Translations under genes and position numbers: made by a program
In this document: one piece after another, positions 1-64,000 of the stretch
Position numbering within the stretch: the stretch's first letter is position 1
Layout of the letters: every line of letters begins with the position of its first letter
Assembly: GCF_024346315.1 (NCBI RefSeq)
Contig: NZ_JAGQCS010000003.1
Coordinates: 248,001 to 312,000 of the forward strand
Source of the DNA: Cyanobium sp. ATX 6F1
GTDB lineage: Bacteria > Cyanobacteriota > Cyanobacteriia > PCC-6307 > Cyanobiaceae
Direction of reading: 5' to 3'
Length of the DNA stretch: 64,000 bases
The notes under the pieces: generated by a model
What the model was told of the DNA's origin: nothing
The model's input: only the letters and a program-made list of their open reading frames with translations
Databases searched by the model: none

Positions 1-411
1 GGTGATCGTTTCGCCGCTGGCGTAACCGCTCAGCCAGCGGCAAGGACCCGGCTCCACCCTCAGGCGGGCCGGCTCACAGAGGAAGTGGAGATTTCGGTTG
101 CGCGTCAGCACCCCAGGCAGCAGACCCAGCTCGGTGAGCACCTGGAAGCCATTGCAGATCCCCAGCACCGCTCCACCCCGCTCGGCGAAGACCTTCACCT
201 CCTCCAGCACCGGGGCGAAGCGGGCAATGGCGCCGCAGCGCAGGTAATCGCCATAGCTGAAACCGCCGGGCAGCACGATCGCCTCCAGTCCGGAGAGATC
301 CCGCTCCTCGTGCCAGAGGAAGCGGGTGGGAATGCCCAGGCATCCCTCCGCCGCCCAGCGAACGTCCCGGTCGCAGTTCGAACCGGGGAACACCACCACA
401 CCAAGGGTCAT
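1..411 (-). CDS. purQ: Phosphoribosylformylglycinamidine synthase subunit PurQ (3' end cut by window)
   Basis: Glutaminase subunit of FGAM synthase (purine biosynthesis step 4). It releases ammonia from glutamine for PurL, with PurS as third partner. The first 137 residues are visible, starting [12 protein letters not shown]. The class-I amidotransferase nucleophile elbow GICNGFQ puts the catalytic Cys at residue 86, and [11 protein letters not shown] at about 48-58 is typical of PurQ. The C-terminal His/Glu of the triad lies beyond the window. It sits 14 bp downstream of purS on the same strand, so the pair is almost certainly co-transcribed. The ATG start at 411 fits the family start. Confidence 0.95.
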
Positions 412-425
412 TTCGGTCGCCGGTC

Positions 426-683
426 TCAGGAGGGCTGCTGGAGATCCAGCGTCCAGTTCTCGATGACCGGATTGGCCAGGAGACGGTCGCTCAGGAGTTC
501 GAGCTGGGCTTGGGCGCTGGCGGAATCGGCAGCCTCCAGCTCCACTTCCACCGCCTTGCCGATGCGCAGGCTTCTGAGGCCATCGACCCCCAGGCGGGCG
601 GCCGCCGCCCGGGTGGCCTCCCCAGCTGGATCGAGAACCGATGGCCTCAGGGAGACCAGGACGCGGGCGGTGAAGAGGGGCAC
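426..683 (-). CDS. purS: Phosphoribosylformylglycinamidine synthase subunit PurS
   Basis: Small 85-residue protein that bridges PurQ and PurL in the split form of FGAM synthase. The sequence ([21 protein letters not shown] at the start, then [19 protein letters not shown]) follows the PurS pattern of a beta strand, a conserved DPxG turn and a second strand. An open frame continues upstream to 896, but it is non-family sequence and runs antisense into the neighbouring gene. The GTG at 683 gives the usual PurS length and was chosen for that reason; no strong Shine-Dalgarno is visible. Followed by purQ after 14 bp. Confidence 0.9.
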
Positions 684-781
684 CAGAGCTGGGGTTGGTT
701 TGTTAAATCTTCGCAGCCTGCCGCCCTCCAGGGGCCGCTGGTCTTCAGCTTGAAGACAGACCTTCCCCCGGAGACCTGGGG

Positions 782-1135
782 ATGACCGGATCACAGCAGG
801 GAAGCCAACGGGTCTGCCATCTGGCCTGTCAACTGCTGGCGGGAGCCCTGGTGCTGGTTGCCGCCGCGGCGAAGGGAGCGGCGGAACCGATCCCACTCAA
901 CTGCCGCATCGCCCAGGGGCCCTGGCGCGCCTGTGTGATGACCGTTGCCTCTCCGGGCCAGCAATGGCGCCTTCAGGTTGGATCCAAACGCTTTGACTTC
1001 CGCCACGACGGCAGCGGTCAGGTGATCCTGAAGCGCCCCGGGGCCCCGCTTCAGGTGGTGAGCAGCCGCTGGATCGCCGCTCAGACCCTCTGCTGGGATG
1101 GGGTCTGCGCCAGGGGGGAACTGCCCCTTGATTGA
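782..1135 (+). CDS. Small exported protein of unknown function
   Basis: 117 residues. The N-terminus has a hydrophobic stretch (about residues 14-35, ending AAAAKGAAEP) that looks like a Sec signal peptide. The mature part is short, with three or four Cys (CRIAQ, ACVMT, LCWDGVC) that could form disulfides outside the cytoplasm, and alternating strands suggesting a small beta protein. I do not recognise a named domain. It is divergent from purS (98 bp apart), and its last 55 bp overlap the 3' end of the convergent cobW-like gene. Confidence 0.6.
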   Translation: MTGSQQGSQRVCHLACQLLAGALVLVAAAAKGAAEPIPLNCRIAQGPWRACVMTVASPGQQWRLQVGSKRFDFRHDGSGQVILKRPGAPLQVVSSRWIAAQTLCWDGVCARGELPLD

Positions 1136-2190
1136 AAGATGGCGGCCTCCAGCTGGCCGGCGTCGAGGTCGAGGCCCAACACCACCAATTCAAGGGTTTC
1201 GCGGCTGGCGTTGGCCGAGGGGCCGGGGGCGGCGTCGTACCAGCACTCCAGGCGAGGACCGACGGCCTGGATCTGCAGCGGCCGAGGTTTTCCGGCCTGC
1301 CAGAGCCGTCCCTTGAGGCGCAGGATCGTCTGCTGGCGAATCTGATCGAGCAGGATGGTCTCCAGCCGGCTGCGTTCGAAGGGACCCTCAAGGGTCAGCG
1401 CCACCGACTGCATCGGCACGTGGACGTGGTCATGGCCGTGGTCATGATCGTGGTCCTGGTGCGGGAGGTTGTGGGCATCGCTGCCACCCTCCCGCAGCTC
1501 CACCCCGAGCAGCAGCTGGGGATCCACCACCCCCCGCTCCATGGTGAGCACCCGCGCCCCGGGGCGCAGCCCTGCCGCCAACCTGCGCCTGACCACGGCC
1601 AGCTGGTCGGGATCGAGACGATCGCCGCGGCTCACCAGCACCAGATCCGCCGCCTCCAGCTGTTCATCGAAAAGGGTTTCCAGATCGTCCTGGTGATCGA
1701 GGCTGGGGTCGGCGCGCCGCTGGGCCTCGAGGGCTGCCGGATCGCCCACCACACTTCCCTGGGCCAGGGCCTCACCGTCAACGACGGCGACCACGCCATT
1801 CACCCGCGTGCGGGTGCGAATCTCGGGCCATTGGAAGGCCTGCACCAGGGGCTCCGGCAGGGCCAGACCACTGGTTTCGACAACGATGCCATCGAGGCGG
1901 TCGGCCTGCAGCAGCAGGGTCTGCATCGTGGGCAGGAACTCGTCCTGGACAGTGCAGCAGAGGCAGCCGTTGGCCAGCTCAACCAGTCGTCCGCCCAGTT
2001 CCTCCTCCGGGCAGAAGCCGCAACTGCGCAACAGGTCGCCATCGATGCCCACCTCGCCGAATTCGTTGACCACAACGGCCAGGCGCTTGCCGCTGTGGAG
2101 GAGCAGGTGCCGCAGCAGGGTGGTCTTGCCGGCGCCGAGAAAGCCTGTCACCACAGTGACCGGTAAGCGCCTGGTTGGGGTGGCGACCAT
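1081..2190 (-). CDS. cobW: CobW/COG0523-family metal-handling GTPase
   Basis: 369-residue G3E-family P-loop GTPase of the CobW/COG0523 type, thought to deliver or insert metal ions (Co, Zn, Ni) using GTP. Walker A is GFLGAGKT (residues 16-23). The metal-binding CxCC motif is GCLCC (75-79). A His/Asp-rich linker with about nine His lies at 240-258, and the CobW C-terminal domain follows. It lies 1 bp downstream of hupE, and both follow a cobalamin riboswitch, which argues for a cobalt/B12 role over zinc. The first residues MVATPTRRLP fit the family. The 3' end overlaps the convergent small exported gene by 55 bp. Confidence 0.85.
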   Translation of the reverse strand: MVATPTRRLPVTVVTGFLGAGKTTLLRHLLLHSGKRLAVVVNEFGEVGIDGDLLRSCGFCPEEELGGRLVELANGCLCCTVQDEFLPTMQTLLLQADRLDGIVVETSGLALPEPLVQAFQWPEIRTRTRVNGVVAVVDGEALAQGSVVGDPAALEAQRRADPSLDHQDDLETLFDEQLEAADLVLVSRGDRLDPDQLAVVRRRLAAGLRPGARVLTMERGVVDPQLLLGVELREGGSDAHNLPHQDHDHDHGHDHVHVPMQSVALTLEGPFERSRLETILLDQIRQQTILRLKGRLWQAGKPRPLQIQAVGPRLECWYDAAPGPSANASRETLELVVLGLDLDAGQLEAAIFQSRGSSPLAQTPSQQRV

Positions 2191-2191
2191 C

Positions 2192-2827
2192 TCAGGGCAC
2201 CAGGCTGGTCCAGGCCAGGCTGGCGCCGATGCCGATCAGAACCCCGGAGGCGAGCTTGAGATCGGAGGGGCTCAGCTGGCTGCCCCAGCGGCGCACCAGG
2301 GTGATGGCGGCGGTCAGCAAGAGCGCCTGGCTGATCAGAAGGCCCAGCAGGTAGAAGGCGATCGGTGTGGGTTCCCAGCCCAGTACCGCGGCGCTGAGCA
2401 CGTAGCCGTGAAGCGCAAAAGCCGGCAGCAGGATCCAGCGGGGCAGGCGGCCTGTGAGCACCAGGCCCACCGCCACCAGTGAGAGGGCCACGAGCAGCTC
2501 TGCGCCAGGGAGACCCGGCAGCCAGAGGCCCAGCCCTGAGGCCGCCAGACCCGTGGCGAGCAGGCCCAGGATCCAGCGACGGGGCTGCTGCAGACCCACC
2601 AGCCCCAAGGAGAGCAGGAACAGCAGATGATCAGGACCGAGCACGGGATGCCCCAGGCCGCTGAGAATTCCCGCCGCAGGCCCTGGCTTGAGCTGGAACA
2701 AGCCCATCAGGTGATGGGCCGAGGCGGGCGCTTCGCCCAGGAGCACCAGCAGGAGCAGTGCCACGGCCAAGCCTGAAGTTGCGCGCCAGATCGAGAGGCG
2801 CAAGGGCGCCTCAACAGGAATGTTCAT
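2192..2827 (-). CDS. hupE: HupE/UreJ-family cobalt/nickel permease
   Basis: 211-residue membrane protein with a cleavable-looking N-terminal segment (about 1-37, ending APASA, followed by HH) and about six further hydrophobic helices. The HupE/UreJ signature HPVLGPDHLLF is at residues 60-70; its His and Asp residues are the expected metal ligands. Family members move Ni or Co. Position behind a cobalamin riboswitch and in front of a CobW protein supports cobalt uptake for B12. The stop is one base from the cobW start, so translation is probably coupled. Confidence 0.87.
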   Translation of the reverse strand: MNIPVEAPLRLSIWRATSGLAVALLLLVLLGEAPASAHHLMGLFQLKPGPAAGILSGLGHPVLGPDHLLFLLSLGLVGLQQPRRWILGLLATGLAASGLGLWLPGLPGAELLVALSLVAVGLVLTGRLPRWILLPAFALHGYVLSAAVLGWEPTPIAFYLLGLLISQALLLTAAITLVRRWGSQLSPSDLKLASGVLIGIGASLAWTSLVP

Positions 2828-2843
2828 GGTGGAGCCCGGTCCG

Positions 2844-2871
2844 CGCCGGAATGGAAGGGTCGAATCCGGCG
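2844..2871 (-). promoter_or_regulatory. Candidate expression-platform hairpin of the B12 riboswitch
   Basis: On the minus strand CGCCGGA (2871-2865) is perfectly complementary to TCCGGCG (2850-2844), a 7-bp stem. Its 5' arm overlaps the B12 box, so ligand-bound and hairpin states should compete. No U-run follows and the hairpin ends 17 nt before the hupE ATG, so control of translation is more likely than termination. Confidence 0.5.
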
Positions 2872-2998
2872 GGCGTTCTGACTAGACCGGCAGGGGCCCC
2901 GATGGGCTCCAGGGTCTTCACAGCTGCGGGACAGTGCCGGACTCGGAGCGAACTCCCCACCGGTCTTTCCCCGTTTCCTCCGCAGGCTGATCACCAAC
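2864..2998 (-). ncRNA. Cobalamin (B12) riboswitch upstream of hupE-cobW
   Basis: Read on the minus strand, the hupE leader carries the conserved cobalamin-riboswitch core in order: GGTGATCAGCCTGCGG, then AAACGGGGAA, CCGGTG, AGTCCGG, the invariant CTGTCCCGCAGCTGTGA block, and a B12-box-like AGTCAGAACGCCCGCCGG near 2883-2866. Spacing between the blocks matches the family. The riboswitch normally represses B12 synthesis and cobalt-uptake genes when adenosyl- or methylcobalamin is plentiful, which fits the HupE permease and CobW protein just downstream. Exact ends are approximate. Confidence 0.88.
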
Positions 2999-3015
2999 GG
3001 AACCGGATGACGAAT

Positions 3016-3558
3016 CTACCGGCACTCCAGGCTGTCCTTGGTATCCACGCCGGTTCGCGGGTTGACCCCTTCCGCCCGCTTGCACAGGGCGCGCCGCTGG
3101 CTCAGATCCAGCACCGCATCGGTGAAATCGGCCCCTTCGATCGACGCCCCCAAGAACTTGCTCTGCATGAGCATCGCGTCGCGCAACACGGCACCGCGCA
3201 GGTCGGCGCGATCGAAGCGGCTGGCGAAGGCCACCACGTCCTGGAGGTCCGCCCCGCGCAGGTCACTGCCCTGGAGATCGCTGCTGTTGAACACGGCACC
3301 GCGGAGGTCGGCGCCACTGAGATCGAAGCCGCTCAGCGATGCCTTCAGGAATTCCTGGAGGTGCAGATCTCGGCCGTGGCTGTCGGGGCTGAGGTCCTGA
3401 GCGTTGTTTTTACTGCGCACTTCGGGGGCGGTGATCGCCCAGGCCGGTGCCACCAAGGCCGGTGCCACCAAGCCCCCTGCCACGCCCAGAAGCAGTACCA
3501 GCAGGGTGATGACGCTGAATAGAGCTTGCATCAGCGCAGCTTTACCGTGGATCCTCAA
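3016..3558 (-). CDS. Exported pentapeptide-repeat protein, probably thylakoid-lumenal
   Basis: 180 residues from the first ATG, or 171 from a second ATG at 3531 that gives a better signal peptide (MQALFSVITLLVLLLGVAG, cleavage near AWA-IT). The mature protein is mainly an A(D/N)LxG-type pentapeptide-repeat helix (about residues 65-152, for example SGADLRGAVF and GADLQDV). It ends with a conserved tail of the cyanobacterial/plastid lumenal type, LCKRAEGVNPRTG...SLEC, with two Cys that could pair. The signal sequence contains an in-frame duplication (ALVAP twice) from a perfect 15-bp tandem repeat. Function of these lumenal proteins is not established. Confidence 0.75.
   Translation of the reverse strand: MRIHGKAALMQALFSVITLLVLLLGVAGGLVAPALVAPAWAITAPEVRSKNNAQDLSPDSHGRDLHLQEFLKASLSGFDLSGADLRGAVFNSSDLQGSDLRGADLQDVVAFASRFDRADLRGAVLRDAMLMQSKFLGASIEGADFTDAVLDLSQRRALCKRAEGVNPRTGVDTKDSLECR
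3442..3471. repeat. Perfect 15-bp tandem duplication in the pentapeptide-protein signal sequence
   Basis: ggccggtgccaccaa occurs twice head to tail (3442-3456 and 3457-3471). It adds five residues in frame to the hydrophobic core of the signal peptide, giving ALVAP-ALVAP. Confidence 0.9.
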
Positions 3559-3593
3559 GTTATGGCAGGCCTGCGCAGCACCGTGACCCTTCG

Positions 3594-4265
3594 ATGAGCA
3601 TGTCCCTGCGGGTCGTGGTGCCGCCCCACCCCTTGATCGGTCACTGGTTGACCTTGCTGCGCGACAGGACCACCCCGCCGGCCCTGTTCGCCACGGCGAT
3701 GGCTGAGCTGGGGCGCTGGCTCACCTACGAGGCCCTGCGGGATTGGCTGCCCCACCGGTCCGTAAGGGTCCAAACCCCCCGGGCCGAAACCGATGGTCAG
3801 GTGGTGGATGGGGCGGTGCCTCTCCTGGTGGTGCCGATCCTGCGGGCCGGCCTGGGCCTCTGGCAGGGGGCCCAGGCGGTGCTGCCCACGGCACGGGTGG
3901 CCCACGTGGGTCTGCGCCGCGATGAGCGCAGCGGTGAAGCCTCCTGGTACCTCGACCAGTTGCCCGAAACGATCGGCGAGCGCGTAGGGGTACTGGTGTT
4001 CGATCCGATGGTGGCCACGGCCGGAAGCCTCAGCCAGGTGCTCGAACGCCTCGAGCACAAGGGGGTTTCTGGAAAGCGGCTGCGGGTGATCTCCGCCCTG
4101 GCGGCGGCTCCAGGTTTGAAGCGGCTGGGGGAACGTTTTCCCGACCTCACCCTCTACACGGCCTGCATCGATGCCGAATTGGATTCGACCTTCAAGATCG
4201 TGCCGGGGCTGGGGGATGCGGGCGATCGGCTCTATGGAACTGATACCCCTCACTACCTAGGCTGA
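3594..4265 (+). CDS. upp: Uracil phosphoribosyltransferase
   Basis: Converts uracil plus PRPP to UMP in pyrimidine salvage. 223 residues, close to the usual 205-220. The PRPP-binding loop is DPMVATAGS at 137-145. PILRAGLG (81-88) and the C-terminal uracil-binding stretch PGLGDAGDRLYGT are characteristic. ATGs at codons 1 and 3 are both possible starts. Divergent from the pentapeptide-repeat gene with only about 35-60 bp between, so promoters must be very compact. Confidence 0.95.
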   Translation: MSMSLRVVVPPHPLIGHWLTLLRDRTTPPALFATAMAELGRWLTYEALRDWLPHRSVRVQTPRAETDGQVVDGAVPLLVVPILRAGLGLWQGAQAVLPTARVAHVGLRRDERSGEASWYLDQLPETIGERVGVLVFDPMVATAGSLSQVLERLEHKGVSGKRLRVISALAAAPGLKRLGERFPDLTLYTACIDAELDSTFKIVPGLGDAGDRLYGTDTPHYLG

Positions 4266-4301
4266 GGGGATCCAGACACATTCCAGAGGCAGCGATCTCC
4301 C

Positions 4302-4604
4302 ATGGCCAGGAACGCCCAAGTCAACGACAGCAGCAGCGGCGTTCTGCTCGGCGCCGTGGCCGGGGCCGTCCTCGGGGCCACGGCTCTGGCCTGGTGGTTG
4401 CTCTCAGAGGCGGAGCGGCGCCAACAGCGGCGGCGCCAGCGGCGGGGGCTTGAGCTCTCGCGGTTGCAGAACGGCTCTGAGGAACCCGTGGTGCTGGGAC
4501 GCCAACCCGTACTGGACCATGAGCTCCAGAACAAGGTGCAGAAGCTCAACCGAGCCATCGAAGACGTGCGCCGCCAGCTCGAAAGCCTGACCCCCAAGGC
4601 CTGA
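4302..4604 (+). CDS. Small single-span membrane protein, unknown function
   Basis: 100 residues. A glycine/alanine-rich membrane helix (about 13-34, VLLGAVAGAVLGATALAWWLL) is followed by an Arg-rich stretch (RRQQRRRQRRG) and a C-terminal predicted coiled coil (LQNKVQKLNRAIEDVRRQLESL). The positive charges after the helix suggest a cytoplasmic C-terminus. It lies 36 bp after upp on the same strand and may share its transcript. No named family recognised. Confidence 0.65.
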   Translation: MARNAQVNDSSSGVLLGAVAGAVLGATALAWWLLSEAERRQQRRRQRRGLELSRLQNGSEEPVVLGRQPVLDHELQNKVQKLNRAIEDVRRQLESLTPKA

Positions 4605-4696
4605 GCTGGCGCTGGGTCTGCGCTGGGCCCAGCCCCCTGCCTGAACCGGGTGGGATGCATCGATCAGTAGGTTTCTTTCAGTGAACCGCTGCTCTC

Positions 4697-6370
<1,674 letters not shown>

Positions 6371-6387
6371 GCCACGCTCTGATCAGC

Positions 6388-6768
6388 TCAGAGCAGGGCG
6401 TGGAGACGGCGGGCGAGGGCTTCGAGGGCCTCGCCGTCGGGTGGGCGTTCACAGCGCTGGCCGTTGGCCCCATCCATCCAGACGGGGTGGCCGCCATGCC
6501 AGAGCAGCGGCTGATCTTCGGGCACAGCCCGGCAGAGCATCAGGTTGTGGCGCGTGCCACTGCGATAAATCTCCAGCTCGATGTCGTGATCGGGCCGCCG
6601 CCGGCCTTCCCCATCCCTGGCCTGCAGGCGCAGCGCCCAGTCTTGATCCCCGGCGAGGTCGGGCGAACCAGCCGCCTCTTGATCCTCCGGGACCTGGGGA
6701 ACGACCGCATGGCGCAGGGGCTTGAGGCAGAGGTCAGCCGCGGCGGCCACAAGTTGGAGCGGAATCAC
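6388..6768 (-). CDS. Conserved-looking hypothetical protein downstream of the CIA30-like gene
   Basis: 126 residues, soluble, no signal or membrane segment. The N-terminal part (MIPLQLVAAAADLCLKPLRHAVV) is hydrophobic-amphipathic. The C-terminal half (EIYRSGTRHNLMLCRA...LLWHGGHPVWMDGANG) reads like an alpha/beta domain. Not recognised. Its ATG overlaps the stop of the CIA30-like gene (6765-6768, ATGA), so the two are translationally coupled and probably work together. Confidence 0.6.
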   Translation of the reverse strand: MIPLQLVAAAADLCLKPLRHAVVPQVPEDQEAAGSPDLAGDQDWALRLQARDGEGRRRPDHDIELEIYRSGTRHNLMLCRAVPEDQPLLWHGGHPVWMDGANGQRCERPPDGEALEALARRLHALL

Positions 6769-7355
6769 GGCACGGCGCGGATCGCCTCCAGGCCCAGGTG
6801 CAGGTCGCCGGGCCTGAATCCACTGTTGAGACCGCCATCGTCACTGAACTTGGAGTGCAGCAGCTGCAGTCGGGTGATGCGGCAGGCATCGAAGGACCAG
6901 GGTCGCTGCTTGGGCCTGGCCCGGACGCTGGCTTTGAGGCTGGCGAAGGGAATGGTCACCTGGGTGAGGCCGCTGGATTCGGTGGCGAATTCAGCCACCC
7001 AGCGCAGGCCGCCGGGGATCAGCTCGGTCAGTCCACCCAGGCCATCTGCGCAGGCCAGGGCCAACTTGTAGCGGCGCCCATCGGCCCGCAGGTCGATCTG
7101 CAGACCGCTGTAGGCCGAGAGATCCAGGGGAGGCGAGAACTTGGGAGACCGGCAACTGACGAAGCCGCCGCCTGCCTCGATCACCTCAGCGTCCATCACC
7201 AGTCCCTTGTTGCTGATGCTGCAGCCCCCGCTGCTCTGGCCACCCATGACGGTGTCATTGAGGGCATGCCAGCCAGCAAAGCCGTCACCGGCAACGATCA
7301 CCAGCGGCTTGATCGGCAGGCTGCTCGGATGCTCAACCATCGCCGAAACCATCAT
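6765..7355 (-). CDS. CIA30-type (NADH:ubiquinone oxidoreductase intermediate-associated) protein
   Basis: About 196 residues with the CIA30 jelly-roll fold signature: WHALNDTVMGGQSSGG near the N-terminus, then GGGFVSCRSPKFSPPLDLSAY, YSGLQIDLRADGRRYKLAL, and a C-terminal SDDGGLNSGFRPGDLHLGLEAI. In plants and cyanobacteria relatives are linked to assembly of respiratory/photosynthetic complexes and are often fused to NAD-binding domains; here the domain stands alone. Possible ATG starts lie at 7355, 7352 and 7340, and no strong Shine-Dalgarno decides between them. It follows pgl after 40 bp. Confidence 0.75.
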   Translation of the reverse strand: MMVSAMVEHPSSLPIKPLVIVAGDGFAGWHALNDTVMGGQSSGGCSISNKGLVMDAEVIEAGGGFVSCRSPKFSPPLDLSAYSGLQIDLRADGRRYKLALACADGLGGLTELIPGGLRWVAEFATESSGLTQVTIPFASLKASVRARPKQRPWSFDACRITRLQLLHSKFSDDGGLNSGFRPGDLHLGLEAIRAVP

Positions 7356-7395
7356 GGGAAGGGGCAGCACCACGACCGGGTCCGCTCCCTTCAGC

Positions 7396-8148
7396 CTAGG
7401 GAGCGGAGCGTTCGGCCCGATCCTGATCCTGCAGCTCACCAGCGGCGTCCCGATCCGCCAGCACCAGCACAGGATCCCGGGGTTGCACCAGCCGGGCCGG
7501 GGTGCGCTCGGCGGGTTCATCGGGATCCAGGAGCCTGGCCAGGGCCTGACGCTTGCTGATCCCTGACACCAGGAACACCACCTGGCGGGCGGCGCTGAGC
7601 ACCGGGGCGGTGAGGCTGATGCGCTCCAGGCCCTTGCCGATCCCAACCGTCACCGAGAGGCCGCGATCATCGGTGGCGGCGGTATGGGGAAAGAGGGAGG
7701 CCGTGTGGCCGTCATCCCCCAGACCGAGCAGGATCAGATCAAACACCGGCGGATCCCCGGGGCAGAGCTGCCGCAGCAGATGGGCGAAGGCGGCGGCCCC
7801 CAGCTCGGGCGTGGTCTCCCCGGTGGGGACCGGATGGAAGCGGGCGCCCTGGCCAGGAGCCTGGACCAGCAGGGTCTCCTGCAACAGCCGGGCGTTGCTG
7901 GCCGGGTCATCCGCCGGCACCCAGCGCTCATCGCCGAGCAGCACATCCACCCGCCCCCAGGCCAGATGCTGGCGCCCCAACAGCCGGTAGGTCTCGGCGG
8001 GGGTGCTGCCGCCGGAGAGGGCGATCTGGGCCCGATCCCGTTCGGCCAGTGCCAGATCGATTCGAGCGGCGATCGTGGAACAGGCCTGGTGGGCCAGAGC
8101 GGTGGCGTCGTCGCTGATCCGCAGGCGGTAGGTGGTCAAGGCTGCCAC
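7396..8148 (-). CDS. pgl: 6-phosphogluconolactonase
   Basis: Hydrolyses 6-phosphogluconolactone to 6-phosphogluconate in the oxidative pentose phosphate pathway. 250 residues. Family marks are ALSGGSTPAETYRLL (phosphate loop, about 43-57), GDERWVPADDPASN (about 71-84) and LGLGDDGHTASLFP (about 141-154, with the catalytic His). The start overlaps the end of gnd by 13 bp, so the lactonase is coupled to the next enzyme of its own pathway. Confidence 0.95.
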   Translation of the reverse strand: MAALTTYRLRISDDATALAHQACSTIAARIDLALAERDRAQIALSGGSTPAETYRLLGRQHLAWGRVDVLLGDERWVPADDPASNARLLQETLLVQAPGQGARFHPVPTGETTPELGAAAFAHLLRQLCPGDPPVFDLILLGLGDDGHTASLFPHTAATDDRGLSVTVGIGKGLERISLTAPVLSAARQVVFLVSGISKRQALARLLDPDEPAERTPARLVQPRDPVLVLADRDAAGELQDQDRAERSAP

Positions 8149-9554
8149 TCGGAGTGGAAGCTGCCGGGGCGATCGACCCGCTCGTAGGTGTGCGCCCCGA
8201 AGCAGTCACGCATGGCCTGGAGCAGGTTCTGGGGCAGCCGCGCCGTGCGGTAGCTGTCGATGTAATCGAGGGTGCTGCTCAGGCAGGGCACGGGGATGCC
8301 GGCCAGGGCCGCCCCTGCCACCACGTGACGCAGGCCGGGGAGTCGCGCATTCACCTGTTCGGCGAACCAGGGGTCGACCATCAGGTTGGTCAGTGCCGGG
8401 TTGGCGTCGTAGGCGTTCTGGATGCGCTGCAGCAGCTTGGCGCGGATGATGCAGCCCCCCTTCCAGATCTGGGCGATGGCGGAGAGGTTGAGGTTGTACT
8501 CGTGCAGGGCGGAGGCTTCCACCATCAGGGCCATGCCCTGGGCATAGCTGGCGATGCAGGCGAGAGTGATGGCATCGCGCAGGGCTGGCATGCCCTCGGA
8601 GGGTTCACCCAGGTCGATCGTCGCCGGCTCCGGTGCGGCGATCACGGTCGCCGCCGCCTGGCGTTCGGCGTGCAGGGAGCTCATCACCCGGCCATTGAGC
8701 GCCGCATAGATGGTGGGCACGGGCACCCCCATCTCCAGGGCGCTGACCACGGTCCAGAGTCCGGTGCCCTTCTGACCGGCCACATCGAGAATCTTCTCGA
8801 CCAGATCCCCACCATCCTCGGGATCCCGGGTGCGCAAGCACACCTCGGTGATTTCCACCAGGTACGAGGAGAGCTCCTCCAGCTGGTTCCAGCCGTCGAA
8901 CACCTCGGCCATCGCCAGGCCATCCATGCCGGCGCAGCGCTTCATCAGGTCGTAGGCCTCGACCAGGATCTGCTCGATCCCGTACTCGATGCCGTTGTGC
9001 ACGGTCTTGACGAAATGGCCCGCACCGCCGGGGCCGATGTAGGTGACGCAGGGGCCGTCGTCCACCTGGGCGGCCATCTTGCGCACCAGGCTCTCGATCG
9101 CGTCGTAGGCGCTTCGGGTGCCGCCGGGCATCATGCTCGGCCCCTCCAGGGCCCCTTTGGCGCCACCGGACACCCCCATGCCGATGTAGCCGAAGCTGCG
9201 GCTTTCCAGCTCCTTCACCCGCCGCTCGGTGTCGGTGTAGAGGGAGTTGCCGCCGTCGATCAGTAAGTCCCCCTCCTCCAGGTAGGGGGCAATGGCGGCG
9301 ATGGTGGCGTCGATTGGAGGACCGGCCTTGATCATCATCAAGATTCGCCGGGGACGTTCCAGTTTGGCGACGAAATCCTCAAGGGAGTCAGCGCCAATGA
9401 TCTGCTTACCGGCGCCACGGCCATGGAGGAACTCCTCGGTCTTGGCGTAGGTGCGGTTGTAAACGACGCTCGAGAAGCCGTTGCGCTCGGCGTTGAGCAC
9501 CAGGTTCTCCCCCATCACCCCCAGCCCGATCAGACCAAAGTGAGCCTTTGTCAT
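8136..9554 (-). CDS. gnd: 6-phosphogluconate dehydrogenase (decarboxylating)
   Basis: NADP-dependent oxidation of 6-phosphogluconate to ribulose 5-phosphate plus CO2. 472 residues from the ATG at 9554, the usual length. The coenzyme loop GLGVMGENLVLN starts near residue 8. The substrate site GGAGHFVKTVHNGIEYG carries the catalytic Lys, and the C-terminal HTYERVDRPGSFHSEW is standard. An in-frame upstream start (9614) would add 20 non-family residues and was not used. Overlaps pgl by 13 bp. Confidence 0.96.
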   Translation of the reverse strand: MTKAHFGLIGLGVMGENLVLNAERNGFSSVVYNRTYAKTEEFLHGRGAGKQIIGADSLEDFVAKLERPRRILMMIKAGPPIDATIAAIAPYLEEGDLLIDGGNSLYTDTERRVKELESRSFGYIGMGVSGGAKGALEGPSMMPGGTRSAYDAIESLVRKMAAQVDDGPCVTYIGPGGAGHFVKTVHNGIEYGIEQILVEAYDLMKRCAGMDGLAMAEVFDGWNQLEELSSYLVEITEVCLRTRDPEDGGDLVEKILDVAGQKGTGLWTVVSALEMGVPVPTIYAALNGRVMSSLHAERQAAATVIAAPEPATIDLGEPSEGMPALRDAITLACIASYAQGMALMVEASALHEYNLNLSAIAQIWKGGCIIRAKLLQRIQNAYDANPALTNLMVDPWFAEQVNARLPGLRHVVAGAALAGIPVPCLSSTLDYIDSYRTARLPQNLLQAMRDCFGAHTYERVDRPGSFHSEWQP

Positions 9555-9668
9555 GCGTGGGCAATTCCGTGGTGTTCGCGGACCAGTGTGGCCAGAGGAA
9601 CGGCCGATGGACATGCCCCGGGGTTGCTTGTCAGCAACAGATCACGGGAGGGTGAAGCCAGGGCCCCG

Positions 9669-10964
9669 TCAGATCACGGTGCCGTCGGCGATTGAGCCGT
9701 TCTTGACCACCACCACCACGCCGTTGCGGATGTAGAACCCCAGCTCCGGTCGATCGGCTTCCTCCACGTGGTCCTTGTTGACGATCGTGACATTGCGGCC
9801 GATGCGAACGTTTTTGTCGAGGATCGCCTTGCGCACCGTGGTGCCGCGGCCCACCCCAATGGGGATGCTGCCCCGTTCACGCAGCACGGCGCGCTCCTCG
9901 CTGGATTCAAAAAAATCGGCTCCCATCACCAGGGTGTCCTGCAGAACAACCTCGCTTTCGACGCGGGTTCGCACCCCCAGCACGCAGTGGTGAATGCTGC
10001 AGGCTTTGAGCATTGATCCCTCGCCGATGATCGATTGGGTCACCTGAGCATCGAGGAGTTTGCTCGGAGGCAAATGGCGGGGTCTGGTGTAAATCGGAAA
10101 CTTTTCGTCGTAGAAGGAGAAGGCCGGATCCGGTTGAACGGTGAGCGCCAGGTTGGCTTCGTAGAAGGCACCGATCGTACCGATGTCTTCCCAGTAGTCG
10201 TTGAAAACGTAGCTCTGCAGATTATTGCCTGACTCAAGGGCGGCCGGAATGATTTCGTTGCCGAAATCGGTGGAGCCTGGGTGGGCCTCCAGGAGATCGA
10301 ACAGGGTGCTCCGGTTGAACACGTAGATCCCCATGGAGGCCAGGAAGGGCTTCTTCTCGGCGTCTTCAGCCGTCAGCCCAAAACGGGAGGTGTCGACACG
10401 CATGGCCTCCAGGGCCTCTCCCTTGGGCTTCTCACGAAATTCGCGGATACGCCCCTCGGATTCGGTGCGCATCAGACCGAATCCCTCCGCCTGGGCGGCA
10501 TCCACCGGCAGGGCCGCCACGGTGAGATCAGCGCCGGTGGCGATGTGGTGCTTCACGAACAGGCTGTAGTCCATCCGGTAGAGCTGGTCGCCGGAAAGGA
10601 TCAGGTACTGATCCACATCCCATTCCTGGAGCAGCCACTGGTATTTGCGAACCGCATCGGCGGTGCCTTCAAACCAGCTGGGGCTTTCAGGGGTCTGTTG
10701 GGCGGCCAGCACCTCGACAAAACCCTGGCCGAAGCCGGCGGAGAGGTTGTAGGTCTGACTGAGGTGACGATTCAGGGAGGCACTGTTGAACTGAGTCAAC
10801 ACGTACATCTTGTTGATACCGGAGTTGATGCAGTTGCTGATCGGTATGTCGATCAGCCTGTACTTGCCGGCGAGGGGTACGGCGGGCTTGGCGCGTCTCT
10901 TGGTGAGGGGGTAAAGCCGCTTGCCGGCTCCTCCGCCGAGAATGATGGCCAGGACACGCTTCAT
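9669..10964 (-). CDS. glgC: Glucose-1-phosphate adenylyltransferase
   Basis: Makes ADP-glucose, the committed step of glycogen synthesis. 431 residues as in other cyanobacteria. Visible are the pyrophosphorylase loop [21 protein letters not shown] (about 9-29), the ADP-glucose site [11 protein letters not shown], the glucose-phosphate site FREKPKG, and C-terminal beta-helix repeats with the regulatory Lys region ([16 protein letters not shown]-like). Cyanobacterial enzymes are activated by 3-phosphoglycerate and inhibited by phosphate. Lies between gnd and hemA on the same strand with 114- and 58-bp gaps. Confidence 0.97.
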
Positions 10965-11022
10965 AAATGATTGACCCCAGAGGGTGTCAGGGTCCCAGCA
11001 CCGTACTGGAGCGGCTGCCTCT

Positions 11023-12333
11023 TCAGAGGTCGTTCAGGGGTTCGTGCAACTCAAAAAGATCCTGCAAAACCTTCATGGCCACATGGCGTTGCTGGCGCGC
11101 CTGGGGCGCACGCAGGTTGGTGACGGGGGTGTGGAGAATCTTGTTGATGATGCCCTTGCTCAGCGCCTCCACCACCTTGCGCTCCCGGGCGGAGAGATCG
11201 GGGCCCATGCGGCTGAGGGCCTTCTGCAGCTCCTGCTCGCGGATGTCCTCCAGCTGCAGGCGCAGACGGTTGACCACCGGCACGGCCTCAAGTCCATCCC
11301 ACCATTCCAGGAACAGGCGGCTCTCCTCCTGCAACATCCCCTCGGCCTCCGCCGCCATCTCCCTGCGGGCCTCCTGGTTGCGGGCCACCACCTCCTGGAG
11401 GTCATCGACGTCGTAGGACTCAACGCCGGGGAGAGCCTGGACATCGGAGCCGATGTTGCGGGGCACGCCGATGTCGATGAGCATCAGCGAGGAGCGGCGA
11501 TTGAGCAGCGAGAGCCGCGCTGCGTCAATGATCGGCTGGTCGGCGGCGGTGCTGGTGAACACCAGCGAGCAGGTGCTCAGGCAATGGTCGAGATCCTCAA
11601 GTGGCCGGCATTGCACCGGGAAGTCAGGGAAATCGGCGGCCAGGGCCTCGGCCCGCTCGACGGTCCGGTTCAGCAGCACCACCGCCCTGCAGCCCTTGGA
11701 TTGAAGGTGTTGCAACAACAGCCGGGCCATGCGCCCGGCACCGACCACTGCCACCTGCTCCTGGTCCAGGCTCACCAGTTCGTCGAGACCGCGGGTCTGC
11801 CCGACCTTGAGCTGGGCCAGTTCCACCGCCGCCGAGCTGATCGAGACGGCGCCGGTTCCCAGGTTGGTCTCGGTGCGCACGCGTTTGCCGGTGCTCACCG
11901 CCTGGTTGAGCAGGCGGTTGAGGATCGGACCGATGGAGCGGTGCTCCTGGCCCAACCGGACCATCTTCTTGACCTGGGAAAGGATCTGACCTTCCCCGAG
12001 CACCAGGCTGTCGAGGCCTGCGGTCACCCGCATCAGGTGGGCCACCGCCTCCTCGTGGTGGTAGGTGAACAGGTGCGGGGTGAGTTCGTTGAACGCCAGG
12101 CCGGAGTGCTCGCTCAAAAAAGAGCCCACAGCCGAGATGCCCTGCTCCGGGTGGCGCAGCAGGGCATAGATCTCGAGGCGGTTGCAGGTGCTGAGGATCG
12201 ACGCCTCAAGCACCTGGTCCGCCGATCCGAGCTTCAGGAGCGAATCCTCGAGTTTTTGTTCGGGGATGCTCAGCCGCTCCCTGATCTCCACCGGTGCCGT
12301 GCGATGGCTCAGACCGATGACGGCGATGTGCAT
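11023..12333 (-). CDS. hemA: Glutamyl-tRNA reductase
   Basis: Reduces Glu-tRNA(Glu) to glutamate-1-semialdehyde with NADPH, the first committed step to haem, chlorophyll and bilins. 436 residues from ATG 12333 ([21 protein letters not shown]). The catalytic Cys is residue 50 in [10 protein letters not shown]. The NADPH domain has [13 protein letters not shown]. The C-terminal dimerisation helix domain ends near AMKVLQDLF. An upstream in-frame start at 12393 adds 20 residues overlapping glpX and is unlikely. It follows glpX after 34 bp, presumably in one transcript. Confidence 0.96.
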
Positions 12334-12367
12334 GGAGGCAGACCTCGTGGGCGCTGAGGGAACCGGA

Positions 12368-13372
12368 TCAGCGCAGAGCGATGCTCTGGGCACCTGGCTT
12401 GATGTGGATGGTGTTGGTGAAGCGGGCTGAGTTGTCGAGGGTGCTGATGATCAGGCTGCTGGTGCGGACGCAGTCTTTTTCGAACTTCACCCCATCGAAG
12501 AGCAACCCATCGGTGATGCCGCTGCCGGCGAAGACCACATTCTCACCGGAGGCCAGCTCCTCAGCTTCGTAAACCTTATCGATGTCGGTGATTCCCATTT
12601 CATTGAGCCGGGCGATGTTGCCCTCCACGGTGTAGTCGGCCCATTCGGAGGTCTGGGCGATGGCGGGGTCATACACCAGCTGACCCTGGAAGTGGCCCCC
12701 CAGGGCCCGCAGGGCAGCGGCGGAAATCACCCCCTCGGGGGCAGCGCCGATGCCCATCAGGGCATGGGTGCCGGTGCCGGCGAAGCCACAGGCGATCGCG
12801 GCCTGCACATCACCATCGGAAATCGGCTGCACGCGGGCACCGGTGGAGCGGATCTCGGCAATCAGATCCTTGTGGCGGGCACGGTCCATCACCACGATCA
12901 CCAGTTCGCCCTTGGCCAGGCCGAGCACCTGGCTGAGGATCTCGATGTTCTCGGTGGCGGACTTGCGGATGTCCACCTTGCCCTTGGCGGCGGGGGGGGC
13001 GGCCAGCTTCTTCATGTAGAAGTCAGGGGCGTTGAACAGCCCACCGCGATCGGAGGCGGCCAGCACGGCCATGGAGCCACGCTGGTTATTGGCGCAGAGG
13101 TTGGTGCCCTCGCAGGGGTCCACGGCGAAATCCACCCCCGGGCCGGTGCCGCTGCCCACATCCTCGCCGATGTAGAGCATCGGGGCCTCGTCGCGCTCCC
13201 CTTCGCCGATCACGATGCGTCCCTGCATCTGGATCTGGCCCATGCGCTTGCGCATGGCCTCCACGGCGGCGGCGTCGGCTTCGTCTTTCATTCCCAGGCC
13301 CGTCAACTCGGCCGAGGCGATGGCGGCCTGTTCAACGACTTCGAGAATTTCCTGGATGAGGGTGCGATCCAC
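12368..13372 (-). CDS. glpX: Class II (GlpX-type) fructose-1,6-/sedoheptulose-1,7-bisphosphatase
   Basis: Dual-function phosphatase of the Calvin cycle in cyanobacteria. 334 residues from GTG 13372 ([21 protein letters not shown]), matching the cyanobacterial protein start; an upstream in-frame start adds 12 unrelated residues. Metal and phosphate sites are visible in [34 protein letters not shown] (where the usual DP(I/L)EGT reads DPCEGT) and FAGSGITDG near the C-terminus. Divergent from rpe, another Calvin/pentose-phosphate enzyme, across a 198-bp region. Confidence 0.93.
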
Positions 13373-13532
13373 GGCAGTCCGGCAGGGTGGGGGAGAAAGG
13401 GGCGTCAACGAGAAGAGCAGCGACCCAGCCAGGCCCTGTCGAGTCCGCTGGCGGAATCGTCAGGATCCTGGCGTGGCAATGCTTCTCAAGCTTGAAGCGG
13501 GGCTCACTGTATCAGTGGCGACGACCGCTCCA

Positions 13533-13538
13533 TACAAT
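13533..13538 (+). promoter_or_regulatory. Candidate -10 element for rpe
   Basis: TACAAT lies 33 bp before the rpe ATG in an otherwise GC-rich divergent spacer. The hexamer 17 bp upstream (TATCAG) is a poor -35 match, so this is a tentative promoter call. Confidence 0.35.
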
Positions 13539-13570
13539 CAGTGGGCTCCCTCGCCCCGGTGGCACCTTCG

Positions 13571-14254
13571 ATGAGCACCAAGCCCCTGGTGATCGCCCCG
13601 TCGATCCTCTCCGCAGATTTTTCCCGCCTCGGTGACGATGTGCGTGCCGTCGACGAGGCCGGTGCCGACTGGATCCACGTGGATGTGATGGACGGCCGCT
13701 TCGTTCCCAACATCACGATCGGCCCCTTGATCGTTGAAGCGCTTCGGCCGGTCACCGCCAAGCCCCTGGACGTGCATCTGATGATCGTCGAGCCGGAGCG
13801 CTATGTGGCCGACTTCGCGAAGGCCGGCGCTGATTTCATCTCCGTCCAGGTGGAAGCCTGCCCGCATCTGCACCGCAACCTCAGCCAGATCAAGGACCTG
13901 GGCAAACAGGCCGGCGCCGTGCTCAACCCCGGCACCCCCCTCGACACCCTCCAGTACTGCCTGGAGCTGTGCGATCTGGTGCTGATCATGAGCGTCAACC
14001 CTGGATTCGGTGGACAGAGCTTCATCCCCTCGGCGGTGGAGAAGGTGCGCAGCCTGCGCCGGATGTGCGATGAGAAGGGGCTTGATCCCTGGATCGAGGT
14101 GGATGGTGGCCTCAAGGGCAGCAATGCCTGGCAGGTGATCGAAGCGGGCGCCAATGCGATCGTGTCGGGCTCGGGTGTGTTCAACCAGCCCAGCTATGCC
14201 GAGGCGATTGCAGGCATCCGCAACAGCCGCCGTCCCCAGGCGGTTCACGCCTGA
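13571..14254 (+). CDS. rpe: Ribulose-phosphate 3-epimerase
   Basis: Interconverts ribulose-5-P and xylulose-5-P in the Calvin and pentose phosphate pathways. 227 residues from the ATG at 13571 ([20 protein letters not shown]). TIM-barrel hallmarks: [52 protein letters not shown] and [12 protein letters not shown]. An upstream in-frame start (13541) adds ten residues without family support. Confidence 0.96.
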
Positions 14255-14460
14255 ACCAAGGCCCAGAGACAACACAGATCATTCCGGTGATCCGGGAGCT
14301 GCTCCTGGGTCACCTGTTCGTTCAATTCTTGAAGACCTGCTGCCTGATTTCCAGCCACAGGTCTGCCACCACCTGCCATCAGCTGAAGGCCCAAGGGCCT
14401 GTTGTCCGCTTTGCTGCCGGTGCTTCGCCCAATCCTGCGGGGTTCCTGAACCAAGCCGCC

Positions 14461-14478
14461 CTGCGGCTGCGGCTGCGG
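14461..14478. repeat. Three tandem ctgcgg hexamers
   Basis: ctgcgg is repeated three times in the spacer just after the ccsA stop codon. It is a short simple-sequence tract with no evident function. The rest of the 14255-14485 spacer holds no convincing gene, only a CCGGGAG-CTG-CTCCTGG hairpin near 14292-14308 without a good U-run. Confidence 0.6.
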
Positions 14479-14485
14479 CTTCGCC

Positions 14486-15478
14486 TCAGGCGCTCAGGAA
14501 CCAGCCGTAGCTGTGCAGGCCGATGCCCAGCAGGTTGACGCCGATGTAGCAGACGACGATCACCACCAGACCGGCCACGGCCACCAGGGCGGGCCGGCGT
14601 CCCTGCCAGCCGCGGCTCAGGCGGGTGTGCAGATAGGCCGCGTAGACCAGCCAGCAGATCAGGGCCCAGGTTTCCTTCGGATCCCAGCTCCACCAGCTGC
14701 CCCAGGCCTCGTTGGCCCAGACCGCGCCACTCACCAGGCCGACGGTCAACAACAGGAAGCCCACGGTGATCGTGCGGTAGCTGAGGCTGTCCAGTTGTTC
14801 GCTGACGCTGATGGCCACGCTCGAGAGCTCAAGGCCTGCCCCCTCAGCCGTGGCCAGCTGGGCCTGGCGGTAGCCGCCGCTTCCGATCGAGCTGCTGCGC
14901 AACTCCAGCTGCTGGCCACGACCGGTGAACAGTACGGCGAGCGAGAGCAGGGAGCCCACCAGCAGAGCCGCGTAGCTGACCATGATCACGCTCACGTGCA
15001 TGATCAACCAGCTGGAGCGCAGCGCTGGCACCAGGGGTGAGGCCTGCTGGAGGGTGTCCGGCAGCGCAAAGCTGGCGAAGGCCACGCAACCCAGACCCAT
15101 CGGGGTGGAGGCGGCCGCCACCAGCGGCGAAGGCCAGGAACGCTGAACCAGTAGTTGGGTGAGGGTGCAGGCCCAGGCCAGAAAACAAAGCGATTCGTAG
15201 AGGTTGCTGATCGGGAAGTGGCCGGAGTCCCACCAGCGCAGCACGAGCTGGGCGGTGAGGGCCAGATTCGCCGAGGCCACCATGAGGCGCACGGCAGGGC
15301 CGCTGCGGCCTGTGCTCACATCCCAGAAGGCCAGGGGCAGGGCCAACAGCAGCAGGCCGAAGGCTGTCAGACCGAGGGCGATGACGGGATCGTTCACGAA
15401 ACGCGATAGGAGTTCAGCAATTCTGGCGCGGTGCCTACCGATCAGCGGCTGGCCTGACGCAAGAGCAACAAGCCGCAC
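14486..15478 (-). CDS. ccsA: c-type cytochrome biogenesis protein CcsA
   Basis: Haem-handling membrane subunit of the System II cytochrome c maturation machinery (with Ccs1/CcsB), needed for cytochromes f and c6 on the lumenal side. About eight membrane helices. The WWD haem-binding signature [14 protein letters not shown] is near the C-terminus, followed by conserved His-containing helices (HTRLSRGW and [10 protein letters not shown]). 330 residues from GTG 15478, which overlaps the upstream gene by 37 bp. GTG at 15397 gives 303 residues without overlap and is equally possible. Confidence 0.9.
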
Positions 15479-16626
15479 CCTAGTCCGATGAGCACGGGGA
15501 GCCAGGCTCCCAAGATCGGGGAAAGTGTTCCCTTCACACCGAGGGAGCTGAAAATGAACGACATGAGGTAGTAGGAGAAAATCAACACAACGCTGATCCC
15601 GAAGCCCTGGCTACGACTGGTCCGGGCATCCGGTCGAACCCCCAGACTGCTGCCGATCAGACCGAACACCAGGCAGATGGCGGGAAAGGCGAATTTTTCC
15701 TGGATACGGAGGCGCAAGCGCCGCGCTTCCTTCTGATCCCCTGCATCGCTGACCAGGCGCTCGGCCCTCATGGCTTCAGCGACGGTCATGCTGGCCGCGT
15801 CCTTGGGCAGATCCGCCAGCTTGAGTGGACCTTGATCAAGCGGATAGAGATAGCGGTTGAACCGGGCCGAGGTGGTGGTGTCGGAGTTGGCATCAATCAC
15901 AACCACACGGCCATTGCGGAATTCCCACATACCCTTGGCTTCGTTCCAGAGGCCTCGTTCGGCTGTGAGAATCTGCGTGTTGTTCTCACGTGTGAAATCA
16001 AGAATAGTTACCTCCTTCATCTCTCCCTTTTCAAATTGACCTGCATAGAAAAGTTGAGAGAGATACTTCCTCGAACCAGTTTCATTTTCTTTGTCCAGTC
16101 GACGACTGAAGCGCGAATAGATGATGTTGCTCCCCTTCTCGCCTGCGATGGCCTTTCCAAGTGCCAGATTGAGCGTGTCGCTCGCCTGCAGGTTGGCCTT
16201 GGGCACGATCAAGTCATTGAACATGAATGTGATCATGCTCATCAAGATGGAGACGACCAGAGCAGCCACCACCATCCTTGTGGTGCTCACCCCCACGCTG
16301 CGCAGGGCCGTCAGCTCACTGTTCGCCGACAGGCGGCTGTAGGCCAGCAGGGTGGCCATCAATGTGGCCATCGGAAAGGAGAGCACCAGAAATCCAGGCA
16401 ACCGCAGACCGAGAACCTGGATCGCGGCCAGCAGCGGCAGGCCTGATTCGGCCACGCGACGAACCAGATCGAACACCACACCCACAGAAAGCGAGACAGC
16501 GGTGAAGGCTGCGATCCCGAACAGCAAGGGTCCAAGGAGCTCAAATGCCAACCAGCGGTCCATCAGCGGAAGGCGATGCCAGGACCGACGGGCGAGTTTG
16601 TTCAAGTCGTAGTGAAAAGGCTTCAA
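15442..16626 (-). CDS. LptF/LptG-family (YjgP/YjgQ) lipopolysaccharide export permease
   Basis: 394 residues. N-terminal membrane helices (about 28-125, including [20 protein letters not shown] and [23 protein letters not shown]), a periplasmic beta-jellyroll-like middle (about 150-280), and three C-terminal helices ([18 protein letters not shown] onwards). This is the transmembrane part of the Lpt transporter that extracts lipopolysaccharide from the inner membrane. Only one permease gene is present here; cyanobacteria often encode a single LptF/G-like protein, which may form a homodimer. The start overlaps lptB by 4 bp (ATGA). Confidence 0.9.
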
Positions 16627-17351
16627 AGCTCGAACCTCTCGCCCAAGTAGTGGCGCTTCACGAGCGGATCGGCCGCCACCACGGCCGATGGACCCGAGGC
16701 CAGCAGTTGACCCTCGGTGAGGATGTAGGCCCGATCCGTGATGCTGAGGGTCTCGCGCACGTTGTGGTCGGTGATCAGCAGCCCCATGCCCCGTTCCTTG
16801 AGCCGACCGATGAGTTCCTGCAGATCGGCCACCGCCAAGGGGTCCACACCGGCGAAGGGCTCGTCCAGCAAGAGGTAGCGAGGGCCGCTGCTGCCCACGG
16901 CCAGGGCTCGGGCCACCTCGCAGCGGCGGCGTTCGCCGCCGGACAGCTGATAGCCGAGCCGGTGCTGGAACGCCCCCAGGTGGAATTCAGCGATCAGATC
17001 ATTGAGCCTTGCGCGGCGACCGGAGCGGGCCGTACCGCTCTGTTGCAGGGCGAGCAGCAGGTTGTCGCGGACGGAGAGCTGGCGGAAGACGCTGGCCTCC
17101 TGGGGCAGGTAGCCGATGCCCAGGCGAGCCCGTTTGGGCATCGGCAGGTGTTGAACTTCCTCGCCGTCGAGGCGCACGACCCCATGGTCGGGACGCAACT
17201 GTCCGGTGACGAGGTTGAAGGTGGTGGTCTTTCCGGCTCCGTTGGGGCCAAGCAGACCAACCACCTCTCCGGCGTGCAGCACCAGGCTCAGGTCCTGGAC
17301 CAGGGGCCTGCCGCCAATGGAGAGAGCTACCTTCTCCAGGGCCAGACTCAT
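16623..17351 (-). CDS. lptB: Lipopolysaccharide export ABC ATPase LptB
   Basis: 242-residue ABC ATPase powering LPS export. Walker A GPNGAGKTT (about 35-43), Q-loop in LPQEASVFRQLSVRDNLLLAL, signature YQLSGGERRRCEVARAL, Walker B YLLLDEPFAGVDPLA, switch His in LITDHNVRETL. The last two stretches are close to LptB rather than other ABC families. It sits between the LptA-like gene and the LptF/G-like permease with 4-bp overlaps on both sides, a complete small operon. Confidence 0.93.
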   Translation of the reverse strand: MSLALEKVALSIGGRPLVQDLSLVLHAGEVVGLLGPNGAGKTTTFNLVTGQLRPDHGVVRLDGEEVQHLPMPKRARLGIGYLPQEASVFRQLSVRDNLLLALQQSGTARSGRRARLNDLIAEFHLGAFQHRLGYQLSGGERRRCEVARALAVGSSGPRYLLLDEPFAGVDPLAVADLQELIGRLKERGMGLLITDHNVRETLSITDRAYILTEGQLLASGPSAVVAADPLVKRHYLGERFEL

Positions 17352-18079
17352 GGGGTTACCGGAGCCACGGGGGCTGAAGGGGGCGGGAGGCTCGGTTTTG
17401 CCGGCGCCGCCGGAACGGCAGCCTTCTGCTGAATCACCATCTTGCTGAACACCTGTTGGCCGGGGGCTGGTTCGGCCATGACTCGATCGGCCTTGATCAG
17501 GTAGATCACGCGCTCGGCCCGCAGGTGGTTCCCCCCCTCCTGGATTACGTCCACATCACCGCTGAGCACCACGCGATCTTCCTTGGTGAAGTACTGGGCC
17601 TGGCGCGCCGTCGCCACCACCCGTTGATCGGGGTAGAGGATGCGCACGTTGCCGGTGGCGGTGATGATGCCGGTGGCCTGGTCGGCCTGCTGGAGATCGG
17701 AATCGATCGTGACCTGGCCGCTGGGGCGGGGGGCGGTGGCTGTCGGAGTGGTGCCCTCAGCCGCAGGGGTCGCTGGTCCTGCGGGAGCGGTCGGTGAAAC
17801 GAGCGTCGTTGCGGGTGCGCCGGCGGGCGCGCCTGGGGTGGCATCGATGCGCTGGGAGTTCGGCCGCAGCGGGGCCAGGGAAGGTTGAACCGGCGCTGAG
17901 GAATCCATCGGCATGGGAATGGCCGGCGCCGCAGGGGCAACTTGGCTCGAATAGGGCCCCTGGGCCCAGGCATCCCCCAACAGGCCGCCGGTCCCCATCC
18001 ATGCCGTCAGGGTGAACGACCCCACCACCAGCATTCGGCAGTTTCGAAGCCAGGACAGCAACCGCAACCGACCCTTCAC
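17348..18079 (-). CDS. lptA: LptA/OstA-like periplasmic lipopolysaccharide-bridge protein
   Basis: 243 residues. Signal peptide (hydrophobic region about 16-38, ending DAWAQ), then a Pro/Ala/Thr-rich stretch (about 40-120), then an OstA domain (about 122-215): ITATGNVRILYPDQRVVATARQ, KEDRVVLSGDVDVIQEGGNHLRAERVIYLIKADRV. It ends in a Pro-rich tail. OstA repeats build the bridge carrying LPS to the outer membrane. An ATG at 18034 (codon 16) is an alternative start. Coupled to lptB by a 4-bp overlap. Confidence 0.82.
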   Translation of the reverse strand: MKGRLRLLSWLRNCRMLVVGSFTLTAWMGTGGLLGDAWAQGPYSSQVAPAAPAIPMPMDSSAPVQPSLAPLRPNSQRIDATPGAPAGAPATTLVSPTAPAGPATPAAEGTTPTATAPRPSGQVTIDSDLQQADQATGIITATGNVRILYPDQRVVATARQAQYFTKEDRVVLSGDVDVIQEGGNHLRAERVIYLIKADRVMAEPAPGQQVFSKMVIQQKAAVPAAPAKPSLPPPSAPVAPVTP

Positions 18080-18106
18080 TTCAAACCGCTCAATCTACAG
18101 AGCCCA

Positions 18107-18481
18107 TCAGGCCAGCTTCTCCAGTGGGGGCAGTGCGTCGGCCGCTCCAACCTCGCCCCGTTGCAGGGCTTGGAGACGGGCTGTCAAAACTTTTATGAAG
18201 GGCTGGAGATCGAGGCCAAGGGCGTGATCGCCATAGGGCGCCAAACGGCCGAGGCCCTCACCGATCAGGAGCGTGGCGCCATTGCTGTTGCCCCGTTCGA
18301 GGTGCAGGTGGGCCACGGCGATCTGCAGAAGCCCCTGCAGCGCGGAGCGGTCCGGGCCAACGGTTTCGTGCCATAGCTCCTCGAAAAGATCGTGGCATCG
18401 ATACCAGTCAGCGGAATTGAACCATTCCAGGCCTTCCTGGAATCGCGGATCTCGCTCCGGGCCTTCCGCAGCCGGGTTCAA
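18107..18481 (-). CDS. DUF309 family protein
   Basis: 124-residue helical protein with the DUF309 marks: FNSADWYRCHDLFEELWHETVGPDRSALQGLLQIAVAHLHLERGNSNGA. The HDxxExxWH pattern is at about 29-38. Function unknown; the conserved His/Glu/Trp cluster suggests ligand or metal binding. Its ATG overlaps the typA stop (ATGA, 18478-18481), so it is coupled to typA. Confidence 0.8.
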   Translation of the reverse strand: MNPAAEGPERDPRFQEGLEWFNSADWYRCHDLFEELWHETVGPDRSALQGLLQIAVAHLHLERGNSNGATLLIGEGLGRLAPYGDHALGLDLQPFIKVLTARLQALQRGEVGAADALPPLEKLA

Positions 18482-20286
18482 CGCTTGGCGGGCTTTTTCA
18501 CCGCCAGCTTGCGCAGCCGGATCGACTCGGGGGTGACCTCAAGCATTTCGTCGGGGCCGATGTATTCCAGGGCCCGCTCGAGGGTCATCTGGATCGGTGT
18601 CTGCAGGGTGTCGAGCACCTCGGCGCCGGCTGAACGGATGTTGGTGACCTGTTTGGCCTTGCAGACGTTGAGTTCCAGGTCAGGGGGGCGGTTGTTTTCG
18701 CCCACGATCATCCCCTTGTAGACCTTGGTGCCGGGGGTGATGAAGAACTGACCGCGGTCTTCGGCGCCCTTGAGGGCGTAGAAGGTGGCGGTGCCCTCCT
18801 CGAAGGCCACCAGCACGCCATTGCGGCGGCTCTCGAACTCCCCGTGCATCGGGCGGTATTCGAAGAAGGAGTGGCTCATGATCCCTTCGCCGCGGGTGGC
18901 GCGCACGAATTCTCCGCGGAAACCGATGAGGCCGCGGGCAGGCACCACGAACTCCAACTGGGTGCGGCCATCGGAACCTGTTTCCATGTTCTGCATCTCG
19001 CCCTTGCGCAGACCGAGCTTTTCGATGCAGGAGCCCACCGATTCTTCGGGCACATCCATCACCAGGGTTTCGTAGGGCTCACTGGGGGAGCCATCGATGG
19101 TGCGGAAGATCACCTTGGGCTGGGAGACCTGGAACTCGTAACCCTCCCGGCGCATCGTTTCGATCAGGATGCCCAGGTGCAATTCACCCCGGCCGCTGAC
19201 GGCGAAGCGATCGGGAGAGTCGGTGTCTTCGACCCGCAGGGCAACGTTGGTGAGCAGTTCCTTCTGCAGGCGCTCCCGCAGCTGGCGGCTGGTGACGAAC
19301 TTGCCCTCCTTACCCGCGAAGGGGGAATCGTTGACGACGAACGTCATCTGAAGGGTGGGTTCATCCACCCGGATCAAAGGCAACGCTTCGGGATGGTCAG
19401 GGCAAGCGATCGTCTCGCCGATGTTCACCTCATCGAAGCCGGCCACGGCAACCAGATCGCCGGCGCGGGCCTCTTCGATGTCGACGCGTGAGAGACCCAC
19501 GAAGCCAAGGAGTTTGCTGATGCGGCCCCGCTTGATCGTGCCATCGTCGCGGATCAGGGCGGCGGTCTGACCGGCCTTGATCGTGCCGTTGTGCACCCGG
19601 CCGATCATGATCCGACCGAGGAAATCGCTGTAGTCGAGTGTGGTGACCTGCATCTGCAGGGGCTTTTCCGGATCACCGACCGGGGGTGGCACGTGGCGCA
19701 GGATGGCATCGAAAAGCGGCTTCATGTTCTCGCTTTCCGTGGCCATGTCGGGCTTGGCATAGCCGGCCATGCCGCTGCCGAACAGATAGGGGAAGTCACA
19801 CTGATCGTCGTCGGCCCCCAGTTCGAGGAACAGGTCGAGCACTTTGTCGACGGCCTGCTCGGGGTCAACCCGGGCACGGTCGATCTTGTTGACGAAAACG
19901 ATCGGGCGCAGACCCTTTTCCAGGGCCTTTTTGAGCACGAAACGCGTCTGGGGCATGGGGCCCTCGTTGGCGTCGACGATCAGCAGGGCGCCATCGACCA
20001 TGCCGAGGACGCGCTCCACCTCTCCACCGAAGTCGGAGTGACCGGGAGTGTCAACGATGTTGATGCGGATGCCGTTGTAGTTGACGGCAGCATTTTTGGA
20101 GAGAATCGTGATGCCGCGTTCCCGTTCCAGATCGTTTGAATCGAGCACACAGGTGGGCACGGCCTCGCCATCACGGAAAATGCCCGACTGACTCAACAGC
20201 GCATCCACCAGGGTTGTTTTGCCGTGGTCGACGTGGGCGATGATCGCAATGTTGCGGATCGGGGCGCTCTTGTGCTCGCCGCTCAT
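18478..20286 (-). CDS. typA: Ribosome-associated GTPase TypA/BipA
   Basis: 602-residue translational GTPase of the EF-G/LepA group, linked to ribosome assembly and stress adaptation. G1 [10 protein letters not shown] (about 16-25), switch [11 protein letters not shown]3 [16 protein letters not shown]4 NKIDRA. Then domain II ([18 protein letters not shown]), the EF-G C-like domain and the BipA-specific C-terminus ([12 protein letters not shown]...[27 protein letters not shown]). Full length. Confidence 0.96.
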
Positions 20287-20530
20287 GGATGGTTTCTCGG
20301 TAATGCTTGTCAGGGAGGGAATTTGGGTCTGCGCTGCTGGGACTGCTCAGCGCTGACATCCTGCTGGAAAGCTGAAGCAACACTTTATCTCAGCGACCTC
20401 TGTGGCTGGGAACTCAGCATCGGCAGCCCGGCTCAACCTTGGTGGATCATCGAGTCCGTGGCGGTTTGACCACCACCCCCACAAAGCCTGAGGCGGGGGG
20501 GCCACTGATTCCATCGGGGTCGCCCGCTGA

Positions 20531-21253
20531 TCAACGGTTGAAGCGCTGGGCGGCCTCAAATTGCTTGAGGGCTTCGGCCGAGCCCGCGAAGCGCCAGTGC
20601 CAGGGCTCATAGCTCACCCCCTGGCGGTTCTGACGTGGGAAGGAAAGCTGGAAGTGGTGGCGGTTGGCGTTCTTCACCAGCCAGGCGAACGCCCTGGTTT
20701 GGTCGAAGCTCTCGGAGAGGTTGGTCTGGGGCCGGCTGCCATCGCCCAGATCGACGGCATAGCCGGTGCTGTGTTCGGAGAAGCCAGGCGGTGCGCTCAC
20801 CTGGGCTCGCTCCTCGGCGCTCTGGTTGCGCTCAGCCTTCACATCGAAAAACAGGTGCTGTTGAAGCGCAACCGAGCGGAAGGCACTGAGCAGCCGCAGA
20901 TCAATGCCCGAGGCGGCCGCCTCCTGAAGCAGTTCCCTCAGGGCGACCGCAGCCTCGCGGCGCAGGGTCAGTCCGGGCGCCACCTCGATCAGATCAGCGG
21001 CCTTGGCCTCGGGATAGGGGAAGTGACCTAACAGGCGACCGTCGAGCCCCTGACGGACCGCCAACCCCTTCACCGGTGGCGGCCCAAGCAACCGCCTCAG
21101 CGGTTCAGGGAACACCACCACCATCACGGCCCCAAAGACCACAAGCACGACAGCGGTGCTGATCGCCCGTCGCCAGCCCCCCCGACGGCGCAGCGCCGGG
21201 CTGACCTTGCGCCGTGCCACGGGGATGTCATCGCGCGAGGCCGGTCGGGCCAC
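20531..21253 (-). CDS. D-alanyl-D-alanine carboxypeptidase, VanY/M15B family
   Basis: 240 residues. A positively charged N-terminus and one membrane helix (about 30-48, ISTAVVLVVFGAVMVVVF) anchor the catalytic domain outside the membrane. M15B zinc signature: SEHSTGYAVDLGD (His and Asp ligands, about 158-170) and EPWHWRFAG (catalytic Glu and third His ligand, about 217-225). It trims the terminal D-Ala of peptidoglycan stems. No vancomycin-resistance context is present, so housekeeping wall remodelling is likely. Divergent from chlP. The 244-bp gap to typA holds no gene. Confidence 0.88.
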   Translation of the reverse strand: MARPASRDDIPVARRKVSPALRRRGGWRRAISTAVVLVVFGAVMVVVFPEPLRRLLGPPPVKGLAVRQGLDGRLLGHFPYPEAKAADLIEVAPGLTLRREAAVALRELLQEAAASGIDLRLLSAFRSVALQQHLFFDVKAERNQSAEERAQVSAPPGFSEHSTGYAVDLGDGSRPQTNLSESFDQTRAFAWLVKNANRHHFQLSFPRQNRQGVSYEPWHWRFAGSAEALKQFEAAQRFNR

Positions 21254-21369
21254 GGCCCTCGTTTCAAGCTTTGAGGCGATCGTAAGGGTGAGTGACCAAA
21301 CGCCCAGCAGCGGGGCCAGGAACGGTGTTAGCTTCCGGTCAACATCGTTCCAGCAGAGCAGGTTTCAAG

Positions 21370-22755
21370 ATGTTGCGAGTGGCGGTGGTTGGTGGTGGCC
21401 CCAGCGGTTCATGTGCTGCGGAGGTGCTGGCCAAGGCTGGTATCAAAACCTGGCTGTTCGAGCGCAAGCTCGACAACGCCAAACCCTGTGGCGGCGCCAT
21501 TCCGCTCTGCATGGTCTCGGAGTTCGACCTGCCTGAATCGATCATCGACCGCAAGGTCCGCCACATGAAGATGATTTCCCCCTCCAACCGCGAGGTGGAC
21601 ATCCATCTGGAGAACCAGGGCGAATACATCGGCATGTGCCGCCGGGAGGTGCTGGATGCCTTCCTGCGCAACCGTGCCGCCGACCTGGGGGCCCAGCTGG
21701 TGAACGGCCTGGTGCAATCGATCGACACCGGCAAGAACCGCCAGGGTCCCTACACCCTTCGCTATGCCGACTATTCAGCTGGCGGCGCCACAGGAGAGAT
21801 CAAGACCCTTGAGGTGGATCTGATTGTCGGCGCCGATGGGGCCAACAGCCGCGTCGCCAAGGCCATGGATGCCGGCGACTACAACATGGCCATTGCCTTC
21901 CAGGAGCGCATTCGCCTGCCGAAGGAGGAAATGGCTCACTATGAAGATCTGGCCGAGATGTACGTCGGTACCGATGTGTCGCCTGATTTCTATGCCTGGG
22001 TGTTCCCCAAGTACGACCATGTGGCCGTGGGCACCGGGACCATGCAAAAAAATCAGTCCCTGATCAAGAGTCTGCAGAAGGGGATCCGCCAGCGGGCCAG
22101 CCGACGGCTGCTCAATGGTGAGGTGATCAAGGTGGAGGCCCATCCGATTCCCGAGCATCCCCGTCCCCGTCGTGTGGTGGGCCGCATGGCTCTGGTGGGT
22201 GATGCGGCGGGCTATGTGACCAAGAGTTCGGGCGAGGGTATTTATTTCGCCGCCAAGAGTGGCCGCATGTGCGCCGAGGAGATCGTGGCCGCCAGTGCCC
22301 AGGGCACGCGCATCCCCACGGATAAGGATCTCAAGGTCTACATCAAGAAGTGGGACAAGGCCTACGGCGCCACCTACAAGGTGCTGGAGATCCTCCAGAA
22401 CGTTTTTTACAGCAACGATCCGGCTCGGGAAGCCTTTGTCGAGATGTGTGATGACAAGGACGTGCAGCGGCTCACCTTCGACAGCTACCTGTATAAGCGC
22501 GTGGTGCCCGTCAATCCCTGGCAGACGCTCAAGCTGACCCTGCTGACCATCGGCGCCTACCTGCGGGGCCAGGCCTTTGCGCCGGAGGGTTACAAGCCCG
22601 TGGCCAGCGCCGTGCGCTCCTCGGAGGAGGCCGAAGCGATCATGGTCTCCATGGCTGAAGCATCGAAGCCCGTCGTCAAGACGCCGGCCCCTTCGATGTC
22701 GTCGCCTGACGCGGAGTCCAAGGAGGAACGGGAGCCGGTTCTCGCTGCCAAGTGA
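21370..22755 (+). CDS. chlP: Geranylgeranyl reductase
   Basis: FAD/NADPH enzyme that reduces geranylgeranyl diphosphate or geranylgeranyl-chlorophyllide to the phytyl form, for chlorophyll and tocopherol. 461 residues from ATG 21370. The dinucleotide-binding motif VAVVGGGPSGSCAAEVLAKAG is at the N-terminus, followed by FERKLDNAKPCGGAIPLCMV, typical of ChlP. The second FAD motif is ALVGDAAGYVTKSSGEGIYF. The C-terminal ~40 residues are a variable Ser/Pro/Glu-rich tail. An upstream in-frame start (21292) gives a non-family extension and was rejected. Confidence 0.95.
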   Translation: MLRVAVVGGGPSGSCAAEVLAKAGIKTWLFERKLDNAKPCGGAIPLCMVSEFDLPESIIDRKVRHMKMISPSNREVDIHLENQGEYIGMCRREVLDAFLRNRAADLGAQLVNGLVQSIDTGKNRQGPYTLRYADYSAGGATGEIKTLEVDLIVGADGANSRVAKAMDAGDYNMAIAFQERIRLPKEEMAHYEDLAEMYVGTDVSPDFYAWVFPKYDHVAVGTGTMQKNQSLIKSLQKGIRQRASRRLLNGEVIKVEAHPIPEHPRPRRVVGRMALVGDAAGYVTKSSGEGIYFAAKSGRMCAEEIVAASAQGTRIPTDKDLKVYIKKWDKAYGATYKVLEILQNVFYSNDPAREAFVEMCDDKDVQRLTFDSYLYKRVVPVNPWQTLKLTLLTIGAYLRGQAFAPEGYKPVASAVRSSEEAEAIMVSMAEASKPVVKTPAPSMSSPDAESKEEREPVLAAK

Positions 22756-22763
22756 GACTGAAT

Positions 22764-22781
22764 CCCCTCCTTATGGTGGGG
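22764..22781 (+). terminator. Candidate terminator of chlP
   Basis: CCCCTCC-TTAT-GGTGGGG forms a seven-position stem with one T/T mismatch, 9 bp after the chlP stop. It is followed by the short pyrimidine run CTTTCT. The weak U-run keeps confidence modest. Confidence 0.45.
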
Positions 22782-22803
22782 CTTTCTGAGGTCTGAACGC
22801 CTT

Positions 22804-22819
22804 TGATGAGAACTCATCA
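22804..22819. repeat. Perfect 7-bp inverted repeat
   Basis: TGATGAG-AA-CTCATCA lies 48 bp after chlP in the spacer before the polyketide cassette. The two-base gap makes a dimeric-regulator operator more likely than an RNA hairpin, but no regulator is identified. Confidence 0.4.
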
Positions 22820-22849
22820 GTTCCCCAGACTGACGATCACAAGACTGCG

Positions 22850-23155
22850 TCAGCAGACTGTGAGAGCTTTTCTGTGACGGCTCACGAGGCTATAGACGAA
22901 TGCCTTGAGCGTCAGCGTGAGGCCAAGAACCATGTCATCAGCTTGATGCATGCTCTGCCTGATGTTTTCGATGGATGCCATCCTCGATGAGGGAACAATG
23001 GTTCTGTCTGATTCTTTAGACTTTTCCAATGCCTTTTTGAGAGCTTGACGATGACGACCGCGGTGCTGTTCACGCTCATGCAGCCAGGCTTCTAGCATGG
23101 CTGTATTCAGATGTTTCCACAATTTTGATCCTATTCCTTGGATTCTGCAGGGCAA
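22850..23155 (-). CDS. Doubtful orphan frame, 101 codons
   Basis: The translation is helical and charged (for example EAWLHEREQHRGRHRQALKKA and a later hydrophobic MVLGLTLTLKAFVYSLV). It has lower GC than the neighbours and no recognised domain. It could be a small horizontally acquired gene, a decayed one or chance. It is antisense to the direction of both neighbours and has no clear Shine-Dalgarno. Confidence 0.2.
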   Translation of the reverse strand: MPCRIQGIGSKLWKHLNTAMLEAWLHEREQHRGRHRQALKKALEKSKESDRTIVPSSRMASIENIRQSMHQADDMVLGLTLTLKAFVYSLVSRHRKALTVC

Positions 23156-23211
23156 GTCTGCGCCAGAATCCTTGGCTACCTTCGTCGCCAGGTTTTCTTC
23201 AAGGCATTTGA

Positions 23212-23949
23212 ATGGCTGTCATGGTCAACCTCAAGGAACGAAACCTGCAGCCCGAGTGGATGGATGATCCAGGAATCGATCCACTGGATCACGCCGAAGC
23301 CCTGCGGGGTCTCCAGCGCATCAATGGCCTCAGCCGTGCCGCCAGCAGTCTGTTCGCTCCGATTCGCGCCCTTGCCCGCCGCTTGCCCGATCGGCCACTG
23401 AGGGTTCTTGATCTTGCCTGCGGCGGTGGCGACAACACCCTGGCCCTCGCTGAGCTGGCCCGCCGTGAGGGGCTGAACATCCGTTTCGACGGCTGCGATC
23501 TCAGTGTGCAGGCCGTGGCGGTCGCCACAGGAAACGCCGTTGCCAGGGGACTGGAGGCGAATTTTTTCAAGGCCGACGCCCTCAGCGATCCGCTGCCAGG
23601 CGGCTACGACGTCCTGCTCTGCTCGCTGTTCCTCCACCATCTCGAGACCGACGACGCCGTAGGCCTGCTTCGGCGCATGGCCGCGGCAACCAGGCACCTG
23701 GTGCTCGTCAACGATCTGATCCGCAGTCCGCTGGGGTATGTGCTGGCCTGGTCGGCCTGTCGCCTGCTGAGCCGCTCCGCCATCGTCCATTACGACGGTC
23801 CTGTGTCGGTGCAGGGAGCGTTCCAAACCCAGGAGGTATCCGCCATGGCAATCCAGGCTGGCCTTGAGGGCGCCCTGGTGCGCCGCTGCTGGCCGGAGCG
23901 CTACCTGTTGCAGTGGAGCCAAAGCGATGCACCAGGACCGCAAGGATGA
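23212..23949 (+). CDS. Class I SAM-dependent methyltransferase of the type III PKS cassette
   Basis: 245 residues. Rossmann motif I VLDLACGGGDNTLAL at 65-79, motif II acidic residue in FDGCDLSVQAV, and DVLLCSLFLHHLETDDAVGLL as the post-II region. Overall resemblance is to UbiE-like small-molecule methyltransferases. First gene of a tight three-gene operon: its TGA overlaps the ATG of the FAD oxidoreductase (ATGA, 23946-23949), and the type III polyketide synthase follows. Likely substrate is the polyketide or an oxidised derivative; that is inferred from context only. ATG at 23221 is an alternative start. Confidence 0.85.
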   Translation: MAVMVNLKERNLQPEWMDDPGIDPLDHAEALRGLQRINGLSRAASSLFAPIRALARRLPDRPLRVLDLACGGGDNTLALAELARREGLNIRFDGCDLSVQAVAVATGNAVARGLEANFFKADALSDPLPGGYDVLLCSLFLHHLETDDAVGLLRRMAAATRHLVLVNDLIRSPLGYVLAWSACRLLSRSAIVHYDGPVSVQGAFQTQEVSAMAIQAGLEGALVRRCWPERYLLQWSQSDAPGPQG

Positions 23950-25088
23950 GTCGGCCCGACTGGGACGTGATCGTGCTCGGGGCCGGGCCCGCCGGTGCCC
24001 TCGCGGCCCGTCAGCTGGCGGCCCAGCGGCTGAGGGTGCTCCTGGTGGAGAAGCAGGCCTTTCCCCGCTGGAAGGTCTGCGGAACCTGCCTCAATGGCCA
24101 CGCCCTCAAGACCCTTGAGAGCGCAGGGCTGGGCGATCTTCCCGCTCAACTGGGGGGCGTCAGGCTTGCGCGTCTGCGGCTCGCCCTGGGGGGGCGCAGC
24201 GCCGACCTCCCTTTGAGCGAGGGCCGTTCGCTTTCCCGCAGCCGTCTGGATCAGGCCCTGGTGGAGGAAGCCCAGGCCACGGGAGCCCAGCTGCTGCCTC
24301 AAACGGAGGCACTCGTGGCTGCTGCGTCTCCGGGCGCCCGCTCGGTGCAGCTGCGCTCCGCCCAGGGCCAGCGCAGCGTCACGGCTCGGGTGGTTCTCGT
24401 TGCAACGGGTCTGGCTGACCGTTGCCTTCAGCCGCCTGCTCCGATCCGCTCCCGGGTGAGCCCCAGCTCGAGGATCGGTGCTGGATGTGTGCTTGAGGCC
24501 GCCCCAAGCTCCTACACATCAGGCACGATCCATATGGCCGTGGGTCGCCATGGCTATGTCGGCGTGGTGCGCACGGAGAGCGGCCAGGTCAATCTGGCCG
24601 CTGCCTTCGAGAGAACTCACCTGAAAACCTGTGGTGGTCCAGCCGCCGCGGCCCGGCAGGTGCTGGAGGAGGCCGGATTCGAGCCCCTGCCCCTCGGCAG
24701 TGGTGGTCCCTGGCGCGTCACGGCAGCCCTGACCCGCAGCAGCACCCCCCTGGCGGCCGATCGCCTCATGGTTCTCGGCGACGCGGCGGGCTATGTCGAA
24801 CCTTTCACTGGTGAAGGCATCGGCTGGGCGCTCAGCAGCGCCTTGGCGGTGGTGCCGCTGGTGCTTCAGGGTTTGAGCGACTGGGATCCCCGCCTCGAGC
24901 GCGACTGGGCCCATCGGCACGCGACCCTGATCGGACGAAGGCAGCGGCTCTGCCACACCCTCGCGTTTGCGCTGCGTCGTCCCCGGATCAGCCACGCCCT
25001 GCTGTTGGCCGCGACCCATCTGCCCATCCTGGTGACACCGGCCCTGAACCACCTCAATGGATCCTTCCACCGTCACGCGATCCCCTGA
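23946..25088 (+). CDS. FAD-dependent oxidoreductase of the type III PKS cassette
   Basis: 380 residues, group A flavoprotein monooxygenase / geranylgeranyl-reductase-like superfamily. N-terminal dinucleotide motif VIVLGAGPAGALAARQLA (8-25) with VLLVEKQAFPRWKVCGTCLNG just after it. The second FAD motif MVLGDAAGYVEPFTGEGIGWAL is in the C-terminal half. Cys45 and Cys48 next to the isoalloxazine region recall the CGG/CG motif of geranylgeranyl reductases. Coupled to the methyltransferase by ATGA and 4 bp from the polyketide synthase start. Hydroxylation or reduction of the polyketide is inferred. Confidence 0.87.
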   Translation: MSRPDWDVIVLGAGPAGALAARQLAAQRLRVLLVEKQAFPRWKVCGTCLNGHALKTLESAGLGDLPAQLGGVRLARLRLALGGRSADLPLSEGRSLSRSRLDQALVEEAQATGAQLLPQTEALVAAASPGARSVQLRSAQGQRSVTARVVLVATGLADRCLQPPAPIRSRVSPSSRIGAGCVLEAAPSSYTSGTIHMAVGRHGYVGVVRTESGQVNLAAAFERTHLKTCGGPAAAARQVLEEAGFEPLPLGSGGPWRVTAALTRSSTPLAADRLMVLGDAAGYVEPFTGEGIGWALSSALAVVPLVLQGLSDWDPRLERDWAHRHATLIGRRQRLCHTLAFALRRPRISHALLLAATHLPILVTPALNHLNGSFHRHAIP

Positions 25089-25092
25089 GCCC

Positions 25093-26181
25093 ATGGCCCT
25101 GATGATTCGCGGACTCGGCACCGCACTGCCAGCCCATCACATCGCCCAGAGCGAGGCCTGCCGGATCGCCCAGACCGTCGCCACACCGGACCGTCCCGCC
25201 GCTCCCAGTGAGCTGAGGTTGCTGGAGGCGATTCATCGGCGTTCCGGCGTCGGCAGGAGGCACAGCGTGCTGCTCGAACCCGGCGAGGACGGCAGCGTCA
25301 GCCAGCAGTCGTTCTTTGGATCCACCAGCCCGAGCACAGGCGAGCGCATGGAGCGCTACGGGCGCGAGAGCGAGCCCCTGGCCCTGGCGGCGGTGCGCCG
25401 CTGCCTGGAGCAGGCCGAACTCCCATCCACGGGGATCACCCACCTGGTCACCGTGTCCTGCACCGGTTTCCAGGCGCCCGGCTTTGATCTGGCCCTGATG
25501 CGGGAGCTGCCACTGGCCCCTGAGGTGGCCCGCACCCATGTGGGCTTCATGGGTTGCCACGGCACGCTCAACGCCCTGAGGGTCGCGGCTGGATTCATCG
25601 GCGCTGATCCTGGGGCCTGCGCGCTGATCTGTGCCGTCGAACTGTGCACCTTGCACCTCCAGTACGGCTGGCATCCCGAGCGGATCGTCGCCAATGCCCT
25701 GTTCGCCGACGGCGCCGCGGCCCTGATTGCCACGGGCGCCAAGGAAATGCCCACAGGGTTCCAGCGTCTGATCGCCAGTGGTTCGCTGCTCATTCCCGAT
25801 AGCCAGGGGGCGATGTCCTGGAGCATCGAGGATCACGGCTTTGTGATGACGCTTTCCGCCAAGGTGCCGGCCCTGATCGCTGAACATCTGCGGCCCTGGC
25901 TGCAGGACTGGCTCTCCCGCCAGGGGCAGAGCCTCGAAACGATTGGTTCCTGGGCGGTGCACCCCGGTGGGCCGCGCATCCTCTCGGCGGTGACGGAGGC
26001 CCTGGATCTCGCTCCCAAGCTGATCGAGCCCTCCAGATCCGTGCTGAAGAGCTGCGGCAACATGTCTTCGGCCACCATCCTGTTCATCCTCGAGCGCCTG
26101 CGGCAGGAGCAGGCCCCCGGCCCTTGCCTGGCCATGGCCTTCGGCCCGGGCCTGTGCGTGGAGGTGGCCCTGCTCAGCTGA
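25093..26181 (+). CDS. Type III polyketide synthase (chalcone/stilbene synthase family)
   Basis: Homodimeric ketosynthase that extends a starter acyl-CoA with malonyl-CoA and cyclises the product. 362 residues from ATG 25093. The catalytic triad is complete: Cys123 in TVSCTGFQAPGFD, His290 in WAVHPGGPRIL, Asn323 in LKSCGNMSSATILF. The C-terminal CoA-site block FGPGLCVEVALL is present. An upstream in-frame ATG (25057) overlaps the previous gene by 32 bp and is possible. Starter unit and product cannot be read from sequence. Alkylresorcinol/pyrone-type chemistry with a fatty acyl starter is one option for bacterial members. Confidence 0.93.
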   Translation: MALMIRGLGTALPAHHIAQSEACRIAQTVATPDRPAAPSELRLLEAIHRRSGVGRRHSVLLEPGEDGSVSQQSFFGSTSPSTGERMERYGRESEPLALAAVRRCLEQAELPSTGITHLVTVSCTGFQAPGFDLALMRELPLAPEVARTHVGFMGCHGTLNALRVAAGFIGADPGACALICAVELCTLHLQYGWHPERIVANALFADGAAALIATGAKEMPTGFQRLIASGSLLIPDSQGAMSWSIEDHGFVMTLSAKVPALIAEHLRPWLQDWLSRQGQSLETIGSWAVHPGGPRILSAVTEALDLAPKLIEPSRSVLKSCGNMSSATILFILERLRQEQAPGPCLAMAFGPGLCVEVALLS

Positions 26182-26212
26182 GCGCCCCCGCAACGACCCA
26201 GACGGGCCAGGT

Positions 26213-28390
26213 TCAGCCCGCCAGACGGCTGAAGTCCGCGAGCACGGAGGCCTGGTTGCGCAGCACCGCCAACAGGTTCAGGCGGTTGGTGCGCACGGCG
26301 GGATCGTCGCTCATCACCATCACGCTGGTGTCGCCATCGAAGAAGGCCGCCAGGGCCGCCGCCCCATCGGCCAGATTAGCCGCCAGCTGCCGGTAGCGGT
26401 CGCTGCCCATGGCGCGGCCCGAAGGGGCGGCCGTGGGCTGAAGTCCCACCAGCACATCCAGCACGCCCTGCTCGCTGACGGATTCGAACAGGGCGGGATC
26501 CACCACACCCTCGGGGCTGAGCACATCGCTGGCCAGGCTGGCCTTCTCCGCCAGCCGCGAGGCCCGCTGCACCACGGCCTGCACCGCCGCCAGCCGTCCC
26601 TCCAGCCGCAGTTCCGCCAGCAGGCGGACGCGGCCGAGGGCATCGCTCGGGTTGGTGAGGAGCCGATTCAGCGGCACGGTCTCCCCCGCCACCGCCTGCA
26701 CCAGATCGGGGGCGAAGCCCTGCTCCTCCAGCAGGCTCAGGAGCCGCTGACGCAGGAATCGGCTCAGCTCGCCGCTGAGGGCCCCCGCCTCCACAGCAAA
26801 GGCCGGGAAGAGGTCGTGCCAGTGGGCGCAGGCGCGACGGAGCATGGCACCCAGATCCAAAGCCCAGCCTCGCTCCCAAAGAATCTGCAGCAGCCCGTTG
26901 CCGGCACGTCGCAGGGCATAGGGATCGGAGGAACCCGTGGGCCGCTCCCCCTTGGCGTAGATGCTCAGCAGCAGCTCCAGGCGCTCGGCCATGGCCACCA
27001 CCGCCCCAGCGGCCGAGCTCGGCAGGTCATCGCCGGCACCCCGTGGCAGGTAATGCTCCAGCACCGCCAGGGCCACCTCCCGCGGCTCCCCTTCGGCGAG
27101 CAGCAACTTGGCGCCGATCACCCCCTGCAATTCGGGGAATTCACCCACCAGCTGGCTGACCAGATCGTGCTTGCACAGCTGGGCCGCCCGCCGTGCATGG
27201 GCGCAGACGTCGCCCTCCAGGGGCAGGGCTTCGAGCAACAGCTCCGTGAGCCACTCCAGGCGCCGGGAGCGATCGAGCAGGCTGCCCAGGCCTTCGGCGA
27301 AGGTCACCCGATCGAGTTCATCCAGGCGGCGCTCACTGCTCAAGCTGCGGTCGGAGCGCAGGAAGAATTCGGCATCGGCGAGCCGGGCCTTGAGCACCCG
27401 CTCGTTGCCGCGCCTCACGGTGCTGGCGGCTGATTCCAGGCCATTGCCGATGCAGAGAAAGCTCGGCAGCAGCCGCCCCTCGGCGCTGAGGGCCAGGGGA
27501 TCGCTGGGCGCCTCGGCATGGATCAGGGGCACGTAGCGCTGGTGCAGACGCATCACCGTGGAGAGCACCTCCGGCGGCAGGGCCAGGTAGCGCTCGGCGA
27601 TGCTGCCCTCAATCAGTCTGGGGGACTCCACCAGATCGACCAGCTCATCGAACAGTTCGCTGGGCAGGTCAAGGCGGGCGCCACGCTCCTCGGCGGCCTG
27701 CTCCAGCGCCTGACGGATCCAGCGCGCACGTTCGAGCCGATCCACCTGCACCCCCGCCGCCGCCAGCGAGCTGGCGTAGGACTCGGCGTGCTCCAGGGGA
27801 ACGCTCTCGGCCAGCAGCCGATGGCCACGGCTGTGGCGGGTGCTCCTGAGCGGAGGATCACTGCCCTCGAGCTGGAATTCGAGCAAGGTCGCATCGAGCA
27901 GGGCCACCAGCCAGCGCACCGGGCGGCTGAAGCGGATCTCCCCTTCGCCCCAGCGCATGAAGCGGCGCCCCTGCAGATCCGTGATCCAGCTGGGGATGCG
28001 CTCCACCAGCAACTCAGCGCTGGGGAGTCCGATCGAGCGCTGGCGGGCGAACACGAAGGCACCTTTGGGGGTCTCGCGAATCTCCAGCTCGGAGGTTTCG
28101 ATGCCGCAGCGGCGAGCGAAGCCGATGGCCGCCTGAGTGGGCTCGCCATTGACGATCGCCTGGGCCAGCGGTGGTCCCTTGCGTTCCTCCAGCAGATCCT
28201 CCTGGCCCGCCGGCAACCCCTCCACCTGCACCGCCAGTCGCCGGGGTGTGCCCAGGCTGCGCAGGCTCCCATGGGCGAGCCGCAGTTCGTTCAGGTCGCG
28301 GCGAACAGCCGCCTCCAGCTGGGGCAAGGCGAGACGAACAAAATCCGCCGGAAGTTCCTCGGTGCCGATTTCCAGCAGGAAGGTGGCCAC
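26213..28390 (-). CDS. glyS: Glycyl-tRNA synthetase beta subunit
   Basis: Partner of GlyQ (encoded elsewhere) in the bacterial alpha2beta2 enzyme; binds tRNA(Gly). 725 residues from GTG 28390 (VATFLLEIGTEELPADFV), which is the family start. The ATG-like start 57 bp upstream would enter the sir-glyS spacer. Typical blocks are KGPPLAQAIVNGEPTQAAIGFARRCG and an HD-domain-like region LCKHDLVSQLVGEFPELQG. The C-terminal anticodon-binding domain includes MVMSDDPAVRTNRLNLL. Divergent from sir across 89 bp. Confidence 0.95.
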   Translation of the reverse strand: MATFLLEIGTEELPADFVRLALPQLEAAVRRDLNELRLAHGSLRSLGTPRRLAVQVEGLPAGQEDLLEERKGPPLAQAIVNGEPTQAAIGFARRCGIETSELEIRETPKGAFVFARQRSIGLPSAELLVERIPSWITDLQGRRFMRWGEGEIRFSRPVRWLVALLDATLLEFQLEGSDPPLRSTRHSRGHRLLAESVPLEHAESYASSLAAAGVQVDRLERARWIRQALEQAAEERGARLDLPSELFDELVDLVESPRLIEGSIAERYLALPPEVLSTVMRLHQRYVPLIHAEAPSDPLALSAEGRLLPSFLCIGNGLESAASTVRRGNERVLKARLADAEFFLRSDRSLSSERRLDELDRVTFAEGLGSLLDRSRRLEWLTELLLEALPLEGDVCAHARRAAQLCKHDLVSQLVGEFPELQGVIGAKLLLAEGEPREVALAVLEHYLPRGAGDDLPSSAAGAVVAMAERLELLLSIYAKGERPTGSSDPYALRRAGNGLLQILWERGWALDLGAMLRRACAHWHDLFPAFAVEAGALSGELSRFLRQRLLSLLEEQGFAPDLVQAVAGETVPLNRLLTNPSDALGRVRLLAELRLEGRLAAVQAVVQRASRLAEKASLASDVLSPEGVVDPALFESVSEQGVLDVLVGLQPTAAPSGRAMGSDRYRQLAANLADGAAALAAFFDGDTSVMVMSDDPAVRTNRLNLLAVLRNQASVLADFSRLAG

Positions 28391-28479
28391 GAAAGCAGGT
28401 CTCAGCAGCCCACGACTGTATTGAACAACGTTGCTGGCACCGTCCATTCGCTACGGTCGACGCCTTCGGGTGAGTTGCC

Positions 28480-30243
28480 GTGACCGTCACCTCTGAGCCG
28501 ACCAAGGCTCCGAGCAAGTTCGAACGCCTCAAGGCGGAAAGCGGACACCTGCGCGAACCGATGGCGAGCGAACTGACCAACACGAGTCAGCATTTCACCG
28601 AGCCGGCCGTTCAGATCCTCAAGTTCCACGGCAGTTATCAGCAGGACAACCGCGACAACCGCCAGAAGGGCAAGGAAAAGGACTGGCAGATGATGCTGCG
28701 GCTGCGCAGCCCCGGTGGCCGCATCCCTGTGCCGCTCTATCTGGCCATCGATGAACTCTCTGACCGGCTCGGCAACGGCACCTTGCGGGCCACCACCCGT
28801 CAGACCTTTCAGATGCATGGCATCGCCAAGGGTGACCTCAAGGAGGTGATCGCCACCATCCTGCGCCACATGGGCTCCACCCTGGCCACCTGCGGTGACA
28901 TCAACCGCAATGTGATGGCCCCGGCCGCTCCGTTCGAGGGCGGTGGTTATCCGGCCGCCCGCCAGTTGGCTGAGCGCATCAACGACCTCCTCTTGCCCCA
29001 GGCGGCCGAGGGGGCCTACCTCGACATCTGGCTCGACGGTGAGCTCAGCCACCGCATCAAGCCCACTGCTGGGATTCGCAAGCTGCGCACGAGCCCGGCT
29101 CAAGGACCCGTGTTCAGCGGCGATGGGGCCGAACCCATCTACGGCGACACCTACCTGCCGCGCAAGTTCAAGATCGCCGTCACCGTTCCAGGCGACAACT
29201 CCGTCGACCTGCTCACCCAGGACATCGGACTGGTGGCCTTCAGCGACACCAAGGGGCGTCTCAAGGGTTGCAACGTCTATGTCGGTGGCGGCATGGGCCG
29301 TACCCACAACAAGGAGGAAACCTTCGCCCGAATCGCCGATCCGCTCGGTTATGTGGCCGCCGCCGATGTGCTGCCTCTGTTGCAGTCGATCGTGGCCCTG
29401 CAACGGGACCACGGTGATCGGGAGCAGCGCCGACATGCCCGCATGAAGTACCTGATCCACGACCGCGGCATCGACTGGTTCCGCCTCGAGCTGGGGCGCT
29501 ACTTCAGCTCCACCCTGCTGCCGCTGAAGGCTGAGCCGAAACGCAAGCTCGTGGACTACCTGGGCTGGCACCGCCAGGGCAACGGCCTCTGGTTCGTGGG
29601 CCTGCCCGTGCTCAGCGGCCGCCTGCAGGGCGAGCTCAAGCGCGGCCTGCGTGATCTGATCGCCACCTACCAACTGGATGTGCGGCTGACACCCAACCAG
29701 GATCTGCTTCTCTGCAACATCGCCAGCAGCCAGCGCAGCAGCGTGCGCACCGCCCTCGAGGCGCTTGGCTTTGCCCGCCCAGAGGCGCCGCCGCCCCTGG
29801 CACGCCATGCCCTCGCTTGCCCGGCCCTGCCCAATTGCGGGCTGGCGGTGACGGAAGCCGAGCGGATCTTGCCGAATGTGCTTGATCGTCTGGACCGCCA
29901 GCTGAAACGCCTTGGGATCGATCGTTCCGTGCTCGTGCGTGTCACGGGCTGCCCGAACGGCTGCGCCAGGCCCTACATGGCGGAGATCGGCTTGGTGGGT
30001 ACCGCTGACGGGGATTACCAGCTCTGGCTGGGGGGAAGTCCTGGACTCACCAGATTGGCCGAGCCATACATTTTCAGGATGCCCCTGGTGGTGCTCGAAC
30101 CGATCCTCGAGCCCCTGTTCCTCGCTTGGCAGTCCACGGGCCTGGGCACAAGCTTCGGAGACTTCGTGACCCGGCTGGGCAACGATGAGGTCTGGAAGCT
30201 GCTCAACCAGGGGGATGCCGCCTCCTTGCCGGCGCGTCCATGA
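28480..30243 (+). CDS. sir: Ferredoxin-dependent sulfite reductase
   Basis: Reduces sulfite to sulfide with six electrons from ferredoxin, feeding cysteine synthesis. 587 residues from GTG 28480. Sirohaem/4Fe-4S ligands: CPALPNCGLAVTEAE (CxxxxxC) and VTGCPNGCARPYMAEIGLVG (CxxxC), both in the C-terminal half. N-terminal half has RATTRQTFQMHGIAK and CGDINRNVMAP. The Cys at the second active-site position and the CGD(I/V)NRN block favour sulfite over nitrite reductase. The next gene starts inside its stop (ATGA). Confidence 0.93.
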   Translation: MTVTSEPTKAPSKFERLKAESGHLREPMASELTNTSQHFTEPAVQILKFHGSYQQDNRDNRQKGKEKDWQMMLRLRSPGGRIPVPLYLAIDELSDRLGNGTLRATTRQTFQMHGIAKGDLKEVIATILRHMGSTLATCGDINRNVMAPAAPFEGGGYPAARQLAERINDLLLPQAAEGAYLDIWLDGELSHRIKPTAGIRKLRTSPAQGPVFSGDGAEPIYGDTYLPRKFKIAVTVPGDNSVDLLTQDIGLVAFSDTKGRLKGCNVYVGGGMGRTHNKEETFARIADPLGYVAAADVLPLLQSIVALQRDHGDREQRRHARMKYLIHDRGIDWFRLELGRYFSSTLLPLKAEPKRKLVDYLGWHRQGNGLWFVGLPVLSGRLQGELKRGLRDLIATYQLDVRLTPNQDLLLCNIASSQRSSVRTALEALGFARPEAPPPLARHALACPALPNCGLAVTEAERILPNVLDRLDRQLKRLGIDRSVLVRVTGCPNGCARPYMAEIGLVGTADGDYQLWLGGSPGLTRLAEPYIFRMPLVVLEPILEPLFLAWQSTGLGTSFGDFVTRLGNDEVWKLLNQGDAASLPARP

Positions 30244-30806
30244 GTGCGCTGCTGGCGCTGGCAGCGGCGGCCCTGCTGGCCCAGCGGCCGATGCCCCCGC
30301 AGCCACAATCCCCCACCAGGTATTACCAGCCGGATCAACAGGCCTGCAAGCCAGAGCAGTTGCTGGCGGGCTACCGCCAGGGGCTGGGTGCCTACGCCGA
30401 TCAACCGCCCGCGGTACTGGAGCAGTTGAGCGCACTGCAGCGCCAGATCACGGCCCGCAGCCTCAAGGTCTGCCTGGAGAAGGGCCTGCTCAAAGCTGAT
30501 CAGGTGGAGCGCCTGAGGGAAACCATGGGCTTGACGGTGCCAGCAGCGGCTCCCCTGCCGTCTGATTCACCTGTGCTGGCAACCCCCCAGCCGGCACCGC
30601 TCGTGCCGTCAGCCTCCAGACCAACAGCGCCCAAGCCAATGGCGGTCACGCCAGCAGCGGTCAAACCAGCCACCACGACACCCAGATCGGGCCCTGGCTC
30701 GAGCCCCAAACCGTCCGCCTTCGATATGTCGCCGATCGAACGGAACCCAGCTCGGATCTCCCCGATCGAGCCGAAGGCTCAGGATGATCCCTCCTCGCCC
30801 AGGTAG
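30240..30806 (+). CDS. Exported Pro/Ala-rich protein coupled to sir
   Basis: 188 residues. Short signal-like N-terminus (MSALLALAAAALLAQRPMPP). A compact helical region (about 30-100, with Cys at ACKPEQL and KVCLEKG that may pair) is followed by a long low-complexity Pro/Ala/Thr/Ser tail. Its ATG lies within the sir stop (30240-30243), so the two are coupled, though no sulfur role can be read from the sequence. The 3' end overlaps the convergent dipeptidase gene by 28 bp. Not recognised. Confidence 0.6.
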   Translation: MSALLALAAAALLAQRPMPPQPQSPTRYYQPDQQACKPEQLLAGYRQGLGAYADQPPAVLEQLSALQRQITARSLKVCLEKGLLKADQVERLRETMGLTVPAAAPLPSDSPVLATPQPAPLVPSASRPTAPKPMAVTPAAVKPATTTPRSGPGSSPKPSAFDMSPIERNPARISPIEPKAQDDPSSPR

Positions 30807-31504
30807 CGGCCGTAGCAGGCGGCATCGGCCCCCGAGAGCCACGCCCAGAGCTGATCGCCATGGCTGAAATGCCACCACTCGTTCGGGTGACGGCGAAAGC
30901 CCGCTGAGACCATCACCTCAAGGAGCAACTGACGCCGGCCGTGCCAGAGGGCGGCCTCAGCTTCAGGGTTCGAAGCGGCGGCCTCAGCGAAGTGGTCAGG
31001 TTCCGATACGGCCCCGATGGCGTCGATGGGGGAGCCCAGATTCAACGGCAGCCCCTGGGCATCGGCCAGGGTGAGGTCCACTGCGGCGCCGGTGCTGTGG
31101 GGTGGCGGCGTGGCGGGATCAAGGCTTGGCGGCGCCCAGAAGCGGGCCACCTCCAGCTCGATCGCCAAGCGTGCCGGGGTGGGCTGGCCGGTATCGACTC
31201 CCCGCTCTTGGCAGGTGCTGGCCACGGCGTGATCGACCATGAAGGCCTGCACGGCCACCGGACGCCAGCCATCGAAGATCGCCAGGCGCAGCCCCGGGGC
31301 GAGGGCTTCAAGAGTCGACTGAGCCTGCACCAGCCTGTTCACCACCGCCCGGCGAAGTCGAAACGGGGAGGCTCCAGGACCGTAGGGGGCCCCCAGGACC
31401 TGGTAGGGATGGGGTTCGATCCGCAGCAGCACCGCCGGGATCTCCTGCAGCGGATCCTGCCGCTCCTGGATCGGAATGGCGCTCCAGGGCCTAGGTGGCG
31501 CCAT
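30779..31504 (-). CDS. D-Ala-D-Ala dipeptidase, VanX/DdpX (M15D) family
   Basis: 241 residues from ATG 31504. Zinc site HSTGAAVDLTL (first His and Asp) and EWWHFSHGDQLWAW (catalytic Glu and last His), plus the substrate-binding Arg in FDGWRPVAVQ. VanX-type enzymes hydrolyse free D-Ala-D-Ala; with no van operon here, dipeptide recycling during wall turnover is more likely than resistance. No signal peptide, so cytoplasmic. 43 bp upstream of it lies the recG stop, and it may share recG's transcript. Confidence 0.88.
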   Translation of the reverse strand: MAPPRPWSAIPIQERQDPLQEIPAVLLRIEPHPYQVLGAPYGPGASPFRLRRAVVNRLVQAQSTLEALAPGLRLAIFDGWRPVAVQAFMVDHAVASTCQERGVDTGQPTPARLAIELEVARFWAPPSLDPATPPPHSTGAAVDLTLADAQGLPLNLGSPIDAIGAVSEPDHFAEAAASNPEAEAALWHGRRQLLLEVMVSAGFRRHPNEWWHFSHGDQLWAWLSGADAACYGRYLGEEGSS

Positions 31505-31547
31505 GACAACGGTGCACGACTGGGCCCATTGAAGCGGCCTTGCCGCC

Positions 31548-34082
31548 CTAATTGAGCTGGGCGGCTTCGCTGCTGCGCTGGCGCTGCTCGGCCAGGGCCT
31601 GGGCCAGGGCGGGATGGCGCTCCAGGGTTGGGTCCTCCGCCAGCAGGCGCCGGGCGGCCTCGCGGGCCTGCTCAAGCACCGCTCCGTCATCGCACAGGCT
31701 GGCCAGGGCCAGATCCGGCAGCCCCGACTGGCGCGTGCCCAGCACCTGGCCGGGGCCCCGCAGGCGCAGATCCATCTCGGCGATCTCAAAGCCATCGCCA
31801 CTGCGCACCAACACCTCCAGGCGCTGGCGGGCGCCAGCGTTGCTGCTGTCGTCGATCAGCAGGCAGTGGGAGGCCGCCGCCCCCCGCCCCACTCGACCGC
31901 GCAGCTGGTGCAGCTGAGAGAGGCCGAAGCGCTCGGCATGGTCAATCACCATCACGCTGGCCTCCGGCACATCCACCCCCACTTCCACCACCGTGGTGGA
32001 GACCAGTACATCGGTTTCGCCGCGCGCGAAGGCTCCGATCGCCGCCTGCTTGTCGGCGCTGCTCAGACGCCCATGGAGCAGACCCACCCGCAACTCGGGG
32101 AACACCTGCTCCTGCAGCTGGGCATGGACCTCGATGGCCGAGAGCAGGTCGAGTTTTTCCGATTCCTCCACGAGCGGCAGCACGACGTAGGCCCGTTGGC
32201 CTGAGCGCACCTGTGCGCGGATCAGTTCGTAGGCTTCGCTGCGACCCCCGGGCCGCAGCAGACGGGTTTGGATCGGCGTGCGGCCGGGGGGCAATTCATC
32301 GATCTGGCTTACATCCAGATCCCCGTGAATCGAGAGCGCCAGGGTGCGGGGAATCGGTGTGGCAGTCATGGTCAGCAGATGGGGTTGCAGGCCCTTGGCC
32401 AGCAGGCGGTTGCGCTGGCGCACGCCGAAGCGATGCTGCTCATCGACCACCACCAGAGCCAGCTGATCGAAGCGAACGGGATCCTCCAGCAGGGCGTGGG
32501 TTCCCACCAGCAGGCGCAGGCTGCCGTTCTCCAGGTCTTGCAACAGGGCCCGCCGACGGGGCTGGGGGGTGGATCCGGTGAGCAGCGCCACGGTCACGTG
32601 CAGCTGGGGCATCCACTCGCAGAGCTTGTTGTAATGCTGCTCCGCCAGCACTTCCGTCGGTGCCATCAGAGCCCCCTGGTGACCGGCCTCCACGGCGGTC
32701 AGCAGCGCGGCGACCGCCACAACGGTCTTGCCGCTGCCCACATCCCCCTGGACCAGACGAGCCATGGGCTGGGGCCGCGAAAGATCGGCGCGGATTTCCG
32801 CCAGCACCCGCCGCTGGGCCCCCGTCAGGGCAAAGGGCAGCAGGTCCAGGTACCGGCGCACCAGACCGCCCTCGCCGGCCGGCAGGACCAGGGGTGGGGC
32901 CGGGCGGCTGGTGAGCTCCTGGCGGCGGCGGAGCAGGCCGAGCTGCAACAGCAGAAATTCATCAAACACCAGGCGTCGACGGCTGGCGCTCAGCTGCTCG
33001 GCGTCGCTGGGCCCGTGGATCTGGAGGAGGGCCGCAGGCAGATCCATGAGCCCCTCTTGTTGGAGCAGCCCCCTGGGCACCGGATCCCCCCAGCTCTTCA
33101 CGGCCGGTAACAGCGACTGGATCGCCTGGCGCAGCCGGTCTGCTCCTAAACCCTCGGTGAGCCCGTAGACCGGCAACAGGCGGCCGATGCGCTCCGAACG
33201 CACGGGTGCCTTGGCGCTCTCGAGCACTTCGATCAGGGGATCCTGCAGGCTCAGGCCGTAGGGGCCTTCCTTGACCAATCCGCTGACCGCCACCAGAGCA
33301 CCCGGCGGAAACTGCCGCTCCTGGCTTTTGAGCCAGCCCAGAGCGCTGAAGCGCCGGCCGGCAAAGAAGCGCGACACCTTGAGCCTGCCGGTGATGTCCT
33401 GGAGCTGAAGCTCCTGGATCGAGAGGTTGGGATTGCGGGGGCTGTTGAAGACATGGCAGCGACGCACCGTCGCCACCACCGTGGCGGTCTGACCCGCCAC
33501 GAGGTCACCGATGCGCAGCAGGTTGGAATAGTCGAGGTAGTCGCGGGGGTAGTAGCGCACCAGGTCGCGGGCCACCAACAATCCCAGGGCCGCCAGACGG
33601 GTGGCTGTGCGTGGGCCGATGCCCTTGATCTCCGCCAACGGGGTGTCAGCAGCGATCGTTGCACCACTGGCGGCAGGCTCAGCGCCGCTGGACCCTGGAC
33701 TGGAGGCTTCAGGGCGAAGGCGCAGCCTGGGCGGTCCGATCGTCTGGGGTGGGTGCAGGGCCTGGCGAAGCTGGTGCAGGCGCTCACGGCACTGGCGCAC
33801 CAGGTTCTGGCGGCGGCCCAGGGGCAGGTTGGCGTAAGCGCCAAACCCCTCCGCCAGGGCCATGAGATTGTCCTGGGCACCGGCGGGGAACCCCCCCGGC
33901 GGTTGTTGGCAGCTGCGGGCCAGAAAGTCGCTGAACCGTTCCCGGCGACCGGTGAGATCGGCGAAGCCCCGCTCCGCCTCCAGCTCCAGGGAGCGTTGCA
34001 GCGCAAGGAACCAGGCCTCCTGCTCAGCGGTTGGACCGCTCAGGGCTGGGGGGGATTCACCTGGTTGTCGTCCTGCAACCAC
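31548..34082 (-). CDS. recG: ATP-dependent DNA helicase RecG
   Basis: Branched-DNA helicase for fork regression and recombination. About 844 residues. The N-terminal extension includes a predicted helical domain and a helix-hairpin-helix (IKGIGPRTATRLAALGL). The wedge OB-fold follows (VATVRRCHVFNSPRNPNLSI). Helicase motifs: Walker A LVQGDVGSGKTVVA, motif II VVDEQHRFG, motif III TMTATPIPRTLAL, motif VI HQLRGRVGRG. Start is uncertain: GTG 34082 or TTG 34121, both overlapping the upstream gene's end. The long N-terminal extension is usual in cyanobacterial RecG. Confidence 0.93.
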   Translation of the reverse strand: MVAGRQPGESPPALSGPTAEQEAWFLALQRSLELEAERGFADLTGRRERFSDFLARSCQQPPGGFPAGAQDNLMALAEGFGAYANLPLGRRQNLVRQCRERLHQLRQALHPPQTIGPPRLRLRPEASSPGSSGAEPAASGATIAADTPLAEIKGIGPRTATRLAALGLLVARDLVRYYPRDYLDYSNLLRIGDLVAGQTATVVATVRRCHVFNSPRNPNLSIQELQLQDITGRLKVSRFFAGRRFSALGWLKSQERQFPPGALVAVSGLVKEGPYGLSLQDPLIEVLESAKAPVRSERIGRLLPVYGLTEGLGADRLRQAIQSLLPAVKSWGDPVPRGLLQQEGLMDLPAALLQIHGPSDAEQLSASRRRLVFDEFLLLQLGLLRRRQELTSRPAPPLVLPAGEGGLVRRYLDLLPFALTGAQRRVLAEIRADLSRPQPMARLVQGDVGSGKTVVAVAALLTAVEAGHQGALMAPTEVLAEQHYNKLCEWMPQLHVTVALLTGSTPQPRRRALLQDLENGSLRLLVGTHALLEDPVRFDQLALVVVDEQHRFGVRQRNRLLAKGLQPHLLTMTATPIPRTLALSIHGDLDVSQIDELPPGRTPIQTRLLRPGGRSEAYELIRAQVRSGQRAYVVLPLVEESEKLDLLSAIEVHAQLQEQVFPELRVGLLHGRLSSADKQAAIGAFARGETDVLVSTTVVEVGVDVPEASVMVIDHAERFGLSQLHQLRGRVGRGAAASHCLLIDDSSNAGARQRLEVLVRSGDGFEIAEMDLRLRGPGQVLGTRQSGLPDLALASLCDDGAVLEQAREAARRLLAEDPTLERHPALAQALAEQRQRSSEAAQLN

Positions 34083-35368
34083 TGCTGTTCGGCTTCGAGG
34101 GCCTGCAGCCGCCGCTGCCAATGGCGGTGCTGCTGGGCCATTTTGCGCAACTCCTGGCGTTGCTGCTCGAGGCGCTTGCGACAGGTGCGCAAGGGCGGGA
34201 GGGCGAATTCCAGATCACCGCAGCGCAGCAGCAGCCCCAGGGTCTCCATTTGCATCCCCCCGACGGTGGAGGCGAAGGGCAGTTGCAGCCGCAGCAGGTT
34301 GGCGGGGGCGGGCTGGGGATCGATCTGACCCTGCAGCACCGCCTCCAGCAGGTTCACCGGCATCAGGCTTCGGGTGAGCCTCAGGCGCAGCAAATCCACA
34401 TTCAGGCCGTGGGAGAGGTTGCGCAGCCTCCGTTGCAGGGCCAGGTCGAGGGCCAGCCACCAGCCCAGAAGCTGCATCGGATCGGTGGGCAGCAGCGGAT
34501 GATCAGCGAGTTGATCCCCAGGGCGACTCGACGCCCCATCGCCAGGGCGATCGAGCCCGGAACGCTCCTCCTGGGGCGGGCGGCCCATGGTTTCCGCCGC
34601 GAGGCTGAACATTGACTGCAGCAGCTTCAGCTCGGGGTTGCGATCGGAGCCCCTGGGGCGTGCGCCCGATCGATCCGTTGCAGCGTGGGCGCTCCAGAAC
34701 CTGGTGCCAGGGTCCCAGGCGCCCTCGTCCAGCTCGTCTTCTTCGGATTCATCAGCTTCGCCAGCTTCACCATCAACGCCGCCAGCTGGGGAGTCTTCGA
34801 GCTCGAAACGCTGCTGATCGACGTGCTCGCTGTTGCCATCAGCGCTGCCGAAGACTGCGTGATCGTCGAACGTTTCCTGCTCGTCGCTCAGCTCGTCATC
34901 CTCCCCGTCCGCCTCGAGTTCTTGCTCAGGCGCCCTGTCCCCCGCCATCGCCCCGGGGGGGAAGAGTCCCTCCAGGCCCGTGGTGAATGGCGCGGAACGC
35001 CCCAAGCCCGCCAATCCGGCCAATCCCTCGCTGAACAACTCCGCCGAGAGGGGCAGGTCCATACCCAGTTGCACCGATCCCTCCGGCAATTCCTCGCCGG
35101 CCGTTCCATCCGTGGCCTGCAGCGCCGCCAGGATCGAGTCCTGCCGCTCCTGGCGCTGGCGACGGTGCTCCTGCTGCATCTGCTGGCCGAGCACGCAGAG
35201 CTGCTCGATCGTGAGCAGGGAGCCGCAACGTTGGACCAGCTGCCCCAGACGCCGGTGTAGCTCCGAGCGTTCAGCGGCGCTGATCTGGGCGTAACGCTCA
35301 GGATGCACCTGGGTGGCCAGATGGAAACAGGCCTGCTGCACCTGATGCAGCAGGCCCTTGCGCAACAC
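34040..35368 (-). CDS. Protein of unknown function with acidic central region, between tsf and recG
   Basis: 442 residues from GTG 35368. The N-terminal helical domain (KGLLHQVQQACFHLATQVHPERYAQI) leads to a very acidic, low-complexity centre (about 150-220, many Glu/Asp). The C-terminal domain (GWWLALDLALQRRLRNLSHGLNVDLLRLRL) ends in a coiled coil (about 385-435). The same frame stays open and protein-like upstream for 38 codons (QRQLGLIQERVERLRPELYR...) to a CTG inside the tsf stop (CTGA, 35482-35479), so the true protein may be 480 residues. Overlaps recG slightly. Family not recognised. Confidence 0.75.
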   Translation of the reverse strand: MLRKGLLHQVQQACFHLATQVHPERYAQISAAERSELHRRLGQLVQRCGSLLTIEQLCVLGQQMQQEHRRQRQERQDSILAALQATDGTAGEELPEGSVQLGMDLPLSAELFSEGLAGLAGLGRSAPFTTGLEGLFPPGAMAGDRAPEQELEADGEDDELSDEQETFDDHAVFGSADGNSEHVDQQRFELEDSPAGGVDGEAGEADESEEDELDEGAWDPGTRFWSAHAATDRSGARPRGSDRNPELKLLQSMFSLAAETMGRPPQEERSGLDRPGDGASSRPGDQLADHPLLPTDPMQLLGWWLALDLALQRRLRNLSHGLNVDLLRLRLTRSLMPVNLLEAVLQGQIDPQPAPANLLRLQLPFASTVGGMQMETLGLLLRCGDLEFALPPLRTCRKRLEQQRQELRKMAQQHRHWQRRLQALEAEQQWLQDDNQVNPPQP

Positions 35369-35478
35369 CTGGAGGTAGAGGGCCCACTGGCGATAGAGCT
35401 CTGGGCGGAGCCTCTCGACCCGCTCCTGGATCAGACCCAGCTGACGCTGGGCCTCGTTCAGTGGCTGACTGGTGACGT

Positions 35479-36141
35479 TCAGGCGGCCTTTCCGCTCAGG
35501 GCCGCGACTTCGGAGACGAAATCCGTGGAGGCCACTTCGATGCCCTCTCCGAGGGTGTAGCGGGTGAAGCGGCGCACCTGAATGTTCTCGCCGGTTTTGC
35601 CGGCGGCCTGCTTCACCATCTCGCCCACGGTGACGGCGCTGTCGCGGATGAACGGTTGATCGAGCAGGGCCAGCTCCTTGAGGCGCTTGCCGATCCGTCC
35701 CTCGACGATCTTGAGCTTCATCTCTTCCTTCTTGCCAGCCAGGTCATCGCGGCCCAGCTCGATCGCCTTCTCCCGCTCCGCCACCTCGGCGGGAATCTGG
35801 TCGGTGCTGACGTACTCCACATTGGGGCAGGCGGCGATCTGCATCGCGACGTTGCGCACCAGTTCCTGGAACAGCTCGCCCCTGGCGACGAAGTCGGTTT
35901 CGCAGTTGACCTCGACCAGCACCCCGACGCGGGCACCGGTGTGGATGTAACTGCCGACGGCACCCTCGGCGGCCGTGCGGCCGGACTTCTTCTCGGCGGT
36001 GGCGATGCCCTTCTGCCGCAGCCACTCGGTGGCCTTGGTGGTGTCGCCGCCGCTCTCGGTCAGCGCCTTCTTGCAATCCATCATCCCTGCGCCGGTCTTG
36101 TCGCGCAGTTCCTTGACAAGTTTCGCTGAGATCTCAGCCAT
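35479..36141 (-). CDS. tsf: Elongation factor Ts
   Basis: Nucleotide exchange factor for EF-Tu. 220 residues. N-terminal UBA-like domain [24 protein letters not shown]; the TDFVARGE block follows, in [14 protein letters not shown]. The C-terminal part ([20 protein letters not shown]) is typical of the short bacterial/cyanobacterial form. Follows rpsB after 80 bp, the classic rpsB-tsf arrangement. Confidence 0.97.
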
Positions 36142-36221
36142 GGGTAGGGGTTTGGGAGATTTATTGGGTGGGAATCGGCCCCCTGCCTCTGCGGGGGCCG
36201 AAGCCGTTGATTCGGCCGGGT

Positions 36222-36938
36222 TCAGCCTTCGTCGTCGTCGCCACGTTGGTCCTGGGCACCATGGCGACCCTCGTTGATCGCGTCCGCCAGGCGCCCGAGC
36301 ACCAGTTGCACCGAACGCACGGCGTCGTCGTTGCAGGGGATGGGCACGTCGGCCAGATCGGGGTCGCAGTTGGTGTCGAGCATCGACACCAAGGGGATGT
36401 CGAGCTTGCGGGCCTCGAGCACAGCGTTGGTTTCACGCCGTTGGTCCACCAGCACCACCACATCGGGCAGACGGCGCATGTTCTTGAGGCCGCCCAGGTA
36501 CTTCTGGAGGCGTTCGAGCTCGCGGCGCAGCACGGCCGCTTCCTTCTTGGGCCTCAGGGCGATCGCGCCGGAGGACTCCATGCGCTCGAGGTCCTTGAGG
36601 CGGTCGATGCGGGCGCGCATCGTGCTCCAGTTGGTGAGCATGCCGCCCAGCCAACGCTGGTTCACGTAGGAGGCACCGCAGCGGGTGGCCTCCTGGGCGA
36701 TCACCTCAGAGGCTTGCTTCTTTGTGCCGACAAACAGGAAACGCTTGCCGGAACGGGCCGCGCTGCGGGTCCATTTGTAGGCGTTGTTCATGCAGACGGC
36801 GGTCTGCACGAGGTCGATGATGTGAACTCCGTTGCGCGCGCAATAGATGTAGCGCGACATCTTGGGGTTCCAGCGGCGCGTTTGGTGCCCGAAGTGGGCA
36901 CCCGCCTCCATCATTTCAGCGAGTGTGACAACAGCCAT
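36222..36938 (-). CDS. rpsB: 30S ribosomal protein S2
   Basis: 238 residues from ATG 36938 ([27 protein letters not shown]). Signature stretches are [41 protein letters not shown] and the C-terminal PVIPCNDDA-like [18 protein letters not shown]. Ends with an acidic tail. A longer in-frame start at 37010 adds unrelated residues. Upstream gene for tsf. Confidence 0.97.
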
Positions 36939-37070
36939 GGTTGGGGGGTTTCGGGTTCGCCTCCACCTGCCAGGGATCGTCGGGCCAAGGGCCCCGATCA
37001 CCCGAAACACGCAGGTGTGCGGAATGTATGGGTACCCCTCAACCTATCAAACCGCCCGCAGCGCAGGCCC

Positions 37071-38003
37071 TCAGCGCAGGCCCTCGGCCCGGGCTTCCTG
37101 AAACAGGGCCCTCACGCCAAGGCGGTTGAGGGGCAGCCGCAGCAACTCCATGGCCAGGGCGTTATGGCCATGGCGGATCAACCAGCCCAACAGGGGACGC
37201 AGGCTGCGCTCATTGATCAGGCCCCCCAGGGTCAGGATCTCCCAGAGCAACCTGTGCAGCCAGGTGAACTGGATGATGAAGCGCACCCGGCGGGTGGGGT
37301 GCTTGCGGTAGAAGACCAGGCCCATCTTGGCCCGCTCCCGTTCCACCCTAATCAGGTCGCCCACCTGCTCAAGCCGCAGGGCCGGGTGCCAGTGGTACCC
37401 AACGGCCTCCGGGCAGCGCACCAGTTGCACCCCCTGGCGTCTGAGCCGCTCCCCCAATTCCAGGTCTTCCCAGCCGTAGAGCCGGAAGCCCAGATCGAAC
37501 AGGCCGGTGCTCTCCAGCAAAGTCCGGTCGATGGCCACGTTGCCGGTGGCGAAGTAGGCCCAGGAGAGATCGCTGAGCTTGTGGGGTTCGGCGGTGGGGT
37601 TCTCGAAATTGCTGGTGTTGATCACCGCGCCGTAGGTGAAGCAGAGGCGGTTCCCCTGACGCTCCCAGGCCTTGCTCAGGGCGCCGGCGTGGGCCAGCAG
37701 GAAATCCGCTGTGACCACCAGATCGCTGTCGATGAAGACGATCACATCGCCCCTGGCATGGGCAACGCCGCGGTTGCGCCCCTCCGCCGGACCGCCATGG
37801 TCCTGCCGGATCAGGCGCACGTGGGGGAAGGCCGCCGCCTGCCGCTCTAGCCAGTCGATCGTGTCGTCGGTGGAGCCGTCGTCGACCAGCACCACCTCGT
37901 AGCTCTCGATTGGAGCCTTCAGGCGCTGCTGCTCGAGGGCCCGCAGGCACTTTTCAAGGATCGGCCTGCGGTTGTAGGTGGGAATGACGACGCTGATGTG
38001 CAT
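37071..38003 (-). CDS. Family 2 (GT-A) glycosyltransferase
   Basis: 310 residues. N-terminal nucleotide-sugar site SVVIPTYNRRPILEKCLRALE, acidic residues in LVDDGSTDDT, and the DxD-like FIDSDLVVTADF. A typical GT2 acceptor region follows: GWEDLELGERLRRQG, the ED motif near the catalytic base. No strong membrane segments. Cell-wall or surface polysaccharide synthesis is likely; the sugar is unknown. It lies 132 bp before rpsB on the same strand and is separated from the 51-aa gene by a terminator. Confidence 0.88.
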   Translation of the reverse strand: MHISVVIPTYNRRPILEKCLRALEQQRLKAPIESYEVVLVDDGSTDDTIDWLERQAAAFPHVRLIRQDHGGPAEGRNRGVAHARGDVIVFIDSDLVVTADFLLAHAGALSKAWERQGNRLCFTYGAVINTSNFENPTAEPHKLSDLSWAYFATGNVAIDRTLLESTGLFDLGFRLYGWEDLELGERLRRQGVQLVRCPEAVGYHWHPALRLEQVGDLIRVERERAKMGLVFYRKHPTRRVRFIIQFTWLHRLLWEILTLGGLINERSLRPLLGWLIRHGHNALAMELLRLPLNRLGVRALFQEARAEGLR

Positions 38004-38023
38004 GGCGGCGGACCGTAGCGGTC

Positions 38024-38050
38024 AAAAAAAGGGGACCCCTGCGGATCCCC
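38024..38050 (-). terminator. Rho-independent terminator after the 51-aa basic protein gene
   Basis: On the minus strand GGGGATCC-GCAG-GGGTCCCC folds into an 8-bp stem (one T/G wobble) and is followed directly by seven T (38030-38024). This is the best intrinsic terminator in the window. Confidence 0.85.
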
Positions 38051-38081
38051 AGCCATTGGATGGTTGACGTGAGGCCGAGGC

Positions 38082-38237
38082 TCAATCGGCGGCGCCACCG
38101 TTGTTGGCCGTTCCCGTGACACCGTTGCCGGCGCCTTCACCACGGCCGTCGTTGCGCAGCTTGCGCTTCTTGAACTTGCGCGCGTAGGCGCGGTTGCGCT
38201 CCTGCTTTTCTTTCTTGAGGTTCCTGCGCTTGGACAT
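38082..38237 (-). CDS. Small very basic protein, 51 residues
   Basis: Starts MSKRRNLKKEKQERNRAY, continues ARKFKKRKLRNDG, and ends in a Gly/Asn-rich tail finishing AAD. About 18 of the first 30 residues are Lys/Arg, which suggests RNA, ribosome or nucleic-acid binding. It has its own good terminator 32 bp downstream and a clear ATG at 38237, so I take it as real despite its size. I do not know a named family for it. Confidence 0.75.
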   Translation of the reverse strand: MSKRRNLKKEKQERNRAYARKFKKRKLRNDGRGEGAGNGVTGTANNGGAAD

Positions 38238-38276
38238 GCGACGCCTGAATGGGAAGGAGAAGAACTCTCAGCCTAC

Positions 38277-38975
38277 TCAACCGGCCTGAAGGGCCATGGA
38301 GGAGAGCGTGAGCCGGCCATCCTCCATCTGCACCAGCCGATCCGCCACATCAAGGATGCGCGGGTCATGGGTGACCATCAGCACGGCGCAGCTCTGCTCC
38401 CGGGCCAGCCGACGCAGAAGTTCCACCACCTCGCGGCCCGTCTGTTTATCGAGTGCGGCGGTGGGCTCATCGGCCAGCAGCAACTGGGGGTGGGTCGCCA
38501 GGGCCCGGGCGATCGCCACCCGCTGCTTCTGCCCACCGGAGAGATCGTGGGGCAGTTTGCCCAGGTGATCCCCCAGGCCCACGGCCCGCAACCATTCCCG
38601 GGCCTGGTCGCGGCGGGCGCGATAGCTCAGACCCGGCAAGAGATCGGAGCCCATCTGCACGTTCTGCTCGGCGGTGAGCGAGCGCAGCAGGTTGTGTCCC
38701 TGGAAGATCATGCCGATGTGGCGCCGAAGCAGCTGGCGCTGGGAGCGACTGGAACCGTTGAGCTCCTGATCGAACACGCGCACCTGGCCCGCCTGCACCT
38801 GCCTGAGGGCCCCCACCAGGGTCAGCAGCGTTGTCTTGCCGCAGCCGGAGGGGCCTGTGAGCAGCACCACCTCACCGGCTTCGATGCGCAGATCAATCGA
38901 CTGCAGCACCTGACGCTGGTTCACCCCCTCGCCAAACCAATGGCTCAACCCTTTGACATCGATGGCGGCAACCAT
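38277..38975 (-). CDS. devA: DevA-type ABC exporter ATPase
   Basis: 232-residue ATPase. Walker A GPSGCGKTTLL (about 40-50), Q-loop IGMIFQGHNLL, signature HDLSGGQKQRVAIARAL, Walker B LLLADEPTAALDKQTG, switch His MVTHDPRIL. The FQxHxLL Q-loop and spacing match the MacB/LolD/DevA group. Last gene of a devB-devC-devA set, 3 bp after devC. In filamentous cyanobacteria DevBCA exports heterocyst glycolipids; here it must have another envelope substrate. Confidence 0.9.
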   Translation of the reverse strand: MVAAIDVKGLSHWFGEGVNQRQVLQSIDLRIEAGEVVLLTGPSGCGKTTLLTLVGALRQVQAGQVRVFDQELNGSSRSQRQLLRRHIGMIFQGHNLLRSLTAEQNVQMGSDLLPGLSYRARRDQAREWLRAVGLGDHLGKLPHDLSGGQKQRVAIARALATHPQLLLADEPTAALDKQTGREVVELLRRLAREQSCAVLMVTHDPRILDVADRLVQMEDGRLTLSSMALQAG

Positions 38976-38978
38976 GGC

Positions 38979-40166
38979 TCAGAAGATCTCCGCGGGATCG
39001 GCATCGCCCAGGCGGCGCATGGCCAGGGCGGCGGAGGCCATGCACATCAAAAGAATCATCGAGAACACGATCAGAGCCCGATCGTTCGCCATGGCCACCG
39101 GTAATTTCGTGGCGTTCTGGATCACGCCATAGAGCACCTGGCCGGCGCCGTAGGCGGGCAGATAGCCCAGCACCGCCAGCAGCAGGCCCTCCTGGGCCAC
39201 CACCCCCAGCAGGCTCAGCAGGCTGTAGCCCATGGCCATCAAGGTGGCGTACTCGGGCAGGTGGTCGCTCACATCGGAATAGAGGATCTGATAGACGATC
39301 ACGCAGCCCACCACGAAGCCCATGCCCGCTCCGAGGGTGAAGATGAAACCGATGGCGGTGCTGCTGCGCCAGTAGTCCATTTCCATCTGCATGAAGCCAT
39401 CTTTCGTATAGATCGTCACGTCCTTGGGGAGTCGTTGACGCAGGCGCTTCTTAACCTGCTCGATATCCGCACCTTGGGTCAGTCGAACCAACCCCAATTC
39501 GATGCTGCCCGCCGGTGTGGAGGGCATCAGGCTGAGAAAGGTCTCATTGCTGGTCAAAACGTTGCCGTCGGCGCCGAAGGATGGACCCACGGACATCAGT
39601 TCAGCGACCCGCACCCGGTTGCCTGCCACTTCGCTCTCCACGGAGCGGCCTTCGTTGAACCAGGCTGCCACTGGGCCGAATTCCTCCCGGGAAAGGTCAT
39701 CGAAGATCACCCGGCCCTTCTGGGTGAGGAGATGGGACTTGCGATTCAACGCCTCGTCAACGAAGACCGGATCGCCCGGTTCAATGCCAATCGCCAGGAT
39801 TCCTCGGGTGTCCTTGGTCTTGGGGTTGCGCCAGAGCAGCTGCATCCAATGCACCGGCGAGATGCCTTCCACTTCAGGGTCCGCCAGGGTCTGCACCAGG
39901 CGCCGCTTGGGGAAGCCCGCCATCGAGATTGAGCTTTTGGTGCGCGGACTCATCAACACCAGGTCGGCATTGAAGATCTTGTGGACGGTGATGCTCGAAT
40001 CAAACAGGGCGTCGCGGAAGCCCAGCTGCATGAACATCAAGATGCCCGCGAAACTGATCCCCGCCAGGGCCACCGCCAGACGCACGGGTTGGCGGGTCAG
40101 CAGCATCCACGACAACGGAATCCCGCGGCTTTGCCATAACCCTGTGATCCATGGGAACGGATTCAC
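38979..40166 (-). CDS. devC: DevC-type ABC exporter permease
   Basis: 395 residues with the MacB/FtsX-like layout. One N-terminal helix (about 28-50, LAVALAGISFAGILMFMQLGF), a large extracytoplasmic domain (about 55-265), and three C-terminal helices (IGFIFTLGAGMGFVVGCVIVY; LLGVVAQEGLLLAVLGYLPAYGAG; ALIVFSMILLMCMASAALAM). The start overlaps the devB stop by 4 bp (ATGA). The soluble domain (SSISMAGFPKRRL...) is characteristic of the cyanobacterial DevC group. Confidence 0.9.
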   Translation of the reverse strand: MNPFPWITGLWQSRGIPLSWMLLTRQPVRLAVALAGISFAGILMFMQLGFRDALFDSSITVHKIFNADLVLMSPRTKSSISMAGFPKRRLVQTLADPEVEGISPVHWMQLLWRNPKTKDTRGILAIGIEPGDPVFVDEALNRKSHLLTQKGRVIFDDLSREEFGPVAAWFNEGRSVESEVAGNRVRVAELMSVGPSFGADGNVLTSNETFLSLMPSTPAGSIELGLVRLTQGADIEQVKKRLRQRLPKDVTIYTKDGFMQMEMDYWRSSTAIGFIFTLGAGMGFVVGCVIVYQILYSDVSDHLPEYATLMAMGYSLLSLLGVVAQEGLLLAVLGYLPAYGAGQVLYGVIQNATKLPVAMANDRALIVFSMILLMCMASAALAMRRLGDADPAEIF

Positions 40167-41098
40167 GGCTCGAAGCGGCTGATGGTCTTGAGACCGGCCA
40201 GGCTGCGCACCTTGGCCATGTCGGACGGATCCAGCTGAATGCGGACTTCGACCACCCGGGCGTCAGCATCACCGGTGGGGTCGGTGGAGACCACCACCCG
40301 TTGGCGGACCTGGGGGCTGATTCGCAACACCTTGCCGAGCAGAGCGCCATCGAAGCCACCGTTCTCGCTGGTGATGCGCACGCTCTGGCCCAGGCGCACC
40401 CGGTCGATGTCGCTTTCGTAGACCTCCGCCACCACCTCCATCCGCTCACTGGCTCCCAGTTCGAGGATGCCGTTGTCCCCGGGTCGCTCCCCCACCCGGG
40501 CCCGCAGCCGCAGCACGGTGCCGTCAATCGGTGCCCGCAGCACCGTGTTGATCAGATCGACATCGACCTTGGCCAGGCCGGCCTTGGCCTCATCGAGCTG
40601 ACCCTTGAGCTCGATCAGTTTGAGCTCGCGGGCCTCCAGGTCGTCGGTGGAGGTGGCACCACCTCGGGCCAGCTGGCGGTAGCGCTGGGTTTCCCGCTGC
40701 AGGACGGCGTAGCGGGCGTTCAAGCTGGCTATGCGCGTGCGCAGCACCAGACGATCGGCCTGCAGGGTGGGGCCGTTGTCGAAGCGGGCGAGCAACTGGC
40801 CCGCCTGAACCGCTTCGCCTTCATCCACCAGCAGTTCGCTGATCCGAGGGCTGCCACCGAAGCCGGTCATCGGGGCCGCAAGCTTGCGCACATCGCCGGC
40901 GGGCTCCAGCCGGCCGAGGGCCGAGACCGATTCCCGTGCCTGGCGGGCAAGGGCAGCGGATCGCTGCTGGGCGGGGGTCGCGACCTTGGCAGCGACCGGC
41001 TTCTGCTGGGAGCGCCAAAGGCTGAAGGCCAGAACGGCCAGCAGGGCCAGGCCTCCGGCCATCAACCAGCGGCTTCGGGGCGGGCGCAGATCGCTCAG
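40163..41098 (-). CDS. devB: DevB-type membrane-fusion (HlyD-like) subunit
   Basis: Periplasmic adaptor of the DevBCA exporter. About 311 residues: one N-terminal anchor helix ([14 protein letters not shown]), a lipoyl half-motif ([23 protein letters not shown]), a helical hairpin ([15 protein letters not shown]...[15 protein letters not shown]), the second lipoyl half ([19 protein letters not shown]) and beta-barrel domains. Start is unclear. ATG 41062 gives no charged residues before the anchor. CTG 41098, inside the pcyA stop (CTGA), gives [12 protein letters not shown] before it and fits membrane topology better. Starts further upstream overlap pcyA by over 50 bp. Confidence 0.88.
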
Positions 41099-41820
41099 AG
41101 GGGCGCCGGATCGTCGAACAGGAGGTCTTCGATGTAGCGGTTCGCCCACTGGGGGTTGAACGCCTTCTCGAGCACCCGCCGGGTCTTGTCGTTGCGTTTC
41201 TGTTGCTGACAATAGTCCAGTTGAGCGCTATGTCTTGAAACGGTACCTGGATCATCCAGGGCCTGAGGCTCAGCCCTGCGGGTCGCGGCGGCCAGCACCT
41301 CCAGTAGCAGCATCACATCGTCGATGAACCACTGTTCCTCCTCGCCATTGCTCGGCCGCACGAAGCGCACGTAGGGGGAGAAGATCGTTCCCCAGGTGGG
41401 CAGCTCCCGGGGCTGCCTGTAGGGGCGGATGGGCATGGCCGCCAGGGCTGTCTCGATGGCGCTGGGGAGGCCGCCATCGAGGGGTGAGAGATCCGCAATG
41501 GCAGCGGAGACTCCGGCTGGGCCGGCCACGATGTCGGCACCGAAGACGGGCAGATCAAAGCGCGGATCGGGAAAAAACACGCAGTGGAGGATCTGCAGTC
41601 CGCCGCCCAGGCGGGCGGTTTCCAGGTGCAGCTTGCGCAGGCCCCGGCACTGGCGCAGCTCATTGCGGATGAACAGGCGCTCGCCATCGAGGCTGCCACT
41701 GATCGCCTCCAGGGCCGGATCGATCGCCAGGGGGGCCAGATCAGGCAGTCCCTCCCAATAGCTGCGAATGCGCTCGGCCAGGGCATCGACAAGCGGATGG
41801 ATGCTCGAAGTCGGCGTCAC
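41095..41820 (-). CDS. pcyA: Phycocyanobilin:ferredoxin oxidoreductase
   Basis: Four-electron reduction of biliverdin to phycocyanobilin, the phycobilisome and phytochrome chromophore. 241 residues from GTG 41820 ([18 protein letters not shown]). Active-site residues are present: Glu67 in KLHLETARL, His79 in [12 protein letters not shown], Asp96 in [21 protein letters not shown]. The C-terminal [17 protein letters not shown]...RYIEDLLFD block is diagnostic. Divergent from the M16 peptidase pair. Its stop touches the probable devB start. Confidence 0.95.
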
Positions 41821-41841
41821 CGTGGGGGGAAGGCCAGCAGA

Positions 41842-43146
41842 ATGGTGATCCTGCCACGCTCCTACGGCCCATTGCCCCTGCCTGCCTCCCCCGCGCCGGC
41901 GGTTCCGGTCGCTGCGCTTCAACCTTCGATCACTCACCTGGCCAACGGCGTGCAGGTGGTGGAATTGGAGATGGCGGATGCTCCCGTGGTCTGCCTTGAT
42001 TTCTGGTCCAAGGCGGGTAGCCGTCTGGAACGGCCCGGGGAATCAGGGCTGGCCCATTTCCTTGAGCACATGGTGTTCAAGGGCAGCCGCAGCCTCGGCC
42101 CAGGGGACTTTGACCGTCAGGTGGAATCGCTGGGGGGGAGCAGCAACGCCGCCACCGGCTTCGATGATGTGCACTATCACGTGCTGATCACGCCCGAAGG
42201 AGCGGCCGAAGCCCTGGATCTGCTGCTCGAGCTGGTGCTTGAACCACGGCTCGATGGCGACGATTTCGCGATGGAGCGCCAGGTGGTGCTCGAAGAGCTC
42301 AGCCAGAGCGAGGACCAGCCCGATGAGGTGGTGTTCCAGACCCTGCTCAGCCAGGCCTGCCCAGGCCATGCCTACGGGCGCGCGATCCTCGGCGAACGCG
42401 CCGCCCTGGAGGACCACCAGCCGGAGGCGATGGCCGCCTTCCACAGCCGTAACTATCGGGCTGATCGCTGCTGCCTGGCCCTGGCCGGACCCCTGATCGG
42501 TCTGGGCCTGGGCGAGCGCCTGGCGGCCGGCTCTCTTGCCAGGCTGAGCCGCGCTGCGGCCGAGCCGATTCCCGATGATCTGACTCTCGCGGTCGGCAGG
42601 TGCCACCTGGAGGTGCCGCGCCTGGAGGCGGCCCGCCTGTTGATGGCCTGGCAGCTGCCCCCCGCCCGGGATCACGAGGCGGTGATCGGCGGCGATCTGC
42701 TCACCACCTTGCTGGCCGAAGGCCGCCGCAGCCGCTTGGTGGCCCGGTTGCGGGAGGAGCTGCGGCTGGTGGAGAGCATCGATCTTGACCTCAACGTGCT
42801 GGAGGCCGGCAGCCTCGCCCTGCTGGAGGCGGTCTGCGAGAGCGAGCAGGTGGAGGCGGTGGAACTGGAAATTCACAAGGCGTGGCGGGAGTTGATGGAG
42901 CAGCCCCCTGAGCCCGCCGAATTCCTGCGCGCCCAGCGACTGGTGGCCAACGGCTACCGCTTCTCCCTGGAATCGAGCGGCTCGGTGGCGGGGCTGATCG
43001 GCAGCCACGCGCTCTGGGGACGTCCCCTGGAGCTGGAGCATCCGCTGGAGAGCCTTGAGCGGTGGACGCTGGAGCGCCTGCACAGCGAACTGGTGCCCCT
43101 GCTGAATCCCGATCGGGCCTTCACCCTGGTGGCCCTGCCCGCATGA
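41842..43146 (+). CDS. M16 family zinc peptidase, catalytic member
   Basis: 434 residues from ATG 41842. Inverted zinc motif HFLEH at 72-76 within [15 protein letters not shown], with the distal Glu expected in the [15 protein letters not shown] helix. Two M16 half-domains. No obvious signal peptide. The next gene is an M16 protein without the zinc motif, so the two probably form a heterodimer as in the mitochondrial processing peptidase and bacterial pairs. Start is 21 bp from the divergent pcyA start. Confidence 0.92.
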
Positions 43147-44414
43147 GCGTCGAATATTTCGAGCTGCCCGGGGGGTGTCCGGTCTGGGTGCAACACCGAG
43201 CGGGACCCGCGATCGTCTCGGCGAAGTTGCTGATCCGGGGCGGCAGCAGCGGCGATCCCGCCGGCGGCCGGGGGCTCACCCAACTGCTGGCCGGGCTGCT
43301 GACCCGCGGCTGCGGGCCCCTCAGTGCCGAAGATCTGGCCGAACTGGTGGAAAGCCGCGGCGCCGGCCTCCGTTGTGAAGCCAATGAGGATGGTCTGCTG
43401 ATCAGCCTCAAGTGCGCCAGCGCCGACAGCGCCGCCCTGCTGCCCCTGTTGTTGACCATGGTGCAGCGGCCCTGGTTGCGGCCCGACCAGGTGGAACTGG
43501 AGAGGGGGCTGAACCTGCAGGCCCTGCAGCGGCAGCGGGAGGACCCCTTTCAACTTGCCCATGATCAGTTGCGCCTGCAGCTCTACGGCACAGGCCCCTA
43601 CGGCCATGACCCCCTCGGCATCGAGGGCGAACTGGAGGAGCTGGGGGTGGAGCAGCTGAGGCAACGGCTGCCGGATCTGGGCCGTGAGGGAGCGGTGCTG
43701 GTGATCTGCGGCCAGCCGAGCGAGCCGGTGCGAGCTCTGCTCGAGCCCCTGGAAACCGGAGAGCCCTGGAGCAGCTTTGCGCCCGGGCGGGTCGATGGAC
43801 CTGGGGGTGAAGCGGGGGAGCGGCTGGCCCTGCTGGCCGATGAGACCGAACAACTGGTGCTGATGCTGGGGACCACCACGGTGCCCCTGGGTTCCGCCGA
43901 CGCCTTGGCCCTGCGCCTGCTCCACTGTCACCTGGGAGTGGGCATGTCCAGTCGGTTGTTTGTCGCCCTGCGGGAGCGGCACGGCCTGGCCTACGACGTG
44001 GGGGTCCATGCCCCCGCCCGACGCGGGGCCGCCCCCTTCGTGTTCCACCTCTCCAGCTCCGCCGAGCGAGCGGAAGAGGCCACCACCCGGCTCCTGGATG
44101 AATGGCAGCGCCTGCTGGAGGTGCCCTTGAGCCTGGAAGAGTTGACCCTCGCCCAGGCCAAGTTCCGCGGCCAGGAGGCCCTGGGCCGCCAGACCTGCAG
44201 CCAGATCGCCGATCGCCACGCCCTGCTGCTCTCCCACGGCCTCGACTGGGACTACGCCGATGGCGCGCTGGTCCAAAGCCGCGAGCTCACCCCCGCCGAT
44301 CTGCTCGCTGCCGCCCAACGCTGGCTGGGGGCACCGGCCCTCAGTCTCTGCGGGCCGGCCAAGGCTCTGGAAGCCGCCGCTGCCAGCTGGCGGCGGCACC
44401 CCCTCAGTTCGTAG
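43143..44414 (+). CDS. M16 family peptidase-like protein, non-catalytic partner
   Basis: 423 residues. Same two-lobe M16 fold, but the position of HxxEH reads LTQLLAGLL (in GGRGLTQLLAGLLTRGCG), so no zinc site. The substrate-gripping Arg/Tyr region is kept (LFVALRERHGLAYDVGVHAP). Its ATG overlaps the stop of the catalytic gene (ATGA, 43143-43146), which should give equal amounts of both chains. Ends 10 bp into the convergent SipA-like gene. Confidence 0.9.
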   Translation: MSVEYFELPGGCPVWVQHRAGPAIVSAKLLIRGGSSGDPAGGRGLTQLLAGLLTRGCGPLSAEDLAELVESRGAGLRCEANEDGLLISLKCASADSAALLPLLLTMVQRPWLRPDQVELERGLNLQALQRQREDPFQLAHDQLRLQLYGTGPYGHDPLGIEGELEELGVEQLRQRLPDLGREGAVLVICGQPSEPVRALLEPLETGEPWSSFAPGRVDGPGGEAGERLALLADETEQLVLMLGTTTVPLGSADALALRLLHCHLGVGMSSRLFVALRERHGLAYDVGVHAPARRGAAPFVFHLSSSAERAEEATTRLLDEWQRLLEVPLSLEELTLAQAKFRGQEALGRQTCSQIADRHALLLSHGLDWDYADGALVQSRELTPADLLAAAQRWLGAPALSLCGPAKALEAAAASWRRHPLSS

Positions 44415-44664
44415 CGGGCGCCGAGGGTGATGGGACCGCCACCAGTTGAGCCGTCTCCAGCAGAAAGGCACCCCGACGAAAACGCACCGCCAGCAGTCCC
44501 TTGGCTCGCACACCCACCACCTCGCCCACCTCCTCGCGATCGATCAGATCGGCGGGCCGCAGCATCGGCATCGGATCGGCGCTTTTGAGGTACGCCGGCA
44601 CCACCACCAACTGCACCTGGTCGCCCACCGTGAAGGTCACCGTCTCGCCAGGGGAATCAGCCAT
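44404..44664 (-). CDS. SipA-like DUF3148 protein (NblS-interacting type)
   Basis: 86 residues, SH3-like beta barrel. Core: FTVGDQVQLVVVPAYLKSADPMPMLRPADLIDREEVGEVVGV...GLLAVRFRRGAFLLETAQL. The YLKSADPMPMLRP stretch is the mark of the cyanobacterial family that includes SipA, a small protein reported to bind the histidine kinase NblS (high-light/nutrient stress signalling). Assignment is by remembered family pattern, without a search. Convergent with the M16 gene and divergent from bioY. Confidence 0.75.
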   Translation of the reverse strand: MADSPGETVTFTVGDQVQLVVVPAYLKSADPMPMLRPADLIDREEVGEVVGVRAKGLLAVRFRRGAFLLETAQLVAVPSPSAPATN

Positions 44665-44715
44665 GGGGGACTGGTTGCACCGTCTGTTCAGCCGAACCTA
44701 CTTACTGCAGGATGG

Positions 44716-45315
44716 GTGCTGCCGTCCTGGGATCGTTTGCGGGCCCTAGCCACCTGGAGCGGAGCCGTCGCCGGCCTGCTGTTGATCGTGATCGGCGGCC
44801 TGATCCAGGCGGCCGTGCCCGCCCCGGGCCATGGCGGTGGCGTCGCCTTGATCCCCTTGCCGATCACCCTGCAGGTGCCGGCGCTGCTGCTGACAGCCCT
44901 GGTGTGTGGCCCCCGCGGAGCGATGCTGGCGGCCGTCGCCTACCTCTCCCTGGGTCTGTTCCAATTGCCCGTGTTCCATGGCGGTGGCGGAACCGCCTAC
45001 CTGCTCGACCCTGGTTTCGGCTACCTGGCGGGGTTTCTGCCGGCGGCCTGGGTGACCGGTCGCCTGGCCCGTCAAGAGGGAATGGATGATCCCCTGGCCC
45101 TGGCGGGGGCGGCCGCGATCGGGCTGGCTGTGCTGCAACTCTGCGGAACGGTGAACCTGTTGCTGGGCAGCCTGGCGGGCCGCTGGGCCGTGGGTCTGCC
45201 CCAGTTGCTTTTGAGCTACAGCCTGGGCCCCTTGATCCCTCAACTGCTGCTCTGCTGTGCCGTCGCCGTGCTGTCCCTGCCCCTGAGGCGGCTGCTGCTG
45301 CTCGAGCGCCGATGA
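44716..45315 (+). CDS. bioY: Biotin transporter substrate-binding (S) component BioY
   Basis: 200 residues from GTG 44716. Six membrane helices with the BioY pattern: PLPITLQVPALLLTALVCGPRGAMLAAVAYLSLGLFQLPVFHGGGGTAYLLDPGFGYLAGF. ECF-type S component for biotin; the energising EcfAAT genes are not in the window, and some BioY proteins work alone. Long in-frame extension upstream is antisense to the SipA-like gene and was rejected. The stop overlaps lspA by 4 bp (ATGA). Confidence 0.9.
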   Translation: MLPSWDRLRALATWSGAVAGLLLIVIGGLIQAAVPAPGHGGGVALIPLPITLQVPALLLTALVCGPRGAMLAAVAYLSLGLFQLPVFHGGGGTAYLLDPGFGYLAGFLPAAWVTGRLARQEGMDDPLALAGAAAIGLAVLQLCGTVNLLLGSLAGRWAVGLPQLLLSYSLGPLIPQLLLCCAVAVLSLPLRRLLLLERR

Positions 45316-45788
45316 GAGTGCTTCGAGGCCACCAGGTGCGGGTGCTGGTGTTGGCTGCGGTGGTGGTTGGCCTCGACCAATTCACCAAGGCCCTTGCCCT
45401 CCAGCACATGAACCCCGGCGAGGCCCTGCCGCTGCTGCCCGGCCTGCTGCAGCGGCGGTTGGTGTTCAACACCGGTGCCGCCTTCAGCCTGTTCACGGCG
45501 GCCACGCCGCTGCTGGGGGTCGTCAGCCTGCTAGTGGCCCTGGGGTTGGTGATCTGGCTGCTGCGCAGCGGCCCCCTACGGTTCTGGCAGGGATTGGGGG
45601 TGGCGGTGCTGCTGGGGGGAGCGATCGGCAATGGCCTCGACCGCTGGCGCCTCGGAACCGTGGTCGATTTCATTGAACTGGTGCCGGTCCAGTTCCCGAT
45701 CTTCAATGTGGCCGATGTGGCGATCAACCTTGCCGTGCTGTTCCTGCTGCTCGACCTGCTGAGACCCCATGGCACCCACCAGGGTTGA
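45312..45788 (+). CDS. lspA: Lipoprotein signal peptidase (signal peptidase II)
   Basis: 158 residues, four membrane helices. Conserved blocks: VVGLDQFTK, VFNTGAAFSLF, GAIGNGLDRWRLGTVVDFIEL (first catalytic Asp region) and FPIFNVADVAI (second catalytic Asp). Cleaves prolipoproteins before the lipidated Cys. Coupled to bioY upstream by ATGA and overlaps the penicillin-binding protein gene by 20 bp downstream. Confidence 0.95.
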   Translation: MRVLRGHQVRVLVLAAVVVGLDQFTKALALQHMNPGEALPLLPGLLQRRLVFNTGAAFSLFTAATPLLGVVSLLVALGLVIWLLRSGPLRFWQGLGVAVLLGGAIGNGLDRWRLGTVVDFIELVPVQFPIFNVADVAINLAVLFLLLDLLRPHGTHQG

Positions 45789-47979
45789 CTCCGTGAGTGG
45801 CCGCCTCGGTCAGCGATTGGCCGCCGCCAACCGTCCGGGCACAGCGCTGCTGGAGCTGTTTCTCCCTGGCCAGGGCAGCCGCCGCCTGCCGCTCCACGGT
45901 GGCCTCTACCGCATCGGCCGCGACCCCGACCTGGAGGTGGTCATCGACCACCCGGCCGTGAGCAAACAGCACGCTTACCTGGAGCAGCAGGGCCGCCATT
46001 GGCTGCTGCTCGACAACGCCTCCACCAATGGCCTCTGGTGGCAGGGGCGGCGCATCCAGCAACTGCTGCTCAGCGACGGGGATGTGGTGCGTTTCGGCCC
46101 CAGCCAGGAGCCCGGGTTGCCGGAGATTGCCTTTCGCCGGCGGCCCAGCCCGCGTCTGCCGCAGCTGGCCCGCATTCTGAGCCTGGGGCTTGGCGGCCTG
46201 GCGACGGCGGGACTCGCCCTGCTGGGGCTTTCACTGCTGCAGATGCCCGTGCGCGGCAGCCTGGCCACGGTGCGGGGGCCCCTGGCGCTCTACGACCGCA
46301 GCAACAAGCCGCTCACCTCCGCCGACTCCAGCCAACACCGGGAACAGTCCTCCCTGTCGGGTTACCCGCCCGTGCTGGTGACTGCGCTGCTGGCCAGTGA
46401 GGACAGCCGTTTCTGGTGGCATCCCGGGGTCGATCCGATCGGCACCGCCCGCGCCCTGGTGGCCAACCTGCTCGGGGGGCGGGTGCTGGAGGGGGGCAGC
46501 ACCCTCACCCAGCAGCTGGCCCGCAGCCTTTACCCCGACCAGGTGGGCCAGGGGGAAACCCTGGAGCGCAAGTGGCGGGAGCTTCTGGTGGCCCTGCAGC
46601 TGGAGGCCCGATTCAGCAAGCACGACCTGCTGCTCAGCTATCTCAACCGCGTCTACCTGGGGGTCGGTTGGGGCTTTGAAGACGCCGCCCGGGCCTACTT
46701 CGGCCGGCCGGCCTCCCAGCTGCAACTGGAGGAGGCGGCCCTGCTGGTGGGTTTGCTGCCCTCCCCCAATGGCAACGATCCCTGCTCCAATCCCCAAGCG
46801 GCCCTGGCGGCCCGCAACGGGGTCCTCAACAAGATGTCCGACACCGGCAAGATCAGCGCTGACCAGGGACGGCGCAGCCGGCGGCAGCCGATTCAGCTGG
46901 GTCCCCAGGCCTGCCGGGGAGGTACCGGCCTCCGGCCTGCCCCCTTCTACACCGACCAGGTGCACCAGGATCTGCAGAACCTGCTGGGGGCCGACGTGGC
47001 CGCCGAGGGCAATTTTCTGATCGAGACCTATCTGGATCCTGTCCTCCAGACCGTCGTGGAACGTCAGCTGCGCCAGGAGCTCCAGGCCAGCGCTCCCCTG
47101 AGGGTCAGCCAGGGGGCGGTGGTGGTGCTGGATTCCCGCAACGGTGGTGTGCTCGCCATCGCCGGTGGCCGGGATTACCGCTACAGCCAGTTCAATCGCG
47201 CCAGCATGGCCCTCAGGCAGCCGGGCAGCACCTTCAAGCTGATGACGTATCTGGCGGCCCTGGAGCGGGGCATGGGGCCCACCGACGCCATCAGCTGCGC
47301 GCCCCTGGAGTGGGGCGGCCAGACCTTTGCCAGTCACTGCGGCGGTCGGGTGAGCCTCACCCAGGCGTTCGCGATGAGCAGCAACACCGCCGCCCTGCGC
47401 CTGGCCCGCCGTGTCGGGCTGGATGCCGTGGTGCGCAAGGCCCAGGATCTGGGCATCACCAGCCCACTCACGCCGGTGCCCGGTCTGGCCCTCGGACAGA
47501 GTGAGGTGCGCTTGATCGAACTCACAGCGGCCTATGGGGCCGTGGCCAATGACGGCATCTGGCATGCCCCCACCACGATCCGCCGGCTCACCGATGCCGA
47601 AACCTGCGGAGGCCTCGAGAGCGCCCGCTGCCGCGCCGCCCGTCGGACCAGCAAGCGAGCGGTCAATCCAGGCCGCCGCGTCATCAAAGCGGAAACGGCA
47701 CGGCAGATGCAGGGGTTGCTGCGGGCGGTGGTGCGCGGCGGCACCGGCACCGCCGCTTACCTGGGCGGCCAGGAGGGCGGCAAGACAGGCACCACCAACG
47801 AGGCCCGCGACCTGCTGTTCGTGGGCTATGAGCCCCGCCGGCACTGGGTGATCGGCATCTGGCTCGGTAATGACGACAACACCCCCACCTCCAGCAGCAG
47901 CGCCCTGGCGGCGGGCCTGTGGAGCAGCATCGTGCGGGGCGCCGGCAGTGGCAGCCTCGCCCCCACAGCCGGCCCTTGA
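45769..47979 (+). CDS. Class A penicillin-binding protein with N-terminal FHA domain
   Basis: 736 residues. An FHA phosphothreonine-binding domain comes first (about 30-125: LYRIGRDPDLEVVIDHPAVSKQHAYLE, LLLDNASTNGLW), before a single membrane helix (about 148-166), so it faces the cytoplasm. Then glycosyltransferase domain 51 (ALLASEDSRFWWHPG, EGGSTLTQQLARSLYP) and a transpeptidase domain with SxxK Ser487 (GSTFK), SSN 537-539 and KTG 672-674, all intact. A bifunctional wall synthase that could be steered by Ser/Thr phosphorylation. Overlaps lspA by 20 bp; its stop overlaps the next start (TTGA). Confidence 0.93.
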   Translation: MAPTRVDSVSGRLGQRLAAANRPGTALLELFLPGQGSRRLPLHGGLYRIGRDPDLEVVIDHPAVSKQHAYLEQQGRHWLLLDNASTNGLWWQGRRIQQLLLSDGDVVRFGPSQEPGLPEIAFRRRPSPRLPQLARILSLGLGGLATAGLALLGLSLLQMPVRGSLATVRGPLALYDRSNKPLTSADSSQHREQSSLSGYPPVLVTALLASEDSRFWWHPGVDPIGTARALVANLLGGRVLEGGSTLTQQLARSLYPDQVGQGETLERKWRELLVALQLEARFSKHDLLLSYLNRVYLGVGWGFEDAARAYFGRPASQLQLEEAALLVGLLPSPNGNDPCSNPQAALAARNGVLNKMSDTGKISADQGRRSRRQPIQLGPQACRGGTGLRPAPFYTDQVHQDLQNLLGADVAAEGNFLIETYLDPVLQTVVERQLRQELQASAPLRVSQGAVVVLDSRNGGVLAIAGGRDYRYSQFNRASMALRQPGSTFKLMTYLAALERGMGPTDAISCAPLEWGGQTFASHCGGRVSLTQAFAMSSNTAALRLARRVGLDAVVRKAQDLGITSPLTPVPGLALGQSEVRLIELTAAYGAVANDGIWHAPTTIRRLTDAETCGGLESARCRAARRTSKRAVNPGRRVIKAETARQMQGLLRAVVRGGTGTAAYLGGQEGGKTGTTNEARDLLFVGYEPRRHWVIGIWLGNDDNTPTSSSSALAAGLWSSIVRGAGSGSLAPTAGP

Positions 47980-49610
47980 AGCGGACACCCCCCGCCCGGC
48001 TCTGGTGGCTGCTGGCCCTGGCCCTGGTGGTGCTGGTGGTGGTCGGAATCGTGGTGCAGGTGTTCAACAACCTGCTCTGGCAACTCAGCTACCTGTTGCC
48101 CAGTTGGCTGGTGGGGCCGGTGTTGCTGCTGCTGGTGGGCGGCGGCGCCCTGCTGCTGGGGCGTCTGGCCTGGCCCTGGATCACGGACTTCGGCCGTGAG
48201 TCAAAGGGCAAGGCCGATCCCAAAGCACTGGAGCCGCCTCCCTCCTCGCGCCAGGAGGCGGCCCGCCGCAACCTCGCGGCGATCGATCAGGTGCTCGATC
48301 GGGTGCGTGATGACGTTCAACGGGAGGCCCTGCGCCAGGAGCGGCAGCGCATCGAAGCCGACCTGCAACGGGGCGATCTGGTGCTGGTGGTGTTCGGCAC
48401 AGGCTCCACCGGCAAAACTTCGTTAATCCGAGCTTTGCTCGATGAGGTGGTGGGCCAGGTGGGGGCCGCCATGGGCTCCACCGAGGGCTGCACCACCTAC
48501 CGGCTGCGGCTGCGCCAGCTCGAGCGGGGGCTGCAACTGATCGACACCCCTGGGGTGCTCGAAGCCGGCGGTGAAGGCCGTCAGCGTGAAACGGTGGCCC
48601 GGCGTCAGGCCGCCCTGGCGGATCTGCTCGTGCTGGTGGTCGACGGGGACCTGCGGGCGGCGGAGATGGAGGTGTTCACCGCCCTCGCCAGCCTGGGCAA
48701 ACGCCTGTTGCTCGTGCTCAACAAGTGCGATCTACGCGGCGAAGCCGAGGAGCGCCGGTTGCTGGAGCTGCTGCGCAGCCGCACCCAGGGGCGCATCGCC
48801 CCCGACGATGTGGTGCCCGCCAGCGCGGCGCCGCAGTCGGTGCCGATGCCCGGCGGCCGGCCCCACCAACCGCAACCGGAGTTGGAGGCGCTGGTGCGCC
48901 GGCTGGCCACCGTGCTGCACCAGGACGGCGAAGAACTGATCGCCGACAACATCCTTCTGCAGAGCAGGCGCCTCTCCGATGCCAGCAGGGAACTGTTGAC
49001 GCGCCAGCGCCGCAGCGATGCCGAGACCATCGTCGATCGCTACATGTGGATCGGTGCCGGAGTTTTGGTGGTGACACCCCTGCCGGTGGTCGACCTGCTC
49101 GGCGCCGCGGCGGTCAATGCCCAGATGGTGGTGGAGATCGGTCGCGTCTATGGGGTGACTCTCTCGCGCCAGACCGCCCAGGATCTGGCCGTGTCCGTGG
49201 GCCGGACCCTGGCCAGCCTCGGGGTGATCAAGGGCGGCCTCGGGTTGATCGCCACCGCCCTCAGCCTCAACCTGCCGGCCCTGATTGCCAGTAAAGCGCT
49301 TCAGGCGGTAGGGGCCGCCTGGCTCACGCGCATTGCCGGATTGAGCTTCATCACCTACTTCGAGCAGGACCAGGACTGGGGTGACGGTGGCCTGCAGGAG
49401 GTGGTGCAGCGGCAATACGACCTCAACCGCCGTGATTCGGTCCTGAAGCGTTTTCTCGAGGCCGCCTTCAACCGGGTGGTGGAGCCGCTGCAGCGGGGGA
49501 AGGATCCGCAGTTACCACCCCGTCCGGGGGGAGCGCCTCGCCCAGGGCCATCCCGCCCAGGGCCTCAGGAGGAGGGGGAAGCAGGGGACCGCGGGCATCG
49601 AGCACCGTGA
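47976..49610 (+). CDS. Membrane-associated P-loop GTPase with DUF697-like C-terminus
   Basis: 544 residues from TTG 47976, which lies inside the upstream stop (TTGA) and gives a natural MKRTPPARLWW N-terminus. Two membrane helices (about 10-30 and 42-62), then a Era/Der-like G domain: GTGSTGKT 141-148, LIDTPGVLEAGG, LNKCDLRG. A hydrophobic C-terminal region (about 355-470, WIGAGVLVVTPLPVVDLLG...) resembles DUF697. Relatives are widespread in cyanobacteria with unknown role. The last ~48 codons, a Pro/Gly/Arg-rich tail, are antisense to the next gene. Confidence 0.85.
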   Translation: MKRTPPARLWWLLALALVVLVVVGIVVQVFNNLLWQLSYLLPSWLVGPVLLLLVGGGALLLGRLAWPWITDFGRESKGKADPKALEPPPSSRQEAARRNLAAIDQVLDRVRDDVQREALRQERQRIEADLQRGDLVLVVFGTGSTGKTSLIRALLDEVVGQVGAAMGSTEGCTTYRLRLRQLERGLQLIDTPGVLEAGGEGRQRETVARRQAALADLLVLVVDGDLRAAEMEVFTALASLGKRLLLVLNKCDLRGEAEERRLLELLRSRTQGRIAPDDVVPASAAPQSVPMPGGRPHQPQPELEALVRRLATVLHQDGEELIADNILLQSRRLSDASRELLTRQRRSDAETIVDRYMWIGAGVLVVTPLPVVDLLGAAAVNAQMVVEIGRVYGVTLSRQTAQDLAVSVGRTLASLGVIKGGLGLIATALSLNLPALIASKALQAVGAAWLTRIAGLSFITYFEQDQDWGDGGLQEVVQRQYDLNRRDSVLKRFLEAAFNRVVEPLQRGKDPQLPPRPGGAPRPGPSRPGPQEEGEAGDRGHRAP

Positions 49611-49716
49611 TCAGCACCAGATAAAGCACACCGATCAGGATCGAAAGGGCGCCGGTGATGATCGCCAACCAGCGGCCACGCCTGGCGTCGGCAGCCTTGG
49701 GGCCATTGCTGTTCAT
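49468..49716 (-). CDS. Small single-span membrane protein coupled to the PLP decarboxylase
   Basis: 82 residues: short polar N-terminus (MNSNGPKAADARRGRW), one membrane helix (about 17-40, LAIITGALSILIGVLYLVLITVL), then a Pro-rich tail (DARGPLLPPPPEALGG...). Its ATG overlaps the decarboxylase stop (49713-49716, ATGA). The 3' 143 bp overlap the convergent GTPase gene, so the Pro-rich tails of both proteins are encoded on opposite strands of the same DNA. The helix and DxRGPLLPPPP stretch look like selected sequence rather than a shadow. Confidence 0.7.
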   Translation of the reverse strand: MNSNGPKAADARRGRWLAIITGALSILIGVLYLVLITVLDARGPLLPPPPEALGGMALGEALPPDGVVTADPSPAAAAPPPG

Positions 49717-51158
49717 CGCTTCAGCTCTGGATCGATCAGGGAGGCCGCCACAACCTTCGCCACGCTGTTGAGGTGCAGCTCCTGGGTGTGGGGGTTGCCC
49801 AGCACGGCCTTGAGGTGGTGGCGGCCGCGGTAGAGGGGACGCGAGAGCATCAGCTGATCCTCCAGCAACCGCTGACGGGTGCGCAGGGACCAACGCTCCG
49901 CCTGATCGCGGTCGATACCGATGGGCGTGAAGGCCAGCAGATGCAAGGGGCCACCCAACAGCTCCAGCTCCAGGGGTTGGAGCCTGCGCTCCAACAGGCG
50001 CCGGCGTTCGATCGCACCGTCGATCACCGCCTCGATTCCCGACAGGCCCAACTGACGCAGTCCAAGCCAGAGCTTGAGAACTTCCCCCGAGCGGGTGCCC
50101 TGCAGGCCGCATTCACCGCCGTGGGCCTCGCCCCAGCTGGGTTCCATGTAGGGCAAACCGGTGCCGAAGGCCGATAGCAGCTGATCCGGCTGCCGCAGCA
50201 GCAGCGCCGAAGATGTTTTGGTGATCCCGAGCAGCTTCTGGGGATTGACCGTGATCGAATCGGCCCTCCCCAGGCCATCGACCCGATGGCGGTGGCGCTC
50301 GCTCAGGGCGCAGACCGCGCCGATCGCTCCATCCACATGCAGCCAGATCCCAGCCGAGTGGCAGAGCGCGGCCAGCTCAGCGAGCGGATCCACCGCCCCA
50401 CGCACGGTGGTGCCGGCCGTGGCCACCAGGGCGATCACCGGACGACCCAAGCGCCTCAATTCCGCCAGCCGCTCGCCGACGCGCTCGAGATCGAGGCGCC
50501 CCAACCGATCCGTTGGAACGCTGATCAGAGCCTCGGGAGGCAGACCCATCACCGTGATCGCCTTCTGGAACGACACGTGGGCGTCGGCGCTGGTCAGCAC
50601 CACCGCCCGGGGGTCGTGGGCCAGACCGCGGCTGTGCCGCGCCGTCACCAGGGCGGTGAGATTGCTGAGGCTGCCGCCACTGGCCAGCACGCCGCCGCTG
50701 CTCTCACCGAGGCCCAGGCGGCGGGCCAGCCAGGAACACAGATTGCGCTCCAGGTGCGTGAGGCTGGGGGAGAGCTCTTCGGCCAGCAGGTTGTTGTTCA
50801 GCCCGGCACAGATCAGCTCCGCCACCACCGAGGCGCCCAGGGGCGGCGGATCAAGGTGAGCGATGGCGCCGGGATGGTTGGCGTTATAGGCCCCCTCCAT
50901 CACCAGCTGCAGATCGCCCAGCAGCCGGTCGCAGCCAAGGCCCTGGGCCTCCGGTTCCACCACCGGCATCACACTGAGGGCCGGCAGAGGAGGCCGCTGA
51001 TTCGCCGTGGCCAACCAGCGACAGAGCAGAGCGGAAGCCTGGGCAAGGAAGGCTTCCAGGGCCGGATCCCGTTGGGCCGGGTCGGCAAAGGGAAGCGGGT
51101 CGCCGTTCGGCTCCAGCTGGGGCGTGACGGCCAAGGTCGAGCAGGGAGGTTGGATCAT
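49713..51158 (-). CDS. Group II PLP-dependent amino acid decarboxylase
   Basis: 481 residues, aspartate aminotransferase fold. Substrate/PLP regions: YNANHPGAIAHLDPPPLG, GGVLASGGSLSNLTAL, ATAGTTVRGAVDPLAEL, HVDGAIGAVCAL (PLP-ring Asp), and Lys308 in SITVNPQKLLGITKTS. The usual NPHK reads NPQK here. Family members act on glutamate, aspartate, 2,4-diaminobutyrate or aromatic acids; substrate cannot be assigned. Co-translated with a small membrane protein downstream. Confidence 0.87.
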   Translation of the reverse strand: MIQPPCSTLAVTPQLEPNGDPLPFADPAQRDPALEAFLAQASALLCRWLATANQRPPLPALSVMPVVEPEAQGLGCDRLLGDLQLVMEGAYNANHPGAIAHLDPPPLGASVVAELICAGLNNNLLAEELSPSLTHLERNLCSWLARRLGLGESSGGVLASGGSLSNLTALVTARHSRGLAHDPRAVVLTSADAHVSFQKAITVMGLPPEALISVPTDRLGRLDLERVGERLAELRRLGRPVIALVATAGTTVRGAVDPLAELAALCHSAGIWLHVDGAIGAVCALSERHRHRVDGLGRADSITVNPQKLLGITKTSSALLLRQPDQLLSAFGTGLPYMEPSWGEAHGGECGLQGTRSGEVLKLWLGLRQLGLSGIEAVIDGAIERRRLLERRLQPLELELLGGPLHLLAFTPIGIDRDQAERWSLRTRQRLLEDQLMLSRPLYRGRHHLKAVLGNPHTQELHLNSVAKVVAASLIDPELKR

Positions 51159-51241
51159 TCTCCCCTGCAGGCTGTCAACCTGGGGCCAGAACCCGCCTGA
51201 TGCGGATGGCCCCCGCAGCGTTCGAGTTCAAGCCATGCCCC

Positions 51242-51724
51242 ATGGATGAACCGCTGCAGTGGCTCTGGATGGCCCGGCTGACGCGACTGGCGGCTCGCAT
51301 TGGTGAGCGCGGGGAAATCCCGGTGGCGGCGGTGATCCTCGATGGCCGTGGCCTCGCCCTGGCCTGGGGCAGCAACCGCCGTGAGAGCCAGGCTGATCCC
51401 CTTGGCCACGCTGAACTGGTGGCCCTGCAGCGGGCCGCAAGGCTGCGGGGTGACTGGCGTTTCAACGACTGCACCCTGCTGGTGACGCTGGAGCCCTGCC
51501 CGATGTGCGCCGGGGCCCTGGTGCAGGCGCGCATGGGCCGGGTGGTCTTCGGTGCCCGTGATGCCAAACGCGGGGCCCTGGGCAGCTGCCTGGATCTCTC
51601 CACCGACTCCAGCGCCCATCACCACATGGAGGTGGTGCCGGAGGTGGACGCCGCGGCGAACAGCCAGCTGCTCGAGGACTGGTTCAGGCGGCGACGGCGG
51701 CAACGGAGGGAGACGCAGCCCTGA
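51242..51724 (+). CDS. tadA: tRNA-specific adenosine deaminase
   Basis: Makes inosine-34 in tRNA(Arg)ACG. 160 residues from ATG 51242; in-frame ATGs at 51200 and 51206 are possible but longer than the family. Zinc site: HAE in PLGHAELVALQRAA, with PCPMC in LEPCPMCAGALVQAR. The downstream GARDAKRGALGSCLDL is typical. The last 41 bp, coding a basic tail, overlap the convergent aminotransferase gene. Confidence 0.93.
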   Translation: MDEPLQWLWMARLTRLAARIGERGEIPVAAVILDGRGLALAWGSNRRESQADPLGHAELVALQRAARLRGDWRFNDCTLLVTLEPCPMCAGALVQARMGRVVFGARDAKRGALGSCLDLSTDSSAHHHMEVVPEVDAAANSQLLEDWFRRRRRQRRETQP

Positions 51725-52880
51725 AGGCCGGCAGTTCCTTCTCAAGCAGATCAAGCAGCCGATCGACGTTGTCAGGCGTGCTGTTGTAGCCCATCAGACC
51801 GATGCGCCAGACCTTGCCGGCCAGGGCGCCCAGACCGCCACCCACTTCGATGCCGTGCTTGTTCAGCAGGTGCAGGCTGAAAGCCTTTCCATCGACGCCT
51901 TCAGGGATGCAGACGGTGGTGAGGGTGGGCAGGCGAAGCGGTTCGGGAACATGCAGCTCAAGACCCAGACGCTCCAGACCCGCCCAGAGGCGCTCGGCGT
52001 TGCGGCGGTGGCGGGCCCAGGCGTTCTCGATGCCCTCATCGGCCAGCAGACGCAGGGCCTCGCGCATGCCGAAATTCATGTTCACCGGGGCGGTGTGGTG
52101 GTACACCCGGTTGCTGCCCCAATATTGATTCAGCAGGGAGACATCCAGATACCAGTTGGGCACCTTGCCGCTGCGGGCGCTGAGCTTGGCCTCGGCCCGG
52201 GGACCCATGGTGAAAGGGCCCAGACCGGGCGGGCAGCTGAGCCCCTTCTGGCTGCAGCTGTAGGCCAGGTCCACACCCCACGCATCCAGGTGAATGGGCA
52301 CCGCCCCCAGGGAGGTGACCGTATCGAGAATCAGCAGGGTGCCGTGTCGGCGGCAAAGCTCACCGATGCCCTCCATGGGCTGCAGCACGCCGGTGGATGT
52401 TTCAGCGTGAACCAGCGCCAGGATCGCGGGCTTGTGTTGCTCGAGGGCCGCTTCGATTTCAGCGAGGCTGAAGGCTTCACCCCAGGGGCGCTCGATCGTG
52501 TGCACCTCGGCCCGGTAGCGCTCAGCCATGTCCACCAGGCGCAGGCCGAAGTAGCCCATGACGGCGACCAGCACCTTGTCGCCCGGCTCCACCATGTTGG
52601 CGAGGGTCGCCTCCATGGCGGCGCTGCCGGTGCCGCTCATCGGAATCGTCAGCCGGTTGTCGGTCTGCCAGGCGTAGCGCAGTAGTTCCTGCACCTCACC
52701 CATCAGCTCGATGTAGAGAGGATCGAGGTGCCCGATCGGGTGGCGCGAGAGGGCCGCCAGCACGGTGGGATGGGCGTTGGAGGGGCCTGGTCCCAGCAGC
52801 AGACGGTCCGGCGTGGCGATGGGGGCCAGTCGCTGCCTGTGACGATCGCTCACGGGGGCGGAAGAGGAGGGGAGGGCCAA
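51684..52880 (-). CDS. Alanine-glyoxylate / serine-pyruvate aminotransferase family
   Basis: Class V PLP aminotransferase, probably photorespiratory glyoxylate-to-glycine conversion. About 398 residues. LLLGPGPSNAHPTVL near the N-terminus, SGTGSAAMEATLANMV (PLP phosphate site), DTVTSLGAVPIHLDAWGVDLAYSCSQKGLSCPPG with the PLP Lys in SCSQKGL, and a C-terminal WRIGLMGYNSTPDNVDRLL. Start may be TTG 52880 or GTG 52853; the family core begins later. Overlaps tadA by 41 bp at the 3' end. Confidence 0.92.
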   Translation of the reverse strand: MALPSSSAPVSDRHRQRLAPIATPDRLLLGPGPSNAHPTVLAALSRHPIGHLDPLYIELMGEVQELLRYAWQTDNRLTIPMSGTGSAAMEATLANMVEPGDKVLVAVMGYFGLRLVDMAERYRAEVHTIERPWGEAFSLAEIEAALEQHKPAILALVHAETSTGVLQPMEGIGELCRRHGTLLILDTVTSLGAVPIHLDAWGVDLAYSCSQKGLSCPPGLGPFTMGPRAEAKLSARSGKVPNWYLDVSLLNQYWGSNRVYHHTAPVNMNFGMREALRLLADEGIENAWARHRRNAERLWAGLERLGLELHVPEPLRLPTLTTVCIPEGVDGKAFSLHLLNKHGIEVGGGLGALAGKVWRIGLMGYNSTPDNVDRLLDLLEKELPAFRAASPSVAAVAA

Positions 52881-52937
52881 GTCCTGAACCGAAGAAGAAA
52901 CAAGTTGGGTCGAAGCCTAATCAGCGACGCGATCGCC

Positions 52938-53456
52938 TCAGCGGGCGCGGACGTTCGTCGCCGCCAGACCCTTGGCCATGTGATCGAAGGGAACCCGCAC
53001 CAGGGCCGACGGGGGGAAGCCGGCCTCCGCCAACAGTTCGATCACCACATCTCCCAGCAGGGTCAGGCCGCGCACGGTCGGGCCGGTGGGCACCCCCAGA
53101 CTCTTGTAAGTGTCATCGAGACCGTTGAGCACGCGCTCATCGAGGATCTGGGGGTCGTCGGCCACCAGGGCGTAGCTGGCGTAGCGCAGGAAGTAGTCGA
53201 GGTCGCGCAGACAGGCCGCCCAGCGGCGGGTTGTGTAGGCGTTGCCTCCGGGAAGCAGCAATTCAGGGTCCTGGGCGAACAGCCGTTGGCTGGCCTCGCG
53301 CACGATTTCACCGGCCTCACGGTTGATCAGCTCGGCGGCGGCCAGGCGTAGCTCCGCTTCTGCGAAGTAACTGGAGGCCCGCTCAAGGGCGTCGCGATCG
53401 AAGTAGCGCCCCAGCTGGTCGTAGCGGCCGATCAGGCCCGTGATGGCATCACGCAT
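52938..53456 (-). CDS. apcF: Allophycocyanin beta-18 subunit (core-linked)
   Basis: Minor phycobilisome-core subunit that pairs with the core-membrane linker to pass energy to the photosystems. 172 residues. Chromophore Cys82 in TTRRWAACLRDLDYFLRYASYAL. MRDAITGLIGRYDQLGRYFDRDAL at the N-terminus and SLGVPTGPTVRGLTLLGDVV near the C-terminus place it with ApcF rather than ApcB. Divergent from glnA across 235 bp. Confidence 0.92.
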   Translation of the reverse strand: MRDAITGLIGRYDQLGRYFDRDALERASSYFAEAELRLAAAELINREAGEIVREASQRLFAQDPELLLPGGNAYTTRRWAACLRDLDYFLRYASYALVADDPQILDERVLNGLDDTYKSLGVPTGPTVRGLTLLGDVVIELLAEAGFPPSALVRVPFDHMAKGLAATNVRAR

Positions 53457-53599
53457 GTCGCTCAGATCGACGCACCTGGCCGGAAACTAGCACCCGCAAT
53501 CGTGCAAAACCCTGTCACCAGGCTCGATCTGGCGAATCTGACAGAAACGGTTACGCAAGCCGGAAACGGTCGCCGGCCCCCTCCATGGCGAAAGAAACA

Positions 53600-53613
53600 G
53601 TGGCAACCGACAC
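53600..53613. promoter_or_regulatory. Candidate degenerate NtcA site upstream of glnA
   Basis: GTGGCAACCGACAC fits only the relaxed GT-N10-AC form of the NtcA box. A TACGTT -10-like hexamer lies 22 bp downstream (53636-53641), the spacing of NtcA-activated promoters, and the glnA ATG follows at 53692. glnA is a standard NtcA target in cyanobacteria. The site match itself is weak. Confidence 0.35.
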
Positions 53614-53691
53614 CAAGGGAGCCCCTGGCTCTGCCTACGTTCCGGCCGCTTCCCCACCGGGACGCCGACCCTTGCGCGATTCCTCCCTTCC

Positions 53692-55113
53692 ATGGCCCAG
53701 TCAGCCCAGGACGTTCTCCGCCAGATCAAGGAGGAGGAGATCGAACTGATCGATCTGAAGTTCGCCGATCTGCACGGCAAGTGGCAGCACCTCACCGTCC
53801 ATGCCGATCTAATCGCGGCGGAGTCCTTCAGCGAGGGCGTGGCCTTCGACGGCTCGTCAATCCGCGGCTGGAAGTCGATCAACGAATCGGACATGGCGAT
53901 GGTGCCTGATCCCGCCACCGCCTGGATTGATCCCTTCTATCGCCACAAGACCCTCAGCCTGATCTGCTCGATCAAGGAACCCCGCAGTGGCCAGCCCTAT
54001 GGACGCTGTCCCCGTTCCCTGGCCCAGAAGGCGCTTGAGCACCTGCGCAGCAGCGGCCTTGCCGACACCGCCTTCTTCGGCCCGGAACCGGAGTTTTTCC
54101 TATTCGACGACGTCCGTTTCAACTCCAGCGAGGGGGGGTGCTTCTACAGCGTCGATTCGATCGAGGCGCCCTGGAACAGGGGGCGCCTGGAAGAGGGCGG
54201 GAACCTGGCCTACAAGAACAACTTCAAGGAGGGCTACTTCCCCGTCGCCCCCAACGACATCTTCCAGGACATCCGCAGCGAGATGCTGCTCACCCTCGCT
54301 CAGCTGGGCGTGCCGATCGAGAAGCACCACCACGAAGTTGCCGCCGCAGGGCAACAGGAGCTGGGGATCAGGTTCGCCGAGCTGCTCAGCGCGGCGGACA
54401 ACGTTCTCATTTACAAATACGTTGTTCGAAACGTGGCGCGAAAATATGGCAAGAGCGCCACGTTCATGCCCAAGCCCGTGTTCGCCGACAACGGCAGCGG
54501 CATGCATGTGCACCAGAGCCTCTGGAAGGGAGGTCAGCCGTTGTTCTTCGGTGAGGGCACCTATGCCAACCTCTCCCAGACCGCCCGCTGGTACATCGGC
54601 GGCCTGCTCAAGCACGCCCCCAGCTTCCTGGCCTTCACCAACCCCACCACCAACAGCTACAAGCGGCTGGTACCGGGCTTTGAAGCGCCGGTCAATCTGG
54701 TCTATTCCCAGGGCAACCGCTCCGCCGCCATCCGCATTCCGCTGACCGGGCCCAGCCCAAGGGCCAAGCGCCTGGAATTCCGCTCCGGCGATGCCCTGGC
54801 GAACCCCTATCTGGCCTTCAGCGCCATGCTTCTGGCGGGGCTCGATGGCATCAAGAATCAGATCGATCCCGGCCCTGGCACCGATGTGGATCTGTTCGAG
54901 CTTTCCGCCGATGAGCTGGCCAGGATCTCCACGGTTCCCGCTTCCCTAGGCGGCGCCCTTGAAGCCCTTGATGCGGACAAGGACTACCTGTTGGCCGGTG
55001 GAGTGTTCAGCGAGGACTTCATCAGCAACTGGATCGCCCTCAAGTATGAGGAGGTGCAGCAACTGCGCCAGCGGCCCCACCCCCACGAGTTCAGCCTCTA
55101 CTACGACGCCTGA
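53692..55113 (+). CDS. glnA: Glutamine synthetase type I
   Basis: ATP-dependent ammonium assimilation. 473 residues, the GSI dodecamer length. Starts [33 protein letters not shown]. Metal and substrate blocks: [62 protein letters not shown], and the ATP/glutamate loop [11 protein letters not shown]-terminal Tyr-containing region [11 protein letters not shown]. Probably NtcA-controlled. Confidence 0.97.
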
Positions 55114-55137
55114 GCGCTGAGCTGACGCCCCATGGCT

Positions 55138-55254
55138 TTAGCGGCGGTCACGCTGATGCAGGCTTGCCCAGATCAGATGCTCCCTGTCCACCACAAAGGC
55201 GGGCCCATCGGTATCGGCCTGGATCAAGCCTGGCCGCCAACCACTGCTGCCCAT
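55138..55254 (-). CDS. Possible 38-residue protein after glnA
   Basis: Short frame from ATG 55254, starting MGSSGWRPGLIQADTDGPAF and ending LIWASLHQRDRR. Composition looks more like protein than a shadow, and a perfect GTA-N8-TAC box lies 28 bp upstream. No domain and no clear ribosome site. The rest of the 298-bp spacer between glnA and the methyltransferase has no other gene. Confidence 0.25.
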   Translation of the reverse strand: MGSSGWRPGLIQADTDGPAFVVDREHLIWASLHQRDRR

Positions 55255-55282
55255 GGGGACCCGTTCCGTCTGGATCAATTTT

Positions 55283-55296
55283 GTAGCTGTTACTAC
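55283..55296. promoter_or_regulatory. Perfect GTA-N8-TAC (NtcA consensus) in the glnA-methyltransferase spacer
   Basis: GTAGCTGTTACTAC matches the NtcA half-sites exactly in a locally AT-rich patch just downstream of glnA. On the plus strand it lies 116 bp before the methyltransferase start; on the minus strand 28 bp before a 38-codon frame. No convincing TAnnnT sits at the expected 20-23 bp on either side, and a few such matches are expected by chance in 64 kb. Confidence 0.4.
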
Positions 55297-55411
55297 TGAT
55301 CTCTGGCCTCGGTCGTCAATCTTCACCGCGAACCGGTGCCCCTCCCCAGGGGCTGCAGGTCCACGCCGGTGGCCCCGATCGGTTGAAATGGGTGCCAACG
55401 CGGGAACTCCC

Positions 55412-56473
55412 ATGCCGGATCTGGTCACCAAGCTGGCTTACCAGACCCTGCAGCAGGGCAAGAGCCTGATGGGATTGGCCCATAAGGAGCTGAGCACTCG
55501 TTTGATGGGAGTGCTCGATCCGGCCAACGTGCCCCAGACCGTTCCGGTTCCGAGCGAGGCACTGCAATCCCTGCGCGTTTCGATGGAGCGGCTCCTGGCG
55601 CTCGACTGGGAAGAGGCGGAGCAGGGGCTCTACCCGGCCTCCCTGCTGTTCGACGCCCCCTGGCTTGACTGGGCCACCCGTTACCCGCTGGTGTGGCTTG
55701 ACATGCCACTGATCTGGAACCGGCGCAGCCAGCGCAAGGTGAGGGATCTGCCCGCCGATGTGCGTCCTGAGGACTATCCGGGCTACTACCTGCAGAACTT
55801 TCATCACCAGACCGACGGTTACCTGAGCGATCACTCCGCCGCCCTCTACGACCTGCAGGTGGAGCTGCTGTTCAACGGCAGCGCCGATGCGATGCGTCGG
55901 CGGGTGCTTCAGCCCCTGGTGCGCGGACTGCGGACCTTCGCCGAACGCTCCAGCAGGCAGCTGCGGGTTCTGGACGTGGCCACCGGCACCGGCCGCACCT
56001 TGCGGCAGATCCGCGGGGCACTGCCTGAGGCCCAGCTGGTGGGCCTCGATCTCTCGGCCTCCTACCTGCGCCAGGCGAACCGCTGGCTGAGCCAGCAAAG
56101 CCGCGAACTTCCCCAGCTGGTGCAGGCCAATGCCGAGGCGATGCCCTTCGCCGACGGAACCATGCAGGCGGTGACCTGTGTGTTCCTCTTCCATGAGCTC
56201 CCCAGGGAGGCGCGACGGAACGTGCTCCAGGAGTGCTTCAGGGTGCTGGAGCCCGGCGGAGTACTGGTGCTGGCCGACTCTGTGCAGATCGCCGATTCAC
56301 CCCAGTTCATGCCCGTGATGGAGAACTTCCGGCGGATGTTCCACGAGCCCTACTACCGCGACTACATCGCCGACGACATCGAGGCGCACCTGCGCGACAG
56401 CGGTTTCGAAGGGGTGGCCGGCGAAAGTCATTTCATGACCAGGGTCTGGAGTGCCCGCAAGGCAGCCGCCTGA
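55412..56473 (+). CDS. Class I SAM-dependent methyltransferase, unknown substrate
   Basis: 353 residues from ATG 55412 (MPDLVTKLAYQTLQQGKSLMGLAHKELSTRLM); ATG 55388 is an alternative. The N-terminal ~150 residues are helical and include YPGYYLQNFHHQTDGYLSDHSAALYDLQVELLF. The Rossmann methyltransferase domain follows: motif I VLDVATGTGRTLRQI, LVGLDLSASYL, ANAEAMPFADGTMQAV, and FHELPREARRNVLQECFRVLEPGG. Resembles the UbiE-type family with a cyanobacterial/plastid N-terminal extension. Substrate unknown. Confidence 0.8.
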   Translation: MPDLVTKLAYQTLQQGKSLMGLAHKELSTRLMGVLDPANVPQTVPVPSEALQSLRVSMERLLALDWEEAEQGLYPASLLFDAPWLDWATRYPLVWLDMPLIWNRRSQRKVRDLPADVRPEDYPGYYLQNFHHQTDGYLSDHSAALYDLQVELLFNGSADAMRRRVLQPLVRGLRTFAERSSRQLRVLDVATGTGRTLRQIRGALPEAQLVGLDLSASYLRQANRWLSQQSRELPQLVQANAEAMPFADGTMQAVTCVFLFHELPREARRNVLQECFRVLEPGGVLVLADSVQIADSPQFMPVMENFRRMFHEPYYRDYIADDIEAHLRDSGFEGVAGESHFMTRVWSARKAAA

Positions 56474-56500
56474 AGCCAATAGGGCTCTTCTCCACGGCCC

Positions 56501-56773
56501 TCAGCGGTGCAGGAAGAAGGCCAGCAACAGCCCGCCGCCACCCCAGCGCAGGGCCGTCCAGAGCACGTTCTCGCTCCAATCACTCGCGCGCAGGGCCGCT
56601 GGCAGGGGATCCAACAACCGTTGGGCGGTGGACAGGCGCTGGCGCAGGCGCCTGCTGCTGGAGCCGTTCTCGCCTGTGCTGAGCCGATCGGCGCGGCTCA
56701 CCTGACCCAGCAGCACGCTGAGCGCATGCAACCAGCGGCCAGTGGGATAGGGGGTGCGCGAAGGGCGGGCCAT
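56501..56773 (-). CDS. Small protein with C-terminal membrane segment, unknown
   Basis: 90 residues from ATG 56773. Basic helical region (SRTPYPTGRWLHALSVLLGQVSRADRL; LRQRLSTAQRLLDPLPAALR) and a short hydrophobic C-terminus (WTALRWGGGGLLLAFFLHR), possibly a tail anchor. An open frame extends upstream antisense to the next gene but lacks protein character. Convergent with the methyltransferase 27 bp away, divergent from the next gene. Confidence 0.5.
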   Translation of the reverse strand: MARPSRTPYPTGRWLHALSVLLGQVSRADRLSTGENGSSSRRLRQRLSTAQRLLDPLPAALRASDWSENVLWTALRWGGGGLLLAFFLHR

Positions 56774-56809
56774 GGAGCCAGGATGGACCGAGGCTGCCCC
56801 CATCGTCCA

Positions 56810-57130
56810 GTGTCCGAATCGATCGACCAGCCGATGGGCGTGACCGTGGTGAACAGCCACGGCTGGCCGGAGGGGAGCGCGGAGGCGGCGATTCAGCTCC
56901 ACCGTCTGTTGACGATTCAGGAGCGGGACTGGCATGCCCTCAAAAGCCAGGCGGACCGTCGGGGCGCCGAGCAACTGGCCGCCGCCCTTGTGCAGTTACT
57001 GAGCGCCGGGCGCGGCGGCGGCGACAACCGGGAGCAGGCACGCCGCAACGCCATCGAACTGGCGGAGCATTCCCTGGGCTGGCTCAGACGGGAACGGAAG
57101 GATCCCGGCTGCCCGCAGCACGGTCGATGA
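56810..57130 (+). CDS. Small helical protein, unknown function
   Basis: 106 residues from GTG 56810. Soluble and helical, with blocks QLHRLLTIQERDWHALKSQADRRGAEQLAAALVQLLSAG and QARRNAIELAEHSLGWLRRE. It looks like a conserved cyanobacterial small protein, but I cannot name the family with certainty. The 3' end overlaps the convergent RsbW-type gene by 47 bp. Confidence 0.6.
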   Translation: MSESIDQPMGVTVVNSHGWPEGSAEAAIQLHRLLTIQERDWHALKSQADRRGAEQLAAALVQLLSAGRGGGDNREQARRNAIELAEHSLGWLRRERKDPGCPQHGR

Positions 57131-57536
57131 GCCGGGTGGCCATCGACGGCGAACGCCGGGCCGCCACCTGCAGACGGTTGCCCCGCCGACTCCAGCGCAC
57201 GTCATCGAAACAGTGCTGAATCAGAAAGAAGCCGCGCCCGCCGGCCGCATCCATCCGTTCTGGGAGTCCGATCGAGCGGGCATCGGCCGGCACCCCGCAA
57301 CCTTCGTCCTGGATCTGCCAGACGTACCAGCGCGGGCTGACGATGCGGCGGATGCGCAGGCATTTGCCCGGATCGCAGCCGTTGCCATGGCGAACGGCGT
57401 TGACCAGGGCCTCCTGCAGCCCAAGCTGAAGGCGCTCCAGCTCGCCTGTCATGGTGATCGGCTCCAGCAGCAGCTCCACTAGGGGGGCCAACCGCAGGGT
57501 CGACGGGGTGATGAAGTCGGCCCAGCGCAATGCCAT
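57084..57536 (-). CDS. RsbW/SpoIIAB-type ATP-binding protein (anti-sigma/regulatory kinase family)
   Basis: 150 residues from ATG 57536. GHKL ATPase fold: N-box LQLGLQEALVNAVRHGNGCDP (about 35-55), G1 box QIQDEGCGVPADA, G2-like AGGRGFFLIQHCFDDVRW. Single-domain members act as anti-sigma factors or phosphorylate anti-anti-sigma partners; the partner is not adjacent. An upstream in-frame start (57608) would overlap the gun4 region and was rejected. Confidence 0.82.
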   Translation of the reverse strand: MALRWADFITPSTLRLAPLVELLLEPITMTGELERLQLGLQEALVNAVRHGNGCDPGKCLRIRRIVSPRWYVWQIQDEGCGVPADARSIGLPERMDAAGGRGFFLIQHCFDDVRWSRRGNRLQVAARRSPSMATRLIDRAAGSRDPSVPV

Positions 57537-57561
57537 TCCGCCTGATCGATCCTCTTTGACC

Positions 57562-58284
57562 CTAACCCTCGGCGCGCTCCCGCAGGGCGGGATGGGCCAG
57601 CAGGGCATCCATCAGTCGCACACCACGTAACTGATTGATCAAGGGCATGTGGCCCTCGGGGGCCTCCAGCGTCCAGGTGAAAGCGGAGGGGTAGCGGGTC
57701 CACACGCCGTCCTGTTTCCAGCCGAGGCGGGGCCAGAGCCGCTCCCAGCGGCCATCCAGGGCGCGCAGCAGCCGGGCCTGCACCGAAAATCCGAAGCGAG
57801 CCCGTGAATAGACGGTCCAGAGACGATCGAGGCTCACCAGATCGGTGCCGCTGATCGGCTCCACCTCGCTGTAGTACACGTAGCCGCGTCGCACCGCTTC
57901 GGAACCGGCCAGACGGCGCAGCACCTCGCTGGTGAGACGGTCGGCGGCCTCGAAGTTCTGCTCCATGAGCTCTTGCTGCAGCGGCCCGTGGTCGATGCCC
58001 TGCCCGCTGGGGGCCCGCAGCCAACCGCCTGGATGGCTCGAAAGAAAAGCCTCGCTGAGGTCGTCGCGATCTTCGAGCAACAGCTGGATCAGGGCGCCAG
58101 GCCCCCAGTCATCGCCATCGGGGTCACAGCGCTTCAACCGCTCCACCAGCATCGGACGCCACTCCTGACGGCGGCTGATCAGCGGGTTCAGCAGGCCGCG
58201 ACGCTGGCGCAGCGAAGCAGCCAAAAACTGATCCAAGAGCTGCTCGGCGCTCAGGGCTGAGGAGACGGGGGGGCCGGAGAGCAT
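57562..58284 (-). CDS. gun4: GUN4-domain protein
   Basis: Porphyrin-binding activator of magnesium chelatase at the chlorophyll branch. 240 residues from ATG 58284. N-terminal helical-bundle region (SAEQLLDQFLAASLRQRRGLLNPLISRRQEW). The GUN4 core is at about 125-225 (AADRLTSEVLRRLAGSEAVRRGYVYYSEVEPISGTDLVSLDRLWTVYSRARFGFSVQARLL..., WTRYPSAFTWTLEAPEGHMPLINQLRGVRLM) with the conserved FGFSVQ and APEGHMP greasy-palm loop. Divergent from mnmH across 88 bp. Confidence 0.92.
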   Translation of the reverse strand: MLSGPPVSSALSAEQLLDQFLAASLRQRRGLLNPLISRRQEWRPMLVERLKRCDPDGDDWGPGALIQLLLEDRDDLSEAFLSSHPGGWLRAPSGQGIDHGPLQQELMEQNFEAADRLTSEVLRRLAGSEAVRRGYVYYSEVEPISGTDLVSLDRLWTVYSRARFGFSVQARLLRALDGRWERLWPRLGWKQDGVWTRYPSAFTWTLEAPEGHMPLINQLRGVRLMDALLAHPALRERAEG

Positions 58285-58372
58285 GGTGACGGGCCGGCGT
58301 CTCGGTGCGCCAGCATGGCCCACTATGTCAGGCCAACCCAGGCCAGGCCTGGGTCCGAAGCGCTGCTTCCCG

Positions 58373-59428
58373 ATGGTCAACCGCCTGCCTGTGGAGGCCT
58401 TTCTCAACCAAGCCGGACCCTTGATTGACGTGCGCAGTCCGGCGGAATTCGAGCAGGGACATCTGATCGGCTCCATCAACCTGCCGCTGTTCAGCGATGC
58501 GGAGCGGGCTGAGGTCGGGACCACCTACAAAGCTCTTGGTCGCCAGGAGGCCGTGCGCCAGGGCCTGCGTCTGGTGGGCCCGAGATTGGCGCAGCTCGGT
58601 GATGGGCTGCTGGCCCAGGGCGCTGGCGCCAATGCCGGCGCCTTGAGGCTCCTGTGCTGGCGCGGGGGGATGCGCTCGGCCAGCGTGGGGTGGCTTGCCG
58701 GCAGCCTCGATCTCCCCGTGGTGCTCCTGGAGGGGGGCTACAAAGCCTTCCGGCGCTGGGTGCTGGAGCGCTTCGAGCAGAGCTGGCCCCTGCGCGTGCT
58801 CGGGGGGCGCACCGGCAGCGGCAAGACCGAACTGCTGCTCGCCCTGGCCGGGCGTGGGGTGGCGGTGGTGGATCTCGAGGGGCTGGCCCAGCACCGGGGC
58901 AGCAGCTTCGGTGGTCTGGGCAGGCCGCCCCAACCAAGCAGCGAGCACTTCGAGAATCTTCTCGCCACCGAGCTCCACAGCCAACGGGGCGCCAGCGAAA
59001 TCTGGCTGGAGGCCGAATCCGCCCAGGTGGGGCGTTGCCGCATCCCGGGAGCCCTCTGGCGCCAGATGGGCCAGGCACCGGTGCTGGCGATCGAGCGCCC
59101 TCTGAAAAACCGCCTGCAGCGGCTCGTGGCCGACTACGGCCAGCAGGAGCAGGCGGGGCTGGAGCAGGCGACCCTGCGGATCGCCAAGCGCCTGGGGCCC
59201 CAGCGCACGGCCGCCGCCCTCGAGGCCCTGAGCGTCCAGGACTGGACCGGCGCCTGCCTGCAGATGCTCGACTATTACGACCGTTGCTATGACCGTGAGC
59301 TGTCCCGGTCCGAGGGCCTGGCCGCTGGCGGACCCCGGCGGCTGGATCTGGGCAGCGCCGATGCCGACGCTTGCGCCGAACGGCTGCTGCGGGAGGGACT
59401 GGTAGAGGACCGCTGCCTAGGATCGTGA
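58373..59428 (+). CDS. mnmH: tRNA 2-selenouridine/2-geranylthiouridine synthase
   Basis: Also called SelU/YbbB; geranylates and then selenates 2-thiouridine-34 in tRNA. 351 residues from ATG 58373; ATG 58325 would add 16. Rhodanese domain with [22 protein letters not shown] and the catalytic Cys95 in [14 protein letters not shown]-loop GGRTGSGKT at 144-152, then [17 protein letters not shown], typical of the family. No selenophosphate synthetase in the window, so selenium use is open; geranylation alone is possible. Confidence 0.93.
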
Positions 59429-59444
59429 TTTGTGGGCGCGGGCC

Positions 59445-59861
59445 ATGGCTGTCATTCAGTTTTTCCGTGGTGTCGATGAACCGGTCGTGCCCGACATCCG
59501 TCTGACCCGCTCAAGGGATGGCCGCACCGGCCAGGCCCTGTTCGTGTTCGAAGAGCCCCAGGCCCTGGAGCCTGATGCCATCGGTGACATCACCGGCATG
59601 TTCCTGATCGATGGCGAAGGGGAACTGGTGACACGAGATGTGAAGGCACGTTTCGTGAACGGCAAGGCCAGTGCCATCGAAGCCACCTACACCTGGAAGT
59701 CCACGGCGGATTTCGAGCGATTCATGCGCTTTGCCGAGAGCTACGCCGACACCCATGGCCTCGGCTACGCCGCCAACGCCCCGGCGGCCGATGCCACGGT
59801 TTCCGATACCCCGGATTCCGATCTCGTTCCTGAAGCCGATGCCGATCCAGTCGAAGGCTGA
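59445..59861 (+). CDS. psb28: Photosystem II assembly protein Psb28 with acidic C-terminal extension
   Basis: Binds PSII assembly intermediates (CP47 side) during biogenesis and repair. 138 residues from ATG 59445. The core matches Psb28: [76 protein letters not shown]. About 27 residues of Ala/Asp/Pro-rich acidic tail follow the point where the family usually ends. Confidence 0.93.
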
Positions 59862-59867
59862 ACTGGT

Positions 59868-60944
59868 TTGAAGTTCGCCGACTGGCTGGCTCTGACGGCC
59901 ACCATCGCCGCTGGGACGCTCCTCTGGAGCCTGCGCGATGTGCTGGTCCTGCTGTTCGCGGCCCTGGTGCTGGCGATGGCGTTCTGCACGTTGGTGGGTT
60001 CGATCCAGAGACGGCTCCAGATCGGCCGACCCCTGGCCCTGGCGCTGAGCCTCTTGCTGCTGTTGGTGTTGGCGCTGGTCCTGGCCACGGTGGTCCTGCC
60101 ACCGTTCATGGCCCAGTTCACGCAACTTCTGGGCCAGTTGCCCGCAGCGGGCCAGGCCCTGCTTGGGATGCTGCGGGGCTGGCTGGCCCAGGGCAGCCAG
60201 ATGATCTACGGCCGCAGCGACGGCGGCTGGAGCTGGCTGCAACAAAGCTTGCCCATCAATGGTGATGGGGGCGCCGCCCTGGCCTCAGGCCTGGGCACCG
60301 GAGTTCTGAGGCTGCTGGGTCTGGCGGCGGGCAACCTCGGCAGCGGTCTGGTGAGGCTGTTGTTCGTGGTGGCCGTCAGCTTGATGATCACCGTGCAGCC
60401 GCTGGCCTACCGGGAGGTGGCGATCCTGCTGCTGCCCTCCTTCTACCGGCGCAGGGGCCGGCAGGTGCTCGAGCTCTGTGGCACGGCCCTGAGCAGTTGG
60501 ATGGTGGGGGTGCTGATCAGCTCCTGCCTGGTGGCCCTGCTCTCCGGAATCGGCCTGATGCTGCTCGGGGTGAAGTTGGTGGTGGCCAATGCCCTGCTGG
60601 CCGGGCTGCTCAACATCATTCCCAACGTGGGGCCCACCATGAGCACGGTGTTCCCGATGGCTGTGGCGGTGCTGGATTCGCCCTGGAAAGCCCTGGCCGT
60701 GCTGGTGCTCTACGTGGTGGTGCAGCATCTGGAGAGCTACTTGATCACCCCGTCGGTGATGCAGGCCCAGCTGAAACTGCTGCCGGGCCTCACCCTCAGC
60801 GCCCAATTTCTGTTCACGGTGCTGTTCGGCCCCCTGGGCCTGTTGCTGGCGCTGCCGATGGCGGTCTGTCTGCAGGTGATCGTGCGCGAAGCAGTGATCC
60901 GTGATCTGCTGGATCCCTGGAAGCGGCAACGGCTGGGCCCATGA
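59868..60944 (+). CDS. AI-2E family (PerM/YdiK-like) transporter, first of tandem pair
   Basis: 358 residues from TTG 59868, 6 bp after the psb28 stop. Around eight membrane helices with the family layout: two N-terminal (TIAAGTLLWSLRDVLVLLFAALVLAMAF), a soluble amphipathic segment (about 90-150), then GILISS/NIIPNVGPTMSTVFPMAVAVL and GPLGLLLALPMAVCLQVIV near the C-terminus. NxIPxxGP is the family signature. Substrate unknown; family members export small molecules or ions. The stop overlaps the next paralogue by 4 bp. Confidence 0.87.
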   Translation: MKFADWLALTATIAAGTLLWSLRDVLVLLFAALVLAMAFCTLVGSIQRRLQIGRPLALALSLLLLLVLALVLATVVLPPFMAQFTQLLGQLPAAGQALLGMLRGWLAQGSQMIYGRSDGGWSWLQQSLPINGDGGAALASGLGTGVLRLLGLAAGNLGSGLVRLLFVVAVSLMITVQPLAYREVAILLLPSFYRRRGRQVLELCGTALSSWMVGVLISSCLVALLSGIGLMLLGVKLVVANALLAGLLNIIPNVGPTMSTVFPMAVAVLDSPWKALAVLVLYVVVQHLESYLITPSVMQAQLKLLPGLTLSAQFLFTVLFGPLGLLLALPMAVCLQVIVREAVIRDLLDPWKRQRLGP

Positions 60945-61960
60945 GTTCGCGCAAGTTGCTGGGGCTGCTGGCCGTTGTGGTGGTCGGCCTGCTGCTTTGG
61001 GAACTGCGCTGGGTGCTGCTGGTGTTCTTCGGGGCCGTGGTGCTGGCGGTGGCCCTCGATGTGCCCTTGAGCCTGCTGCGGCGCCTGTTCCCCCTTAACC
61101 GCCCAACGGCCCTGGCGATCGTGGTCACGGTGATCGTGGTGGTGGGCTACCAGATCACCACCCTGCTGCTGCCGGAGCTGCTGCAACAGATCAATGAATT
61201 CACCAGCCTGGTGCCGGAGCTGCTCAATCGACTCTCCGAGCTGGTGGGCAAGTCCGCCGGACTCAGGAGCATCGAGAGTCAACTCAACTCCTTTTCCACC
61301 TTCGATCGCCTCCAACCCATCGGCGCCCAGCTGCTGGGCCTCGCCGGCGGAGCCGCCAACAGCACGATTCAATTGCTGCTAATGGCGCTGCTGTCGCTGC
61401 TGCTGGCCCTCGATCCCCGCAGTCACCAGCGGATGCTGATCGCGGTGACCCCGAGCTTCTACCGCGAGCGCATGGGGCATCTGCTCCACGATGCCCGCCA
61501 GGCGCTGGGGGGCTGGTTGGCGGGCATGACGATCTCAGCGATCACCGTCTTCCTGCTCACCTGGGCCGGGTTGGCGGCCCTGGGAGTGCCCCTGGCGTTG
61601 TTGAGCGGCCTTGTCTGCGGCTTGCTCACCTTCGTGCCCACCATCGGACCCACCTTTGCCACCTTGCTGCCCCTGGCCGTGGCCCTGCTGATCTCCCCTG
61701 CCAAGCTGCTGCAGGTGTTGGTGCTGCGCCTGCTGATCCAGAACGGCGAGGCCTTCCTGCTCACACCGATCCTGCTGAGCCGCACGGTGAATCTGCTGCC
61801 CACCGTGGCCCTGATGTCGCAGTTGTGCCTTGGGGCCCTGCTGGGACTCCCCGGCGTGTTGCTCGCCCTGCCCCTTGTGGTGGTGCTCCAGGTGGTGGCC
61901 CAGCAGGTGCTGGTGGAAGAAATCATGGATCCCTGGACCGGCGCAAAGCCCTATCGGTAG
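60941..61960 (+). CDS. AI-2E family transporter, second of tandem pair
   Basis: 339 residues, same fold as the preceding gene: VVVGLLLWELRWVLLVFFGAVVLAVALDVPL, amphipathic middle (about 80-145), VCGLLTFVPTIGPTFATLLPLAVALL, LGLPGVLLALPLVVVLQVVAQQ. ATG overlaps the upstream stop (ATGA), so the paralogues are made together and may form a hetero-oligomer. The last 10 bp overlap the convergent small membrane gene. Confidence 0.88.
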   Translation: MSSRKLLGLLAVVVVGLLLWELRWVLLVFFGAVVLAVALDVPLSLLRRLFPLNRPTALAIVVTVIVVVGYQITTLLLPELLQQINEFTSLVPELLNRLSELVGKSAGLRSIESQLNSFSTFDRLQPIGAQLLGLAGGAANSTIQLLLMALLSLLLALDPRSHQRMLIAVTPSFYRERMGHLLHDARQALGGWLAGMTISAITVFLLTWAGLAALGVPLALLSGLVCGLLTFVPTIGPTFATLLPLAVALLISPAKLLQVLVLRLLIQNGEAFLLTPILLSRTVNLLPTVALMSQLCLGALLGLPGVLLALPLVVVLQVVAQQVLVEEIMDPWTGAKPYR

Positions 61961-62139
61961 CGACGCAACAGCGAAGGCATCGCCACCAGCACGGCCACCG
62001 CCAGGGGGTGACTGAACAGGGCAAAGGACATCGATGACCAGGTGAAGTGCTGCAGCAGCAGCACGGCTTCACTGCGCAGATCCGCCAGGGCCAGGATCAA
62101 CAGCAGCAGGGGGACGAGCCGGAAACCTTTCAAACTCAA
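61951..62139 (-). CDS. Small two-helix membrane protein coupled to secF
   Basis: 62 residues. Starts with TTG 62139 inside the secF stop (TTGA). Two hydrophobic segments (about 8-20 LVPLLLLILALAD and 38-56 FALFSHPLAVAVLVAMPSLL) and a basic C-terminus (LLRRYR). It would be translated with SecF at the end of the secDF operon. No named family; it overlaps the convergent transporter by 10 bp. Confidence 0.55.
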   Translation of the reverse strand: MSLKGFRLVPLLLLILALADLRSEAVLLLQHFTWSSMSFALFSHPLAVAVLVAMPSLLRRYR

Positions 62140-63146
62140 GGGGCCGCCACAGGCCTGGGCTTCGGTGCTGACCAGATCAGCGGCAACAGGGTTGGTGCCA
62201 CAGCGATGCTGGACCAGCTGCCCACACCGATGCCCACCGCCAGGGCCAGGGCGAACCAGAACAGGGTGCTGCCACCGAAGAAGATCAGCCCCAACAGGGG
62301 AAGAGAGGTGGTCAGTGAGGTGTAGAGCGAACGGGTCAAGGTGGCATCCACGGCGTCATCCACCTGATCGGTGACGGGGAGATCCCCGAGGGCGGCCTGT
62401 TTTTCTCTGATGCGATCGAACACCACCACCGTGTCGGTGACCGAATAACCCGCCACCGTGAGCAGGGACACCGCGAACAACGTGTCAACTTCAATGCCGC
62501 CGATCAGGCCCAGCCAGGCGAACAGACCGCAGGTGATCAGGACGTCGTGGGCCAGACAGAGCATGGCCAGGAAGGCGTAGATACGGTCGTAGCGGAAGGT
62601 GATGTAGAGGGCGATGAACAGAAAGCTCACCAGCAGCGAGGTGATGCTGCTGCCGAGCAGCTGCGAGCCAAGGGTGGGGCCGATGGTGTCCACCTGGGTT
62701 CCCTTGCTGGACAAGGGTCCAAGACTTGGCTTGAGCCCCTCGATCACGGCGTTGGTCTGATCGGGCGAAAGGGCGCTGAGCCGCAGCAGGACCGTCTGCC
62801 CCTTGTCGAGCAGCTGCACCGAAGCCCCACTCAGGTTGGGGATGTCTCCCTTCTCCCCGCCGGGCAACTTGATCGCTTCGAGGGCGGAGCGCAGCTGGCT
62901 CGCCTGAAGACTGCCGCAGTCGGAACCGCAGCGCCGCTCCAGCTGGATCTGGGTACCGCCGGTGAAATCAAGGCCGGGCTTGAGGGGTGCGCCAATCGAT
63001 GGATTGATCCAGCAGAGCCCCATGCCGACCACGCTCAGCATGCAGGCCAGGCCGGAGATCCACCAGCACAACACCCGGTGGCGGTTGATGCGGAAGCGGG
63101 GGTGGATCGGGGTGGAGGGGAGTCGGGTCGAGGTGGGAAGAACCAT
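62136..63146 (-). CDS. secF: Protein translocase subunit SecF
   Basis: Proton-driven partner of SecYEG that pulls preproteins out on the trans side. 336 residues, six membrane helices. PGLDFTGGTQIQLERRC after the first helix, the periplasmic P4-like domain, then VAGYSVTDTVVVFDRIREKQA (conserved D and R) and LTRSLYTSLTTSLPLLGLIFFGGSTLFWFALALAVGIGVGSWSSI. 3 bp after secD. Confidence 0.95.
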   Translation of the reverse strand: MVLPTSTRLPSTPIHPRFRINRHRVLCWWISGLACMLSVVGMGLCWINPSIGAPLKPGLDFTGGTQIQLERRCGSDCGSLQASQLRSALEAIKLPGGEKGDIPNLSGASVQLLDKGQTVLLRLSALSPDQTNAVIEGLKPSLGPLSSKGTQVDTIGPTLGSQLLGSSITSLLVSFLFIALYITFRYDRIYAFLAMLCLAHDVLITCGLFAWLGLIGGIEVDTLFAVSLLTVAGYSVTDTVVVFDRIREKQAALGDLPVTDQVDDAVDATLTRSLYTSLTTSLPLLGLIFFGGSTLFWFALALAVGIGVGSWSSIAVAPTLLPLIWSAPKPRPVAAP

Positions 63147-63149
63147 GGA

Positions 63150-64000
63150 TCAGGCCGCTCCTCCAGGGAGCTGACGGGCGGGGATGAAGTAGGGCAGGCG
63201 GCGCAGGGCCGGATAGCTCATCAGCAGCCGCAGCAGGGTGCGCGTGCAACTGAGGGCGGTGAACAGGCTGAGCAACACGCCGATGCCGAGGGTGACGGCA
63301 AAGCCCTTGACCAGGCCGGTGCCGAGGGCGAACAGGGCCACGCAGCTGATCAGCGTGGTGACGTGGCCATCGAGGATCGAGGAAAAGGCCAGGGAGAAGC
63401 CCGTGTCGATCGAGCGGATCAAGGTGTTGCCCGCCCGCAGTTCCTCCTTCACCCGCTCGAAGATCAGCACGTTGGCATCCACCGCCATGCCGACGCTGAG
63501 GATGAACCCGGCGATGCCGGGCAGCGAGAGGGTGACGGGAATCAGGGCGTAGATCGCCAGGTTGAACAGGGCATAGAGGCTCAGGGCGATGACGGCGACG
63601 CCACCTGGGAGGCGATAGACCACCACCATGAACACCGCCACCAGGGCCAGGCCCGAAAGGCCGGCCAGCAGGCTGGAGCGGATGTTCTCGGCCCCCAGCG
63701 ACGGGCCCACGGTGCGCACCTCGATGATCTTCACGGGCAGCGGCAGGGAGCCCCCCCGCAGCTGCACCTCGAGATCCCGGGCCTCCTCGGCGGTGAAGTT
63801 GCCGGTGATGCTGGCGGAGCCGCCGCTGATGCCCGCCACGGCGAATTCCTGACCGACGCTGGCTTCGCTGATCGAGCGGCCGTCGAGCACGATCCCCAGC
63901 AGCCGGCCCTTGCCGGCGATCGATTTGGTCAGTTCAGCGAACTTGCGCCCCCCCTCCTGGTTGAAGGAGAGGGTCACATCCCAGCCCTGACCCGTCTGCT
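63150..64000 (-). CDS. secD: Protein translocase subunit SecD (5' end beyond window)
   Basis: The C-terminal 283 residues are present. The frame runs open to the window edge ([24 protein letters not shown] is at the P1 domain). Then [51 protein letters not shown], and the six-helix core with [21 protein letters not shown] (the DxNxLIFER motif) and [12 protein letters not shown]-like [15 protein letters not shown]. The gene starts outside the window. Confidence 0.95.

Follow-up and report, generated by a model that had tools for sequence, protein, structure and literature searches.

Three adjacent genes of Cyanobium sp. ATX 6F1, located in a 64,000-nucleotide stretch of DNA that was analyzed as a whole (the window), are very probably (about 0.9) a picocyanobacterial copy of the hidABC cassette, a class already described, as judged from published descriptions and from a tree of relatives. 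They encode a SAM-dependent methyltransferase (MT), an FAD oxidoreductase, and a type III polyketide synthase (PKS), and by analogy the product is most likely a hydroxylated and methylated 5-alkylresorcinol of the hierridin type. The original hid paper is reportedly that of Costa et al., 2019. Larsen et al. (2021, PMC8086630) reported 47 hierridin-like clusters from cyanobacteria, mostly in the order hidA (methyltransferase), hidB (oxidoreductase), and hidC (type III PKS), with Synechococcus and Prochlorococcus as common hosts. The assignment of hidABC to hierridin B in Cyanobium LEGE 06113 was made by the discoverers of the cluster (PMC8086630), and a hierridin B cluster has been annotated in Synechococcus LA31 (PMC8928756). 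The window cassette resembles hidABC of Cyanobium LEGE 06113 and of Synechococcus and Prochlorococcus in its three genes, their order, the protein families, and the picocyanobacterial host, as well as in the Met gatekeeper and Cys-His-Asn triad of the PKS. No distinguishing feature was found in this comparison, in which HidC (QBC65480) was represented by published descriptions and by the tree of relatives.

As the earlier note on this DNA had described, the three genes are on the same strand (Table 1), the FAD gene starting within the MT stop (ATGA overlap, 23946-23949) and being followed by a 4-bp gap before the PKS gene (25088 to 25093). They are contiguous and in the order MT, oxidoreductase, type III PKS, as in hidABC. 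The PKS gene starts 4 bp past the FAD gene in the window and in Cyanobium sp. Morenito 9A2 (locus L002), versus 10 bp inside the FAD gene in most relatives; read from the earlier ATG, it would span 25057-26181. The same note had assigned the proteins to the right families, and both flavoprotein motifs that it reported, GAGPAG and GDAAGYVEPF, were found. Scanning of positions 22600-26400 revealed no promoter or terminator, and we therefore infer co-transcription of the cassette from the gene spacing. An ORF of 101 codons located between chlP and the cassette had no match in 39 relatives and is probably not a conserved gene.

Table 1. Coordinates of the cassette and of neighboring features in the window.
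Feature	Position	Strand	Description
chlP	21292..22755		upstream neighbor
ORF	22853..23155	-	101 aa
hidA-like SAM-dependent methyltransferase (MT; P0003)	23212..23949	+	245 aa; Methyltransf_25
hidB-like FAD oxidoreductase (P0002)	23946..25088	+	380 aa; FAD_binding_3
hidC-like type III PKS (P0001)	25093..26181	+	362 aa; Chal_sti_synt_N/_C; gatekeeper Met252
Alternative in-frame PKS ATG	25057..25095	+	overlaps the 3' end of the FAD gene
glyS	26213..28447	-	downstream neighbor
sir	28480..30243		sulfite/nitrite-reductase-like

The PKS, present as a single copy in the genome, combines the N- and C-terminal chalcone synthase domains (Pfam Chal_sti_synt_N, E-value 1e-21; Chal_sti_synt_C, 1e-24) with the Cys-His-Asn triad expected of a type III PKS. 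The triad, Cys155-His290-Asn323, is invariant in all 84 aligned sequences. The nucleophile, Cys155, lies within the motif HVGFMGCHG and aligns with Cys175 of Pks18, whose triad is Cys175-His313-Asn346 (PMC6274091). The earlier note was thus right about His290 and Asn323 but had mistaken Cys123 for the nucleophile. Compared by description rather than by column alignment, Cys123 (VSCTGF) looks like a second active-site thiol, of the kind known as Cys106 in THNS and Cys120 in ORAS (PMC6274091). Cys185 aligns with the acyl-tunnel residue Cys205 of Pks18 (PMC6274091). The best NCBIfam match, DpgA (3,5-dihydroxyphenylacetyl-CoA synthase, NF042429), was rejected as an identification, its score of 167 bits being far under the cut-off of 425.

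Pks18 and a brown-alga PKS III are the best solved relatives of the window enzyme. Since Pks18, the nearest of these by sequence, is an alkylpyrone synthase (PMC6274091), the PKS might be thought to make long-chain alkylpyrones by lactonization, the tailoring enzymes then acting on a pyrone; pyrones were also left possible for some Prochlorococcus enzymes (Larsen et al., 2021, PMC8086630). The residue at the gatekeeper position, Phe265 of CHS, argues against this reading. According to Larsen et al. (2021, PMC8086630), that column is occupied by Cys in Pks18-related cyanobacterial enzymes and by Met in the HidC clade (3.2222). Cys was found in Pks18 itself and in the PKSs of two family loci, L096 and L097. 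The window enzyme has Met252, like HidC, and Met occupies the column in 84 of 84 aligned sequences. The Met gatekeeper is therefore consistent with membership of the HidC clade, but it is not diagnostic, since the more distant PKSs of loci L091-L095 also have it. Planctomycetes provide further evidence against pyrones. A tricistronic operon of the same type has been reported for 58 planctomycete PKS genes, and PKSs of this operon type produced pentadecyl- and heptadecylresorcinols in C. glutamicum (PMC10896814). Moreover, as of 2021, cyanobacteria had yielded no isolated alkylpyrone (Larsen et al., PMC8086630). Together, these observations make alkylpyrone formation very improbable.

Placement of the PKS in a type III tree, as proposed in the earlier note, located it among picocyanobacterial PKSs of the same cassette. 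In a quick tree of 89 PKSs, some of whose branches are long, the window PKS pairs with that of Cyanobium sp. Morenito 9A2 (81%). The pair is nested in a clade of 24 rows (SH-aLRT 99), and a picocyanobacterial clade of 49 rows (SH-aLRT 99) holds the window PKS together with those of Synechococcus WH 5701 and Prochlorococcus MIT 0701. Outside the picocyanobacterial clade are Planctomycetota and metagenome-assembled genomes (MAGs) of four other phyla. The planctomycete operon has the gene order and families of the window cassette, and its PKSs are about 47-56% identical to the window PKS; it differs by the phylum, by its separate branches in the tree, and by the apparent C-methylation catalyzed by the G. 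maris MT. The cassette, or its FAD-PKS part, was also observed in MAGs labelled Hydrogenedentota, Acidobacteriota, Elusimicrobiota, and Gemmatimonadota (loci L046, L077, L078, L053, L060, L061, L062, and L069), for which binning errors are possible; these copies lie outside the cyanobacteria and Planctomycetota of the published surveys (PMC8086630; PMC10896814). A MAG labelled Bifidobacterium breve (L010) bears a picocyanobacterial PKS and is most likely a mis-binned contig.

Gene order was compared in the best 80 loci obtained when 84,980 genomes, each representing one species, were scanned. The order MT, FAD enzyme, PKS on one strand was found in 69 of the 80 loci. In seven of the other 11, a contig end cuts the cassette (L006, L008, L010, L050, L053, L068, and L080); the remaining four (L056, L072, L073, and L074) lack the full order and are not cut by a contig end. 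Between the window and Morenito 9A2, dN/dS was about 0.15-0.24 for all three genes, indicating purifying selection at the sequence level, as expected of working genes. The recurrence of the same order and these dN/dS values indicate that the three-gene arrangement is far beyond chance.

Within the family, 222 genomes, each at least 95% complete, were surveyed. A PKS match was present in 84 of them, including six with only 33-43% identity (G010, G029, G043, G164, G166, and G213); the latter matches are other PKS types and were left out, leaving 78 genomes with a hid-type PKS. The MT was found in 78 genomes, including the divergent G164 and G166, and no listed genome among the 222 had the MT without a PKS. 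The MT accompanied the hid-type PKS in 76 of 78 genomes; the two exceptions were a deletion remnant (G018) and a genome whose contig ends 910 bp away from the PKS (G035). Presence in the family is thus patchy (78/222), and the genes are tightly co-occurring (76/78). Of the types named in the earlier note (resorcinol, pyrone, or quinone), the resorcinol type is supported, as is a compact, co-inherited unit for a methylated and oxidized type III polyketide. The survey also revealed another kind of type III PKS, about 40% identical, in G164 and G166 (loci L091 and L092), where the order is PKS, MT, FAD enzyme, as well as two further divergent PKS groups (L094/L095 and L096/L097, the latter being the group with the Cys gatekeeper).

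The cassette lies between chlP, upstream, and glyS followed by sir, downstream. This slot is common to the window and 12 other loci (L002, L005, and L015-L024); the position of the cassette is elsewhere in other picocyanobacteria. The GC content of the cassette was 0.65-0.70, versus 0.62-0.69 for its neighbors. Recent horizontal arrival in the window is unsupported, since the composition is without clear difference and the slot is common to 12 other loci. In L005, the gap between chlP and the cassette contains a gene (2544-3911, minus strand) whose product resembles a membrane protein of the CNNM/CBS type; it is absent from the window, and the window genome has distant relatives only (30% and 27% identity). 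In G018, an in-frame deletion in the chlP-glyS slot (L100:3850-4720) has removed the FAD gene and left the N-terminus of the MT running into the PKS at about PKS residue 106; this remnant is a natural loss of the cassette. Decaying cassettes were observed at two other loci: at L098:3221-6144, the PKS gene has an internal stop and the FAD gene is split over two frames; at L099:3436-5200, all three genes are fragmentary.

The MT matched Pfam Methyltransf_25 (5e-14) and NCBIfam PRK06202 (237 bits, slightly under the cut-off of 243). Its AlphaFold model (pLDDT 94.6) has a class I SAM-methyltransferase fold, which is compatible with O- as well as C-methylation, the nearest solved folds including enzymes of both kinds. 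The pathway could accordingly share its core with that of hierridin B and end in another compound, such as a C-methylated alkylresorcinol or an alkyl hydroxyquinol, relatives of HidA and HidB varying in regiochemistry. Such an outcome would be in line with the G. maris operon, in which addition of the MT and FAD genes led to one methylation, probably on carbon (PMC10896814), and with the moderate identity of the family MTs to the window MT (42-79%). Against it, the PKS groups with those of picocyanobacteria, whose known cassette compounds are O-methylated (PMC8086630). We consider a different end product rather doubtful.

The FAD enzyme matched FAD_binding_3 (1.6e-13) and, below the cut-off, the GG-reductase superfamily (113 bits). 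Flavin-dependent halogenases and aromatic hydroxylases were the nearest folds to its model (pLDDT 92). The top matches were the halogenases PltA, ChlB4, Mpy16, and Bmp2 (Z 37-38; for PltA, Z 38.1 and 2.8 Å over 362 residues), closely followed by GG-reductase-like, squalene epoxidase, and aromatic hydroxylase folds (Z 32-35), including PHBH, 3-hydroxybenzoate 6-hydroxylase, and PnpA (Z 32-33). In flavin-dependent halogenases, the N-terminal FAD motif is followed by a catalytic Lys, in the region of residues 50-80, and a GWxWxIP motif is present. No conserved Lys was found at residues 50-80 of the FAD enzyme, and GWxWxIP is missing, residues 203-209 reading GYVGVVR (GYxGxVR). The halogenase assignment, which could have accounted for the chlorination of hierridin C, a step without a known enzyme (PMC8086630), was rejected on these motifs. 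The FAD gene is moreover constant in the cassette, yet chlorination has been reported from one strain, and halogenation by this enzyme appears most improbable. The FAD enzyme does combine FAD_binding_3 with the PHBH-type fold expected of a class A flavin hydroxylase, although fold alone is no proof of activity. With the motifs arguing against halogenation, ring hydroxylation is the likeliest step for the modelled enzyme.

For HidC, loading of a long acyl-ACP, three extensions with malonyl-CoA, and resorcinol ring closure have been proposed (PMC8086630). By analogy, the window PKS would load onto Cys155 a long fatty acyl group delivered by either ACP or CoA and extend it with three malonyl-CoA units to a tetraketide, which C2-C7 aldol condensation and decarboxylation would convert into a 5-alkylresorcinol; a palmitoyl starter would give a C15 chain. 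The FAD enzyme, as a flavin monooxygenase, would most likely hydroxylate the ring, and the MT would methylate ring hydroxyls, presumably on oxygen rather than carbon, to yield a methoxylated alkylphenol of the hierridin type. The srsABC cluster of Streptomyces griseus works alike, with a type III PKS, a methyltransferase, and a flavin hydroxylase acting on an alkylresorcinol. This alkylresorcinol cluster with a hydroxylase was compared by description: SrsA belongs to type III PKS clade 2.22, and HidC to clade 3.222 (PMC8086630).

The product had been regarded in the earlier note as not predictable from sequence, a view that, by its own criterion, would be refuted by a characterized clade sharing this gene order and having a known product. 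In substance, hidABC is such a clade, the order MT, oxidoreductase, PKS being the published one (PMC8086630; PMC10896814). The product class can be predicted since the hidABC order has known products in cyanobacteria and the planctomycete PKSs produce alkylresorcinols. A new alkylresorcinol derivative, with a methylation or oxidation pattern unlike that of hierridin B, is unlikely, but conceivable, a single picocyanobacterial product family having been linked to the cassette and the assignment of both tailoring steps being putative.

The cassette is a real, co-inherited unit that is subject to purifying selection. As its kind is already known, the finding is an ordinary one. It adds one more genome for a known, patchily inherited pathway. 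The occurrence of intact cassettes beside naturally decayed ones offers strain pairs for probing the role of picocyanobacterial alkylresorcinols in the cell.
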